Origin: Agapetus fuscipes
Taxonomy: Eukaryota > Arthropoda > Insecta > Trichoptera > Glossosomatidae
Assembly: GCA_951799405.1 (NCBI GenBank)
Contig: OX637338.1
Span: 6,572,001-6,636,000, forward strand
Direction of reading: 5' to 3'
DNA length: 64,000 nucleotides
The notes beneath the pieces were generated by a model, which did no database searches, was not told where the DNA came from, and saw nothing but the letters and a program-made list of their open reading frames with translations. Every line of letters begins with the position of its first letter. Positions within the stretch are counted from its first letter, which is position 1. Positions 1-64,000 of the stretch are shown here, in pieces. The translations under genes and the position numbers were made by a program.

Positions 1-641
1 CCACACAAAATCTCGTGGTACCATCCTTCTTTTTCACCAGTACCACCGGGGATGTCCAAGGGCTACTTGATGGTTCTATGATGCCATCCTTGCTCATGTC
101 TTTGATGATCTTGTCAGCTTCTTCCCGCTTTGCAAAGGGTAGTCTTCTTGGAGCCTGTTTTATTGGTCTCGCTTCTCCGGTGTCTATGCTATGTCGCACT
201 ACCTTGGTTCTTCCCAGACGGCCATTAGAGTCCTCGAAAATGTTCTGGTAGCGGCAGATCAAACTCCTCACTCTCCGTTTGTTTTCCTCGGTTAGACCTT
301 GGGAAGCGTCGTGGACCAGGGCTTCCAATTGTGTTGACAATTTGTTTCCTTCGCATGACATGTTTGTCATCTGTTGCACAATGGAAGTTATCCTCTCACA
401 TCTGCCCAAAACAAAACCTTCATTCATTTTAACTGGGTAGCTGTTCACATTCATGATCTTGACAGGAATGGTCTCCTTTGCGCGAATCACTGTTCTTGCC
501 ACCATGACTCCTTTGTTAACATTGTCCATGTTCTCCGGTTCTATCATACAGATTTGGTCATTTGTACTACTGGAATCCAGGCGGGCACTCACTATCATCT
601 CGGATCGCCCCTTCACTTCGGTATTCTTGGCTAGGGCTGGC
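1..641 (-). CDS. pol: Ty3/gypsy pol fragment: linker and start of reverse transcriptase (runs off window)
   Basis: Read on the minus strand from 641 down to 1, the sequence is open in one frame. It ends in a typical Ty3/gypsy entry into reverse transcriptase: a HSIDTGEARPIKQAPRR block, then GIIEPSSSPWTSPVVLVKKK and an RFCV start of RT motif 1 at the window edge. The catalytic YxDD part lies outside the window. It follows the protease (721-1227) in the same element and is separated from it by the 79-bp insertion at 642-720, so this copy can no longer make a continuous pol. The rest of pol and the 3' LTR should lie to the left. Confidence 0.88.
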
Positions 642-720
642 TTAAGCGCCCTTGGGGTGGCTAGTGCCACTAAACGGCGCTGTATACAAATTGTCCAATT
701 ATTATTATTATTATTATTAG
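642..720 (+). mobile_element. 79-bp 3'-tail-only LINE insertion with (ATT)n
   Basis: Starts TTAAGCGCCCTTGGGG, folds as a hairpin (AGCGCC pairs with GGCGCT; GTGGC with GCCAC inside), then an AT-rich spacer and seven or so ATT repeats. It is antisense to the gypsy pol it interrupts. The first 59 bp match, base for base, the copy at 9501-9579, which starts at the same base. The layout of hairpin, short spacer and (ATT)n resembles the 3' end of the LINE at 31650-32060. I infer an extremely 5'-truncated LINE insertion. No target duplication is obvious. Confidence 0.7.
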
Positions 721-1227
721 GATAACACGTGCAGCCAGTTCTTTCCGTCTTTGCAGGATGACTTCTTCATTTCCAATTTTAATGGACCCTTTCTTTAAAT
801 TTAAACTGCACCCAAATCTGTCCAGTATGTCCATTCCCAATATAACGTCTTCTTCAATGTTGGCCACCAACGTCCGATGATCAAAAGTGGTGCTGCCAAT
901 TTGGAAGGTGGCAATCGTCTCCCCATACACCTGTGCTGACTCTCCCGTGGCGGTGTGCAGAGACCACTTTGTTGGTGTAATCTGCTTACCTCGTGCCACT
1001 ATGTCGCGTCTCAGAATTGTCCTGGTTGCTCCCGTGTCCACCAGTAGTTCACGAGTTACTCCATCTATTATGCCATTGATAAAAATGCTGCTGGCTTTTC
1101 CTCTCACGGTTGCGACAGTAGCAGCAGATTTCAGGGCCTCTCCAGCGTGGGTCAACGGTTGCCCCTTCCCATTAACCCTTTCTAGTTTTCCGCAGCCTGT
1201 TTTCTGGGTTTCTGAGGCTTGGGACAC
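721..1227 (-). CDS. pol: Ty3/gypsy retropepsin-type protease domain
   Basis: Minus-strand frame overlapping the end of gag by 46 nt in another frame, the usual gag/pro-pol layout in Ty3/gypsy. The aspartic protease signature LVDTGATRTIL holds the catalytic D-T-G, and VILGMDILDRFGC is the family's second motif (flap-distal ILG). The last real residues are near 721; beyond that the open frame reads into the ATT repeat of the inserted LINE tail, giving an artificial run of isoleucines. Expression would need ribosomal frameshifting from gag. Probably dead because of the insertion. Confidence 0.85.
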
Positions 1228-2510
1228 TTGGTGCTAAGGTGGCCCAGCTGTCCGCAGTTCCAGCAGCGTGGGTCTCGTCTTCGAGGTCTCAGACGTTCCA
1301 GCACTTTTTCAATTAGCTCCTCGGTTGTAGGTAGCTTGACCTCCTCTGCCTCGACTGCACGAACCCTGGCGTGGCCCCTGATGGACTGTTTGACAGCCTC
1401 AAACTCGAGAGCTTGGCTGAGCGCCTCGTTCAAAGCCTTGGGATGGGCCAGTTTTACGGCTTGTTGCGTCTCCCATTCCCGCAATCCATTTAGGAACTTG
1501 TCCACTGCCAAGCTCTCACAGATGTCGTCGGAGGCTGTCGGGTAAGCGTCTCGTACCAGGCGGGCGATGTCCATTTCAAACTCCTGGAGGCTCTCGTTGG
1601 GCTTCTGCACCCTTGTGTTCAGCTGCGACTTGTACAGCTGCTCCAGGCACTTGTGGCCATAGCGCATATCCAAGCGCTGCTTCAGCTGCCCAAAGTCACC
1701 ACGGTTGTCCAGGGGTATGGCCTGCAGAACCCTGAGAGCGTCTCCTCGGAGCGACAGGCTGAGAACCGAAGCCTTCTTCTGCTGGCTCCAGGCTCCCATC
1801 ATGGCAGCCGTCTCAAAGAGGGTCAAGTATTCCTCCCACGACGTCTTCCCGTCGAAGGTTGGGAGGTTGTGCTTGGCTAGGGAAGGGTCATCATCCCCTC
1901 TTGTGATCCTGGTTGGAGTTGAGCATCCCTGGTCGGTCTCGTCGTGAAGGCCGCCTTTGGGGGAGATTCTGGTGGACTCCATCTGGCACTTGTCAGCCAG
2001 CTCGGCACGCAGACGGTCTTCCAGGTTTGACATCCGAGTCTCCATTTCCCCCTTCAGGGCCGAGAGGTTGGTTGTCATCTTCTCCTCTATTTCTCCTTTC
2101 AGGGTTGTGAGACTATCCGCTATCTCCGCCTTCAGGGTCCTGGCGTTGTCAGCCATCTCCGCCTTCAGGTCTTCCCTCAGGGTCTTGGAATTGTCAGCCA
2201 TTTTCTCCTCCAGGGTCCTGGCGTTGTCAGCCATCTCCACTTTCAGTCCTGTCAGGTTACTGGTCATCTTCTCCTCCATGGTAGTGAGGCATTCCTTCAA
2301 GTTTCCATTGATGCTGAGGTTCAGCTCCTCAAGGGCGCGGTCTCCCCCAGATGCCATGACAAAGTATGCCGGGTCTTCGCCTGACTGTTCTAGAGCTTCC
2401 ATGAGGCGTGCTTGTAAGGCCGCCTTCCCTCCTGAGGTCTCCAGGTCCCTCTCCAGAAGCTCATTTTTAAGCTCAGTGACTTTGAGGTCCTTGATGTTCA
2501 CCTTAGCCAT
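1182..2510 (-). CDS. gag: Ty3/gypsy Gag with N-terminal SAP-like domain, coiled coil and CCHC knuckle
   Basis: About 442 residues from the ATG at 2510; the open frame extends 12 nt upstream but without another ATG. Residues about 4-39 read as a SAP-type motif (VTELKNELLERDLETSGGKA spacing), a DNA/RNA-binding helix-turn-helix. Residues about 75-165 are a coiled coil built from repeated MADNARTLEEK/LKAEMADN units. Residues about 200-340 are the retrotransposon Gag core (LPTFDGKTSWEEYL onward). A zinc knuckle CWNCGQLGHLSTKC (CX2CX4HX4C) lies near residue 414. Gag packages the element's RNA into particles. The frame is intact, which argues for a fairly young insertion. The SAP-like head is unusual for Gag and could be part of targeting to chromatin. 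Confidence 0.9.
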   Translation of the reverse strand: MAKVNIKDLKVTELKNELLERDLETSGGKAALQARLMEALEQSGEDPAYFVMASGGDRALEELNLSINGNLKECLTTMEEKMTSNLTGLKVEMADNARTLEEKMADNSKTLREDLKAEMADNARTLKAEIADSLTTLKGEIEEKMTTNLSALKGEMETRMSNLEDRLRAELADKCQMESTRISPKGGLHDETDQGCSTPTRITRGDDDPSLAKHNLPTFDGKTSWEEYLTLFETAAMMGAWSQQKKASVLSLSLRGDALRVLQAIPLDNRGDFGQLKQRLDMRYGHKCLEQLYKSQLNTRVQKPNESLQEFEMDIARLVRDAYPTASDDICESLAVDKFLNGLREWETQQAVKLAHPKALNEALSQALEFEAVKQSIRGHARVRAVEAEEVKLPTTEELIEKVLERLRPRRRDPRCWNCGQLGHLSTKCPKPQKPRKQAAEN

Positions 2511-3173
2511 TTTTTTTTTCAAAATTTACGTCAAAACAAAAATATTTTCAAATTTATTTAATACAAGTTTTGAGTTTTATATATATAGCTGTTTTGAATA
2601 CGTACTTTAGCAAAAATAATAATTTGTCTGATTACACTGATTGGTAGGTAGGTACTGTCTTTTAATATTTATTTTTAATTCACCAATATTTTTAACATAA
2701 TAATGTCTGATAGTACATAATTATTTATTTCGTCTCAAGTCTTTCAAACACACAGGTAGGTACTTAATGTACATTCACACACTTGTAAACAAAGGATAGT
2801 TATTCAAAAACTTTTTCTCGATGAATCTGGAACGTTCTTTTGTAATATTTTTCAAGATTTTTATTTTTTTATTTTATTTTTTTAATCACACACAATAATA
2901 AAAAAAAAACTATGGTCCAATTTGATGACTTTCTCAATGCGGTAAAATAGTCATTATGTTATGTCCAGAATTATGTCCAGAATTATGTTCCATATGATGT
3001 TCCAGAATTTATAAGCAACTTGCTTTTGCGTCTTTTCTTTAAAAAAAATTTATTTAAACACTTGTTTTCACAAAAGTCAGTTCACACAAAGTTCAATTTG
3101 AATAAAGTTCATTTTAACACTATTTAATTTATTTTATTTATTTTTAGACAGAAGATCTTAATTTTTCTTGACA
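2511..3173 (-). other. Gypsy 5' leader (untranslated)
   Basis: AT-rich stretch between the primer site and gag with no credible reading frame. In this position it would hold the packaging signal; I see no defined motif beyond poly-A/T runs. Confidence 0.6.
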
Positions 3174-3191
3174 ATTCCGCACCTGACGCCA
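3174..3191 (-). promoter_or_regulatory. Primer-binding site of the gypsy element
   Basis: On the minus strand TGGCGTCAGGTGCGGAA begins two bases (AT) after the LTR end, the spacing normal for Ty3/gypsy. It ends in the TGG complement of a tRNA CCA tail. I do not assign the tRNA. Confidence 0.75.
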
Positions 3192-3193
3192 AT

Positions 3194-3664
3194 TGTTACG
3201 AAATTAGGGTTCAATTGTCTTCAAATTAAAAATACACAGGTCTTCTTCAATAGTTATTTATTTTACACAGTTACAAAATTTATTTTCACACTACTCTCTC
3301 GATTATTCCATTGGTTTCGGTTCACTGATCAGATGGCTTCGATGTGTTTGTTAGTCGCTATGATACTGGCCCGCTCTGCAGGCCATTCGCACCTTTATAC
3401 TCTTCAGAGCAGTATGATCCAGAACTAAAGTCGCCAGACGGTTCCAGAGTAATTATTACTTCTCGATGTTTCACGTACTACCTAGACACAACCAAAATCC
3501 TACCTACCAATGTAATACAGAATTCCTATAATTATAACAAGTACCTACTTAGCCTAGAGAATTCTACACTTATACACAATTATCGATCCTACCTACCTAT
3601 ACCTATGAGGACTCTTATAACTATAACTACCCATACTTATTTCAATATTTATATTTACATAACA
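3194..3664 (-). repeat. 5' LTR of the gypsy element (471 bp)
   Basis: Bounded by TGTTA at 3194 and TAACA at 3664 (TG...CA ends with 5-bp inverted repeat). It sits immediately outside the primer-binding site. On the minus strand it carries a TATA box near 3395 and an AATAAA near 3255, the expected U3-R-U5 order. Its outer end abuts the Penelope-like reading frame at 3665, so the element landed in that older element. The partner LTR is outside the window. Confidence 0.82.
3392..3402 (-). promoter_or_regulatory. TATA box in gypsy LTR
   Basis: GAGTATAAAGG on the minus strand. A CCAGTAT initiator-like site lies about 32 bases downstream, the right distance for transcription start at the U3/R border. 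Confidence 0.6.
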
Positions 3665-4816
3665 ATATGTAGGGGAAAACTCCGTCAGATCTACGATTTC
3701 TTTGTTCAGGTATTTAGCAATATTCATTGCTGGAGCATTAATGTAAGAAACCACAGGTCTTGCAGGGTTGTCGAGTTTATGCAATTTAATAAGGCCATAT
3801 AATAGAGTTGAAGATGGGTTTTTAACAATAAGTGTCCTTTTGAATGATAATTCAAGATTTTTGCTGTTCAAGTAGTTTTTGATTTTCTTCTGGAATGTAT
3901 TCGTGGGATCTTTCGATAGTGCCAAACATTTCTCTGTTATAATCACTTCCTCTAGCTTGTTGACATAATCAGTTTTGTTTAGAGCTACTATTGAATTGCC
4001 TTTATCTGCTCTAGTCAAAATCACATCATTATCCCTTGATTTTTGTTTAATATTTTTAATAGTTTTCAAAAGACGGTTATTTTTTGGTTCACAATTGGGA
4101 GTCCCAAATTCCTTGAACAAAAAATCAGCACATTTATGTTTCAGGAGAAACTTATTAGTATCATTAGCATCAGTTTGGTTACTGGTATTTATAGCTATTT
4201 CTAAATCACTACGAAGAACATCAAAACTTTTGGTATCTCTTTTGTCTGTTAGGTTAAACTTCGGACCGTATTCCAAAACTGAAGTTTCTGTTTTATCGAA
4301 TGTGATGTTAGATAAGTTTACAAACTTTTTATAAAAATTAACAACAGATGGTGGTTCACTACTTGACGTTTTGTTTATTTGAGCGGCTTTTAATTTGTTT
4401 ATCTTCTTATCCAACCTTTGTTTTGTATTTTTGGAAACAAAAGCCAATATCTCATATATCTTATCATCAAGTAATTGCCATTCAACTGGGTGTAAGGTTG
4501 ATGCAAGATTTGTGTGTAACATTTTTACATAAGTTCTCAGAATATTCATTTTAATGTATGCATTCTTTATTTCCATCTTAATCCACATCACTTTAGCTTT
4601 TTGGAGGATATTTACTGCTGTATTATTTTTTAAATTTGATTTTAGATTAATATAATTAGGAATAAGTTGTTGTTTTAAACAAGATTGGTTAAAGTACACT
4701 TTTAGAGCACAGGTTTTTATCTTTATTTTTAATTTTTTGTAATAATACACTTGTTTGGCTATACTAGCATCCATTAGATTTTGTAGGGTTTGTGTATTCA
4801 CACAGTGAAAATTCAT
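3665..4816 (-). pseudogene. Penelope-like element ORF, N-terminal part up to early RT motifs, truncated by gypsy insertion
   Basis: About 384 residues from the ATG at 4816. The N-terminal half is lysine-rich and helical. DVILTRADKGNSIVALNKTD (about residues 263-282) and YGLIKLHKLDNPARPVVSYI (about 335-354) are hallmark Penelope-like reverse transcriptase motifs. The catalytic YxDD and any GIY-YIG endonuclease are missing because the frame runs into the gypsy LTR at 3664; the extra residues beyond that are LTR sequence. The first 14 codons are also found at the other PLE ends (7341, 50636, 54793), so they belong to the repeated terminal module. Whether the rest of the PLE survives depends on sequence left of the window. 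Confidence 0.85.
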
Positions 4817-4977
4817 TTTTTTAAAATAAAGCTATTTTTTGTTTAACGTAGTTTATTTTCACAATAATATTTAATATTAAATATTATTGTGAAAATAAAC
4901 TACGTTAAACAAAAAATAGCTTTATTTTAAAAAAATGAATTTTCACTGTGTGAATACACAAACCCTACAAAATCTAA
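4774..4977. repeat. Perfect 204-bp palindrome at PLE terminus
   Basis: Two 102-bp arms, identical when one is reverse-complemented, meet with no spacer at 4875/4876 (ttaat|attaa). Each arm holds the PLE start codon and first 14 codons. The other PLE ends have a hammerhead-like segment at the centre; here it is missing. It could be a head-to-head PLE junction or an assembly chimera. Confidence 0.95.
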
Positions 4978-6010
4978 AAAAATATATGGTTAAACGCAAT
5001 TTCAGTGCACAATTTTGGCATACGATTAGAAAACCAAGCAATATCTCTTCATATCTTCATGACAAAAATATCTGCTAACTTTATTCTGATGCTCCACATA
5101 AGCTCAAGGAGTTTCAAAAGCAAATCAAGCTTCCAAATGTGAAACTCTTGAAAATGCTTCCTTCATAAGACCTTGACGCTCTTCCTACACAGCATGGTTC
5201 GGTGCCGGATCGGAAGGCTAGTTGTGTATGGAAACGTATATTATCTCTACTACGACTTGACCAGTGATCCCATTCATCCGTGACCGAAACTATTGACAAA
5301 CCGGACAAAAATTCCTCCTTGTGAAAAGACACCAATTCTTCTTTGCTCCGTTAGATACAGGGTATCGTGAGCTCAGTTTTTTCGCGACTCGGATAATTGT
5401 GGTTCTACTGTATTTGATTTTATATTTTTATCTTCCTTCCCATATGAATTTTATATTTTATTTGCTTTGACTTTATATAAGTTTCGCATTATTGGCGATA
5501 AAAAAGTGATGTAATTTGCTCAGTTGTCCGGGAAGGTCTAAGGTCGAATCAACAAAACAGCAAAAATACTCGTTGTGTCTAACAGGAGATATAATTCAAA
5601 TAAAACATTATACATATTCGTGCTTGTGGGCACTTGAAGCTTATTATCTATCTAGGTTTCAGATGTTTGCCAGGGTTAAATCAAAATAAAATAAAGCATT
5701 CATAAACAAACCTTCAATGGAACAAACACGGCAGCAGCTATAAATAGTAAAAGTAATGGAAAATTATATTTTTATTAAGATAATTGGATAGTGAAATAAT
5801 GTTTATAATGTAAAGAAGGTTGCATTTTGTATGTATGTATATATACCTAGACTTCGGATTTTAATTTATGTTCCATTTTTTGTTTACAACTCTCAGGTAA
5901 ATAATCTAAAATTGTTGAAAACATAAATGAAACATTAATAAAGTTCATTAAAATCCATGTCTTCGAGTCACCAGGTGTGAGTTCACGATAGTAGATCAAT
6001 ATCAAAAAAG
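4978..6010. other. No gene seen
   Basis: A 47-codon plus-strand frame starting at 4935 continues from the PLE arm to about 5078 but matches nothing I know. The rest is AT-rich DNA; 5160-5340 is slightly less AT-rich but not convincingly coding. Confidence 0.5.
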
Positions 6011-6011
6011 T

Positions 6012-6256
6012 ACTATGCGGTTGGTATAAGGCTGACCGTCCATATACTTAAAAAAAATGGTTCAGTTTGCCAATGTCACCCCTGTTTCAAGGAAGGTCGG
6101 TAAGAGTTGCAGGGCTTATGTTGATTTGAGGTTGGGTTTTTATGTTGTAAGTCCACATGCGGCATGTGTAAGCGCGAACTTATACGTGACTGCTTATGGG
6201 AATGCATTTAATATGAATCTTTAATGAAATATATTTTTGCAATTTAGATAATATAG
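6012..6256 (+). repeat. Family B SINE-like element, copy 1
   Basis: Family B runs from ccttgacttataggttgg, through a conserved ccaatgtcacccctgtttca block and a gtaagcgcgaac block, to a tail gcaacttagattatagatta. It has no clear tRNA head and no open frame. The repeated ATTATAG-type tail is like those of CR1-group LINEs, so I infer LINE-mobilised SINEs. This copy belongs to a subtype with a 'ttatgttgtaagtccacatgcggcatg' style centre. Confidence 0.8.
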
Positions 6257-6578
6257 TGTTACGAACGTATGGGTTCGTACGTGAGCCTAAGCGCGCTGGT
6301 TGGTGTGTCGAACACTCTGGTATAGTGCGGAACAATGCTCTAGTATCATATACTAGGAATTATCTACCATGTTCTAGAAGATGCAAGAGTCGCCTCTTTC
6401 GTACATATAAAGACGAGCAAAGATTTTGTGAGACAAAAGAGTCGCTCAGATCATTGAAACGCGAACACCTGTAAGCAAAGCGTGAAGAGTTTATGAAATA
6501 TTGTAAATTATTTTGTAAAAAATAAATGTTGTTTTTTAAATAAAAATTTAATTTAAAAGAACTGCAGAACCACTCCAA
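6257..6578 (+). repeat. Candidate solo or 5' LTR
   Basis: Starts TGTTACGAACG like the gypsy LTR, contains ATATAAAG near 6411 and AATAAA near 6520 in the right order, and is followed by gatcaccagtgtggaggga, which resembles the start of a retroelement leader. No partner LTR or coding sequence follows, and the right end is uncertain. Confidence 0.45.
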
Positions 6579-7140
6579 AATTGATCACCAGTGTGGAGGG
6601 AAGCTTATACAGAAGAAAATGTAAATTTAATTACTTGAATGACGTAATAAATAACTAAACCATCTCTATATTACATGATATGTAAAACAACAAATTATAT
6701 AATAATGATGTGTTGACAGAGATATCATGGCCGTCCAATTTGTTTTGAAGTGTGCGTCGGGCATGGGACATAAAGTGTTTACTATCATTATTTTGCTCGC
6801 AAGGCAAGGCGAGGATGGTCGATGGGGCGCACTGAAGCATACGCCCTTTGTGAGTCAATCAATGGAGTGGGTGGCCTCTCTCCTCCACCCCCTACCCTCC
6901 CACTCATATTTCACCCCCACCCCCGTACATACAACGTAATCTCACTGAGCTTTCAACAAAGAAAAATATAAAAGCGTTTTCCGCATGGCGGGCACGTTCC
7001 TTGGCTTTTAATTTTATGCGATCACAGCCTTGGTGATTTTATTTTATTTTATTTGAACGATTAAGGGCTGGTATTATAAACATTCTTCGGCATATAGCAT
7101 GCATTTCAATTCAAGATTTTTTTAAATTTTATATATTTGC
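6579..7140. other. Unassigned; includes an unusually GC-rich patch at 6725-6945
   Basis: The patch (gcatgggacat through ctcccactcata) is much richer in GC than its surroundings and ends in CCCAC runs. A 70-codon plus frame (6727-6939) crosses it but shows no family motif. It may be a fragment of another element. Confidence 0.4.
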
Positions 7141-7381
7141 TTAAAATAAAATCATTTTTTCTTAAACGTAGTTTAATTTTCACAATAATATTTTATATAT
7201 CGAGCACTTTCGACCGTCAATACTCAGGTCATTATCAAGAGTCATTATCTGAGTATTGACGGTCAAAAATGCTCGAGATATAAAATATTATTGTGAAAAT
7301 TAAACTACGTTAAAGAAAAAATAATTTTATTTTAAATAAAATGAATTTTCACTGTGTGAATACACAAACCCTACAAAATCT
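7141..7381. mobile_element. PLE terminal inverted module with start of PLE ORF
   Basis: Arms of about 75 bp (7141-7215 and 7262-7335) carry the same aaactacgttaaa / tattgtgaaaat sequence as the 4.9-kb palindrome. The right arm leads into ATG plus the 14 conserved PLE codons at 7341-7381. The centre holds an inverted caatactcag/ctgagtattg pair and a hammerhead-like motif. No RT sequence follows, so this is an isolated end. Confidence 0.75.
7201..7241 (-). ncRNA. Hammerhead-like ribozyme motif in PLE end, U3/A8 variant
   Basis: On the minus strand: CTC, then TTGATAA in place of CUGAUGA (7232-7238), one extra U, helix II GACC...GGTC (7227-7230 with 7212-7215), GAAA (7208-7211), then GTGCTCGAG. 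The CTC before the core pairs with the GAG after the putative cleavage site (helix I). The two core changes, C3 to U and G8 to A, are the bases that pair with each other in hammerheads. Predicted cleavage is between 7202 and 7201. Activity is unknown. Confidence 0.5.
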
Positions 7382-7640
7382 TATATATTTGGGTTTAAGA
7401 GATAGTTTGTTGGCATGTTTGTAAAAGTGGCTTGCAATTGTTGAACTGTATCTTTCTTTCACATGTATAAAGAAATATCTAAATGATTTCAGTAACTTGA
7501 ATTCTAATAATTTAATTAAGTAATTTAAAAAGTATAACATGCAAGAAATCAAAGACTTTTTTTTTTTTTTTTAAATGTTTTTTTTTTCCAGTCACTTATC
7601 TTCCTTGTTATTTATTTATTTATTTATATATTACTTATAT

Positions 7641-7889
7641 ACCTTGACTTATAGACTGGTATAAGATTGGCCACTCATACTGTACAAAGTGTTTCACTCT
7701 GCCAAGGTTGTTTCAAGGAAGGTCGGCAAAAGTCGCAGGGTGTATGTTAATTTGAGATTTGGATTTTTATTTGTAAGTACACATTCAGCATTTTTAAGCC
7801 CGAACATGCACGTGTTTGTGTGTGAGCATGCATCCAATGTGATTTTTAAATGTTAATTTATCTTTGAAAGTTAGATTATAGATTATAGA
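7641..7889 (+). repeat. Family B SINE-like element, copy 2
   Basis: Near full length, starting accttgacttatagactgg and ending in two ATTATAG units. It is diverged in the middle (ccaaggttgtttcaagg). Confidence 0.8.
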
Positions 7890-7975
7890 ACATACTCGTA
7901 GTTAAGTATTAACGAATTTGTAAGCGCGTGTATTGACGTCAATCGATTTGCTTTATTTTATTTTTAATTCCATGC

Positions 7976-8091
7976 GGTTCTATTCACACACAGCAAATCC
8001 ATGGCTCATCCGACACCTAACGTGAATTCTCCATACAAAAAAACGATGATTCATGGATCTGGTATGGATCAAATGTGTTGTGAATAGCCCT
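7976..8091. mobile_element. Short palindromic MITE, 'ctattcaca' family
   Basis: About 116 bp with ends ggttctattcacaca and tgtgaatagccc as inverted repeats. Relatives lie at 49965-50079, 50444-50543 and 58439-58510, with weak traces near 14045 and 61540. Non-coding. Confidence 0.65.
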
Positions 8092-9500
8092 GATACGGTT
8101 TTAATCTTGAACTCTGACATTCTAACCAATAATTTAAAAATGCTGTAATTTTTTTGCTAGGAAGAACAAAATTATCATATAAATTGTTTTTTTTAATATA
8201 AATTTAAGATAAAAATTGTCAAGCCCCCGAAAACAACATAAACTGGGTTTTCATATTTAAATATGATATTGAAATCTTTGGAACTTAGATTAACATTAAC
8301 TTTTTTTATAGGTATACACTGAATGAAGGAAAAATAAAAAAAATGCTTGTGTTTTCTTAACTGTAAATTTTTAACCAACTTTGAAGATAACATTAATATG
8401 AGAAAACTGACAGATTCAAATCAGTTAAATTGAATCAGGGCTACAAAATTTCTAAGAAAAAATTTAAATCTAAACAAAATTTCTTGTTCATAAACAGTTC
8501 ATCCTTGCCGTAACACTGTTTATTTTTTCTTCTTTTTCGGTAAATATCATAAAATAATTATTGAATAAACACTTATTATTTTATAGCCTTCAAATTGAGC
8601 TTTGTATTTATCAAAATTTTATTATCTCACGTTAATTGGAGTTAAAAGATTCATCCTATATATTTTAAGTAAAATACTCGTATACTATCCACGAAGTGTA
8701 AATTTTTACGTTTAAACTCAATCTTACCTTTCGACCGAAAAACGTGCGATAATTAAAACAGTGCCTCTAGTGAGCATTTTACTTTTCATACCTGTTCGGT
8801 TTAATGGCATGATTGAGTTTTAGTGTAATATTTTATACTAAGAGTACAGTTGTCTTCACTGTTAATCTATTCAAATATTTTGAATGCCCGGGATCACTTT
8901 GTTTACTTATTCCAAGATGGCTACCGGGAAAGCTCTTAACAAAATATTTTCTTTCAATTCCATATCAGGTTTGTGAAATGGAGTTTCTGTTTCAATTATA
9001 ATGAACACTAATGGGCAGCTAATGCCCTCGTTAAAATACGAGAAAAATTACACGATTCCACGAAACTAGGAATTCAAATTTATATTATGAAAACGATTAC
9101 TACCTTGCCAAAAAAATCCTAAATAAGAAAACGTAATGGTAACGGAGTTTCATTAATTATTCATTTAAGTCATGAATAAAGTGTAACAAGGGCCTGAATC
9201 TTGACTGAAAGATAAGCAGAAAATAACAACATTTCCATTAGTTAAAAAAATGAAAGTAGAAGCTAACAATTTATATCAATGGGTTCGACATTTTTCAGAG
9301 CACTTTATTTATTTTTTAACAGGGATCTCCTTACAAAATTGACCTCTAAATTAAAATCGTCCACTGAGGGTCTGGAGCGAGGGGTGGGATTAAAGTGCAC
9401 TTGATCACAAAACTATTTGGGTCTTACGTATAAAATAATCTTTTTTTTTTTGCTCTGAATTTTTTTTTAAAATGCACAAGAGATTAACAGATATCATCTT
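8092..9500. other. No gene; one palindromic MITE (family P) at about 8700-8855
   Basis: The family P copy has tttaaactcaatc on the left and its inverted form tgattgagttt ... tatactaagagtacag on the right. The rest is AT-rich sequence without recognisable features. Confidence 0.55.
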
Positions 9501-9579
9501 ATAATAAAAAAAATAATAATAATTGGACAATTTGTATACAGCGCCGTTTAGTGGCACTAGCCACCCCAAGGGCGCTTAA
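9501..9579 (-). mobile_element. 3'-tail-only LINE insertion, second copy
   Basis: Reverse complement of the element at 642-720; it matches over 59 bp and begins at the same TTAAGCGCC base. Tail is (ATT)n then T-rich on the minus strand. Confidence 0.7.
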
Positions 9580-10750
9580 AATCTTGATTGTAATTTCATT
9601 CAAACACTGTAATTTTGACCTGAATTTTGACATTCTTTAGGTGAAAATTGTTAACAGTGGTAAAGCATGCCGCTTTGAAAACTCATGGCTTATTTCAACA
9701 GGTGTTTTTTGAAAATGTGGTCAACCAAACTGCCGTATACGAGTCTATCAATTCCAAGACGGTAATGTAGATCTTTTTTCGTAAATAAGAAAAATAAAAA
9801 GAAATTATGAGAAAATGATTATATTTTGAACATCTTAACAACCAAAGTAATATTTGATGCATTTTTTGTGAATATTTTCTTGCTCTTAACACATCATTTT
9901 TTTTTTTAAGAATACAATTAAGACGCATTCAAAGAAAAAATCATTGCAGATTTTTTTTGCAGTTGACGTTAGAAAAAATATTTCAAAAGTGACATTAAAT
10001 AAAGGCTGTTATCCAAAAGATACATAGTATTGGAAAACTATTTTTTTTTCTAAAGGTATCTTTAACAAGCACATAAGCACTTTAATAAAACATAAGAATA
10101 TTGAATTATATTGAGAACAATTCTTCGGAAATATCCAATCATAGACAAGTCTGAAGGTGAAATATTTCTATTCACCCCGTCTCAATTTCACTTTACTTTT
10201 CTTATTTTGGCGTCCAAGTTTGTTGGAAAAATACAAAAAATAAATGCTCACAACCTAAGGCGTTTTTTTCATAAAACGCCTAAAAAAAATCTAAAAATTC
10301 CACGAAAAATATTTTTTTCGTGTAATGAAGCTTTTCTATGGAAAAAGTGGTTTTAAATTTCAACTTATTCATGAGAAAATATTACCATTTCATGTAAAAT
10401 ACAATAGAATGTAATGTATCTTAAAAACACATCAACTTTGGTTATAAAAACAGTGGGTTGAATATTTTGTACTTTAAAAACGAGGTATATGTGAAAGAAA
10501 TGAAGCAGAATATACGTGGTTACATCCCAAACCCAAATAAATGTTTAATTCTAAAAAATATGGGATGAATATTTGTGTATCCACATATGTTTTTATTTCA
10601 GAAAGGTTTTTCCAGACTTCAAACTAAGGGCATATTGTTCATGGACAAAAAATAAAATGAAGGCAAGTATTGGTCTAATCCTTTAAGCTGTTTGACTGTA
10701 ATAAAAAAAAAAAATGAACGATCAAGTCATACAGTTATTAAAAAGGAACA
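9580..10750. other. No gene seen
   Basis: Very AT-rich with many homopolymer runs. Short open frames (for example 10111-10356) have no recognisable motif. Confidence 0.5.
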
Positions 10751-11000
10751 AGGACTTACAGATTGATATGAGGCTGACCATCCATACTGTAAAAAATGTT
10801 GCACTTTTCCAGTCTCACCCCTGTTTCAGGGAAGGTTGGCTAAAGTTGCAGAACTTATGTTCATTTAAGATTGGGTTTTTATGTTGTAAGTCCACGTGCG
10901 GCATGTGTAAGCACGAATTTTTACGTGTATGCTTATGGGAATGCATGTAATATGAATCTTAAATGTAATGTATCTGTGCAAATTTGATTATAGTTTAAAG
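10751..11000 (+). repeat. Family B SINE-like element, copy 3
   Basis: Full-length member of the same subtype as the 6.0-kb copy (gtaagtccacgtgcggcatg centre). Confidence 0.8.
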
Positions 11001-11206
11001 ATGTAGACTAAATTAATTAAATCATATCAGGATTACGCGATCTACAAAATTCGATCATGGTTTGTGAGAGTGCACTGATTAGTTCTACCCTTGCTATCCG
11101 TGTTGTTCATACTGTCCGTGTCATCCATGATATCCGTGCTGCTCGTGCTATCCGTGCCCGTCCGCCCACCGCTCCATCGCCTGCAGCCGCCCCCGCCTCC
11201 GCCCGT

Positions 11207-11240
11207 TCAGTAACAATCTGTTGATCAACCGGTGCGGTCG
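11207..11240 (+). promoter_or_regulatory. Candidate Inr + DPE core promoter in a GC-rich island
   Basis: TCAGTA (11207-11212) fits the arthropod initiator. Taking A11209 as +1, positions +28 to +32 (11236-11240) read GGTCG, a full match to the DPE consensus RGWYV at its required spacing. The surrounding 11095-11290 stretch is strikingly GC- and CpG-rich in otherwise AT-rich DNA, and is preceded by degenerate tatccgtg repeats. No TATA box is visible, as expected for DPE promoters. Confidence 0.45.
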
Positions 11241-11450
11241 TCCCGCGCTCCGCTCCGATTCTATAACCAGAACATGTGCAGCGTAGACTGAAAAATAATA
11301 TAACCACGTTTTCCGCAGATGACAGTTGGCAGGGCGTGTGAATCAGACTATTTTTATAATTGAATGTTTTTGTGAACAAAAAAATAAACTTCCAGTGTTC
11401 AGAAAATAACAGTGTTTTAGTTAAGATAATGCTGCTCTGTTAATTCAATC
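11209..11450 (+). other. Possible non-coding first exon
   Basis: From the candidate start to a good splice donor, caatc|gtaagt at 11451. All ATGs inside open only very short frames, which suits a 5' UTR. It could be the first exon of the MCT gene on the same strand (acceptor at 32328), but that link is an inference; RNA evidence would be needed. Confidence 0.3.
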
Positions 11451-11734
11451 GTAAGTAAATATGCAAAATTATATTAATGTAAATCTGTATTTTATTTAAT
11501 GTGAATTGATAAGACTACATGCTGTTTATATGTTTTTATCAATTTTATACAGTGCATCACAGAAAATGAATGCGTCCAAAATTTAATGAAAATATATATT
11601 ATTCATAAATTTTAAACACAATAAAATAAATGATAGAACGATGTTGTCCAACACAATGGTATAAATGAACACAAGTATGATTTCGTTTTGTGTCATTTTT
11701 TATACAATATTTAGAACAAACCGCCAACTTAGAG

Positions 11735-11985
11735 GAAAAACTAGATGAGTGCTGGTTCACTAATTTGAGAAATCGTGGATAAAATATATTATTGGGTGTA
11801 ACTTCTTATAGTTTGTGAACTAATTATAAGGAAATGCATATGAAAATGTTTTAAACTACAAGGTTTTCACACTTTTTTAAGTGTTTTGTCTCGTAAAAAA
11901 TTGGAAAAAGGTGCATTTATCCGAGAAACCCATGCTAGCTTAATATGTCCCTTATTCAGTTTAACCTTTAAGGTATCGAAATACT
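11735..11985 (+). repeat. Family G interspersed repeat, copy 1
   Basis: Shares gaaatcgtggataaaa, attgggtgtaac and aaaaaggtgcatttat blocks with copies at 14275-14493 (-), 46788-47050 (+) and 47335-47535 (-). No coding sequence. Confidence 0.6.
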
Positions 11986-12026
11986 GTTGAAGATACTGAA
12001 ACAATCTAAAATGGTAGTTGTAAAGA

Positions 12027-12180
12027 TCTAAGATTCACATTTAATGCATGTACCCAAACAAACGCGTAGAAGCTCGCATTTACACGTCCTGCATGTGAAC
12101 CTACTTACAAAATGAGACCCAAGCCTCAAATTTACACAAACCCTTGACAACTTTTCCAGAAACAGAAGTGACTTTGGCAA
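12027..12180 (-). repeat. Family B SINE-like element, copy 4 (5'-truncated)
   Basis: Diverged antisense piece from agattcacatttaatgcat to the cctcaaatttacac region and gtgactttggcaaa. Confidence 0.7.
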
Positions 12181-12825
12181 AATATTCTTTTCATGCACGA
12201 TACTATATTTTTGTATTTTAAATTCCCAATATATGTATTTACTCCATAAGTAATCAAAGTATTACTTTAATGAATCTTGCAAATTATAATGACTATTTAA
12301 TTACAAATAAATATATACACCCATCTCATTCGATATTTTTATGTATGGATACCTGTTATTCATTTATTATTATGTAATTTACTCTTTTTTTATTTGAGAG
12401 TAAGAATCTGTTTATTTACATTTTTTTACGCAGTCAATTAATTAAGTAGACTGATCATTACTAAAGCTTCAATAAAACGACTGAAAAAATATTATTTTAA
12501 TTGAAAATTGCTGCAATTTTCCTCACAGAAAAAAATAAGAAATTCATCATACAATTTCTCATCTACTTCGCCCACGAGGCAATTACTTTTCCCCAGCAAT
12601 CAAACATATATTTTTACTTTCATCTCTTTAAAGAAATCAACTCTATACACTTTCCGTCTAATTTATTTGCTTGTTTTAACATTGTAAATATTGATTAACT
12701 TACAAAAAAAAATTGGCCTGACTCCACAAAGTGAAAAGAACCTAATGTATAAAGATATCGATTAAAAGTTCAATATAGATGCAAACAATTTGCCACTTTT
12801 AATCTCAAACACGTCCATAGAATAA
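12181..12825. other. No gene seen
   Basis: AT-rich, no repeat or motif recognised; a 65-codon open frame at 12501 has no family features. Confidence 0.5.
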
Positions 12826-13066
12826 TGGTTAATCATTGGACTAGTTATCGGAAGGTCATGTGTTTGATTTCGCCAAAAAATATTTATTTTTCAAATATAC
12901 TCTTCACTGGGCTGAAAAAAATATCTACCCTTACGAAAAACCTGTCACCACAGGTCTATCTGGCTTTACTGCAACTGGGCCATGTTTGTAAATTGGTGCT
13001 TGTCATAACGACAAACAAGCTGGGCGGCTCTTGAGGTGTGAATCACACAAAAACAGCACTCACCTA
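12826..13066 (+). repeat. Family C tRNA-derived SINE, copy 1 (tail type 1)
   Basis: Family C has a tRNA-like head (ggtccgtagtccagtgg ... gttcgaatccc), a body with gctgggttgaaaaattca and cagcaactgggtcttgc, and one of two tails. This copy has a decayed head (ggttaatcattggactag) and ends with tail type 1, ttgaggtgtgaatcacaca...cagcactcacc. Confidence 0.7.
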
Positions 13067-13073
13067 CTAAACT

Positions 13074-13320
13074 ATCTATAATCTAAGTTGCAAGGATATA
13101 TTCATTCAAAGCTCTCAGATGTATGCCCACAAACAAACACGTGTAGTTCGCGCTTACAAATGCTGATTGTGTACTTACAAATAAAATCCAAACCTCAAAT
13201 GAACATAAGCCCTGCAACTCTTGCCGACATTCCCTGAAACAGGGGTGACATTGGCAAAGTGAACCATTTTTTACAGTATGGGTGGTCAGCCTCATACCAA
13301 CCTATAAGTCAAGGAATTTA
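13074..13320 (-). repeat. Family B SINE-like element, copy 5
   Basis: Full length; closely resembles the copy at 48897-49146. Confidence 0.85.
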
Positions 13321-13490
13321 AAAAAAAATCTAAAGTTTGTGCATTCACGGATAAAGTCCGATAACGCTTACGCATTGTAAGCTCAAAGAAAAAAGTAAAA
13401 ATAAAACAATGTCATAAAACAGTTTTTTAAATTAAAAAAAAAACAATTTTATTGATTGTAGAGGCATTAACTTTGTAATCGTTCATCATT

Positions 13491-13639
13491 AATGATAAAT
13501 GAAAAACAGCTTTGTTTTCGATTACGTGAGTATTTATTTATCCACCTGATGATGCAAACGGATGTTTGCGAAACCGGTTGAGGTATATAAAAATAAATAC
13601 TCACGTAATCGAAAACAAAGCTGTTTTTCTTTTATCATT
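13491..13639. mobile_element. 149-bp inverted repeat carrying a hammerhead ribozyme
   Basis: Arms 13491-13539 and 13591-13639 are 48/49 complementary (for example gctttgttttcgattacg against cgtaatcgaaaacaaagc). The centre is the ribozyme core, so in RNA the arms would form an extended helix I. No coding sequence. I recognise no other copy in this window. The design resembles the terminal modules of Penelope-like elements. Confidence 0.8.
13542..13584 (+). ncRNA. Hammerhead ribozyme, consensus core
   Basis: CTGATGA (13546-13552), one extra T, helix II GCAAAC/GTTTGC (13554-13559 with 13564-13569) closed by GGAT, GAAA (13570-13573), then ACCGGT (13573-13578) for helix III. All core bases C3 U4 G5 A6 N7 G8 A9 and G12 A13 A14 are present. 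Helix III is too short to close alone but is self-complementary, as in hammerheads known to act as dimers. H17 is U13579, so cleavage is predicted between 13579 and 13580. Helix I is the flanking inverted repeat. The extra U after A9 is shared with the related motifs here and may affect activity. Confidence 0.65.
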
Positions 13640-14274
13640 AAAAAAAAAACAACTTACTACTATGATTATTATTTTCACAAACATTAATCCAGCCTTACAG
13701 CAACTGAGTATGGCTTAAGTTAGTGCGATTATGTTATAACCCAGCTCGCAGGAGGTTCTTAATAAAGATGGAAGATAGAGTCAAGCATACTTGATGTCAA
13801 AGTCAGAATATAATAAAATGAAAAGATATAAAAATATTTTTATTATGAGTATGAGTTTACATGAAAGTTGTGGGTACTAAGGTTTATCCTTCCGTAAAAT
13901 TTAATAGGATCATAAACGGGTCTTTAAACACACTTTTAAAAGCTTATTCTTGTACCCTTAATATTTCAAACAGATTTGCGCAACATAAAATTATCATTTC
14001 GTTTAAAAATATTTAAGAACTGCTTGTACTTTCTCAGTTCGGTCAGTCGATGTTATTCAGGCACAGCAAATTCGTGGTTCATTCGCAAATTATTAAATAG
14101 TTCTTGTAAAAATACACTTAGTATATACCTGATGACAAAATATCCTTCATGAACAATCTTAAATGTACATCTTACGTTACAAATGAGTATTTGTGCTTTA
14201 ATCTATAATCTAAGTCGCAAAGATATATTAAAGTCAAGCGTAAACAAAGAAAATTGCATTTTCTCTGTTTTCAT
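13640..14274. other. No gene seen
   Basis: Contains a weak trace of the ctattcaca MITE (about 14045-14110) and a short family B 3' end at 14196-14235 (-). Confidence 0.5.
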
Positions 14275-14493
14275 ATCGACACCTTAAAAAGGTAAAACTG
14301 AATGAGTGATATAATAAGCTAACATGAGTTTCTTACATAAATGCAAATTTCTTCTTATTTTCCACGAGATAAACCACTTAATACAGTGTGTAGTGTGAAG
14401 ATCCTGTAGTTTAGAAGTTTTTCTTGAACACATTTTTTTAATTACTGGCTGTGAATTCAGTATTACTTTTAAGGTGGCAATATATTTATAACC
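14275..14493 (-). repeat. Family G interspersed repeat, copy 2
   Basis: Reverse-complement alignment by eye with 11735-11985 (gcatttatgtaagaaa, actacaggatcttcacac). Confidence 0.5.
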
Positions 14494-14692
14494 CATAATC
14501 TACGTTAAAAAGTTATATTACATTTAAGATTCATATTTAGTGCATTCCCATAAGCAGGCACGTATAAGTCGGCGCTTACACATGCCGCATGTGGAGCTAC
14601 AATCTAAAAACTAAAATCTCAAATGAACATAAGCACTACAACTTTTGCCGACCTTCTCTGAAAGAAAGGTGACAATGGCAAAGTTAACCTTT
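14494..14692 (-). repeat. Family B SINE-like element, copy 6
   Basis: Antisense copy of the 'gcatgtg' subtype, truncated at its 5' end by poly-T at 14690. Confidence 0.75.
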
Positions 14693-14760
14693 TTTTTTAT
14701 TTAAAAGAAAATATCAGTGTTAGTTCACTTTTAAAAAAATATTTACTTAAATATTTTATG

Positions 14761-14765
14761 CGCAG
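14761..14765. repeat. Target-site duplication of BEL/Pao element (left)
   Basis: cgcag; the matching copy is 24371-24375. Confidence 0.9.
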
Positions 14766-15348
14766 TGGGGGGGCAAGGTTGTAAATTTTGCCCCTCAGGG
14801 AGTATATAAATACAAAAAAAAGAACAAATAGAGAAACTGTAACGTATTCTCCAATGCGAGATATAAAATACACAGATCTAATGCCTATGGTATTTTCTCT
14901 CAACAAAAGCCAACCTTCAATAGGTGGCTTTCAATTTTGGACGACTTCCCGTACCAAAGAAGCGAAAATCAAAAGGACCACACTCACCTCAAATTGTGCT
15001 CTGGTCCAAGATGATGCTCGTTTCTCAGGATCCTATGGAGATGAGCTCTGTTCTCGAACTGCCACACTTGCAAGTTATATGTAAAACAAACCCACTCACT
15101 CACAGAATTTTAACGGTAAATTTCAAATCGCTCGCGAGACATATAAAAACGTGTCTACTTGCGAACACGACGGAAGTGGAAGTCCTCAAATCTTGCTAAT
15201 ATCACGTTGCTCAGATGTCAAAAAAGTTGATACCGACATCTTGCGATTTTTATCCGCACTTTTTTCAGATTGTGAAAGACCAACATGAAGTTCGCTTCTT
15301 AGACTATTAATTAAAATAAAAATAGATGACGCTATTCATGCGTCACCA
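14766..15348 (-). repeat. BEL/Pao 3' LTR
   Basis: TGG...CCA ends. Identical to the right LTR over most of its length; differences cluster in the first 65 bases (14766-14830), plus g/a at 15290. Confidence 0.95.
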
Positions 15349-15696
15349 TACACCCCCCTTTGCAAAGACTTAAAGTTAAAAGCTTTGCAACACAAACCAG
15401 ATATTCAAAGAAACCATGTCGATGTTTTACAAACAATATTCGAGAAATGATACATAGGTATAATTACAATCAATGTTTGAAAATCTTAAACTAGAGAAAC
15501 TTAATATAATTAATATAATAAGTATGCCTACAAGTAAGCAGGTTAGACACAAAAATACTTAAGCCAATATAATAAGCTAGATTTAACATGTTCTAACAGA
15601 TAAGCTTAGTAGTAAAGCATAAGATTAATTCTAAACATGGTAAATATGTACAATGGTAGAGATCTACTAACTCAGTAGACGAAATTAAATAGTAAT
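15349..15696 (-). other. BEL/Pao 3' non-coding region with polypurine tract
   Basis: On the minus strand AAAGGGGGGTGTA (15349-15361) sits directly before the 3' LTR and is a good polypurine tract for plus-strand priming. The remaining sequence to the integrase stop is AT-rich and non-coding. Confidence 0.75.
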
Positions 15697-17180
15697 CTAT
15701 TGTGTCGGCAATGGGTAAAGTTTGACGACCGGACGTTTGTAAAAACCTTGCTCAGTCTTGACTGTGGCTACTCGAATCACGCCATCATCCCCAGGGAAAA
15801 CCTTGGTGATGATTCCCAGAGGCCAGGACAAAGGAGGAGCGTCCTCTTGCCCAATCAGTACAACAGTCCCTACCTGAATTGCATTAACATCGGTTTGCCA
15901 TTTTTGTCTGACCTGCAAAGTGTGCAGGTATTCTACCTTCCATCGCTTCCAGTAAGATGACACGATTTGATCCAGGAGATTTTTACGCTGAGTAAGATTA
16001 ACTGGGGTGTCAGGTAGCTCAGAAGCAGGCAGATGTTTTAAGGGAGTGGACATCAAGAAATGCGCAGGAGTTATAACGTCAGGGTGAGGATCAGAACTGA
16101 TGACACTTAGTGGTCTAGAATTCATGATACTCTCGATTTGAGTCAACACCGTTTGCATCTCCTCATATGTGAGCAACTGATTCCCTATCACTCGATACAG
16201 ATGAGTTTTCAAACTCTTAATATTTGATTCCCATAAAGCTCCGAAGTGAGGAGCTCGAGGGGGAATCATTTTCCATTCTATTTTATACGCCTCAAGTTCT
16301 CGCTTCATTCGGACATTATGCTGTGAATTTTGTAAAAGATTATATATCTCATCTAATTGGGCACGAGCCCCAACAAAATTTGTACCGTTGTCCGAATACA
16401 TAAAGGAAACTGGCCCACGACGAGAGATAAAACGCTTAAATGCAGCTATAAAACAGGCACTTGACAGATCAGTTGCGAGCTCAATATGCACCGCCTTGGT
16501 CACTAGACAAACAAACAGGCAGATATATGCCTTTTGAGCATGTTGTCCGCGTCGTCGCGTAAGAAGTATTTTTAAAGGCCCAGCATAATCTACCCCCGTA
16601 TGCACAAATGCTTTAGCTTCTGTTATGCGACAGGCAGGCAAGTCCGCCATCTTTGGCGTAGGGTGAGACGGGTTCACTCGGAAGCAAATATTGCATTTAC
16701 GAGTTTGTGCTCGTATAACGGTTCTGGCATCCAATATCCAAAACCTTTGTCGTATGATAGACATCAAAAGTCCTGGACCGGTATGACAGTTGGATTCGTG
16801 AAAATGTTTAATTATTAAGTTCACCACTGAGTCATGTTTCGGAAGTAAAGCTGGATGTCTAGCTTCAAAGGGTAAATCAGACCGTGAAAGCCGACCTCCA
16901 ACTCGTAACGTACCTTCCTGATCCAGAAAAACCGATAAATTACGCAGTTTTTTCGATGGTAACTTGTTATCTTTTATCAACTTAATATCGTCCGAGAAAT
17001 GAACAGTTTGTATTGTCTGTATTAACTTAACTTCAGCATGGGACATGCATTCAATAAAATGCAACAGTGATTTAAATTTATTTATAAAGCGAAGGATGTA
17101 AACTGTAATTCGAATTAATTTATTCCACGAAGAAGTTCGTTGTGCTAAATCATATAAAATCATAGAGTCGACATGTACTT
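15697..17180 (-). CDS. pol: BEL/Pao integrase and C-terminal domain (3' part of split polyprotein)
   Basis: About 494 codons; the open frame's first few residues (to 17193) are read from the inserted element, not the retrotransposon. An HHCC-type zinc-binding region lies around residues 114-170 (HDSVVNLIIKHFH ... CNIC). The DDE integrase core shows GVDYAGP (about 198), YSDNGTNF (about 264) and LWESNIKS (about 318). The C-terminal 90 residues (VGTVVLIGQEDAPPLSWPLG...) are the BEL/Pao tail domain (DUF5641 type). Integrase inserts the reverse-transcribed DNA. Removing the insertion at 17181-19526 and one target copy would put this part in frame with 19535-23243. Confidence 0.92.
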
Positions 17181-19526
17181 TAAGGAGGGCCACTGATGTA
17201 TGGGGAAAAAAAAATTACGCTGAATTTTAATCTAAGAGTGAAATTATGTTGCTAAATGACGTAATTTTATTGTACAGAAAGTTTCATTAGAATTAAACAA
17301 CAACTTTTGTCTCCAAATCGACATTGAAATAATGAGAAATTGAAAAAAAACACGAAAAAAATATTTTTACATACTGACTTTAAACCCGATTTTTGAATTT
17401 TATTTCTCATGTAAAACAAATGTTTAAGGTATAAAATAACACATTTGAGAGAAAAAAGTAAATTACAGAAAGTAAAATTTTGTTATTGATAACGTAAAAA
17501 ATCGTTTTTTTTTCGAATTTTGGCCTGACACTGCGAGACGTTATTTTAGGTTAAATATTTTTTTCTAATGTTGATTTAAAAAAAAAACGTTGCAGAGACT
17601 TTTGTGTTGTTCTTCAAAGACATTTTGCTAGTTTTCGTATGATAAACGCAGATGAGATAGATCCATTTGCCCACCGTGTGCTGTGAAAAAAAATGAGATC
17701 TCCATCAGATGTCTTTTGAGATGTTAGTGGTTCAGATGTATTTTTCTGCCAATTTGTAATACCACAGTAAGTTGCAACAACAAAGTTAATTCATGGAACT
17801 TGTAAGAGTCAATTTTCCCACCTTGCATGATAAGAATTTTTAGAATCTTACGTGTATCTGCGAGGAGTTCACTTAGGTGTTTGTGAAGATTCGTAACTTC
17901 GCTATCAGTAAGTTTTCTGAATGAGCAAATCAACTATTTTTCACTTGGCGCAATTAATTATCATTTTAGGTTCTCCTGATGAATATTTTTAATTTAACTA
18001 AACTTCGATAAATGTCGGAAACCATCTTTGCAATAGGATGGCACTTACAAATATCATAAATGTAACTGAACACAGTTAAACTGAAAAGTAATCATTATTT
18101 TTGAGTATATGTATGTACCTTAAGAAGGTTACTGCTAAAAAAATAAGACATTATTATAAATCAAGCTAAAGTGTATGCTTGAACAACATAATTTGCCAAA
18201 TCAATAAGTTTTTTAAGGGATCCTAATTCCTAAGCTCTATGGCTCGCGGAATCCACCAAGCATAGGATTTTTTCCTGGAGTTTTATGGGCTAAGTTTATG
18301 TTTTCTAAGACAAACTTGTATAGATATAATTGATCTGTACTTAAATCTTGTGCGTATAAATCATATGGGTATTAAAGGTTTTTTGAAAACTAATTGAATG
18401 TTTCACATTTGATATCATGCAGAACTTCTGAAGTTATGAGTGCTGCCACTTTTCCCAAAATTCAATACCTGTAAAAAGTTTTTGCTAATGTAGAAACATC
18501 CAGTAAGCCTTTTTTTAAAAGATGGCGATGCAGCTTTGGAAATGATTCTTGTGAGACTGGCTGTGGAGATATACATACTTAATGATGATGGTATTAAAAT
18601 TCAATTCGCCCTTGGGGTGGCTGGAGCCACTAAACGGCGCCCAAAAGAAGAATAAGTCATCCAAATATATATTTGGTGTTTTATGTTATTTTAAGATTTA
18701 GGCGTGTTCTTTTACCATCAATGTATTTTGGTTCGATTATCTAAGCTTTTTTACGTAGATTATTTTTTCTATGATTTATTAGTTACTTTATAACGACTAT
18801 GGCTGTACCTGTTTCCAATAATAATTTTCCCTGAGGAAGCTTCACTCTTGTGCGAACACTCCGCAATCTCTATAAAAGGCGCATTGATTTATTTATTTAC
18901 ATTTAAAGGACAATAAATGTAAAACAGCACATTATTCATCATTTTCATCATAAGCTCAACAGTCTTGGGTGGGTTTTTTTTAAACAATATCAGTTGTTTT
19001 TGGAGATTTTGGCGTTTTTTCGTGATTTTCAAAACATTTATTGTCCAGTTGTGCAGTTACATTACTGCATTAAAAGATACATTTCATGACACTTCATGCT
19101 TTCTAAAAGAATAAAACAAATTTTACCAGTCACAGGGCATTGAAATAAGTTTTGTATTCAACTCAGAGTGACAACGCGCGGTCACAAATTCTTTGCAAAA
19201 TAGTGAAATTCGACGCTCTCTCTACTCCTCCTACTGCTTATTTAGTGAAAAAATAACTTGTTTATTTGTACTATTGGTGCGCATTACTATATTTTATGCA
19301 CAAAAATATAGAAATTACCGTAAAATCTTAATTCCTTATTGTATTATTAGCCCTCATTAAAAATGATAAAAATGGCATTTTTTCGAAACTTTGAGGCCGA
19401 TTTGGAGACAGATGATTAATACTTTTACGGAATTTTATTTTACACACGTAATTTGAACTTCTTTTGGCAACATATTCTTACTATTAGATGATTATTATCC
19501 AAAAAAAAAAAAATCGGCCCTCCTTA
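17181..19526. mobile_element. 2.35-kb TIR transposon inserted in the BEL/Pao polyprotein
   Basis: Ends are TAAGGAGGGCC and GGCCCTCCTTA, a perfect 11-bp inverted repeat. Flanks atgtactt (17173-17180) and atgtacta (19527-19534) are an 8-bp target duplication with one mismatch, fitting hAT or P superfamily size. Subterminal sequence tttgtctccaaatcg near 17310 is inverted at about 19395. The longest interior frame (17724-17933, minus) has no transposase motif I recognise, so I treat it as non-autonomous. It contains a LINE-tail insertion at 18605. Confidence 0.8.
18605..18653 (+). mobile_element. 3'-tail-only LINE insertion, third copy (diverged)
   Basis: cgcccttggggtggctggag with a perfect GTGGCT/AGCCAC stem; starts within a base or two of the other copies. 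Tail is ccaaaagaagaataa rather than clean (ATT)n. Confidence 0.6.
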
Positions 19527-19534
19527 ATGTACTA

Positions 19535-22500
19535 CAATGGCTGTCAGTACAGTTGCCTGTTCAGGAATTTCTAACGCATCGGACGAGGAGAATCTTTGAA
19601 TCGGCCATTCATCCGAAGGGCGTTGAAGCCACAGTGGACCATTCCACCATAAACTATGAGAAATTAATTGAGATGGTAACATACCACGTGAAACACAGTC
19701 GCTTGGGTTCTCGTCCCCTGAGATGTGATAAAAGTTCTGAGGGGGTAAATTCTCCTGACACTGAGCGACTCTATTTCCTACAAAAATTGACCAACGATGT
19801 GGAGAAGAGCAAATCCAAGCCAACGCAATCGTTGAATCAGAAAAAGCATATACATCAGTTATATGAATCCGATCACGATACATCTCGATCACAAGTTTTA
19901 ACATCTTTGACAATAAAACAGCAGCGCACAACTCTAAACGTGCTAATGTCGTAATCTTGGTGGGAGATACCTTAGATTTTGAGCACAACAACCTGACAGA
20001 AATATTTCCATCCATGTCAGTTGTATGTACATATATAACACAACCGTAACCATTCAGACTAGCATCACAAAAACCTACTAATAATACTTTGGTTGAGCTA
20101 GTCACACCGATGTGCCTAGGAATTTTTAAAGTAGCGAGCAACGGAAGTTCTTGTGTTATACTCGAAAAACGTCGAATTATAGCATCAGGCGGAGAGTCAT
20201 CCCAACCGATGTTGGCACGCCATAGCTCTTTGATGAGAAGCTTTGCAGCCAGTATAACTGGTGCGACTAAGCCCAAAACATCGAACAAACGAGCTACAAC
20301 TGACAAAATAGATCGCTTCGTGCATTTTTGCTGAGAGTCATTCGAAGTAAAGAAGAAATTATCCTTAACTGGATCCCAAGACAACCCTAATACTTTTAGA
20401 GTTACTCCTTTATCATCATCAAATTTTATGGAACCTCTATGTGAGTTAGGAAGACTATCTAATAGATAAGATGAATTGCTTGACCATTTTACCAGATCCA
20501 TGCCACCATACTTGAACAAAGCTACGAGATCTTTTGCCAGAGAAACAGCCGAAGCCTCATCTGCCACAGACTGAACCAGGTCATCCATATAAAACCTAGC
20601 TCCAGCTACTTTGGCGGCTTCTGGAAAATGTTCAGCCATGTCCGATGCCAACTGACGCACAGATCGCATGGCCAAGAAAGGACTACACTTTAATCCAAAT
20701 GGAACCCTATTAAATTGAAAGGTTCGAACTTTCTCCTTTTCAGAAAAACGAAATAATATTCTCAAATATCTACGGTGGTCAACAAATACACCAACCTGCA
20801 AATACATCTGCTGTACATCTGCTGTCATCGCGACAGGAAACAGCCTAAAATCTAATAAAAGGAGAAACAAATCAGCCTGTAAATTTGGCCCAGAATGTAG
20901 TACATCATTGAGTGACAACCCAGTATGCGTTTTCGCACTAGCATCTAAAACAATGCGAGGCATAGGTTTGTCTTGACGCACTACAGCGTGGTGAGGAATA
21001 TAATATCCATGTTCACCAATATCTGACTCTGCCACTTCAGAGAGATATCCCTTTTGAATGTAGTCATTTATTACCGAATTATAATTCTCCTGCAGACTCG
21101 GTAACTGCTTAAACTTTCTTTCTAATAACAAGAAACGCCGATATGCAGTATTTCGTGAGTTGCCCAAATTTTCAGGATTAGCACAAAAGGGTAGAGCAAC
21201 AGAGTAACGACCTACCTCGTCTTTAGTCACAGAAGATACAAAGGAGTTTTCGCACGCTGTCTCATCTGGACTTAAGAACTTTTTCACTGGGATTTCTTCC
21301 AACTCCCAGAACTTGTGTAATAATAAATCCGCATCTTTTACAGCTAATGCAGAAAAAGATTCGTGACAAATGTCTGCAGCTGAAACACTCTTTGGACAAT
21401 CTCCCATCAATACATAGCCAAAGGACGTCAATAATGCAGGTGGCGCTTTCGACTTTGACTCTATCATTTTTCCCAAATAAATAAAAGGGAATAGTTGTGC
21501 TCCCAACACAATGTCAACAACTCCAGGGACATTCCAGGATAAATCGGCCATTGAAATGTCCTTTAAATAAGTCATATCACTGTTATCAATGTACCTAGAA
21601 GGTAACTGATCCGTGATCTGATCCACCACTAACGCGTTAACCTTGTAAGTATTTTGAGGATTGTACCTCGATTGTATTTCAAAATTGACACATCCATGTA
21701 TCGGTCGTGCAGAAAGACCGATTCCTCTAATGACTGAATTATTTAGAGGAACAATATGTAAATTCATATTTCTACAACATTCTAATGTTATCAAATGGTT
21801 TTGAGAACCATTATCAACAAGACATCTAACTATCATCTTATTTTTCTTGCAATTCGACCATGCAAAAACCTGTGCCGTAGCCAACAGCACCGTGCTCGCA
21901 TTCACCCGAGCATTTGCACTTAAAGAAACCGAGGGCACACCCAACCCTTGCATATCATCACCTGAATGCGACAGCTGATGTCCCTGCTCAGCATTCTTGA
22001 CTACTCGTCTGGCCTTATTCTCATTGTCGTCAAAATGCAGAAGGGTATGATGCCCCTTATGACAAATTTGACAAGTTCCTGTCTCAGTACAATGAGACCA
22101 GTGGGCAACACTCAAACAACGAACGCAACCCCGTTTTGATTTAATAAATTCATACCTTTCCTTAGGAGAATAGCTCTTAAATTTCACACATTTATGTAAT
22201 TTATTATGGTCGTTTCGTTTACACAAAACGCAAGAGAGAGTGTCCCCAGTAGACACTCTACCACTTGCGAGGAACGCACGCCCACTTACAGATTTTGTCG
22301 TATTATTCCTCACGCGTGTATTCGAATGGCAAGCTTCGGAAACCGACTTCGATTCATTTACGTGCGATCTTTCCAAAATTTTGACCTGTTGTTGAACAAA
22401 ACTGATAAGATTCTGACAAGAAGGTATTTCGATGTCTTTCAGCGAAAGCTCGAAGGCCATAACTGTAGACGAATTCAATTTACGCAAAGCGCAATTAAAT

Positions 22501-23243
22501 AAAAGAAAATCTCCCACATCTGTAATACCTAATTGTTTTAATGCTGCAATGGAAGCAGCATACTTTTCAATAAAGCCATCAAGACAGGCAGCCGTGTGAT
22601 CGGCCTTCTTTAAATCAAGGATATTATTTATGTAATATGTTCCTAGCGCACGTTTATCCTGATATTTTTTAACAAGACTGTCCCAGACCACGTTATAGGT
22701 TTCCGCTGACGGTACAATTCCCGAAAATATGTTCGCTGCCTTTCCCATCAAGTTGCCTGTTAAATATTGCACTCTTTGGGCGTCTGACAACCCTGTATTT
22801 AGATGGACGTTTGCCTTAAAGGATTCAAAAAATCGTGACCAATTTTTTGGATTCCCATCAAACAAAGGAATTTGTATGGGAGGTAATTTCAACTCATATC
22901 TAGGCCCACTTTGAGTCGATACATGCGGTGTTTCGGTTTTTAAAATTCTTTCCCTAACATCCATTATTTTACTATAAAGTTCTTCAAAGGCCATAAGTGA
23001 TTGATAATTTACCTTTGCCTCTGGGTCTATCTCTAAAGAAAGTGCATTTATTTGATCTATCAAATCTTCGTACTTTTTAACCCAGCTTCCTGCATCCTTG
23101 GAAGCCGATAAAAAATTACTATTCTCTCTGGATGCAAAATTAGAAACATTTTTTCCTAGTTTATATAAATTATTTATTCTTTCAAAATAAACCTTTTGTT
23201 TCTCTTTCAATATAACCAAAGTTCTTGTTAAAGCATCCGCCAT
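19535..23243 (-). CDS. pol: BEL/Pao Gag-protease-RT-RNase H polyprotein (5' part)
   Basis: About 1236 codons from the ATG at 23243; the open frame closes a few bases inside the inserted element. Gag-like region (DUF1759 type, LFDGNPKNWSRFFESF) at about 115-270; cysteine-rich knuckles (CVLCKRNDHNKLHKC, CVRCLSVAHWSHC, CQICHKGHH) about 335-400; Pao-type aspartic protease with LVDNGSQNHLI near 470, where the usual D-S/T-G reads D-N-G; RT with MTADVQQMYLQVGV and the catalytic FYMDDL at about 885; RNase H start FCDASLNGYGC near 1056. Makes the particle protein and copies RNA into DNA. Frame intact over its full length. Confidence 0.93.
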
Positions 23244-23772
23244 GTTTACTATTTAAAATAAACAATAAAAAATGAAGAAACGGTAACAAATCGAAAAAAA
23301 CCTACTTTCAGTTCTGAAAGAAGAAATCGATTTGCCTCAAAGTTGAATTTATTTTATGTCAGTATGTATCACAATATTTACTTTCTCCAGACAGTTTATT
23401 TACTAATGGAAAAAAAAAACAATAACAAACTTGTAATGACATTTATATAAAAATATAAACAAAGGTAGGTAGGTACCTGTTGACAACGCTCAGCTGCATG
23501 AATACCTAATCTTAATGGATAGGTATCATCAGCTATAAATACCGCAACCAACAAATATATGTACCTACTGTGTATTCAACACTTATTAAAAAAATAACTA
23601 CCTACATACAGCAAAAATATATATGACACTCGTTAATTTTTGTACACAATATAAAATAATGCTAGAATATAGATTCTAATACAAAGGCATATTACATTAT
23701 GTTCTTAACAATTAACTATCGACACAGTATCCTTGAATATCCGTTTCATGTCAACCATTCTGGTTTCGATAA
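23244..23772 (-). other. BEL/Pao 5' leader
   Basis: Untranslated, AT-rich, between primer site and the polyprotein ATG. Contains gtaggtaggtacc runs. No other feature seen. Confidence 0.65.
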
Positions 23773-23787
23773 GGTTACGAAGGACCA
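23773..23787 (-). promoter_or_regulatory. BEL/Pao primer-binding site
   Basis: TGGTCCTTCGTAACC on the minus strand, one base after the LTR, ends in the TGG complementary to a tRNA CCA end. tRNA not assigned. Confidence 0.75.
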
Positions 23788-23788
23788 A

Positions 23789-24370
23789 TGGAGGGGCAAG
23801 TTGTAAGTTTTGCCCCTCAGGGGGGTATATAAATACAAAAAAACAACAAATAGAGAAACTGTAACGTATTCTCCAATGCGAGATATAAAATACACAGATC
23901 TAATGCCTATGGTATTTTCTCTCAACAAAAGCCAACCTTCAATAGGTGGCTTTCAATTTTGGACGACTTCCCGTACCAAAGAAGCGAAAATCAAAAGGAC
24001 CACACTCACCTCAAATTGTGCTCTGGTCCAAGATGATGCTCGTTTCTCAGGATCCTATGGAGATGAGCTCTGTTCTCGAACTGCCACACTTGCAAGTTAT
24101 ATGTAAAACAAACCCACTCACTCACAGAATTTTAACGGTAAATTTCAAATCGCTCGCGAGACATATAAAAACGTGTCTACTTGCGAACACGACGGAAGTG
24201 GAAGTCCTCAAATCTTGCTAATATCACGTTGCTCAGATGTCAAAAAAGTTGATACCGACATCTTGCGATTTTTATCCGCACTTTTTTCAGATTGTGAAAG
24301 ACCAACATGAAATTCGCTTCTTAGACTATTAATTAAAATAAAAATAGATGACGCTATTCATGCGTCACCA
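23789..24370 (-). repeat. BEL/Pao 5' LTR
   Basis: 582 bp, TGG...CCA. Differs from the 3' LTR mainly within 23789-23855. Confidence 0.95.
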
Positions 24371-24375
24371 CGCAG
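24371..24375. repeat. Target-site duplication of BEL/Pao element (right)
   Basis: cgcag, matching 14761-14765. Confidence 0.9.
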
Positions 24376-25312
24376 TGATATTTGCAACAAACAAAAAAAA
24401 TATTTTTACAGTATTGGTGGGCAGCTTCAAACTATTATTCTATATGGCAAGGAAATCGTATTTTCTTAAAAAACCCTTGGATCGCTTCTTTTGACTCCAT
24501 TCAACTTAAATATAGTCATACTTCATTAGTGTTAATAGGAATTATTTACATCGATAAATTTGACGTTACGCAATTATTATATAAGAGCAAACAAGCCGCC
24601 CATTTATAATTGGAACTTCATTAATTGGGACATGTGATATGTGAATAAGTTCACATATTATGACGCTGAAAAGTTTCGCTTATCTTCTGTAGCAACCATT
24701 TAACTATTTAAAACGTTTGAATCATGCTTTCCTTATCTCGTGAAAAATAATTACGATTAAATAGATTAACAGTTAGTCGTATGATACGATGAGTGTTTGT
24801 TTTAACTCGAGTGCTTGCACATGATGATATTTTTTTTTGTTTTATAATACCAAAGGCGGTAATCTCGGATTATTTAAAAAAATTACAAAAATATATGGAC
24901 GTGATGAGGAAATAATTTCCTGCACATCCATATATTTATATTATTTTTTAAACAATTCTAGAATACCGACTTTGGTTCTACGAGGCTCATTTATTTTAAT
25001 GCTCTTGCTTTGTATGATTCGAATCAGATAAATCTGCATGCCTAATAGATTATGATTTTCTTTTGCTTGGCGAAAATTGAAAAGATGCTTTAATACAGGC
25101 GCTTGCACTGAATAGAGGCAAATATATTTCAGAATAAATATTTTTTCCTTTGCCTATCGATCCGAGTCCAGTCGATAGCTGAGTTGTTAGAGTGCTAGTT
25201 TTCATACAGTTTTTCGTATTTACGCAAAGGATGTGAGTTTACGCTTTATACTTGTGGTAAGAATGATAAAAATATTTTAAGGAAAAAAGGTATATAGTTG
25301 TGTAGAACTACA
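24376..25312. other. No gene; decayed tRNA-like head at about 25165-25205
   Basis: gtcgatagctgagttgttagagtgc resembles the family A head. The rest has no recognisable feature. Confidence 0.5.
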
Positions 25313-25962
25313 ACCGGTCGGTAGTCTAGTGGTAACGCGGCTGACGATAAATGATAGGTCGTGGGTTCGAATCCCGACGTAGGAAAAAAATATACCGTAT
25401 ATATTTTTTCAAATGTGCTCTACGCACCAGTAAGGTGTTACGGTTCGAACACCCTGTCACATGAGGTGTGACATGACATTTACTATCTGCAGGGCTGAGA
25501 ATCGTACGCTCCTATTTTTTTATATCTGGCTAGCCAAGCCATCTTCCTGCAGGATCCAACCAATGAGGATCCTTTATTCAAATCAATATTGGCGTCACCC
25601 AAAAGTTGATAAATAGACCCCACGAGGAAAGGAAGGCCACAGTTGAACCTTTACCATCTTGCCTTCAGCATCTTCGGTCCGTAGATTATTCAGATTCAGG
25701 GTCGAAACTCTTGTCAATAGAGTCATTAACATTCAATAACTCATCGTTTTTATTAAATTAAAACCCACTCGACCAATTCAGTCATAACAGCTGGGTTGAA
25801 AAATTCATCTACCTTTACCAAAGGCCTATCCCCAAAGGCCTGTAAATAGCAACTGGGTCTTGCTTGAGAATTGGTGCTTTCTATAGCGACGCTAAGCACG
25901 CAGAGGACTCTTGAGGTGTGATTCCCACAAAAACAGCGCTCACCAAATAAATCATACTTATA
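25313..25962 (+). repeat. Family C SINE, copy 2, interrupted by a solo LTR
   Basis: Head 25313-25385 has tRNA-like A and B boxes (tagtctagtggtaacgc; gtgggttcgaatccc). The body resumes at 25790 with gctgggttgaaaaattcat and ends with tail type 1 (ttgaggtgtgattcccac ... cagcgctcaccaaataaa). Confidence 0.75.
25436..25789 (+). repeat. Candidate solo LTR (354 bp)
   Basis: TGTTACGG...CATAACA gives the TGTTA/TAACA ends seen in the gypsy LTR at 3194-3664, and gataaatagaccc is TATA-like. It sits in the middle of the family C SINE. About ten bases (accagtaagg) before it are unexplained and I could not define a target duplication. Confidence 0.55.
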
Positions 25963-26514
25963 TTTTTATTATTGTTACAAAGTCCTGAATTATGGATTCA
26001 CTTCATCAAGTATGCGTCTGGCAGATTTAATTCAAGTAAGTTTATAGAAAAACTTTGCAAATCTCAACCTCAGACAATTCTTTATTGTTCTCTTTTCAGA
26101 TAATCAACAAAGTTGTCTGTGTACTGTAAATTATTCTTACACGAAGAATATTAGTCATACATATTTGTAGCCATCTAGATTTGATAAAAATCTTATAAAA
26201 AAAATATCTTTATTGCATATTTAATACTCTTTCTTATCAATCTTTTTTATGATAAAAATGATTTATTTAGTATAATAAATTTAAACATATTTTTTAATGT
26301 TTCCGAAGTACAAATTATCTTTAAAGGGACTTACTTACAACAATTAAAATGTAATTAAATTTAAAGTCACATATTTTGACGTTAGATTAATTAATATTTT
26401 TTATAAGCGTTTACAATGAGGTTCCCACGTGGATTGCCATAGACAATATTGTGTAGTCAACCCAGCTGGGCTGATAGAGCAAAGGCAAATAAATATTTTA
26501 TTTTTGTATTTTTT
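25963..26514. other. No gene seen
   Basis: AT-rich, no repeat recognised. Confidence 0.5.
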
Positions 26515-26715
26515 ATGGTTTGTGTATTAACACTGTGAAAATTCATGTTCTTGGATTGTTATTTAAATAAACAACACTTTTAAATTTTTAAAACACTGTT
26601 TTTAATTTCACACATACTTATATAATATATTTAAAAAAATTAAATTTGAAATATTTTAAATAATACTAACGTTTTCGACTAATATAGTCATCTTCAGTCA
26701 TTTTATTTTTGGTTG
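26515..26715 (-). mobile_element. PLE-related terminal module, diverged
   Basis: ATGaattttcacagtgttaa (minus, near 26546) parallels the conserved PLE start; the outer end has the hammerhead-like motif. No RT sequence remains. Confidence 0.55.
26664..26700 (-). ncRNA. Hammerhead-like motif in PLE-related end
   Basis: Minus strand: CTGAAGA (26691-26697), an extra U, helix II GACTA/TAGTC with loop TAT (26685-26689 with 26677-26681), GAAA (26673-26676), then AACGTT, a self-complementary helix III. H17 is A26667. All invariant core bases are present. Helix I next to the core starts with an A-G mismatch and a G-U pair, so folding there is weak. Confidence 0.5.
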
Positions 26716-27757
26716 CTAAGGACGCAATACCATACAAGACTGTCGCTTGCTCGCTGAGAAAAAAGATCCAAATTCAAAAGTGTTCCGACCTCATAGGTCC
26801 GACCGCATGTTTTTGTGAATATTCATGTTAATAATTAGATTTTTTGTTTTCGTCACTATAACCGGGCTATCGTGTTGATAGCCCTTTCGTATGTTTGAAA
26901 TAAAACAGCGCCGGCACGATCTATGGTCACCAAGACATTTGAAATTGTTAATGAATAATTCATTAAATGAATTCATAAAATATTTCTTGCCGACGATAAT
27001 ATTTGTTTTGATCAGTAGAAGTAGGTCTTCATTTAAAAAAAATCTGCTCCATTCTTTCGGGTTCATCTTCTTTTTTGTAGCAAATTCCCGCGGAGAGCAG
27101 GAGCGCCAGTGTCAAGTCATTCTTGAATATTTCAATGAAGTGCTATGATTTCCATAGTAAAGATTAGATTTTTTCTACGTCGAGGTACCCATTATTTAGA
27201 CGCTTTATCTTCCGCCCACGTGTGGGGTTTTATTTCAGCCATTGCCAGTATTCCAAGTACAATACTTTGCGTTTAAACTCAATCAAAATACAAACGTTAA
27301 CTTAAACAGCGCTTCTAGTGTTTGTTATACTTGTTAAAGGTTATTGTTGAAACGTTATAGTTGAGTTGGAAGTTATGTTTTGTGCTTGAAGTACATTTCA
27401 CAGTTCTGGAGCGCAACCTTTTAGTATTATTGCTTAGTTTAACATCGCATTTCCATCGTATTCTTATCCATCACAAGTCAGCATTTCCACAAGGCACTCG
27501 CCAAGAATTTCTACAGGAAATTTTATTCCACAACTTATGGAAACGCAATATTCCTTTGCTATTTTTACCAGTCACTTCAGTGACATTAATATTCTTTGTG
27601 GTTATATTTTCAAGTGAGCGTTCTCCCCATGCTTTAATTGAATTAATTTGTTCAATAATAAACCATAATCTAAGTTGTAAAAATACTTATATAAATATTC
27701 CATCAACATCATCATTGGTGCAGCTCTAGTCCGTTGTGGGTCTTGGTATCATCGAGG
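26716..27757. other. No gene; includes pieces of minor repeats
   Basis: A 122-codon plus frame (27361-27729) lacks family motifs. 26890-26990 (gtatgtttgaaataaaac, aattcattaaatgaattc) shares blocks in inverted order with 30360-30530. A family P MITE remnant lies about 27255-27345. Confidence 0.45.
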
Positions 27758-28195
27758 AACTGCCTAAGGATGGGCGGCCTATATCAAGATATCAAAAGAA
27801 CCGATATTTTTTTTTAATTATATCGTTCTTTTGGAGTATCAAAAACGATATCTTTTTTGAAATATGCTTTTCAATGAAATCTAAAATAATCTAATCTAAT
27901 CTAAGTTGCAAAGATATGTTACATTGGAGATTCACATTACATGCATTCTCACAACCAGACATGTCCAAGTTTGCGCTTGCACATGCCTCATGTGAGCCTA
28001 CAACATAAAAACCAAATCTCAAATGGACATACACCCTGCAACTCTTGCCGTCCTTTCCTGTAACAGGGGTGACATTGATCATTTTTTTTAATGAAATTTT
28101 AATGTCCCCCGCCAGCGATCGATATTTTTTTTAAATATCGGTACGGTTTTCGGTATTTTTTTTTAAAATCGATTTATCCATGTATTGATATTGTT
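27758..28195. mobile_element. AT-rich palindromic MITE interrupted by family B copy 7
   Basis: aaaagaaccgatat/atatcgttctttt hairpin on the left, repeated cgatatttt blocks on the right (28110-28190), with the SINE between. Probably hAT-type from the gatgggcggc edge, but ends are not defined. Confidence 0.4.
27885..28082 (-). repeat. Family B SINE-like element, copy 7
   Basis: Its tail has repeated TAATC units (aatctaatctaatctaag). Closely related to the copy at 30729-30990. Confidence 0.8.
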
Positions 28196-28235
28196 TCCCC
28201 ATTTGCACTAGAATTACGTCTGCCTTTCTCTCACC

Positions 28236-28450
28236 ATTTAAGATTTATATTGAATTTATGCACACAAGCAGGTTCGTTCAAGTTCGCTCTTACACATGCT
28301 GCACTTGTACCTACAAAATAAAAGTTCGAACCTAAAATTTACATTAATGCTACAATAACTGGCGCATTTTCTTGAAGCCTGGTTAAAATTGGCCAAAGTG
28401 AATCAATCATAACGAGTTGGGTGGCCGGCCTCATTCTAATCCATAAATAA
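28236..28450 (-). repeat. Family B SINE-like element, copy 8 (diverged)
   Basis: Old copy, recognised by gctcttacacatgctgca and ggtggccggcctcat. Confidence 0.65.
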
Positions 28451-28465
28451 ATGGAAAAAAAATAA

Positions 28466-29690
28466 GAAATAATAATAATAATAATAATAATAATAAACTT
28501 TATTGTACACCACAAATAAATTACATTAAAATTATAAACAAAAGAGACATATGTACAATGGGCGGTCTTATCGCACATGGCGATATCTTACAGACAACCT
28601 TAGGATGGACAAGATCTGCAAGCACAATGGTATGGGTAGTCCGTGGTATTACAATAATTATGGTAAAAAAATACTGTATAAATACATATATATATATATA
28701 TATTAATAATATATCAACATATACATATAGATACACACATAAACATAAATACATAAATACATACACACACATACATACATACATATATACATATAACTTA
28801 GCCATTACACTGATAGTAAGTGTTCCTTTAAAAGTTTCTTAAATATTGCCAGGGATTGTGCACATCTTATAGTTAATGGCAAGGCATTCCATAAGCGAGT
28901 GGCATGAACTGTAAACGATTTTTCAAGGAAATTTGTGGAATGCGTTGGTATTTTCAATGTTAAAGTTTCTGATGACCGTAGGGATCTTGAATGTGTGTCA
29001 TGGAGGAACTCAAAACGTTCTTTAAGATAGCGAGGCATAGAAGGATTGTACAGAATATTGTATAGAAGGTGAAGAATATGTGTATTCCGACGGAGACGTA
29101 TAGGAAGCCATTTAAGCTTAGTACGAAACTCTGAAACATGATCATATTTGCGTAGACCAAATATAAATCTTATACAAAGATTTTGAAGTCGTTCAAGTTT
29201 ATCAAGTTGGTCCTCGGTGAGATCAAGATAGCTGGCATCGGCGTAATCGACAATCGGAAGAAGGAGAGATTGTGCAAGAGCAGTTTTAGTGGAAATTGGC
29301 AGGAGATTGCGTAATCGTCTCAAAGACCCCACAGATGCAAAGACTTTGCGACTGACTTCCTGTACTTGAGGTACCCAGGACAAGGTTTTATCAATATATA
29401 TCCCCAGGTTCTTTACTTTATCACCAATTGGAATGGTTGTGCCATCAAAAAGAATTGGGGGCAACTGCGCCCAGTCAATCTTCGAGATCATCCTAGGGCC
29501 GCCAACAGCAATAACCTGGGTTTTCAGAGGATTGACCTTAAGTCCGTACGCCTTGCTCCAATTATGTATTTCATCTAAATCAGTATTGATGACTTTGATA
29601 GCTTCTGCCAACTTATCTGGCGTAGCTTGAAAATAGATTTGGAGATCATCTGCATAAAGGTGGAATAGAAAGGCTGCAATAGAAATTCAT
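28466..29690 (-). pseudogene. 5'-truncated CR1/L2- or jockey-like LINE, RT C-terminal half
   Basis: The minus-strand frame begins (after a stop near 29690) just before the reverse transcriptase catalytic box: FLFHLYADDLQIYF with YADD at 29645-29656. It continues through GLKVNPLKTQVIAVG and the thumb-like region to the C-terminal ATRLWNALPLTIR and a stop at 28805. The 3' UTR has a large TA/CATA microsatellite, then AATAAA and (ATT)n at 28467-28496, the target-primed tail. The 270-codon frame is intact, so insertion is not very old. Clade assignment is by general resemblance only. Confidence 0.85.
28685..28798. repeat. Microsatellite (TA)n / (TACA)n in LINE 3' UTR
   Basis: Pure tatata at 28685-28700, then catata/tacata variants to 28798. 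Confidence 0.9.
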
Positions 29691-29939
29691 GGGAGGAAAA
29701 CTAAACAAAATAGACTTGTGTACCTTTTCCGTAGCAATCCCACCTATTGATTGTCATTGTGACTCACATTATTTAGCAAAATTTGTATAAATATTATAGA
29801 AAGGAAAACATTGCAATTAAGCTAAATTACCTTTACCAGTTTTCCAAGTTGCTAACAAATAAAACACGCGCGGAAATTCACAAGTGCAAACGGTAAAATG
29901 AAATATTTAACATGTTAGTAAAAAATATGTAGATGCAGA

Positions 29940-30188
29940 AACAGATGGCATGAGGCTGGTCACGCATACTGTAAAAAAAGGTTCACTCTGCCAATGTCAC
30001 CCCTGTTTCAGGGAAGGTCGGTAAAAGTCGCAGGGTTTATGTTAATTTGAGGTTTGGGTATTAATTTGTATGACGCATGCAGCGTTTGTGAGCGCGAACT
30101 TACACGTGTTGTTTGTGGACATGCATTTAACATGAATTTTAAATGTTTAAATTTCTTCTGCAATTTATGTAGATTATAGATTTTAGGT
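29940..30188 (+). repeat. Family B SINE-like element, copy 9
   Basis: Full length, starting gatggcatgaggctggtcac; tail gattatagattttag. Confidence 0.8.
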
Positions 30189-30728
30189 CTACACATTCGA
30201 GAATTATCAAAAAAAGTTGTGTTCACACACGGCCAAGTTTTAACGTGAAAGTTACCAAATATTTAAATGGTGCCATCGTTTGCTATGGATCCTAGTTACA
30301 TAGATGTGTAAATTTTGGCGGGCGAGAAAAAGTGTTTTTGTTAACATCCGTGCAAAAAGCGTTTCGAGTTCATGAATAATTATTTCATTAGGTTTCATTT
30401 AATGAATTATTAATCAACAATAACCCGGTGACTTTTAGAATCTATAAACTAAGAGTCAAGACGGCCTGGTTGGAGTGGAACTGGCCGTGTTTTATTTCAA
30501 ACATACGCTAGTCAAGTTGCCACCACCAATACCTTAAAACATAATGTCAGCATTTGCAATAAAAAGTTAAAATCGGTTTTAATTACTTCAACTTAAACTT
30601 TTGCACGATTTTCTTTTCAGTTTTTACAGCGAAGTTTTTTTTTCCGTTAGAAATCAGAAAAAAACAACAAAGAAAGCTCTACGCCGCTGATCCTCGTTAA
30701 ATAAAATTACTTTTAGAAGATATTCATA
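30189..30728. other. No gene; fragment of a minor repeat at 30360-30530
   Basis: The aatgaattattaatcaacaa and gtgttttatttcaaacata blocks resemble the area 62050-62200 and, inverted, 26890-26990. Confidence 0.4.
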
Positions 30729-30990
30729 CTAATCTAATCTAATCTAAGTTACAAAGATATGTTACATTGGAGATTCACATTACATGCATTCCCACAACCA
30801 GACACGTACAAGTTCGCACTTGCACATGCCTCATGTGAACCTACAACATAAAAACCAAATCTCAAATGGACATGCACCCTGCAACTCTTGCCGTCCTTCC
30901 ATGAAACAGGGGTGACATTGGCAAAGTGAACCATTTTTACAGTATGGGTGGTCAGCCGCATACCAACCTTTAAGTCAAGGAACATACACG
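30729..30990 (-). repeat. Family B SINE-like element, copy 10
   Basis: Full length with TAATC-repeat tail; near-twin of copy 7. Confidence 0.85.
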
Positions 30991-31003
30991 ACAAATTACA
31001 TCT

Positions 31004-31262
31004 ATCTATAATCTATCATCTAAGCTGCAAGGATATGTTAACATTTAAGGCTCATATGAAATGCATGCCTACAGACAGGCACATGTAGGTTCGCGCTTAC
31101 ACATTCTGCATGTGTGCATACAAATAAAGAAAACCTCACATGGACATAAACCTTGCAACTCCTGCCGCCGTTCCCTGAACCGGGGGGGCATTGGCAAAAG
31201 TGAACCGATTTTTACAGCACGGGTGGTCAGCCTCGTCCCAAGCTATCAGTCAAGGAACATAC
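31004..31262 (-). repeat. Family B SINE-like element, copy 11
   Basis: Full length, immediately next to copy 10 in the same orientation. Confidence 0.85.
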
Positions 31263-31323
31263 TCTGCTGTAATATAATTTTGTATCGTGAAGTTATAAAA
31301 TAATGATAGAAACAAATATCAGG

Positions 31324-31420
31324 CTGGTTTATTTAATGAGCGCTGTTTGTGTGAATCACACATCAAGAGCCCTCTGAAAGCTTCTTCGTCTAGTCAGCGT
31401 CAATTTCTTAAAACAGACGC
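31324..31420 (-). repeat. Family C SINE fragment, copy 3 (tail type 1)
   Basis: ggtttatttaatgagcgctg through gtgtgaatcacacatcaag is the reversed type 1 tail; head absent. Confidence 0.65.
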
Positions 31421-31546
31421 AGTCATTAGATGAACTTTATGACTAGTCTATGGTCAATGATTCGTATTAAATAAAAGACGCCAACCTACGATTGGTTCTA
31501 ACGATGAGAAAAAATTCCGCGTTTCCATACATCTGATCTTTCTCGT

Positions 31547-31620
31547 ATCTATCTATAATCTAAGTTGCAAATATATATTTTAGATTCAAAACTCATATCA
31601 AATGCATACCCATAAACAGA
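31547..31620 (-). repeat. Family B SINE-like element, copy 12 (3' end only)
   Basis: atctataatctaagttgc to catacccataaacag. Confidence 0.7.
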
Positions 31621-31649
31621 CTCAAATGAAGACTGTGACAGACTCAAAC

Positions 31650-32060
31650 GTAATAATAATAATAAACTAGATTTATATGCGCCTTTTTGTGATTTACCTA
31701 CATCACTACAAAGGCGCATGTGGGCTCTAGCGGGAAAACAGGAATGCTTTAAGCATCTTCCTGAAGGCTGTCTCATCTGCCCGGACTCTCAGCCTCTCTG
31801 GGAGAGCATTCCATGCCGCTGGCCCGGCAACACGGAAAGAGCGATTCCCGAAGACCGTACTTGATTGTCTTTTCGGAAGCTCCAACAGACTGGCACATGA
31901 CCCAGCCGACCTCAGAGTAGCTCCCCTTTCATTTAAAAAAGCTCTCCTCGTAAGTTCAACCAGGTGGTCAGGAGCCAGCCCATGAAGAGTCTTAAAGACC
32001 ATCAAGCAAAGCTTGTAGTCTATTCTTTCCGAGATGCAAAGCCAGTGCAAGTTAGACTAC
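31650..32060 (-). pseudogene. 5'-truncated L2/CR1-like LINE 3' end
   Basis: The last 107 codons of RT-region protein: RIDYKLCLMVFKTLHGLAPD, then GNRSFRVAGPAAWNALPERL, the conserved LINE C-terminus, ending in FLFSR. The short 3' UTR folds as a hairpin (TGCGCCTTT against AAAGGCGCA) followed by (ATT)n at 31651-31665. That hairpin-plus-ATT end resembles the tail-only insertions at 642, 9501 and 18605. Confidence 0.82.
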
Positions 32061-32328
32061 TGACATTGATTCTATATGACTCAAATGTAACAAAACATCC
32101 TGGAAATTGTTTTTTTTTTCCTTTCATTTTCATTTACCTTCCCATTACGTGTCCATAGTTATTAATATTCAACTATAACCTTTCAATAATACTAACATGA
32201 GTAATGACTTGATATTTTTTATTGTGAATCATATTTTACCACTACTTTACTGTCTTGTTTTATGTATAGTATTTACGATGTGTTTTCTTCCGTTATGTTT
32301 TCCAGTAAAATGTTTTATTTTGTTTCAG
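32061..32328. other. Intron-like sequence ending in a splice acceptor
   Basis: Pyrimidine-biased run ends ttttgtttcag at 32328, a good acceptor for the following UTR-like stretch. Confidence 0.4.
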
Positions 32329-32749
32329 CGTTGCGAGGCGCAGCCACCGACCAGCTGATCGCATGGACCAAGTTCAGTTATAAATATACAACATTCAAGG
32401 CGCTCCAAGCGAGCCACTCGATATTCATATTATACACGGAAAGAGTCCAAGGTCTTTGTAATACACCTGAATGGATCTACCACCAGCAAAGCCAGATGAA
32501 AGCAGACCATCCCTCAAGATAACCCTGAACCACAAGCACAAATTCAAGTGAAACTATCATCACTTTAACAACAACAAGAAAAAAAAGATGAATCTTAACA
32601 CAAGATAACACGCGTGAATTCTTTAACATTTTATTATTTTTTTAGTTTTCTAAAAAAAAATATTTTTAAAGCATAATCAAATTTAGAATCACATCGAAGT
32701 GAAAGTGTTTTTGTTTTTGTTTTGTTTGAATAAGTTTTGTTGATTGGTC
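32329..32749 (+). promoter_or_regulatory. Probable 5' UTR of the MCT gene
   Basis: After the acceptor at 32328 the sequence is less AT-rich (cgttgcgaggcgcagccacc) and leads without an interruption to the MCT start codon. Upstream ATGs give only short frames. Its extent is inferred; the true first exon may be upstream. Confidence 0.45.
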
Positions 32750-32885
32750 ATGTCTCACGGCGTGGTGGAGAAGCGGCAGGCGGGTGATCAGGGGGCGCGG
32801 GGGGATTCCCGCTCCCCCCCACCACCCCCCGATGGAGGGTGGGGGTGGGTGGTTGTCTTTGCCTCCTTCATGATACACATAGTCA
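32750..32885 (+). CDS. MCT (SLC16-type) transporter, first coding exon
   Basis: From ATG at 32750: 45 codons plus one base. MSHGVVEKR leads to a proline run, then DGGWGWVVVFASFMIHIV. DGGWGW is the signature that opens TM1 in monocarboxylate transporters, proton-linked carriers of lactate, pyruvate and similar acids in the plasma membrane. The cytosolic N-terminus is about 30 residues. Donor ca|gtgagt at 32886 is strong. The exon ends in phase 1, which fits the exon at 58991: the split codon becomes ACT (T), giving HIV-T-DGMTYSFG across the join, the family's TM1 sequence. The opposite strand has a longer but meaningless open frame here. Confidence 0.88.
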
Positions 32886-33099
32886 GTGAGTACACCCCTA
32901 TATCTTAATTTACACCTGGTTTCATTTGACAAAGAAAAATACGACAAAAAAATTACAGGTACTATTTTTTCATTGATTTTCTATTTTAATTTTATGTATC
33001 GCTAATTTTTAAATCAAGTAATATATTTTCCTTGATATTTAACTGTAACTGAAATGTGATTAATGTAAGAAAATTGTAGGGTTATTCTTACTGGAGAGT
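32886..33099. other. Start of the 26-kb MCT intron
   Basis: AT-rich, no further feature. The intron runs to 58990 and contains everything listed between. Confidence 0.7.
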
Positions 33100-33105
33100 T
33101 GTTTT

Positions 33106-33252
33106 TTTGGGATCTGTTGCCGTGGTCTGTTGGAGCTGAGCTTCCGGACATTTCGCCCATGTCTACGATGGGCTTCTTCGCGCTGAAAACATGGGTGAAA
33201 CGTTCGGAAGCTCCAGCTCCCACAGACCACGGAAATCGATCCCGGAAAGCGA
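33106..33252. mobile_element. Imperfect inverted repeat with hammerhead-like centre
   Basis: Arms of about 43 bp (ccgtggtctgttggagctga against cagctcccacagaccacgg). No coding sequence. It has the same plan as 13491-13639: long arms around a GAAA-containing hairpin. Confidence 0.6.
33147..33187 (-). ncRNA. Degenerate hammerhead-like motif
   Basis: Minus strand: GCGAAGA in place of CUGAAGA, one extra base, helix II GCCCAT/ATGGGC (33168-33173 with 33155-33160), GAAA (33151-33154), then TGTCCGG. C3 and U4 are both changed and the 3-8 pair is lost, so it is probably inactive. Confidence 0.35.
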
Positions 33253-33653
33253 CTATCCAGCATCATCAGTCGGCCGTGTAAACCTAAAACTCGTTTTCAA
33301 TATTCTTACTGTAACATTCATTTGTCAAAAACGTCATAAAGTTTTTTTATAATCATAACTTGGATCGGTAATTGTGAATAAAATGTATTATTTTGTCTCA
33401 CAAAAATATAATACCATTCTGTCCAGAAAAGTAACAAGGATAAAAGATGATAGATAAGATGTTTCAATGGCAAAATTGATTACCTATGTCGTTGATTTTT
33501 CCGGTCTTTGTAATCTTGATTCTGTATACTTAAATAGATTCGTTTCTGAGTTTCATTGATGAAACTAGATATGTGGATGAACGGAAAATTGGATTTCATG
33601 AAAATCTTATAAAGCCATGATGACTGTGGTCAAACATAATCAAATAAGCTTGT
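33253..33653. other. No gene seen
   Basis: AT-rich intron sequence without a recognised repeat. Confidence 0.5.
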
Positions 33654-33889
33654 TACTTCTTGAATAATCTATAATCTAAGTTTCTAACATACATTGATAT
33701 TTAAGTAAGGCTCATATTTAATGCATGCCCACAAGCAGGCGCATGTAAGTTTGCGCTGACACATGTTGTATGTGTATATACAAAATAAACCAAACCAAAC
33801 CTCACATGAACATAAACTTTGCAACTCCTACCGATTTTCCCTGAAACCGGGATGGTATTGACAAAAGTGAACCAACTTTCTTCAGCATG
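33654..33889 (-). repeat. Family B copy 13, member of a recent 236-bp duplication
   Basis: Identical to 34558-34793 except one base (aaactttgc versus aaacttcgc). The shared block includes about 14 bases (tacttcttgaataa) beyond the SINE tail. Confidence 0.9.
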
Positions 33890-33902
33890 TTCATTACAGG
33901 CC

Positions 33903-34150
33903 TTAATTTGAATTTGTAAGTTCACATACAGCATTTATAAGCGCGAATCCACTCGTGTCTCCAGGGGGGCATGCATTGAATATGAATTATAAAAGTTATT
34001 GTATCTGTGCAACTTAGATTATATATTCTAATATTTAAAAAAAATCAAGCGCCACAACTATATGTTAGCGTGAAATGACATTTGCCATTTTGTGGGCGTG
34101 CATTCAATTTGAATCATCAAATAACTTTTTTTGCAACTTTAGATTATAAA
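33903..34150 (+). repeat. Family B fragments, copies 14 and 15
   Basis: Two 3'-end pieces in the same orientation: 33903-34030 (gtaagttcacatacagca onward) and 34080-34150 (gtgggcgtgcattcaat onward). Confidence 0.7.
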
Positions 34151-34185
34151 TTAAGATTACCGTTGTTTAAGGATTTTTCAAACTC

Positions 34186-34453
34186 AAATTCCTTGACTTA
34201 AGGGTTAGTATGAGCCATGAGGCTTACCACCCATATCGCATAAATGGGTTCACTTAACAAATGTGTCCCCTGTTTCTGAAAAGGTCAGCAAAAGTTGCAG
34301 GGCTTATGGTCATGAGAGGCTGAAATTTTTATTTGTAAATACACATGCAGCATTTGTAAGCGCAAACTCACTCGTGTCTCCGTGCAGGAGTGCATTGAAT
34401 ATGAATTATAAATGTTAATGCGTCTATGCAACTTAGATTGTATATTGTAATAA
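34186..34453 (+). repeat. Family B SINE-like element, copy 16
   Basis: Near full length, diverged. Confidence 0.75.
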
Positions 34454-34557
34454 TACTTAAAAAAAATTAAATGCCGCAATAAGTATGGTTTCATATAAAA
34501 AGTTGACCTAATCGATCGTCATTATTTCTAAAAAATACATGTTATAACTGGTTGAAG

Positions 34558-34793
34558 TACTTCTTGAATAATCTATAATCTAAGTTTCTAACATACATTG
34601 ATATTTAAGTAAGGCTCATATTTAATGCATGCCCACAAGCAGGCGCATGTAAGTTTGCGCTGACACATGTTGTATGTGTATATACAAAATAAACCAAACC
34701 AAACCTCACATGAACATAAACTTCGCAACTCCTACCGATTTTCCCTGAAACCGGGATGGTATTGACAAAAGTGAACCAACTTTCTTCAGCATG
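34558..34793 (-). repeat. Family B copy 17, second member of the 236-bp duplication
   Basis: Lies 904 bp right of its twin, same orientation. Confidence 0.9.
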
Positions 34794-34899
34794 AGGGTCA
34801 GAAAAAAGATGAGGGTCAAAACATGTTTTAGAAATAGCAACACTTGTCGTTACTAGTTGCCATAAACCTTGCAAATACATACTTAGATTCTTTACTCAA

Positions 34900-35245
34900 A
34901 AATAGCGTGAAATAAATTCTCTGTAAACTCAAACGCTCACTAGACGTGCTGTTCCCTTTCCATATTTTTTTTGGTGAAACGCTTTGGTTCAGATTAAACT
35001 ATGAAGTTTACACTTGTGGTGTTGCTATCAGCTGAGTAATATCGTTATCGCAAAAACCAACGAGAGGCATGTTGTACCAAAGTGCAATCACTCTTCGATA
35101 AGTATTTCAAAATGTACCAGGGCGTACATCGAAAATAATACATAAACTGAATTGCCCTCTAGGAGCGCCGTCGTTTATTCGATACATTTTTTATTTACGC
35201 AATCGCAGTGAGTTTAACGCAATATTGTAAACTCGGAGTACAGGA
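34900..35245. repeat. Family P MITE pieces
   Basis: tgtaaactcaaacgctcact on the left; gtttaacgcaatattgtaaactcggagtacag ending at 35245 is the family's terminal sequence. Internal order is scrambled. Confidence 0.45.
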
Positions 35246-36393
35246 CCGTAAAACTCTTACTGAAAGTAAAGTTCAAAGAATTGATCAACTGTACACCATC
35301 CATATATTATCAAGAGATCATTTCTACAATATTTTTAACTCACTGAACCCACAGCGACGGTGGACATCTTTAGTCTACATCAGGATACGTTGTCAAGGGT
35401 TGCACTTCTTACTCGCCTATTTAGGAAACTGGTTTCAGAAGTCTAACAACTTGGCGCAACGGATCCCTTTTGGTTAACTTCCATAAAGTCATCAACATCT
35501 TAATAGACAGTCCACTCTGTTGGAGAGGCACATATTGTATGTGCCTGATGATTTCTCATCAGAAATATAAAGCTATCACGGCTGTTGGCATTAAAGAGAT
35601 AGTTTCCGACGCTTCAGCTCTGATCCCAGAAAGCAACTGATTTCTCATTAGTTTGCTGTGTTGCGTCCACTAAGCTATATTTAAAACACTCGATCCTTAG
35701 TGGAAAATTACTTTTCATTTCTTAGTGGTAAAATCATTTTTCTTTCATTAATAAAAAAAAAAAACCATTCGTTACGCACACAGCCTTACGCAACAACGGG
35801 GCCGAATTTTCGGTTTATTTTTTATCTATTCGACTTCAAAGTTTTCATCTAATTCTGATGAGCAGCTTATCCAGGCATAAAGGCACATTTTTAATAAATT
35901 TTATATGAAAATAAAATCAGATCAATATTAAACTTCACAGGAACCATTCCGAGAATATTATGCATGTTTCCCGATTAATTTATTAAAATATTGCTTAGGG
36001 ACACACACAAATAAATGCATTCCATTTAATAATATTGAATATTTATACATTTCCAATTTTCCACAACGATCGCAATTCCCCATTATGTTTATGTCCGAAG
36101 CAAATGATATCTAGCGCGTAATCGCAGTACTCGTATAAATACATAAATACCGACGTAAATAATCGGTTATCAGTGTTGCTGTACGCGATTCTGCTCTGTC
36201 TATGTGGCATAACAACTTTTTCAATAACAACGCAGACTTTGATTATATTACCTACCTAGTTACTGTGATACCCACAAAACATAAGTTTATTAATATGGAC
36301 TCGGAGAATTTTTCATAAACAAAATAAACGTGACGTCACTCGGCTGGGCTACCAGGGAAAATAAAATAACCACTAATAACGCAAAAAAAACGC
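35246..36393. other. No gene seen
   Basis: An 89-codon frame starting at 35208 has no motif. cctgatgatttctcatcag at 35548 looks briefly hammerhead-like but lacks GAAA after the stem. Confidence 0.5.
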
Positions 36394-36716
36394 AACCAAG
36401 CTAAACATGTAGTGTAACTTCTTGCCGCGTTATCCCCGAAGGGGTCGCATGTGGCGAGTTGAACCTATTTATTTTTACAGGTAAGGGGGCCGGCCTTACG
36501 CCAACCACTTCAGTTGAAGTAGGGGTTTCCCAGCTCCCGAGGGCGCTGGTACTCATTTCTTGTGAAGGCTGAGTAAACCTTACCGGTATTTTATTTTGGG
36601 GTTTGAAATAAACACCGAAACGGGAAATCTTTTCTGATACCCTCGCCTCGGTGGGATTCGAACCCGAGCTCACGACATAGAATGCAAGCACTCTACCAAC
36701 TGAGCTATCGACCGGA
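36394..36716 (-). repeat. Family A tRNA-derived SINE, copy 1 (full length)
   Basis: Minus strand: gatagctcagttggtagagt (A box) and gggttcgaatcccacc (B box) make a clear tRNA-like pol III promoter; the body includes agccttcacaagaaatgag, a perfect small hairpin cttcaactgaag, and ends near tagcttggttgcg. About 320 bp. The anticodon stem does not fold like a functional tRNA. Confidence 0.88.
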
Positions 36717-37220
36717 CTAATATTATACTTCTATAAATCCAGATATCCAGAGTCATAATAAAAAGAGAGCTTGAATGAACTAGGTTATGTTCCTGGATCA
36801 AATAAAAGAAGTATGTAAGGACAGAAAGAAATGGCGGTTGATCTGTAATGTTAGCGGCTAGGACTAAGGTTATTTAAATTAGAATTTTGTATTATGTCTT
36901 AGTTTTGATGTCCACACATATTATTATTTGTTGATTTTAATAATGTTATTTCGCTCCCCCAGTTCTTGTTTACCGTATACGCCAATCTTGTCAAATATGT
37001 CTTTTTCATGCAGTTGTCTTAAAAATCAAATTCTACACAGTCTGAGCTAAGAAAAACTCGATAATGTGAGAGTTCTTTTAAATATTTTTTCAATAAATTT
37101 GTTGTTTTTATAAGACACATTGGTCCAGTACACATGCAAACATTGCTCATGTAATGGCGTATTTTTCTCAATGGCGTATACGGTAAACAAGAACTAAGGC
37201 AGCGAATTTTGTTGTGTATG
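36717..37220. other. No gene seen
   Basis: Intron sequence. ttgtttaccgtatacg (about 36966) and cgtatacggtaaacaag (about 37176) are inverted relative to each other, so this may be the outer part of a foldback MITE. Confidence 0.4.
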
Positions 37221-37438
37221 TTCCTTGATTGGTATGCGACTGACCACCCATGCTGTAGAAAATGGTTCACTTTGCCAATGTCACCTTTGTTTCATGGCTT
37301 ATGTTTATTTGAGATTTGATTTTTATGTTGTAAGTCCACATGCGGCATGTGTAAGCGCAAACGTCTGCGTATAAAAATGCATTTAATATGAATCTTAAAT
37401 GTATTTTATCTTTCCAACTTAGATTATAGATTATGGTG
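37221..37438 (+). repeat. Family B SINE-like element, copy 18
   Basis: Internally shortened: the block between 'gtttca' and 'tggcttatg' is missing. Confidence 0.75.
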
Positions 37439-37649
37439 GAGAAATCTTTACCGAGTGAAGCAGTGTTTTGCAGCTGGAACACCTACATACATAATTGCAC
37501 ACAATAATTATGATGTAGTTCTACGCAATCTGCATAGAGAATGAAAATTACTCTAAACAAATATTGAGGTTATGTCTCAAACAGTGATAATGTTATTATA
37601 ATCAATGCAAATTACCACAAGCACGTGATTGCTGTTTGGATATTCCACA

Positions 37650-38490
37650 GCACGTTTAAACTCAACCATAGCGTTAATCAAATGCTGTAGCCACTAACAT
37701 AGCACGTCCAAGCGACTATTTAATTTCCCTACATTTTTTTGCGTAACTCTTAAACGTGAAATGCTACCCTTAACGTTTAAACTCAACCATAAAGTTTACC
37801 AAATGTTGTAGACACTAAAATAGCACGTCCAAGCGAGCATTTAATTTCCATACATTTTTGATAAAACGCTTAAACATGTAGTGAAATACTTTACGTTGAA
37901 ACTTAACCAGAACGTGTACCACATGTTGTAGCCACTGAAATAGCACGTCAAAGCGAGCGTTTAATTTCCCTACATTTTTTTGCGTTACTCTTAAACGTGA
38001 AATGCTACCCTTAACGTTTAAACTCAACCATAAAGTTTACCAAATGTTGTAGACACTAAAATAGCACGTCCAAGCGAGCATTTAATTTCCATACATTTTT
38101 GATAAAACGCTTAAACATGTAGTGAAATACTTTACGTTGAAACTTAACCAGAACGTGTACCACATGTTGTAGCCACTGAAATAGCACGTCAAAGCGAGCG
38201 TTTAATTTCCCTACATTTTTTGTTTAACTCTTAAACGTGAAAGGCTGTACTTTATGTTTACACTCAACCATAAAGTTTACCAAATGTTGTAGACACTAAA
38301 ATAGCACGTCCAAGCGTGCATTTAATTTTCATACATTTTTGGTAAAACGCTTAAACGTAAAATGCTATACTAACTTTTAAACTCAATCATAAAGTTTACC
38401 TAATTCTGTAGCCACTAAAATAGCACGTCCAAGCGAACGTTTAATTTTCATACATTTTTGTTGCAACGATTAAACGTAAAGTGCTTTACT
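37650..38490. repeat. 120-bp satellite, seven monomers with a 241-bp dimer repeat
   Basis: Monomers start near 37652, 37773, 37893, 38014, 38134, 38254 and 38373. Each reads acgtttaaactcaacc ... tagcacgtccaagcg ... tacattttt ... taaacgt. 37773-38013 and 38014-38254 are identical for over 210 bases, so a two-monomer unit has been copied. The monomer matches the inner part of the dispersed family P MITE. Confidence 0.93.
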
Positions 38491-38704
38491 TGGTGTCCTG
38501 ATTTACTTGCTATTCTCTAGAAACATTGTATGCTCCTACATAGTGATCTACATTATTGATTAGTTAATGACACACCATTCGGTACTTTCATGTTTAAATA
38601 TAATGCATGGATACGTATCTATAATAAAACGAATAGACTTCAGATAGTTATCTCTCAATAGGTTATTGCGTTTAATAGAACCGATTTAAATTATGTGTAA
38701 ATGT

Positions 38705-38957
38705 AGTCTATAATCTATAATCTAAGCGGCAAAGATAAATTTACATTGAAGCTCATATCAAATGCATGCCCACAAACAAACATGTGTACCTAGTTGGCGC
38801 TTACAAATGCTGAATGTGTACTTACAAATAAAATCCAAACCTCAAATGAACATAAATCCTACAACTTTTGTCGACCTTCCCTGACACAGGGGTGACATTG
38901 GCAAAGTGACCATTTTTTACAGTATGGGTGGTCAGTCTTATACCAACCTATAAGTCA
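38705..38957 (-). repeat. Family B SINE-like element, copy 19
   Basis: Full length; tail ataatctataatctaag. Confidence 0.85.
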
Positions 38958-38965
38958 AGGAATTA

Positions 38966-39078
38966 TAACATAAACCCTGCAATTTTTGCCGACCCTCCCT
39001 GAAACAGGGGAGACATTGGAAAAGTGAAACATTTTTTACAGTATGGGTGGTCAGCCTCATTCCAACCTGTTAGTCAAC
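38966..39078 (-). repeat. Family B SINE-like element, copy 20 (5' half)
   Basis: Begins at cataaaccctgcaattt, right next to copy 19 and in the same orientation. Confidence 0.8.
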
Positions 39079-39665
39079 AAATACAAATAATTAATAACCT
39101 TGCACAAGTATTTAATAACAACAGAACCTTAAAAAGAAACCTACACCAAAAAAGTCAATAGGTAGGTATAAGTATCAAAAACATCAAATTATGAAAGAAT
39201 AAGTTACCAACATTACAGATAAGCCGCCATTTTTTTTTCTGTTCTTACATACCTCTTTCATCTTATATAGAGTCATTAATGTAATAACATCTTCCTATTG
39301 TAATCTTACCTATCTAACTACCAAGAATCTTCAATTATCCCAATTTACATCACAATCTAACTGATGAAACCTTCACATTCCGGGAAATCATATTTTTTGG
39401 CTGCTTACCAATTGTTTTTAATTTTATATGTTTTATCTTTATTTTTTAACTACAAAAAAATCTCCAATTTCCTTCCAAAAACTATTTTCATATGGATTGA
39501 TAACATAGTGGAATAACGAACAAATATCATAACTTTTATATATATTGTGACTTTATAGTTTCACATACATTACAACAATACCAACAAAACATTTATTTTT
39601 ATATACCCACTCAAAAAATTTATAAGAGTAAAGTGTCATTTTTCAAATATCCCATTAACACAGGT
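39079..39665. other. No gene seen
   Basis: AT-rich intron sequence. Confidence 0.5.
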
Positions 39666-39743
39666 TTTCACATTAAAAGGAATCCTCTGCGGGAGATACA
39701 CTAGATTTCAGAGACTCTAGAGTTCTATGACACTTGTTGTAGT

Positions 39744-41192
39744 TAGGGATTGCAATCCAGCAGCATTTTCAATCCAGCTGGATTTTTGCTGGATCAACAT
39801 CATTCCAGCTGGATCCAGCGCGGATCCAACAATTCATTGATTTTCGAAGAAATTGAACTGTTTTTTTTTTAAATACTTAGGAAATGTGTTAATCAAACAT
39901 TTTAACAAAATAACAAATCACAATAATCAAAATTATAGCTTAAACTCTTACTTTTAGAGTAGACACACAGAGTAAAAGTTATAACAAAAATTTATCTTTT
40001 TTTTCTGGTACCTAGTATGATCTCAAGAAACAAATGGTATTAATGGTATTGTCTCCCAACCGGCTTCTTAATGAACTGCATATATATCCGGCTGCAGAGA
40101 AGGCCCTTTCTGCCTCTACGTTTGTCGGATTACGATAATGATAATCGTAATCTAACGTTAATAATCGTAAATGAAAGTTTGTTTTCTTTCTCACATTTTA
40201 GCTTAATCCCCAGATCTTGTTTCAATTTAAATTCAGTGAATCCGGTTTATCCTGTTCATAGTTTTTTACTTCCATTATATCTTCTTGCTCTTGCACTGTT
40301 GATGGTTCCACTAAATATGCGTTTACACGATTCAGCATATTTTCATCTCCTGACGCATTGCATATATTTTTGGAAATTTCTTCGTCATACTTCTTCGGGT
40401 TCTGTAGATAAATCTGCACACCTTTGACATCGGTAAGACGCCGTTCTACGATTCTGTTGTGGAGTGCCTCAGAAAGATTTGCACTCAAGATTATGTCCTG
40501 GCTTTTTAGTTTGTCTAAGACAAATTTTAGGGTTGTGTGATGTGTCAGCAGTTATCAAACTCGGCTCTCTTCTGGAGAGAACTTCAACGACCAGCTTAAC
40601 CGGTTGAAAACTGGCGTCCTGGCGATCAACTCACTGATTAGTGACCACTCGTCTGCTGAGAATTTAGTTTCTGAGGCAGTGTCTATGAAGGCTTTATCGA
40701 TGCAAACTTTTCAACTTTCAGCAAAAACGTTCCAGCATGCTGAGCAAACTGTTCAACCTAGTGCAGCAGTCAAGAATCAGACTCAATTCTTTGCCCTTTG
40801 CTTCCTTTATATATTTTTGCAAAAACATCTCATCTTTGGTAGGTGATCTTTTAAAAGTCTTTGCAACTTTTCGCATTTTATTAAAAAGTTCACTGTATCG
40901 CTGAATTACTTCATGTTCAGCTGGTGTTTGTTCAATTATTACTAGTAAGCCTTCATTGGTGTCCGTGTCTTTGTCATCATAATAGAGCGGCGACATCGCT
41001 CTCGCCGAACTGTAAAAGCATCTAGCAAAGCGCCAATGCTGGCAAGCTAGACTTTGCGCCATTATTTGGAAAGTTTTATACTTGCGGATCCGCAGCGCTG
41101 GATCCAGCAGCCGGGGCTGGATCCAGCAGGCCGAAAAATGCGCTGGATCCAGCTGGATTGCTGGATGAGGGATCCAGCAATTGCAATCCCTA
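39744..41192 (-). mobile_element. hAT transposon, 1449 bp, decayed
   Basis: Terminal inverted repeat TAGGGATTGCAAT at 39744 and its complement ending at 41192. Target duplication gttgtagt at 39736-39743 and 41193-41200 is the 8 bp typical of hAT. Both subterminal regions are packed with tggatccagc palindromes, likely transposase-binding sites. Confidence 0.92.
40012..41062 (-). pseudogene. hAT transposase remnant
   Basis: Broken into several frames. 40718-41062 encodes a piece with DEMFLQKYIKEAKGKELSLI; 40222-40488 another (SANLSEALHNRIVERRLTDV); 40012-40194 ends in NVEAERAFSAAGYICSSLRS, the hAT C-terminal dimerisation motif. The BED finger and most of the DDE core are missing, so it cannot be active. 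Confidence 0.82.
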
Positions 41193-41240
41193 GTTGTAGT
41201 GCAGCAGAGGTGTTGGTGATGTGGCTGTTGATGTCCTGAT

Positions 41241-42610
41241 GCTTTGTAGTAGGGCTGTTAGCTGCGTAGTGTTGTGTTGTGTGTATTAACCACAGATCAA
41301 AGAATAAAGTATTAGCCACATAGGCAGTGAGAGCAAAATGACATAAGACATCATTATTTTATGACATCAGATATTTTCTTATTTAGTACCTACACAATAA
41401 ATATTGATATGTGACTCCTGGAATCCTTCCTTTTTGACAGATATTTTCAATCACACCCTTACACTTTATCTATCTCTCATTTGTACGTGTCGGGTTTTTG
41501 TTGAAGCGCTATCGGAGCTCTCGATGTGATATTACTGTCTCGGAAGGAATGTGAGTGAAGTTCCATTAAACTCAAGGCAGTGTTTCACTTGTGTAATCAT
41601 TATTGTACTAAGTATGTTTGATCAGTTTTATCTGTTTTCTTGTGTATCGGTAAACACTTAACCGTTCTGGATCCCAAGTATGTACTTACGTATAACACTT
41701 CACGTTTATACTTAACCATACATTTTGGTATGGAAACTAAAACGCTTCTTATCGTTACTGTCTTAGTTTCTATACATTTCTCTATAAATTCTACGATTGA
41801 GTTTGTACGTAAAGTTTTATACTCTGTGATGTTGATTTTGTTGAATTCTGATATCGTCAATATTTATTCATCGGCTTCTTGAACGGAAGCAGATAGCAGT
41901 TATCGCCATTTTGGAGACTGTCCCAAATGAATTTCCCTTTCTCGTGAGTTGTTTGTTCTCTTGGTCAGTTTGTGGAGTGAATTGTCGAGTCCTGATTGTT
42001 AACAATACGTATTATTGAGGCTGGCATTGTCAGTACTCGGTCACATTAATGATACTTGTACAACAGACAAACAAATTCACTTTGCTGTCAATCAAAATCA
42101 ATAAAAGCGTATGCAAAAGATTGGGAAACCAATCATTATTCGTTATTTTATTTTCGGCAGCGTCCAATTAATGTAATTGCTTCACTTACTGGCCAATTAG
42201 TTGAAATACTTCTGCCAAGACTCATTCAGCTGAAAGTAAATGACATTATTCATAATGTGTACTTTATATTTCATGCATTGAGAGACAGAAAGAACCATTT
42301 TATGATTGAGATTCTAAAAATCGTTTAGATGACTCAATTCACAAAATTTCAGTAATTATGGTCATTTCAATCGGTGATTCATGTAAATTTCATGAAGTAA
42401 TGAACATATTTAAAAGGATTTACAAAGGTTTACAAGTAACGTGAAAAAAATGATGTCAAAGGTGATGGATACGAATGAATTGAAATCAAATTTTCAGTGA
42501 TAGGAATAAATATAAGTTACTCCACTCTGGCCACTCCAAGCGGAATAGTGAAAGAGTTAAATTTATAGTTACATTAATTGGAATATGTTCAATCTGCCAT
42601 GCAAATACAA
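41241..42610. other. No gene; family P MITE at about 41676-41832
   Basis: The MITE shows tcacgtttatacttaacc on the left and gattgagtttgtacgtaaagtttt on the right. A 90-codon frame at 42056-42328 has no motif and I do not call it. Confidence 0.5.
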
Positions 42611-42965
42611 CTAGCTGCACACATGGTCCGACTTCTTTCCGCGTTGTTTCTGAAAGGGTCGCATGCAGTGAGTGTAATCTATTTGTTTTCACAGGGAAGG
42701 GACCACTGTCTTAGCCTTCACAAGAAATGAGTGCCAGTCCCCTCGGGAACTGGAAAAACCCCGCTACAAATACTCAGCATAAAAACTCAAATCTCAAATG
42801 GGCATACACCATGCAACTCTTGCCGTCCTTCCCTGAAACAGGGGTGCCATTGGCAAAGTGAACCGTTTTCTACAGCATGGGTGGTCAGCCGCATACCAAG
42901 ACTCCTTCGGGAAAAATGCAGCAAGAAGTTGCACTGAATGTGTAGCTTAGTAGCATTAGTAGCAT
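42611..42965. repeat. Two opposed family A SINE fragments, one carrying family B copy 21
   Basis: 42618-42712 is a minus-strand family A 3' part; 42713-42776 is a plus-strand piece (ccttcacaagaaatgag). Family B 5' half (minus) fills 42777-42900, and the family A 3' end resumes at 42902-42965 (cagcaagaagttgcactg). Confidence 0.72.
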
Positions 42966-44099
42966 AGCGTACCTACATACCGCACGCTTAATAATAAAGA
43001 GCAATAACTCAAAAAATAGGAATGTTGGGAAATCACGTTTGAAGTTCAGACAACCAGTACAACTTGTATTGGATGAAAAAGGCGTTCAATGTTTTATCTC
43101 GGTCATATTCGTCCAAATAAAACGGCTGTCGCATTCTACCTATTCTTCTCGCATTGTTCTTGCGTTTTATAACAAAATCTCGATTTTTCCAATTTTCAAT
43201 TCCGATACAGGTATGTAATGAATTCAATTTTATTTCTGCTAAAGATTCTGCAGGGCATGTTTCATTATGAGGTCTCTACATAATTACTAAACAGAATGTG
43301 CGTACCAGTTAGCCGTGGGGCTAAGTCAACGTTCAATAAAAAACGTTGAATTCCTAATTTCGCCTTGACTAGAGAATGAATTTTCCATTACACGCGTGAT
43401 GCATACAAACCAGCGAATAGTACATATAAAAGTATTTCAGCTCACTCGATACATAAATCGTCAGTGTGTTTGTGTGTGTGTTTTCTTTTTCAAGCGTAGA
43501 TCTATTTTCATTCCAGAATCGTACGTCAAAGATAAACATAGATTACTGTTTTAATTTTAAAAATAATCTAAAATATATACTTGTTGTATTATATTGTAGC
43601 ATAACATTATTATCCTGCTGTGGTTTTGTTTATAATTATTTCCGTTTTTTTATCGTCTACAAAACATGATGTTATTAATTTATTACTGAAATTTTCCTTA
43701 CAATCGTGGAAATAAAGGTTCAGCAAAAGAGTAATAGGGAAATTCAATCGTATTATTTTTTCTTAGGAATGTAATACGGAAACAATTAGTGAACTTAAAA
43801 CATCTATACTTAATCGAAGTTGCAATTATAAATTAACATGTACGATTTAAGATACGTGAAAATTTGATGTAGGTACATAAGATGTTAAACCTCAAGTTAA
43901 GACTTCGAACTCAAACATCTCACCAAAAAATGTACGGAATCTAAAACGACGCGTTGTTGACGAGAAATGAGTGACGGTTTGTATTTTTAACATTTTTTGA
44001 GTGAACGGTATGATTAAGTTTTTCCGCAAAAGTTTTCAACAGGAGGGACTGAACATTATTCAATATAATGATTGTTCAAGTAGCAACTTACAATATATT
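42966..44099. other. No gene; family P MITE trace at about 43905-44050
   Basis: acttcgaactcaaaca and acggtatgattaagttttt are its inverted ends. GT repeats at 43460. The rest is unassigned. Confidence 0.45.
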
Positions 44100-44541
44100 C
44101 GGTGAGCGCCGTTTTTGTGTAAATTACACCTCATAGCCCTCTGCAAGCTTGGTCATTGCTATAGAAAGCCCCAATTCTCAAGCAAGACCCAGTTGCTGTA
44201 AAGCTGCGAAAACTCAGCTTCATACCCGTTTTGTTTATACATTTCTATCCGGGGAAGCATATTACAGAACGCTCATGCAATGCTATAATTTTTTTGTAGC
44301 GGAAAGCCTTCCCGATGGTCGTGACCCGACCCAGCAGTGATTCTAGTTCTTCCTGTTCATCCACTAGAGGAAACGCAAGGCTGGATGGACCTTTGTTGAC
44401 CGGTCTTTTGTGAATGTACATGAACATTTTCAACCAAGTGAAGAGCTTAATTGAATTTTTGTGCTTCGCTAGATTTCGAATCCGACCACGCCCATCTGTT
44501 TACGAGCCAGAAGCGCTAACCACTGGACTACGGACCGCAGT
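44100..44541 (-). repeat. Family C SINE, copy 4, with internal insertion
   Basis: Type 1 tail and body 44100-44215, body remainder 44376-44462, tRNA-like head 44466-44541 (gcggtccgtagtccagtgg on the minus strand). 44216-44375 is foreign to the family and unidentified. Confidence 0.7.
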
Positions 44542-45207
44542 TGTTAAAACTACTCGAAAACTATAGGCAGTTACTATCTGTAAAAAAAACAGCTTTTCCC
44601 ACATAAACCGTGTAAGTTTTATCACCCTCCCTTCAAGTAGGATGACCTCTTTAAAATAATGTCTCTCTCAGAGAAAAGGAGTTGTTCCGGTCAAATAAAC
44701 TACGTAGCATTTTTCTTCCGAGAAGACCGTAAAAGTCTGGAAATTTAATGAACACAATTTTTCACTCCAAGTACCGTCACTTTGCAGAACTTCACAATAT
44801 CTGGGATTCTTTTTGATTTCATGAATAATCAAGTGAGATATTTTTGAAAAACTTCTTATGCTTACAAATTTCTTGTGCACGTTTTTTAAACAGTGCCAAG
44901 TATTTTTCTTTGTGTTTAACATTTTTTTTGTTTCATAAGAACAGAGTTAAGTTGGGTATTAACTCAACAAGCCATTCCTAGGAAAAACACAGTCGGAATT
45001 ATGCTGGAATAGGATTTTTACCAGATTGCTTGTATGTTGTTCTTATTCAATTATTGGAAAACGCCGATGTTGGGTAAACAGATTTTCTGCTTACTTTCAT
45101 ACGTTAACATTTTTTCATCACATTGAATTCTAGAACAAGAAAATGTTGACCGAATTTTTTTTTGACACTCTCTTTATGGTTATAAGTATTCAAAAATAAA
45201 ATCAGGT
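44542..45207. other. No gene seen
   Basis: An 84-codon minus frame (44668-44922) shows no family motif. Confidence 0.45.
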
Positions 45208-45440
45208 AATTGGTTTGATTCCCTCTGGAGCACAAAAAAATATCATTCAAGTTTCACAAACCCTTTTCGCTGAGTTGAAAAATTCGTGTGCCTTTACCAA
45301 AGACCTGTCACCAAATGTCCATTCAGCCTTACAGAAAGGGTGTTGAAGAGAGAATTGGCGCTTTCTTTAACTGTGACCAAGCTTACAGATGTGATTTACA
45401 CAAAAACAGCGATCACCAAATAAACCATCTCAATATGTGT
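45208..45440 (+). repeat. Family C SINE, copy 5 (tail type 1)
   Basis: ggtttgattccctctggagc is the end of the tRNA-like head; body and tail follow to cagcgatcaccaaataaacc. Confidence 0.7.
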
Positions 45441-46165
45441 TTATTTATATTTCGACATAAACATATTTAACATTTCAACAGAATCAAAAGTCTTCGTCAC
45501 TTTGTTTCATGTATGATAAATAATACCTATCTACTCCTTCAGAATTCGCATTTGAATATTGAAATATTAATTTTCATTCTTTGAAAACACGAAACCTCGA
45601 AAGTTTTAATACGTACATGTTCTTGCAAATAGATCCTTCACCTCTCATTTCTACCTTGTATTAAAAGCGTTGTTTGTCTTGCATCTCCAATACCCCAACC
45701 AAAAAACTGTACGTTTAAACTCAACCATGGCGTTTTACTAAAAATTGAAACGTCCACTAAAAGCGCTGCATGATTTTCCATACATTTTTTGGTAGAATTC
45801 TATGATTCAGTTTGACAGTGAAGTCTTATAGTTGGACTGCAGGTCTTTGACTGCGTCGCAACGCCTTCAGGTACAGGGCGTTGACCCGCCGGGACGCGCG
45901 GACGTCGCTATTTCGATCGCGCGTTCGACTCGTGCGATGCATGGATACAGATTCAGGCCCTGAAATGAATGCCAAGGGCCAAGATGCGACTATTTCCAGT
46001 GCACTCCGAGCTTCCTGCAGCACATTGTAAGCCAAACAGCATTCTTTCCGTGTCTTCCTATCGGTGTTTTGTCAAATCAGTCTAAAGCAATGGGACCCAT
46101 CGCATATCTCACTTCAAAACTTATTTACTTAGTCCATATTCTTGAATTATCTTAGTCTTAGTTAC
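45441..46165. other. No gene; family P MITE at about 45705-45843
   Basis: cgtttaaactcaaccatgg marks the left arm. 45845-46030 is locally GC-rich (cgccgggacgcgcggacgtc) with a 69-codon minus frame of no recognised family; it may be part of another element. Confidence 0.45.
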
Positions 46166-46169
46166 TTTG

Positions 46170-46425
46170 GTAAGTAATGCAGCATTTGTAATCGCAAAAT
46201 TACACGTGTCTGTTAGTGGGCATGCATTTGATATGAATTTTAAGTGTTAATGTAAATTTGCAACTAAGATTATAGATTATATGGGTATTGATTCCATTCT
46301 TTGACTTAAGGTTGGTATGAGGGTGACTACTCTTACTGCAAAAAGTGGTTCACTTTACCAATGTCACCCCTGTTTCAGGAGAGGTCGGTAAAAGTTGCAG
46401 TTCATTTGAGGTTTTTGTAAGGTTG
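46170..46425 (+). repeat. Family B pieces, copies 22 and 23
   Basis: A 3' half (46170-46283) is followed directly by a 5' half (46292-46425), as if a tail-to-head pair had lost its outer parts. Confidence 0.75.
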
Positions 46426-46787
46426 CATGAATTTTTGTGACCTTTCCTTGAAAAATATTGATACCCTTATTTTTCAACCGAGCTACGAACATTTTTAGAA
46501 AATTAAATTATAATTTTATTGCGTTTTACCTGAAATTGCAAGTATTGTTTTTTAGAAAAAAGTCTCTGATCTTTAACTCTACTCCAGGTTTTCGTTCTAA
46601 GGAATGATGTTTTGTATATGGCCCCTCTAAAAACCCAATTTGAAATTGTAATTTTCTTTTCTGAGCTCCGCTTTGTGAGTTTTATTATTCACTTTTCCAG
46701 ACGTACCAGTCACCTGACGCAAATATTCCATCATTTTTTCATATTATTCTTGTTTTATGTCTCCAGCTTAACGGTAAAACTAAAAAA

Positions 46788-47535
46788 GAACTGATTCACT
46801 GATTTGTGAAATCGTGGATAAAACATTTTATTGGGTGTAACATCTAATGGTAAGTGAACTAATTATACAACAATGCTCATGACAAACTTCATCGGAAGTT
46901 AATATAAAAATCCTGTGGATTACTACAGGATTATCATCCTTTTTTTGTGTTTTCTCTCGTAGAAAATAGAAAAAAGGTGCATTTATCTAAGAAATCCATG
47001 ATAGCTTTATAAGTCGCTTAGTCAGGTATCGATATATCGATACCTTAAAGGAATTCCTGTCCTGCCGCCATTCCTCTAGGGGTGGCCGGTACCTCCACAC
47101 AAGTGCCTCCACTTGACTCTGTCTTTGCATACTTCTTTCATCTCATTTAATTTCATCACTCTTTTCATGCATGCTCTTCTCTTGTTTCCACTACACTGTA
47201 AATTCCATTCATTCGCAATCTCACTTATCGGATCAATCCATTCTTTCCTAGGTCTTCCCCTTCAACGCGTACCTATTACATTCCCTAATATAAATATTCC
47301 CTTAGATAAACTGAATAAATGATATACGAAGCTATCATAGGTTTCTAAGATAAATGCACCTTTTTCCTATATTCTATGAGAAAAAACACACAAAAAGTGT
47401 GTAAAACTCATGTGGTTTAGAAGTTTTTAAAGGCAAGTTCTTTATAATTAGTTCACTTACTACGAGAAACTACACCAAATAAAAGGTTGAATAGAAGATT
47501 TATCACAATAAGTGAATCAGCACTTATTCACTTTT
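46788..47535. repeat. Inverted pair of family G repeats around a LINE remnant
   Basis: Left arm 46788-47050 and right arm 47335-47535 are reverse complements by eye (gtaagtgaactaattat, aaaaaggtgcatttatct). Could be one foldback element or two insertions. Confidence 0.6.
47052..47325 (-). pseudogene. Decayed non-LTR element fragment
   Basis: Minus-strand RGRPRKEWIDPISEIANEW, then MKEVCKDRVKWRHLCGG, a C-terminal piece commonly found in insect endonuclease/RT proteins. Frames are broken. Confidence 0.5.
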
Positions 47536-47814
47536 ACCTTTAAGGTGGCGATATTTAGATATACCTATACATTTAAATATCGCAGACGGTACTTTAAATA
47601 TATATGGTTGTAAATCAAATGGACAAAAATCCATATGAACCTTTTCAACAATGAATAAATCATACATTCAAAATCATCCATTGATATCAAGCGCGTATAA
47701 AAGTTGTGAACATATTCTATCAAAATTGACTGTCAGTAAAAGTTCAAGGGCATCCAATTTTATTTCATTCAATCTCACTTCAAATTGAAACTAACTTTAT
47801 TTAAAAGCCGATCA

Positions 47815-48015
47815 TGAATACAACTGTAACTGTTACTCCGTCACCATTTCGCTGGGGGTGACCAGGGCCTCTGCAGATTTGCCTCCATTTATTCCTATCT
47901 TTGCATACCTCTTTTAATTCATCACCTTTTTCATACATTTCCTTTTTCTAAATGCTTTTTGGATATCCCATTCTTTAACAATTTCCCCAGCTATAACAAA
48001 TTCTTTTTTTTTTAA
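47815..48015 (-). pseudogene. Second decayed fragment of the same non-LTR family
   Basis: GEIVKEWDIQKAFRKRKCMK, then after a frameshift LKEVCKDRNKWRQICRG; clearly parallel to the 47.1-kb fragment. Confidence 0.5.
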
Positions 48016-48383
48016 TTTTAATGCACATACATCATAGAGGTATTTAATTTTATGTAACCAAATGAGTATACAAGTCATAACAGCCATTGTTTCCAAATAT
48101 ATGTTTGTTAACATTAATGAAACGAATATGCAATGTTTTAATTTAAACAATAACATAACTTTATAATTGTTTTAACTTGGCAGAATAACATTTCGATGTA
48201 CTCTGTTTATAAGGGTGGGGGCAGTGAAAACTTCCCTGAATTAATTAAGCAGATGTTTCAGCATCATAAAAGATCTTTAATCCCTGTTTGTTTTAGATTA
48301 TCAATTTCATACGACAAAATGTTTCATATGACACTGCAAAATATTTTCGGTAGAAAATTATATAATTTGTAGAGTCAATAGTT

Positions 48384-48577
48384 TTTTTTAGAAATCCTGT
48401 GCGGTAGACTCCCTAGATTTCAGAGACTCTATGGGTCTATGACAGTTGTTGTAGTGCCGCAAAGGTGTTGAGCATATTTGAAAATATAAATGGTATACTT
48501 TTTGTGCTCCGCCGGGATTCGAACCCACAGCCTTCCATTTACGAGTCGAAGTTTTGCCACTGGACTACGGACCGGAC
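48384..48577 (-). repeat. Family C SINE, copy 6 (tail type 2, body deleted)
   Basis: tRNA-like head (ggtccgtagtccagtggc; gtgggttcgaatcccgg) joined almost directly to the type 2 tail; the middle is deleted. Gives an uninterrupted version of the hAT target site (gttgtagtgccgc). Confidence 0.8.
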
Positions 48578-48833
48578 AGTTGAATGTCTATCACAGATTC
48601 TGCACCTATTTTATAGGATGGTACGAGAATCGATAAAGATAACATTTACATCCATATGATTCTCGTCACATTTCCATAATCGAATGTCAGAATAGATTCC
48701 ATCAGCAATATTAATGTTTTTTAATAAACTGGCAAACAACAGTGTCATAAAATAATACTATAAGATAATGTCTAGTTCTACTAAGCTTCACATTTAGTAA
48801 TAATACTATAAAATAATGTCTAGCTCTACTAAG

Positions 48834-49378
48834 CTTCACATTTAGTGTAACTCCTTGCCGCGTTGTTTTATTTTTACAGGTGAGGATTTATTACTCGTAT
48901 TCCTTGACTTATAGGTTGGTATGAGGCTGACCACCCATACTGTAAAAAATGGTTCACTTTGCCAATGTCACCCCTGTTTCAGGGAATGTCGGCAAGAGTT
49001 GCAGAGCTTATGTTCATTTGAGGTTTGGATTTTATTTGTAAGTACACAATCAGCATTTGTAAGCGCGAACTACACGTGTTTGTTTGTGGGCATACATCTG
49101 AGAGCTTTGAATGAATATATCCTTGCAACTTAGATTATAGATTATAGAGGAGGTCAGCCTTACGCCAACCACTTCAAATAAATTGGGGGTGTCCCAGCTC
49201 CCAAGAGGGTTAATACACATTTCATGTGAAGGCTGAGTAAACCTGACCGGTATTTCGTTTTTGGGTTTGAAATAAACAGCGAAACGGAAAATCACTTCTG
49301 ACATCCTCGGTGGGATTCGAACTCGAGCTCTCGACATGGAATTGAAGCACTCTACCAACTGAGCTATCGACCGGGCCG
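48834..49378 (-). repeat. Family A SINE, copy 2, split by family B copy 24
   Basis: Family A 3' part at 48834-48897 and 5' part with tRNA-like head at 49147-49378. The SINE between has opposite orientation; gagga occurs at both junctions as a possible target duplication. Confidence 0.85.
48897..49146 (+). repeat. Family B SINE-like element, copy 24
   Basis: Full length and close to the consensus, ending gattatagattatag. Nested, so younger than family A here. Confidence 0.9.
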
Positions 49379-49964
49379 TGTCTCGGACCCGGAAGCTGTC
49401 TATTAAAACGATTTGAGAAACGTTAAACTCACATGCACAAGACCCAAAGCTAATTTTACCCATAGTGCATAAGATCGCGAGGTATTTATAAAAATAATCG
49501 GCTTTATTCATAAGATTTTGAATCAAAACAACTACTTTTTTGTATGACAACACTAGCACTAAGCCGGATTTCTTATTATAACCATTTTATAAAAAAGAGG
49601 GATATATTGTATTAGTCTGCCACAATATTGCAGGGGATCATCTATGTCCAACGAGTAAATTTAATAATTCAGTCCGGATCGAGATACCATTTACATAAAA
49701 TATTCAAACATATTTTTTGTAAACTTGTGGGATTTTAGTTTTATTTTCACTACGCATCCCAAGAAGTTATAATGTACGCTTTTTTTATTTTTATTTATAA
49801 CATTTTATGCATTCTACTCGCATTTTTATCCGTACGCATTTCCTGTAATTACCTGAAATTAACATAACAGTTAATATTATTAGAAAACATTTTCTTACTC
49901 ATTTGAGGGATCTACACAAACGCCACAATAAATAAACATCGATTTATCATTTAATATTCATTCA
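49379..49964. other. No gene seen
   Basis: AT-rich intron sequence. Confidence 0.5.
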
Positions 49965-50079
49965 GGGTTATTCACAAATCATTTGATCCATAGCTGATCT
50001 ACGGAACATCGATATTTTGTATGGAAAGTTCACTATAGGTTGCGGATGAGCCATTGCTTTGCTGTATGAGAATAACACC
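49965..50079. mobile_element. 'ctattcaca' MITE, copy 2
   Basis: gggttattcacaaatcattt at the left, atgagaataacacc at the right. Confidence 0.6.
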
Positions 50080-50443
50080 GATTGTCCTTTGTTCATATTG
50101 CGTAAACAAATGGTTTATTCATCTTTCTTGAATATAAAATAGCATTGAATAATTTAATCGGATGGAATCAAAAACAGCAATCTAGGGTTTATGGATGTGA
50201 AATAAATATATGAAAAAGCAGGAAATCTTTTTCTCATCGTTCCCATATAATTATTTGTTTGTCTTAAAAATTCCTAGATTGCTGTGTTTGATTCTTTACG
50301 ACTCAATCATAACCTAAGGTTAACTGGTAGTAGGTAATGTCAAAATGCCTTGTTAATAATGTATTCATGTGAACACGATTATAATTTTTGCAGTGTATGT
50401 ACTATGTAATCAATGGGAATAAAAACAATATGAACGCTTACTG

Positions 50444-50543
50444 TGTTATTCATTCACATATAATCTATGGCTCAGCCGCCACCTAACGTAAATTTTCCAT
50501 GCAAAAAAACGATGATCAATGGATCAAATGTTGCGAATGGCCC
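50444..50543. mobile_element. 'ctattcaca' MITE, copy 3
   Basis: tgttattcattcacata to gttgcgaatggccc. Confidence 0.55.
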
Positions 50544-50582
50544 TTTTAGATTTTTTATTGAAACAATATGAAAACGACATTG

Positions 50583-50680
50583 TTAAAATGTGATATTAAA
50601 CTACGTTAAAGAAAAAATAATTTTATTTTAAAAAAATGGATTTTCACTGTGTGAACACACAAACCCTACAAAATCTTGTT
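50583..50680 (+). mobile_element. PLE terminal fragment with start codons
   Basis: taaactacgttaaagaaaaa then ATGgattttcactgtgtgaa, the PLE N-terminal codons, ending at the same ctacaaaatctt as other copies. One amino acid changed near the start. Confidence 0.65.
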
Positions 50681-50734
50681 AAAATGTGTTTTCTTTTATA
50701 CACGGCAGGCCACAAATACCTATATTACAGTTTT

Positions 50735-50865
50735 TGATCTATTTTTATAGTTTCTGATCTATTTTTATAGTTTTGTCTATGGTTTGTATTTTTGTTTATG
50801 CTCTGTATTTTTCTATTATGGTTTATATTTTTATCAATGGTCCATATTTTTGTTTATTTAAATTA
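50735..50865. repeat. Degenerate tandem repeat, 20-30-bp units
   Basis: Repeats of gatctatttttatagttt and tggtttgtatttttgttt. Confidence 0.6.
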
Positions 50866-51077
50866 TTGCACTCAACTGTCAGGTAAAAATGATAACCTAT
50901 TAACTGAATACGTCCATAAATATCTTTGTAAAATGACACTTTTTTCTTCAAAACTTCGTCAAGATCATAATTAATGCATTGTTGTCAATAAAAAAAGTGA
51001 ACTTTAAAATACTCTTATCATTTGAAGACCTTATTTCCTAACACAATAAGGAATTTCGGCTGTAGACATAGCCAGTA

Positions 51078-51371
51078 GGGGGCCGTCCATAAATTACGTC
51101 ATCGATTTTGGCCGATTTTCGACCCCCCCCCCCCCCCTACAATCATCCTATAGTCATTATCTAATGACCCCCCTCCCCCCCCTCTTGCTGTAATAATGGA
51201 TGAGCTTAATAATTAATAATGTTACATTACTTGCATACTATTTTGGATATTGTGTAAAAATTGGTATTTACAAGAACGACGTCACTTCTGGGACTCGTAC
51301 ATCATTTACCATCATCCGCGGACCAGACCCCCCCCCCCTAAATGCGAATGACGTAATATATGGACAGCCCC
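51078..51371. mobile_element. 294-bp MITE with TA target duplication
   Basis: Ends GGGGGCCGTCCATAAATTA and the inverted form of GGGGCTGTCCATATATTA, with ACGTCAT following in both arms; TA on each side (51076-51077, 51372-51373). The TA duplication suggests Tc1/mariner mobilisation. Interior has several long C runs (51123-51136 and others). Confidence 0.8.
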
Positions 51372-51460
51372 TAGGCCAACAATTATCTAGGATACTGAGA
51401 AGCAATATGAAAGCCAGTTGAAGTTCTCCAAGATAGACAATAGACAATTAGCATAATCCA

Positions 51461-51795
51461 TCATCTAAGTTGCAAAGATTCAAACTTCACACACTCTCAT
51501 AAGCAACCACGTGTTAATTCAAATGAACCTTAACCATTCCACACTTACCACCTTTTCTGTAAACATGAAAACGTTGGCAAATGTGATCTACTTTTTTTAA
51601 ACACAATTTTCGGCCTCACACTTAATGTCAACCCTATTTCAAGGAAAGTTGGCAAGAGTTGCAGGGTTTATGTCTTTATAAGGTTTGAGTCTTATTTGTT
51701 ACCTACCATAGAGTGTACCTACACATGCAGCACTTTTGTTTTTGAAATTGCGTTGAGTGTTATTAAATATTTGCAACTTAGATAAAATATCATAA
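51461..51795. repeat. Family B pieces, copies 25 (-) and 26 (+), head to head
   Basis: 51461-51600 antisense 3' part, 51602-51795 sense part with catgtcaaccctatttc. Both old. Confidence 0.65.
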
Positions 51796-51802
51796 GCAAC
51801 AT

Positions 51803-52180
51803 TGGGCGTGGTCAGTGCTTGGATGGGTAACCGCTCAGGTTCACCGCGTGTCGTTGGCATCTTGGACCGGTCCGTAGTCCGTAGTGGCAACACTTCGGAC
51901 TTGTAAATGGAAGGTTGTGGATTCGGATCCCGGCGGAGCACAAAAATATACCATTTATATTTCGAATGTGCTCTTTGCTGGGTTGAAAAATTCATAAACC
52001 TTTACCAATGACCGGTCACCAAAGGTCCATCCAGCCTTACAGCAACTGGGTCTTGCTGAGTATTGGCGCTTTGTAGCGACGACCAAGCTCGTACACCTCT
52101 GCGGCACTACAACAAGTCTCATAGACCCCTAGAGTCTTTAGAATCTAGGGAGTCTCCCGCACAGGATTTCTTAAAAAAAA
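51803..52180 (+). repeat. Composite SINE: 5S-rRNA-derived piece + tRNA-like head + family C body, tail type 2
   Basis: 51803-51861 reads gggcgtggtcagtgcttgga, tgggtaaccgctcagg and caccgcgtgtcgttggca, which is the 3' half of 5S rRNA including the box C promoter region. A tRNA-like head (ggtccgtagtcc...gattcggatcccgg) starts at 51868, followed by the family C body and the type 2 tail to gcacaggatttctta. A shorter 5S end (ccgcgtgtcgttggcatctt) precedes the head at 54257, so the join is inherited by the family. Confidence 0.8.
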
Positions 52181-52645
52181 ATACTTATCATAAACCTTGG
52201 ATTCGGAACATTTTCAAAATGGATGTTCTACATTTGATTTTTTATCGGCAGGTGAACGTCACACAACTATGTGACAACGGTTTTTTTGCAACGAATAACA
52301 GAATATTTTTAACATTTCCTCTAGCTGCCCGGCTGTGTAACGTTACATTTTTTTACGTTCAATTTGCGGGCTTCATTACACATTACATGCCGACAAAATA
52401 TCTCTAGAAAAATTTGAGCGAACAGAGCCAAAATTCAGCTTGCTTGACCGCCTCTAGGTCATTGGCAATCTTTCTCCAGCCGTGATGAAAAACAAATAGA
52501 AACTGTATTTTCGTCGGTTTTCCGTTAGAAGCGCACGCAAAGCCAGCACATGTTCCAAGATAAACAAACGTCATCCTTTGTTTACAAACACACAAGGACA
52601 AGTTATTGTTTCTGACATGTGTGGTGAAGAGTCAATAATTACCAA
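52181..52645. other. No gene seen
   Basis: Contains gtcacacaactatgtgac (about 52259), a short inverted repeat. Open frames here are not convincing. Confidence 0.45.
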
Positions 52646-52800
52646 CAGTACTCCAAGTATAGCATTTTACGTTCCAACTCAACCATAGAAGTATTGAAAG
52701 TAAGGCACTCACTAGAGACGCTATTTTAGTTTCCATATTTTTTTTGTGAACGTATATAAAACGTTGAATATAAACGTAATGCTTTATACTCGGAGTACAG
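52646..52800. mobile_element. Family P palindromic MITE, best-preserved copy
   Basis: Ends cagtactccaagtatagc and the inverse of gctttatactcggagtacag; about 155 bp. Inner sequence ccaactcaaccatag / tagtttccatattttt matches the satellite monomer at 37650-38490. Confidence 0.75.
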
Positions 52801-53035
52801 GTGCTTGTTCACACATGGTAGCTGCCAATTCTCTCACTGCACGGGCAAATTTACACTTTATGTGGGAAGAATACGTTTGAACAATCTTTCCATCAACAAA
52901 TTTACTTGTAAACGAAGGATTAACACAACGGATAAAAGTAAAAATAATCAGATATGATATGATATATTATGGTACTATTAATATTGTTCTAGATTAATGT
53001 AATAAATAATTATTATCTGATTTGCAAAACATTTA

Positions 53036-53075
53036 TAAGCAAAGCACTCTACCAACTGCGCTATCGATGCCACCC
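53036..53075 (-). repeat. Family A head fragment
   Basis: gcactctaccaactgcgcta is the reversed A-box region. Confidence 0.55.
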
Positions 53076-53112
53076 CTAGCGGAATGGCGACAGAGTTATA
53101 ATACAAAAACAA

Positions 53113-53333
53113 TTACATTTAAAATTCATATTAAATGCATTCCCATAATCAGACACTTGTAAGTTTGCGCTTACACATGCCGCATGTGGACTTTAACATA
53201 AAACCAAAATGTCAAATAAATATAAGCTGCTACTTTTGGCGACCTTCCTGAAACAGAAGTGACATTGGAAAAGTGAACCATTTTTTTACAGTATAGGTGG
53301 TCAGCTTTATACTAACCTACAAGTCAAGGAATA
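53113..53333 (-). repeat. Family B SINE-like element, copy 27
   Basis: Full body of the 'gcatgtggac' subtype; 3' tail lost. Confidence 0.8.
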
Positions 53334-54242
53334 CAGCTGTGCGTTCAAACAACCCATTATACAAACAATTTTCTTTTGTAATAAATTTAACATTTGTTTT
53401 TGTATCAAAGAGAACAATATAATGTTATTGCAAAAAAAAAACCTGAAAGGTAAATTAAAATGAATAATAAAAACTTATTACACAAGTCAAGTCACGTGTT
53501 TGTAACAAATGACGACAAAAGGAAACCTTTCGTTTTCATCAAAACTTTTTTAACGGATAAAAAGAAAAGAGTACATGTTTCTTTTTGCTAATCGTGTATT
53601 AAATATAAAATTTTGCTTATCTTCCACGACAATTTCAGTTTTTAATTCCAAATTTCATACTTTTTCAAAAATATTGTTTTCCTGTAAGCAATCTTTTCTA
53701 GAAATTATTTTTGCATCGAAGCTTCAAAGCCAAGAGATCGTGAGCTCTTATCCATCTCAGGTACGGAAATCAACTACCCGCCTTGCATACGTGTCCCGGC
53801 TTTTATACCTGCCACAGCCTTCAACCTTTCATGACATGCTCCTTCACTGTACCCAAAGTGTGACACTTTATATTCAAACTGTCCGAAAAATGTATGGCAA
53901 CTAACACTAACACTAGATACGCTTTATTGATTTCTATACATTTTTGTTAAAACGGTTTGGTAAAATTTTATACTCGAGGTAGTGATCCATTCGGCTTTCC
54001 ATCCAATTTTGTTCCTAGAGAAAATATAAGAGAGTAGATTATCTCGTGTCGGGAATGAATCTGATATTTCTATTAAAGTTTTGAAACATTTTTCTTCTTT
54101 TTTGGCATAGCCTGTGGATTTTCAATTATTTAATACATTAAAATACGCCCAAATATCTTTGAAATAAGAGCAGTCTTGATATTGTGAGTAAATCTTTTTT
54201 ATTAGCAAATTATAATAATTTTCAGAAAAATCATACATATAC
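53334..54242. other. No gene; family P MITE trace at about 53860-53985
   Basis: A 109-codon plus frame (53575-53904) runs partly into the MITE and has no family motif. Confidence 0.45.
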
Positions 54243-54256
54243 TATAGTACTATATA

Positions 54257-54597
54257 CCGCGTGTCGTTGGCATCTTGGACCGGTCCGTAGTCCAGTGGCA
54301 ACACTTCGGACTCGTAAATGGAAGGTTGTGGATTCGGATCCCGGTGGAGCACAAACAATATACTATTTATTTTTCCAAATATGTTCTTCGCTGGGTTAAA
54401 ACAAATCATAAAGCCTTTAAAAAAGACCGGTCACTTAAGGTCCATCCAGCCTTACAGCAACCGGGTCTTGCTTGAGTATTGGCGCTTTGTAGCGACGACC
54501 AAGCTCGTACACCTCTGCGACACTACAACAAGTGTCATAGACCCCTAGAGTCTCTAGAATCTAGGCAGTCTCCCGCACAGGATTTCTTAAAAAAATG
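54257..54597 (+). repeat. Family C SINE, copy 8 (full body, tail type 2, 5S remnant)
   Basis: Starts in the last 20 bases of the 5S-derived piece, then tRNA-like head, body and type 2 tail ending ggatttcttaaaaaaat. The cleanest copy in the window. Confidence 0.85.
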
Positions 54598-54624
54598 TTT
54601 GATCCTTATAATTTTACTTAATAC

Positions 54625-54840
54625 AATTCTAAATAAAGCTAGTTTTTGTTTAACGTAGTTTATTTTCACAATAATATTTAATATCTCGAGTACTTTCGAC
54701 CTTCAATATTCAGGCCATTATCAAGAGTGATGTATAAAAAATTAAAATTATTAAGAACAAACCATAGATCAAAATTATTGATCTATGGTAATGAATTTTC
54801 ACTGTGTGAATACACAAACCCTACAAAATCCAATTCTAAA
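54625..54840. mobile_element. PLE terminal module with start of PLE ORF
   Basis: Left arm tttaacgtagtttattttca as in the 4.8-kb copy, hammerhead-like motif, a small ccatagatcaa/ttgatctatgg hairpin, then ATG and the 14 PLE codons at 54793-54833. Confidence 0.75.
54688..54728 (-). ncRNA. Hammerhead-like motif, U3/A8 variant, second copy
   Basis: Minus strand: CTC, TTGATAA (54718-54724), extra U, helix II GGCC/GGTC (54713-54716 with 54698-54701, one G-U pair), GAAA (54694-54697), GTACTCGAG. Compared with the 7.2-kb copy, helix II has changed but still pairs, which suggests the stem is or was maintained. Confidence 0.5.
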
Positions 54841-55527
54841 TATTATCATTTTTAGAAAAAAATACCAAATGTTTGTTTTTGTCGCGCTCCAATCTTTTCT
54901 TGAGGCATGTTCCCAAAAGTTGTTCCAGAAAAGTGATTTGGAAAAAAAAAGGAAAAGAACACCATTAAGACACAATCTTTCCTTCTCTTATTGTTGTGTT
55001 CTTTGTATTCAGTTAACACCCTACTTTTTCATTTGAAAAGCACCTTTTTGGGTTCGAAAAACCAACAGACAAAACATCCACGAAGCACGTTTTTGCTACA
55101 TCTGAATTCAACACAAAAACTCTTACAGCTTCAGGAAAGCATCAACACATTTCGTTGTTATATTAAACGTGACCTCTGTATGTTTCGTTGCGTGTAAAAC
55201 TTTTATAAAGTACTTGTTTACCATGAAAAACTTTTAAGCGACGCGGTGTTGACATTTTCTAATATTTTGTGTAACATTTTTGTGACACACGACCAGCACA
55301 CGCCCTTGACACTTCAATGTTGTGTCAAATCTCACAACAACATAGTATACGATGACTGATTGAGGGCACTATGGGTGTGCCAACTAGTGCATGTTTTTAT
55401 TTTAACATCACTGTATCAGTTTTGTATTTTTTGCAATCCAATATTTTTATTTTGCGATTGGAAACTCCAAAAGGGTTTTGGATTTCAATAAACACGACTA
55501 TGGAACACACCTCTATTTGACATCTTT
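54841..55527. other. No gene seen
   Basis: Short open frames on both strands, none with motifs. Confidence 0.5.
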
Positions 55528-55775
55528 AATAATATAAGTTGCAAAGATATATTAATATTTCAAATACATATTAAAATGCATGCCCACAACGTGCATGTAA
55601 TTTTGCGCTTGCAAATGCTACATGCGTACTTACAAATTAAAATCCAAACCCGCATGAACATCAGCCCTACAACTTCTACTGACCTTTATGAAACAGGGGC
55701 TACATTGGTAAAGTGAACCATTTTTTACAGTACACCCATACTGTCAGCCTTATACTAAGCTATATGTTAAATAAT
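55528..55775 (-). repeat. Family B SINE-like element, copy 28
   Basis: Full length, diverged. Confidence 0.75.
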
Positions 55776-56324
55776 ACAAATCTGTGGGCGAAAGAAAAAA
55801 AACGAGTCAAAAAATTGGTATTCAAAGTGATTCTTTAGATACCTATAATATATCTACAGAATTAATTATGTTACTCATTCCGTTGTTCCTATCGCCCACA
55901 GAAATATGTTGATCGTGCAAATAATAATATGTTTGTATACCTGTGGTTAGATCACAAGAGTTTAGTGGAATACAAAAGAGAGATTATCTTGAATTCTCAC
56001 AAATCCAGCTTAGTTGTGATAAATTAGGTAAATACAAACATCTCAACACAGAGATTGTCTTGGGTTTATTATCCTCAGTGTGAGTCACTTACAGGGAAAT
56101 CAAGACAAAGCGCAGCAACGCAAATGTTTACAAAGAATCTCTTCCACTTGGCACGCGACGCTGCCGAGCGCGCTGTCACCCGGAGTAATTAATTATTATT
56201 GGAGATATTGAAACAAACAACCACAACAATTTTTATTAATATCTCCAGATAATAAAGTAGCAAAGTATTATGGTACTCCTATAAATGGTGCATAGAATGC
56301 TAAACTCAGTTTTTGTATTTGGTA
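55776..56324. other. No gene seen
   Basis: A short ggagatatt/aatatctcc inverted pair at 56201-56266. 56150-56185 is slightly GC-rich. Confidence 0.5.
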
Positions 56325-56545
56325 TCTTACCTTATTAAGCTTCTTATCTCATTAAGAATCTTATCGTTATGATTTTTGTGATTTATCTTATTGAGTATCC
56401 TATCTCATTAATTAATCTTGTCTTAGTGAGATTTGCATCTCATTGAGTATCTTTACCTATTAAGTATCTTATCTCATTGAGTATATTATTATTACTTAGA
56501 CTATTTTATTCATAAGTATCTTATCTCATTAATAAAGTTATAATT
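56325..56545. repeat. Degenerate minisatellite
   Basis: About eight repeats of a gtatcttatctcattaa unit, 20-40 bp spacing, loosely conserved. Confidence 0.75.
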
Positions 56546-56689
56546 GAATCTTAGGTACATAGATGGTTGAACAACAGATGCTCAATGATCTATGTCCTAC
56601 GCTCGCGGTAATAGGTACTCACGAAATTAATTCAAAACAATTTTCAAAAGATACATTGATACTAAAGGTTCGTTTTTAATACAAACAAA

Positions 56690-56845
56690 CACACGCGCGT
56701 AAACAGATGCTGCCAAACCTAACATAAACATAAACCTTGCATTTCCTGCCACTTTTACCTGAATTCAGGGTTGCATCGGCAAAGTAAGCCAAGTTTGTAC
56801 AGCATGGGGGTCAGCTTCATAAGCAACCTATTCTTCAAGGAATTT
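56690..56845 (-). repeat. Family B SINE-like element, copy 29 (partial)
   Basis: acataaaccttgcatttcct to gtcagcttcataagcaacc. Confidence 0.7.
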
Positions 56846-58438
56846 TAATTAAAACATGAGTTAAAATTTTCGTTTATGTAACAGAACTGTTGATCACTGT
56901 CAGATTTTCATACTTCCGACAACACTAGAGTGGGGTTAGTATCAAATTTAGTTGCCACGGTGATTTCGTTTTTATGTACAAATATTGAAGATGGATTTGA
57001 GACACGTTGGTAACATAGACAATGACAAAATAATAACATTTCGTCTGTTGTCAATTACTGGTGCTTCATGTCCTTAGAAACAAAATAAAATTTACTACCA
57101 CTCCATACCTCCATACATTTATTGTCAAACAGGAGTCCTTTAAATAATTTATTCACTTAAACCATTTCCTTTGAAACGTTTCTTCTTTGCAAACGTGACT
57201 TTTTTGAAAATTTTGAAAAATTCCCAAAATAAACTTTGTAAGTGTATCTTTTTAGGAAACAGATTGCCTCACTTATATTATTGAACAGCAGAAAAGATAA
57301 CCCTTTTCACTTTTAGGGACACGACAAATTGTTATTCCAAGGAAAAAGATAACTGACTCTATCTGGAATATCTCTCGAGGGGGATATTCACTCAGGCATT
57401 TCTCTCTTAATTCGGAGGCAGCAGCAAACGCGTAGAAAGATTGGGGGAGAAATGTTAAATGTTTACTGTCACAGATTTATTCTAACAAAGCGTGACAACT
57501 GAGCAACAATTCACCGTGGACTCATCTTATATGTTGAATAATAAAACAAGAAAAAACAAGTTGAGTAAGCCCTCTGAAATTGGGAGAAAGGTATCTCGCA
57601 TACAATGAGATATGACTATTTTTCATCAGGTAGCTTTACAACATACTAGGTGTAAATACTATTTGCGAGATACGAGTATAACAAACGTCATTCACTAAAC
57701 TTGTAAGTACGTAAGTTTTATTTTTTATTAATTAGCATTTATAATGACTTCCTGTTTTTTAAAAGTAAAATAATATATGTGGGTACATCAGTTTTGAAGT
57801 AACACGATAATGTCTTAGAGCATAGACTGTTTTTTTCTGTTTTTCTTTACGGAAGGTTGTCAGTTTGTGAACCTTGTCCTTGGACAGAGATATCTGTGAG
57901 CATAGATAGCAGATGAAAATTGACAGCCGATTACACTGAAAAACTAGGATCCTTAGAAACAAATCAAATAATGAAACTATCGGCATTGTGTCAAGTATTA
58001 TCCCTACTTTTCGTCAGAACTCCATTCCGTTATTCGTTAAGGTCATAAAATACAAAGACGTAGGTCATCGTTCCTTTTTTTTTCGTACAACTTTTTGATC
58101 TTTCAAAACAATGCAGGGTAATCATTTTATCAAAAAATCACGTAGGCAGCTAAAAAGCTTCGCTAAACAGTTCTGCTGTTTTACATGATATGTTTTTACG
58201 CCTGTCGGCAACTTTTGCCGGAAGCTATGATAAAAGTTATGTAATTACGTGATACAAAAGCAACTCTTGCTCAAAAACAAACACGTATCAAAAAGACGAA
58301 AAGTATTTTCAGGTTAAAAAACACACCCGAAAACTTAATAATTATAATTTTGTAAAAATAAAAATCAAGGAAAAATTGCATTCAATCTGCAATCATATAC
58401 AATGTTTTAATTGTTATTTATTAACGTAGGTACTAACG
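56846..58438. other. No gene seen
   Basis: Longest gap without a recognised feature in the right half. A gcaacttttgc hairpin at 58207 is unremarkable. Confidence 0.5.
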
Positions 58439-58510
58439 GTGTTATTCACACACAGCAAATCCATAGCTCAACCGTCACCTAACATGAATTTTCCATGCAA
58501 AAAAAAAGAT
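58439..58510. mobile_element. 'ctattcaca' MITE, copy 4 (one end)
   Basis: gttattcacacacagcaaat, as at 7978; the right end is missing. Confidence 0.55.
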
Positions 58511-58699
58511 GGAACAGTTGAATGAACAAGTTGGTTCATAAATTACGTCAATAAATTGTATTTTTGTATAGTAATAAATTTAAAATAAAAACACAGTTTT
58601 AGTTCACTGTTTGTAAATTGTACTCATCCTCTAACCATTTCTCTCAATGTAGGGTTATTGCAATGCAAATGCGTCTTCATAAAAAGGATCTATTTTTTT

Positions 58700-58923
58700 A
58701 AAACAGTACCCTTAGTACGAGTTGCAAAACTTGAGAAAAGTAAAGTTTACGGAAAATATTAAAGAGTGATTTCTCCCAAAATCTGCCGTTTTTGTTTCTT
58801 ACACTTTATGGTCTTAGCAAAATTGCAAAAAAAACGGCAGATTTTGGGAAAAATCACTCTTTAATAATTGCCGTAAACTTTACATTACTCAAGTTTTGCA
58901 ACTCGTACTAAGGGTACTGTTTT
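58700..58923. mobile_element. Long-arm palindromic MITE next to the MCT exon
   Basis: Arms of about 105 bp (aaaacagtacccttagtacg against cgtactaagggtactgtttt; ccaaaatctgccgttttt against aaaaacggcagattttgg). It ends 67 bp before the exon at 58991. Confidence 0.85.
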
Positions 58924-58990
58924 GTCCTATAAATCCTGAAAAATATTTGAATAAATCAATCTAACTTGTGTTGTTTTTGTGTGCTTTCAG

Positions 58991-59110
58991 CTGACGGGAT
59001 GACCTACTCGTTTGGCATATTTTACGTCGAGTTCCTGGAATACTTCAACGAGGGCAAAGGTTACACGGCGTGGATCGTTTCCATTCTGGTCGGCGTCACG
59101 CTATGCTCAG
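58991..59110 (+). CDS. MCT (SLC16-type) transporter, second coding exon
   Basis: 120 nt between acceptor ttgtgtgctttcag and donor g|gtacgc. The translation after the split codon is DGMTYSFGIFYVEFLEYFNE, then GKGYTAWIVSILVGVTLCSG. This is the end of TM1, the first external loop and TM2 of an insect monocarboxylate transporter. Phase 1 at both ends, so it joins exon 32750-32885 in frame and continues to an exon right of 64000 that I could not find. Codon use and GC content stand out clearly from the intron. Confidence 0.9.
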
Positions 59111-59211
59111 GTACGCATTATATTCAAATATTCTACCAGTGTAAATATTCCAAAGCCTTTATTTTTATGACATGCAATTGAACTTTAATCTGCTGCCAAA
59201 ATTTTTATAAT
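59111..59211. other. Start of next MCT intron
   Basis: AT-rich. No further MCT exon was found up to 64000; the next would encode TM3-TM4. Confidence 0.6.
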
Positions 59212-59448
59212 ATCTTTATCAAATCTTAGTTGCAAATTTACATTCAAAATTCATAGTAAATGGATGGCCACAAACATACACGTATAAATTCGCGCTGTGT
59301 ATCTGTAACGTGCATGTGTACTTAACTAAATTAAAGTAAACCCATCACTTGTGCTAACCTTTTCTGAAACAAGAGTGACGTTGGCAACGTGGACCATTTT
59401 TAAAGTATGTGTGGTCAGCCTAATACCAACCTATAAGTCAATGAATTG
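59212..59448 (-). repeat. Family B SINE-like element, copy 30
   Basis: Near full length, diverged. Confidence 0.75.
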
Positions 59449-59518
59449 TACATCATCATAGAAAAGTGCAATACTTGAAACTACAAAAATTACAATTTAT
59501 ACCGCCTCTAATATACAT

Positions 59519-60270
59519 TCTGACCGGTTTGTAGTCATGTGGTTAACGTTTCAGATTTGTGATTGGAAAGGTAGTTTATTCGATTCCGAGAGGAGCACCA
59601 AACAAGTTGAAATTGCTTGTTTCGTTCGGAAAAGTCATCAGCTTTTACCAAGAACTATAGCTCAAGTATAAAAAAATTGCGGTCGATAGCTCAGTTGGTA
59701 GAGTGCTTGCATTCCATGCCGTGAGCTCGGGTTCGAATCCCACCGAGCGCGAGGGTGTCAGAAATGATTTCCCGTTTCGGTGTTTATTTCAAACCCCAAA
59801 ATAATAATACCGGCAAGGTTTACTCAGCCTTCACAAGAAATGAGTACCAGCTCTCTCGGGAGCTGGGAAAACACCACTTCAATTGAAGTGGTTGGCGTAA
59901 GGCCGGCCCCCTTACCTGTAAAAATAAATAGGTTCAACTCGCCACATGCGACCCCTTCGGGGATAACGCGGCAAGAAGTTACACTATATGTGTAGCTTAG
60001 TTGCGTTGCGTTTGCGTACACTCACCTTACTTGCGTAAATCGAAAGAATGTAAAAAACTAAATGTCTTTCAAACAGTGCCGTCGTATATTCCAAAGATTT
60101 TAGATTCACGCAATCGAGGTGACTTTTCACATTTTTTTGTACTCGGGGGTACTAGCAACCACAAGTCTACCCAGCAATTGGGTTTATTTTGAGAAATTGC
60201 ACTAATTAGCAACGACCAGAGGTTTCTTGAGATGTGACTCACACAAAAACCATAAGGGAATAAAGAAGCT
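59519..60270 (+). repeat. Family C SINE, copy 9, apparently interrupted by family A
   Basis: Decayed tRNA-like head and early body 59519-59672; late body and type 1 tail 60130-60270 (gagatgtgactcacacaaaaa). Confidence 0.55.
59679..60000 (+). repeat. Family A tRNA-derived SINE, copy 3 (full length)
   Basis: Intact boxes gatagctcagttggtagag and ggttcgaatcccacc; the same body as 36394-36716 with very few differences. Confidence 0.9.
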
Positions 60271-62044
60271 TGGTGAGACTCTGTAAAAGATGGTCTGACT
60301 TTGCCTTAAATGGAGAAAAATTATTTGAAATCATCCAAATTCATCCAAAAGTAGAGAGATTAAAAGAAGGAATTTAATCTTCATTGGCAAGAAGTCGTTT
60401 AACAGAATCTTTAGAGAATGCCAAATCATTTTATTTTAAACTAATCGTTTTGCATTTTTTGGGCATGCATTTAATAAGAGCCTTAAATGTTAATATATCT
60501 TTGCAGCTCAGATTAAAGATTATAGATATAGTTTTTTTTATGTATATAAAGCTCTTTATATTATTTTTAAAAAGCAGTAAGCCAAACGTGTTAAGAAAGA
60601 CATTTCGTGCTTATCAAAACATCATAATTTCTAGAAAGCAAAATGACACAATTTTCTCGTAGCTTTTACAAACAGATTATGTCATCAGTCTTTTGTTGTG
60701 AATTAATGTAGCGTTCAAATCACAAAGAAAATTTGTGCTCACCAAGTCATGCTACGCTAAAGTAAAGTCGAATAAATAATTTTATTAAAACCGAACTGTG
60801 CAAAATAAAAATAGTTTTGTGTCGTGAAATTTCATGCAATGGATTCGTGGCATGATGCGATTAAGACCTTTAAACTAGTTTAGTTAAATAATTATCTGGA
60901 ATTAGTGACAGGTTTTATATGCGACTGTTTGTATAAGTTACGAGTTAAGCTAGCGATCGGTAACGGAATCAACAAAATTGGATTTTTTTAAAACGCCATT
61001 AGAATGTATTCACTCCTATTAGCATTTTTGGTGTATATCTATATCTAATGGATACATACTATGCACTTTTTATATTTGAATCACTGCTGTGCTAAAAGCA
61101 ACCTTACTTATATGGATTCGTAAAATGAATTTCCAAAAATGTGTTTTCTTAAAAAGTATGGTCATTTACTTTGATATCATTATTTTCTCATATTGCTACC
61201 CCGAGTATAAAATATTTCATTAATACTAAATCATCGCGTTATAACCGTAGTGTTTTTTAGTTATTTTTCTATTAACATGATGATTGAATATTTAAACGAT
61301 TTAATACCGGTATACTTCTTCTTGAAAGTCTTTTCACGTGTTTTCTGGAAACTTCTCTTGGTTTGGGGGTACTACAAATATCACTACGTAGAGAAAATCG
61401 TTCTTCTCTTTTGCACGGTCAGTAAAATCCGTTTTTTCATTCTATAAAACTACGAATATTATCGATATTTGAATTAAGGACAGCGTTCCAAATAAATCGA
61501 TACGTTCTCTCAGTATTTTTCAGAAACATTTTATCCATAGATGATCAATGGAATATCGTTTTGCTGTTTGCAAAATTTATGAAAGTCGATTTATGGCTTA
61601 GCTATCTCTGATTAAACACTGTTATGTACTAATCATTCGTTAGATAAACAGCACAATTTCTGGCGTGTTTACACCGATAAAGGATTTTACACAACTTCCT
61701 TAGTGAACTGTCAGTTAGTTACATTTAGCTAGCGGAATATATACGCCGGGGAATAACGACATGTCATCGTGGTACTATTATTCGTGCCAAGGACGCGACG
61801 ACCTTGCGCCATTAGTCATAGCGGCACTCTACGCCCGCAGGCCAAACAGACAAAGAAAGTTAGCAAAAATATAAGACTGTAATAATTTTTGGGATGCATT
61901 TGCCTTAGATTATTCACACATCGTCCCCCCAGTTATTGTTTGCCTTATCCACAGTTTGTTTCAAAGATGACCTTTAATTTTATTTTTTTATGTTAAATTG
62001 ATTTGTGAAGAGGAATGCAATTCACCAACCTATTCTGCCTGGCC
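60271..62044. other. No gene; family B 3' end (copy 31) at 60455-60530 (+)
   Basis: 61735-61855 is less AT-rich (ggacgcgacgaccttgcgcc) but no splice-bounded frame gives an MCT-like sequence. Confidence 0.5.
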
Positions 62045-62235
62045 AGAAACAGGTATTAATATCATCAATTAATAATTCATGATTGTTATTTTAATGAATT
62101 ATTAATTAATAATTACCCAATAACATCTGTTGAACCAGGGTCAAAGTTATGGTCAAATGACCCAGGCGGGGATCGAACCAACGTTGCTCTATTCCAAACA
62201 CACTAGAAAGATCAGCCCACTTGGCCCCCTCGGCC
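62045..62235 (-). repeat. tRNA-like SINE fragment of a fourth family
   Basis: Minus strand: ggccaagtgggctgatcttt and ggttcgatccccgcctggg act as A- and B-box-like parts. The outer part aatgaattattaattaata resembles 30390. Confidence 0.5.
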
Positions 62236-62449
62236 ATAACACCGACAATGAAATTTCTGAGCTAAGAAAAAAACGTTAAAGATAATAATGTGACAGTTGT
62301 TTTTTTTTCAATCAATGCCCAGTGTGTATAAGACACATTGGTTCAGTACATATACAAACAGTGCTCATGTGAAATTATATCTGATGGACATGAGACAAAC
62401 AAGCACTAAGGGGACGACATGCTGTCCTCATCCATTCTTGAATAAAATG

Positions 62450-62698
62450 TCATTCCTTGACTTATATGTTGGTATGAGGTTGACCACCCATACTGTAAAA
62501 GAATGTTCACTTTACCAATGCGACCCCTGTTTCAGGAAAGGTCGGCAAAAGTTGCAGGATTTATGTTCATTTGAGGTTTAGTTTTTAATTTGTAAGTATA
62601 CATGCAGCATTTTTTAGCGAGAACTTACATGTGTCTGTTTGTGGGCAATTTTAAATGTGAATAATATCCTTGCAACTTAGATTATACAGATTATAGAT
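62450..62698 (+). repeat. Family B SINE-like element, copy 32
   Basis: Full length with tail gattatacagattatag. Confidence 0.85.
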
Positions 62699-64000
62699 TC
62701 CAATTTTGAGGCAAGTAAGGCGTTGTCATTGGTATTAAACATAGAATCTGCGGACAAAGTGAAATTATGTATCTTTTAAATTGTAGTCGTCAATTATTAT
62801 TACTCTTTTTCAAAAAACAGTACCTACACCATGACATGACGTCACAAATTTAGGTAGTTCTATTGTTTAAACTTTTATTGTAATTATTTCTCTATTAGAA
62901 CTTTACATCATTATATAATTGATGCTCAACTGAATCCACTCGTACGTAATTCAAGTTTTAAGTTAGATAATTTGCCATCAGTCAATGAATATACGCTAAA
63001 GACACTACTAACAACCAGCTGTCATGAAAAAGTTCAGACTGTCTTCGTCCGAACACGCCAATTACTGTCTACGACAAAAGCTTTGTGCCTCTGCCTACGC
63101 CAAACTTGACATTGGAACTGAAACAATCGGAAGCTACGCAAGAGTGAAATTCATTTTTTCTTAAAGAATTTCAGCATTCAACCTCTAGCTGCTATATCTC
63201 TAAATAGGTAACATTTACGTACGGGAGCAATTTATATTTTTTTTTTCTTTGGTGACTTGCTGTCACTTTTCTTATTAGTACCTTTTTTCATAGAATCTTC
63301 TACGGACTTACAAGGAAAACGTTGAGATTTTTTGAGGTAAAGGAAAAAAAATTGAAAACATATGAAAAATGTATGAAAAAACAGAACAAAGATAATGTAA
63401 AATAAATTACTACATCAATGTACACTGAATATTTGATGAAATGAAAGCAGCATGAATATTTTCTAGAAACTAAAGTTTGCCGGATGGATTGCTTGCGGCG
63501 ATTTGGTATTCAATTAAAAAGTTTAATGGGTATCTAGTACGTGCCGTAGAAGCAACTTGAAAAGTATATGTAGACTGGTGAAAAATTATTAACTCTTTGA
63601 TTTGATTTTCACCTTGTAGAAAACATGTTTCAAAAGAATCTCTCTAACCCTTAAAGATTATATTGATGTACCTGATGTGAGCGTGCAGCTTCTAAACTTT
63701 ATATATAAACTCATTTATAGCGTTTACCTAAAAAATGAATGGATACTAAAATAGCACTTCTTGTGAGCGTTTTAGTTGTCATACGTAAAATTTAGTACTT
63801 GAAGTACAGGTCAAGCTTTATGAAACACGTGTTGGGAACAAAGTGATAATGAGCCAAACGTAGTTCAATCACGTCCGCCGACTTGGTAATATAATAATCA
63901 TATTCTGGCACGTGCCAGCCACTCGAAACCATAGCACGCTGCCATCAATCACATCTGAAACAAAAATCTCCTGAAAAAGAGTTTCCTAAAGATCTTCTTT
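62699..64000. other. No gene; family P MITE at about 63700-63812
   Basis: tactaaaatagcacttctt ... tacttgaagtacag is the MITE. The rest is AT-rich intron-like sequence. Confidence 0.5.

What the first reader, a model, noticed from the sequence alone, without database searches (positions are those of the whole stretch)
13491..13639. Consensus hammerhead ribozyme inside a 149-bp near-perfect inverted repeat
All invariant core bases are present and helix II is perfect (6 bp). Helix I would be extended by 49-bp arms (48/49 complementary). Helix III, ACCGGT, is self-complementary and too short to work alone, which points to dimer action as known for newt satellite and Penelope-type hammerheads. It has no coding sequence, so it could be a tiny ribozyme-only mobile element.
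Basis: partly seen in the sequence, partly recalled or inferred. Interest (0 to 1): 0.82.

Follow-up and report, generated by a model that had tools for sequence, protein, structure and literature searches.

The report
Mini insertion from a ribozyme-carrying retrotransposon
The hammerhead inside an inverted repeat is most likely a scrap left by a Penelope-type retrotransposon whose RNA was copied from both ends of a cut in the chromosome; it is not a mobile element of its own, but such scraps record how these elements insert.

Summary
The inverted repeat and hammerhead-like core are real, with two corrections: an extra U sits between the CUGAUGA box and helix II, and this copy's helix I has an A-A mismatch where most relatives have CCAC/GUGG. 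The insert is larger than stated: 13447-13636, flanked by a 16-bp duplication.

It belongs to a dispersed repeat family (40 copies scored of 1897 first-look candidates). The unit is the pseudo-LTR (pLTR) of a Penelope-like element (PLE): in 15 copies the same ORF-like sequence lies directly upstream. A related RT+GIY-YIG copy, L066, has the same layout with an ORF inside.

Two fixed outer ends ~43 nt apart resemble the two internal reverse-transcription start sites shown in vitro for a lizard PLE (PMC11167929). Of 55 copies with both arms within 400 bp, 53 have exactly one tail and none has two. Apex junctions differ: 37 distinct of 40, so mini-copies do not breed from one another. Best reading: two antisense cDNAs, one from each side of the break, joined head to head.

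The parts
13431..13446 (.). Left target-site duplication ATTAAAAAAAAAACAA
   Evidence: Exact 16-bp repeat at both edges of the insert; low complexity, but 29 of 40 copies have duplications of 11-16 bp at the same two edges (my reading)
13447..13489 (-). Tail, 43 nt, read on the minus strand; ends at the distal start site; contains ATGAACGATTACAAAGTTAATGCC.., probably the first codons of the PLE ORF (MNDYKVNASTINK)
   Evidence: Present on one outer end only; translation
13490..13539 (-). Antisense pLTR arm
13530..13539 (.). Apex junction: 10 nt that fit both arms (GTATTTATTT)
   Evidence: row L048
13540..13636 (+). Sense pLTR arm, without tail; ends at the proximal start site
13542..13583 (+). 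Minimal hammerhead-like core: helix I CCAC/GAGG, CUGAUGA, extra U, helix II GCAAAC/GUUUGC, GAA, ACCGGU, U17
13553..13553 (+). Extra U between the CUGAUGA box and helix II
   Evidence: also in all 8 scan hits at the GIY-YIG loci
13579..13580 (+). Predicted hammerhead cleavage point, between these two bases
   Evidence: Inferred from the motif; not tested
13637..13652 (.). Right target-site duplication ATTAAAAAAAAAACAA

Best explanation
A short, ORF-less insertion of a Penelope-like element. Shown: the unit is a pLTR of a PLE family in this genome, mostly flanked by target duplications, with two fixed outer ends (with and without a ~43-nt tail) and a variable head-to-head apex near the hammerhead. 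Inferred: PLE protein cut both strands of AT-rich target DNA; each DNA end primed reverse transcription at an internal site of PLE RNA, one at the distal site (tail), the other at the proximal site just before the probable ORF ATG; the two antisense cDNAs ran a short way towards the RNA 5' end and were joined through microhomology or with filler. Because the start sites lie only about 60 and 105 nt downstream of the hammerhead cut, cDNAs that stop near the hammerhead hold no ORF; only templates with an ORF upstream of the start site (read-through or tandem RNA) can give coding copies.
For: 40 copies scored, 87-100% identical in the main match. Duplications of 11-16 bp at both edges in 29 of 40 (my reading). 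53 of 55 copies with both arms within 400 bp have exactly one tail; the other two (L089, L099) have a tail on one arm and an unclear end on the other. L066: RVT_1 and GIY-YIG in one 480-codon frame, hammerheads in inverted and direct pLTR, 14-bp duplication and inverted arms, tail at one end only (read). ORF-like 3' end upstream of the unit shared by L100 and 14 other copies; weak tblastn trace of GIY-YIG there in L065 (35% over 57 residues, E 0.002). 8 PLE-type cores in 6 of 16 GIY-YIG loci against 0.005 expected per shuffle. Two start sites and cutting and extension of both strands in vitro for a lizard PLE (PMC11167929). Arms within a copy agree far better than arms of different copies (18 of 928 mismatches against 6.2%; 0 of 5000 permutations).
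Against: 11 of 40 copies gave no duplication of 10 bp or more at both edges. No coding copy of this exact subfamily was found; the protein and tail searches did not complete. The upstream ORF was recognised by eye and one weak hit. In vitro the lizard enzyme showed no difference in start site between strands, whereas here one end has the tail and the other not. Microhomology at many apexes is also what fold-back priming would use.
Confidence: 0.85

Rival explanations
1. Fold-back self-priming: one cDNA folds on itself at its 3' end and is copied back, giving the hairpin (proposed for rotifer Penelope).
For: Near-identical arms, microhomology up to 12 nt at some apexes, and the 278-bp palindrome without spacer in L068. 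PMC3846280 favours it (passages).
Against: A fold-back copy should repeat the same outer end on both arms, yet 53 of 55 two-armed copies have one tail only. Some apexes carry up to 17 nt of filler.
Confidence: 0.1
2. A self-propagating non-autonomous element (retrozyme-like or SINE-like): the hairpin unit itself is transcribed and re-inserted.
For: Hammerhead, small size, many copies, duplications.
Against: 37 distinct apex junctions in 40 copies; a breeding unit would pass on its junction. The three shared ones are one duplicated locus (L039/L040) and two pairs at the same microhomology. No same-strand second copy listed in 29 loci.
Confidence: 0.03
3. A DNA-transposon MITE with terminal inverted repeats and a chance hammerhead.
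For: Near-perfect inverted repeat, small, dispersed.
Against: The outer ends are not mirror images (tail on one), duplication length varies from 11 to 16 bp, the apex varies, and a copy with RT and GIY-YIG has the same layout.
Confidence: 0.01

Closest known systems
Penelope/Poseidon-type PLEs; Anolis PAc (PMC11167929, parts 1-2 of 4 read)
   Same: Hammerhead near the ORF start, two internal reverse-transcription start sites near the ORF 5' end that explain an optional tail, AT-rich targets, cutting and extension of both strands.
   Different: Here the ORF is missing. The tail seems to begin at the ORF ATG, whereas the PAc ORF begins at stem II. In these copies the two ends use different start sites; PAc showed no strand difference in vitro.
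Rotifer Penelope with inverted pLTRs (PMC3846280, passages read)
   Same: Head-to-head inverted pLTRs, an optional ~31-bp tail on one of them, short duplications, solo pLTRs.
   Different: Those described are mostly ORF-bearing and few; this family has many ORF-less pairs with differing apexes.
Minimal type I hammerheads of PLEs and dispersed in animal genomes (known here only through passages of reviews PMC7761336 and PMC6155905; the primary papers Cervera 2014 and Lunse 2017 are not held)
   Different: All 8 scan hits at the GIY-YIG loci have a U between CUGANGA and helix II; whether the primary papers report this could not be checked.
Animal retrozymes (PMC7229834, passages read)
   Same: Short hammerhead units with duplications.
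   Different: Retrozymes are tandem repeats of ~150-450 bp; these are single inverted inserts.

Membership tests
Penelope-like element | One ORF with RT and GIY-YIG domains | tested here: not met
   Not in this ORF-less copy. Met in the related copy L066 (RVT_1 8.4e-13, GIY-YIG 4.2e-6). The claim is an insertion product of a PLE, not a complete PLE.
Penelope-like element | pLTRs, often one inverted, with the same layout as an ORF-bearing copy | tested here: met
   Window insert against L066
Penelope-like element | Optional 30-40 bp tail on one pLTR | tested here: met
   43-nt tail at one end in 53 of 55 two-armed copies; none with two
Penelope-like element | Short target-site duplication | tested here: met
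   16 bp here; 11-16 bp in 29 of 40 copies
Penelope-like element | Reverse transcription from internal RNA sites | not testable with these tools
   Only inferred from the fixed outer ends
Hammerhead ribozyme | Core CUGANGA..GAA with helices I, II, III | tested here: inconclusive
   Core letters present; extra U, helix I mismatch in this copy; 21 of 40 copies pass a scan that requires helix I of at least 3 bp
Hammerhead ribozyme | Match to an Rfam hammerhead model | tested here: not met
   None in the window, L011 or L066
Hammerhead ribozyme | Self-cleavage | not testable with these tools
   Needs an in vitro assay
Animal retrozyme | Tandem repeats of a hammerhead unit | tested here: not met
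   No same-strand second copy listed in the 29 loci (about 1.5 kb flank each side)
MITE | Symmetric terminal inverted repeats and fixed-length duplication | tested here: not met
   One-sided tail and duplications of 11-16 bp

The most novel reading that the evidence does not exclude
These mini-inserts are a natural record showing that, in vivo, Penelope integration uses two different internal start sites, one on each side of the break. That points to an asymmetric complex of two RTs on two RNAs (or RNA dimers) and away from self-priming. The copied RNA had not been cut by its hammerhead: in all 40 copies of the first sample (drawn with a query that contains the hammerhead) the sense arm crosses the predicted cut, and antisense-arm ends are not enriched there. 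The hammerhead would then act elsewhere in the life cycle.
Probability: 0.45. Interest if true: 0.7.

Novelty: new member of a known kind. Interest (0 to 1): 0.45.

Why it matters
[quoted passage not shown] A genome with many short inserts that keep both start points and both cDNA ends lets these questions be approached by junction mapping. It also offers an origin for at least some hammerhead motifs found dispersed in non-coding animal DNA.

Tried and rejected
Rfam at gathering score (window) and at E up to 10 (window 13400-13720, L066 3300-5450, L011 385-450) found no hammerhead. The microRNA and leader matches follow the long hairpin and lie below their gathering scores.

A spike of cDNA ends at the hammerhead cut (run-off on cleaved RNA) was looked for and not seen. 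Of 40 antisense-arm ends, 6 lie within 4 nt of the cut; my arithmetic for an even spread over the observed range (-23 to +34) is 6.2. Thirteen antisense arms cross the cut. All 40 sense arms cross it, but the query itself contained the hammerhead, so that count is biased.

Sense-arm 5' ends: 36 of 54 copies with an intact hammerhead 5' half end within 19 nt upstream of helix I; 18 reach further. This fits an RNA 5' end there but is not a clean spike; it stays a lead.

I first read the ATG in the hammerhead as the ORF start (note). Other subfamilies have stops between it and the tail (read by eye), so the ATG at the start of the tail is the better candidate.

Rows dropped: L040 (same flanks as L039). 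From one search's 40 places, L071 (the query's own place) and 8 others not fetched were not used; one of those 8 matched another repeat. L090 and L094 are two-armed but with arms more than 400 bp apart, and are not in the 55.

An unbiased sample drawn with the tail alone, and a search for a coding copy of this subfamily, could not be run because the genome search did not complete. A paper search for 'Penelope' with 'twin priming' listed 3 papers, none with Penelope in title or abstract.

Full report
What is there. The region holds a near-perfect inverted repeat (51-nt arms, 98% complementary, 51 nt apart) and a hammerhead-like core at 13542-13583. It missed a U (13553) between CUGAUGA and helix II, and an A-A mismatch in core-proximal helix I (CCAC/GAGG). 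Rfam finds no hammerhead. The core is unlikely to be chance: 100 Markov-random 64-kb sequences gave 3 looser hits in all, and none with helix II of 5 or more pairs plus a helix I pair.

It is a dispersed repeat. The window lies in an unnamed 618-Mb genome of 148 contigs. A search with window:13440-13660 scored 40 copies of 1897 first-look candidates, 87-100% identical in the main match. I fetched all 40 with flanks and aligned them. They share a left end TTTTATTGATTGTAGAGG (with small changes) and a right end near TTTTATC(ATTA). By my reading, 29 of 40 have duplications of 11-16 bp at both edges; 11 do not. For the window copy this gives an insert at 13447-13636.

Anatomy. Read in the hammerhead-sense direction the unit is: a short AT-rich leader, CCAC, CUGAYGA, U, helix II, GAA, ACCGGU, U, then GUGG and about 60 nt to a proximal end, then a 43-nt tail to a distal end. 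The window insert holds tail plus pLTR in antisense, flips at an apex, and runs back in sense to the proximal end. I classed 71 copies: the 40, and 31 (29 loci and 2 fetched stretches; L071 is the query itself and 8 of the 40 places were not fetched). Fifty-five have both arms within 400 bp: 53 have exactly one tail, 2 (L089, L099) a tail on one arm and an unclear end on the other, none two tails. Two more have a possible partner arm further away, and 14 show one arm, with tail. L039/L040 and L085/L086 are duplicates, so the independent number is slightly lower.

What it belongs to. GIY-YIG (PF01541) matched at 16 places. One (L051, extended as L066) has a 480-codon frame with RVT_1 and GIY-YIG, flanked by inverted arms (3406-3696 and 5076-5366) and a 14-bp duplication (3343-3356, 5373-5386). 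It has a hammerhead with ACAC/GUGU helix I in each pLTR and, as read, a tail at the left end only. That is the window insert's layout with an ORF inside. A search with the window-type unit of L065 found copies in which ORF-like sequence lies directly upstream of the hammerhead: L100 and 14 others share it for 32-192 nt. Its frame, read by eye, is kept between several copies. L065 shows a weak GIY-YIG trace there (35% identity, E 0.002). The tails translate as MNDYKVNASTINK (window family), MNFHEVTAKNLD (L066) and MEFHNVSPKQFEK (L068, read by eye; the script cut that tail one base late and printed another frame). They look alike and probably start the ORF.

Hammerhead cores. The stricter scan hits 8 times in 6 of the 16 GIY-YIG loci, all with the extra U, against 0.005 expected per shuffle. 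One of the 8 (L050) is a window-family unit. Helix letters differ between families while still pairing, but the scan demanded pairing, so this is not independent covariation evidence. Of the 40 copies, 21 pass it; the window copy does not.

A second PLE family shows the same. L068 holds a 278-bp palindrome without spacer (113-390), 99% complementary, with a hammerhead in each arm. Read by eye it has a 12-bp flanking repeat (106-117, 431-442) and about 40 nt of tail on the right side only.

How it most likely arose. In vitro the lizard PLE protein cuts and extends both DNA strands and starts reverse transcription at two adjacent internal RNA sites, which explain the tail (PMC11167929, parts 1-2 of 4). 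The window insert fits two such cDNAs, one from each side of the break, joined head to head. The apex differs between copies: 37 distinct combinations of arm ends and gap or overlap among 40, with overlaps up to 12 nt and fillers up to 17 nt. Within a copy the arms agree far better than arms of different copies (18 of 928 against 6.2%; 39 copies; 0 of 5000 permutations), so both came from one RNA source, or one arm was copied from the other. Fold-back self-priming, favoured for rotifer Penelope (PMC3846280, passages), should give the same outer end on both arms and does not explain the one-tail rule, though it could explain L068. Against a simple transfer of the in vitro result, the lizard enzyme showed no start-site difference between strands.

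The hammerhead's part. In all 40 copies the sense arm crosses the predicted cut, and antisense-arm ends show no excess there (6 of 40 within 4 nt). This fits uncleaved RNA as template, as reported in vitro, but the sample was drawn with a query that contains the hammerhead. In 36 of 54 copies the sense arm ends within 19 nt upstream of helix I, perhaps the RNA 5' end. Reverse transcription starting so near such an end would yield only pLTR fragments, which would explain ORF-less inserts; this step is inference.

Limits. The genome search was mostly unreachable, so no unbiased sample and no coding copy of this subfamily were obtained. Copy number is known only as first-look candidates. The two primary papers on PLE hammerheads were not held.

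Noticed in passing
window, minus strand, core starting at + coordinate 26697: A second, degenerate hammerhead-like core with the same extra U (CTGAAGA T GACTA TAT TAGTC GAA AACGTTA), without long inverted arms; perhaps an old PLE remnant.
   Followed up: partly
L068:113-390: 278-bp palindrome without spacer, a hammerhead in each arm, from another PLE family.
   Followed up: partly
L049:1085-1268, L053 near 3137, L065 near 8341: Looser hammerhead-like cores where the base after CUGANGA is C or A, not U (read by eye); they fail the helix rules of the stricter scan.
   Followed up: no
L039 and L040 (contigs C28 and C21); L085 and L086 (contig C14): Pairs of copies with identical or near-identical flanks: a later duplication or an assembly duplicate, not separate insertions.
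   Followed up: no
window 4774-4977: Perfect palindrome, two 102-nt arms with no spacer; relatives of the arm recur in the window.
   Followed up: no
window 37650-38491: Head-to-tail array of a ~121-bp unit, 7 copies.
   Followed up: no
window 15697-23243, minus strand: Two long ORFs that look like a BEL/Pao-type retrotransposon polyprotein (name recalled, no family search run); a 300-nt direct repeat, 100% identical at 14815-15114 and 23837-24136, may be its LTRs.
   Followed up: no
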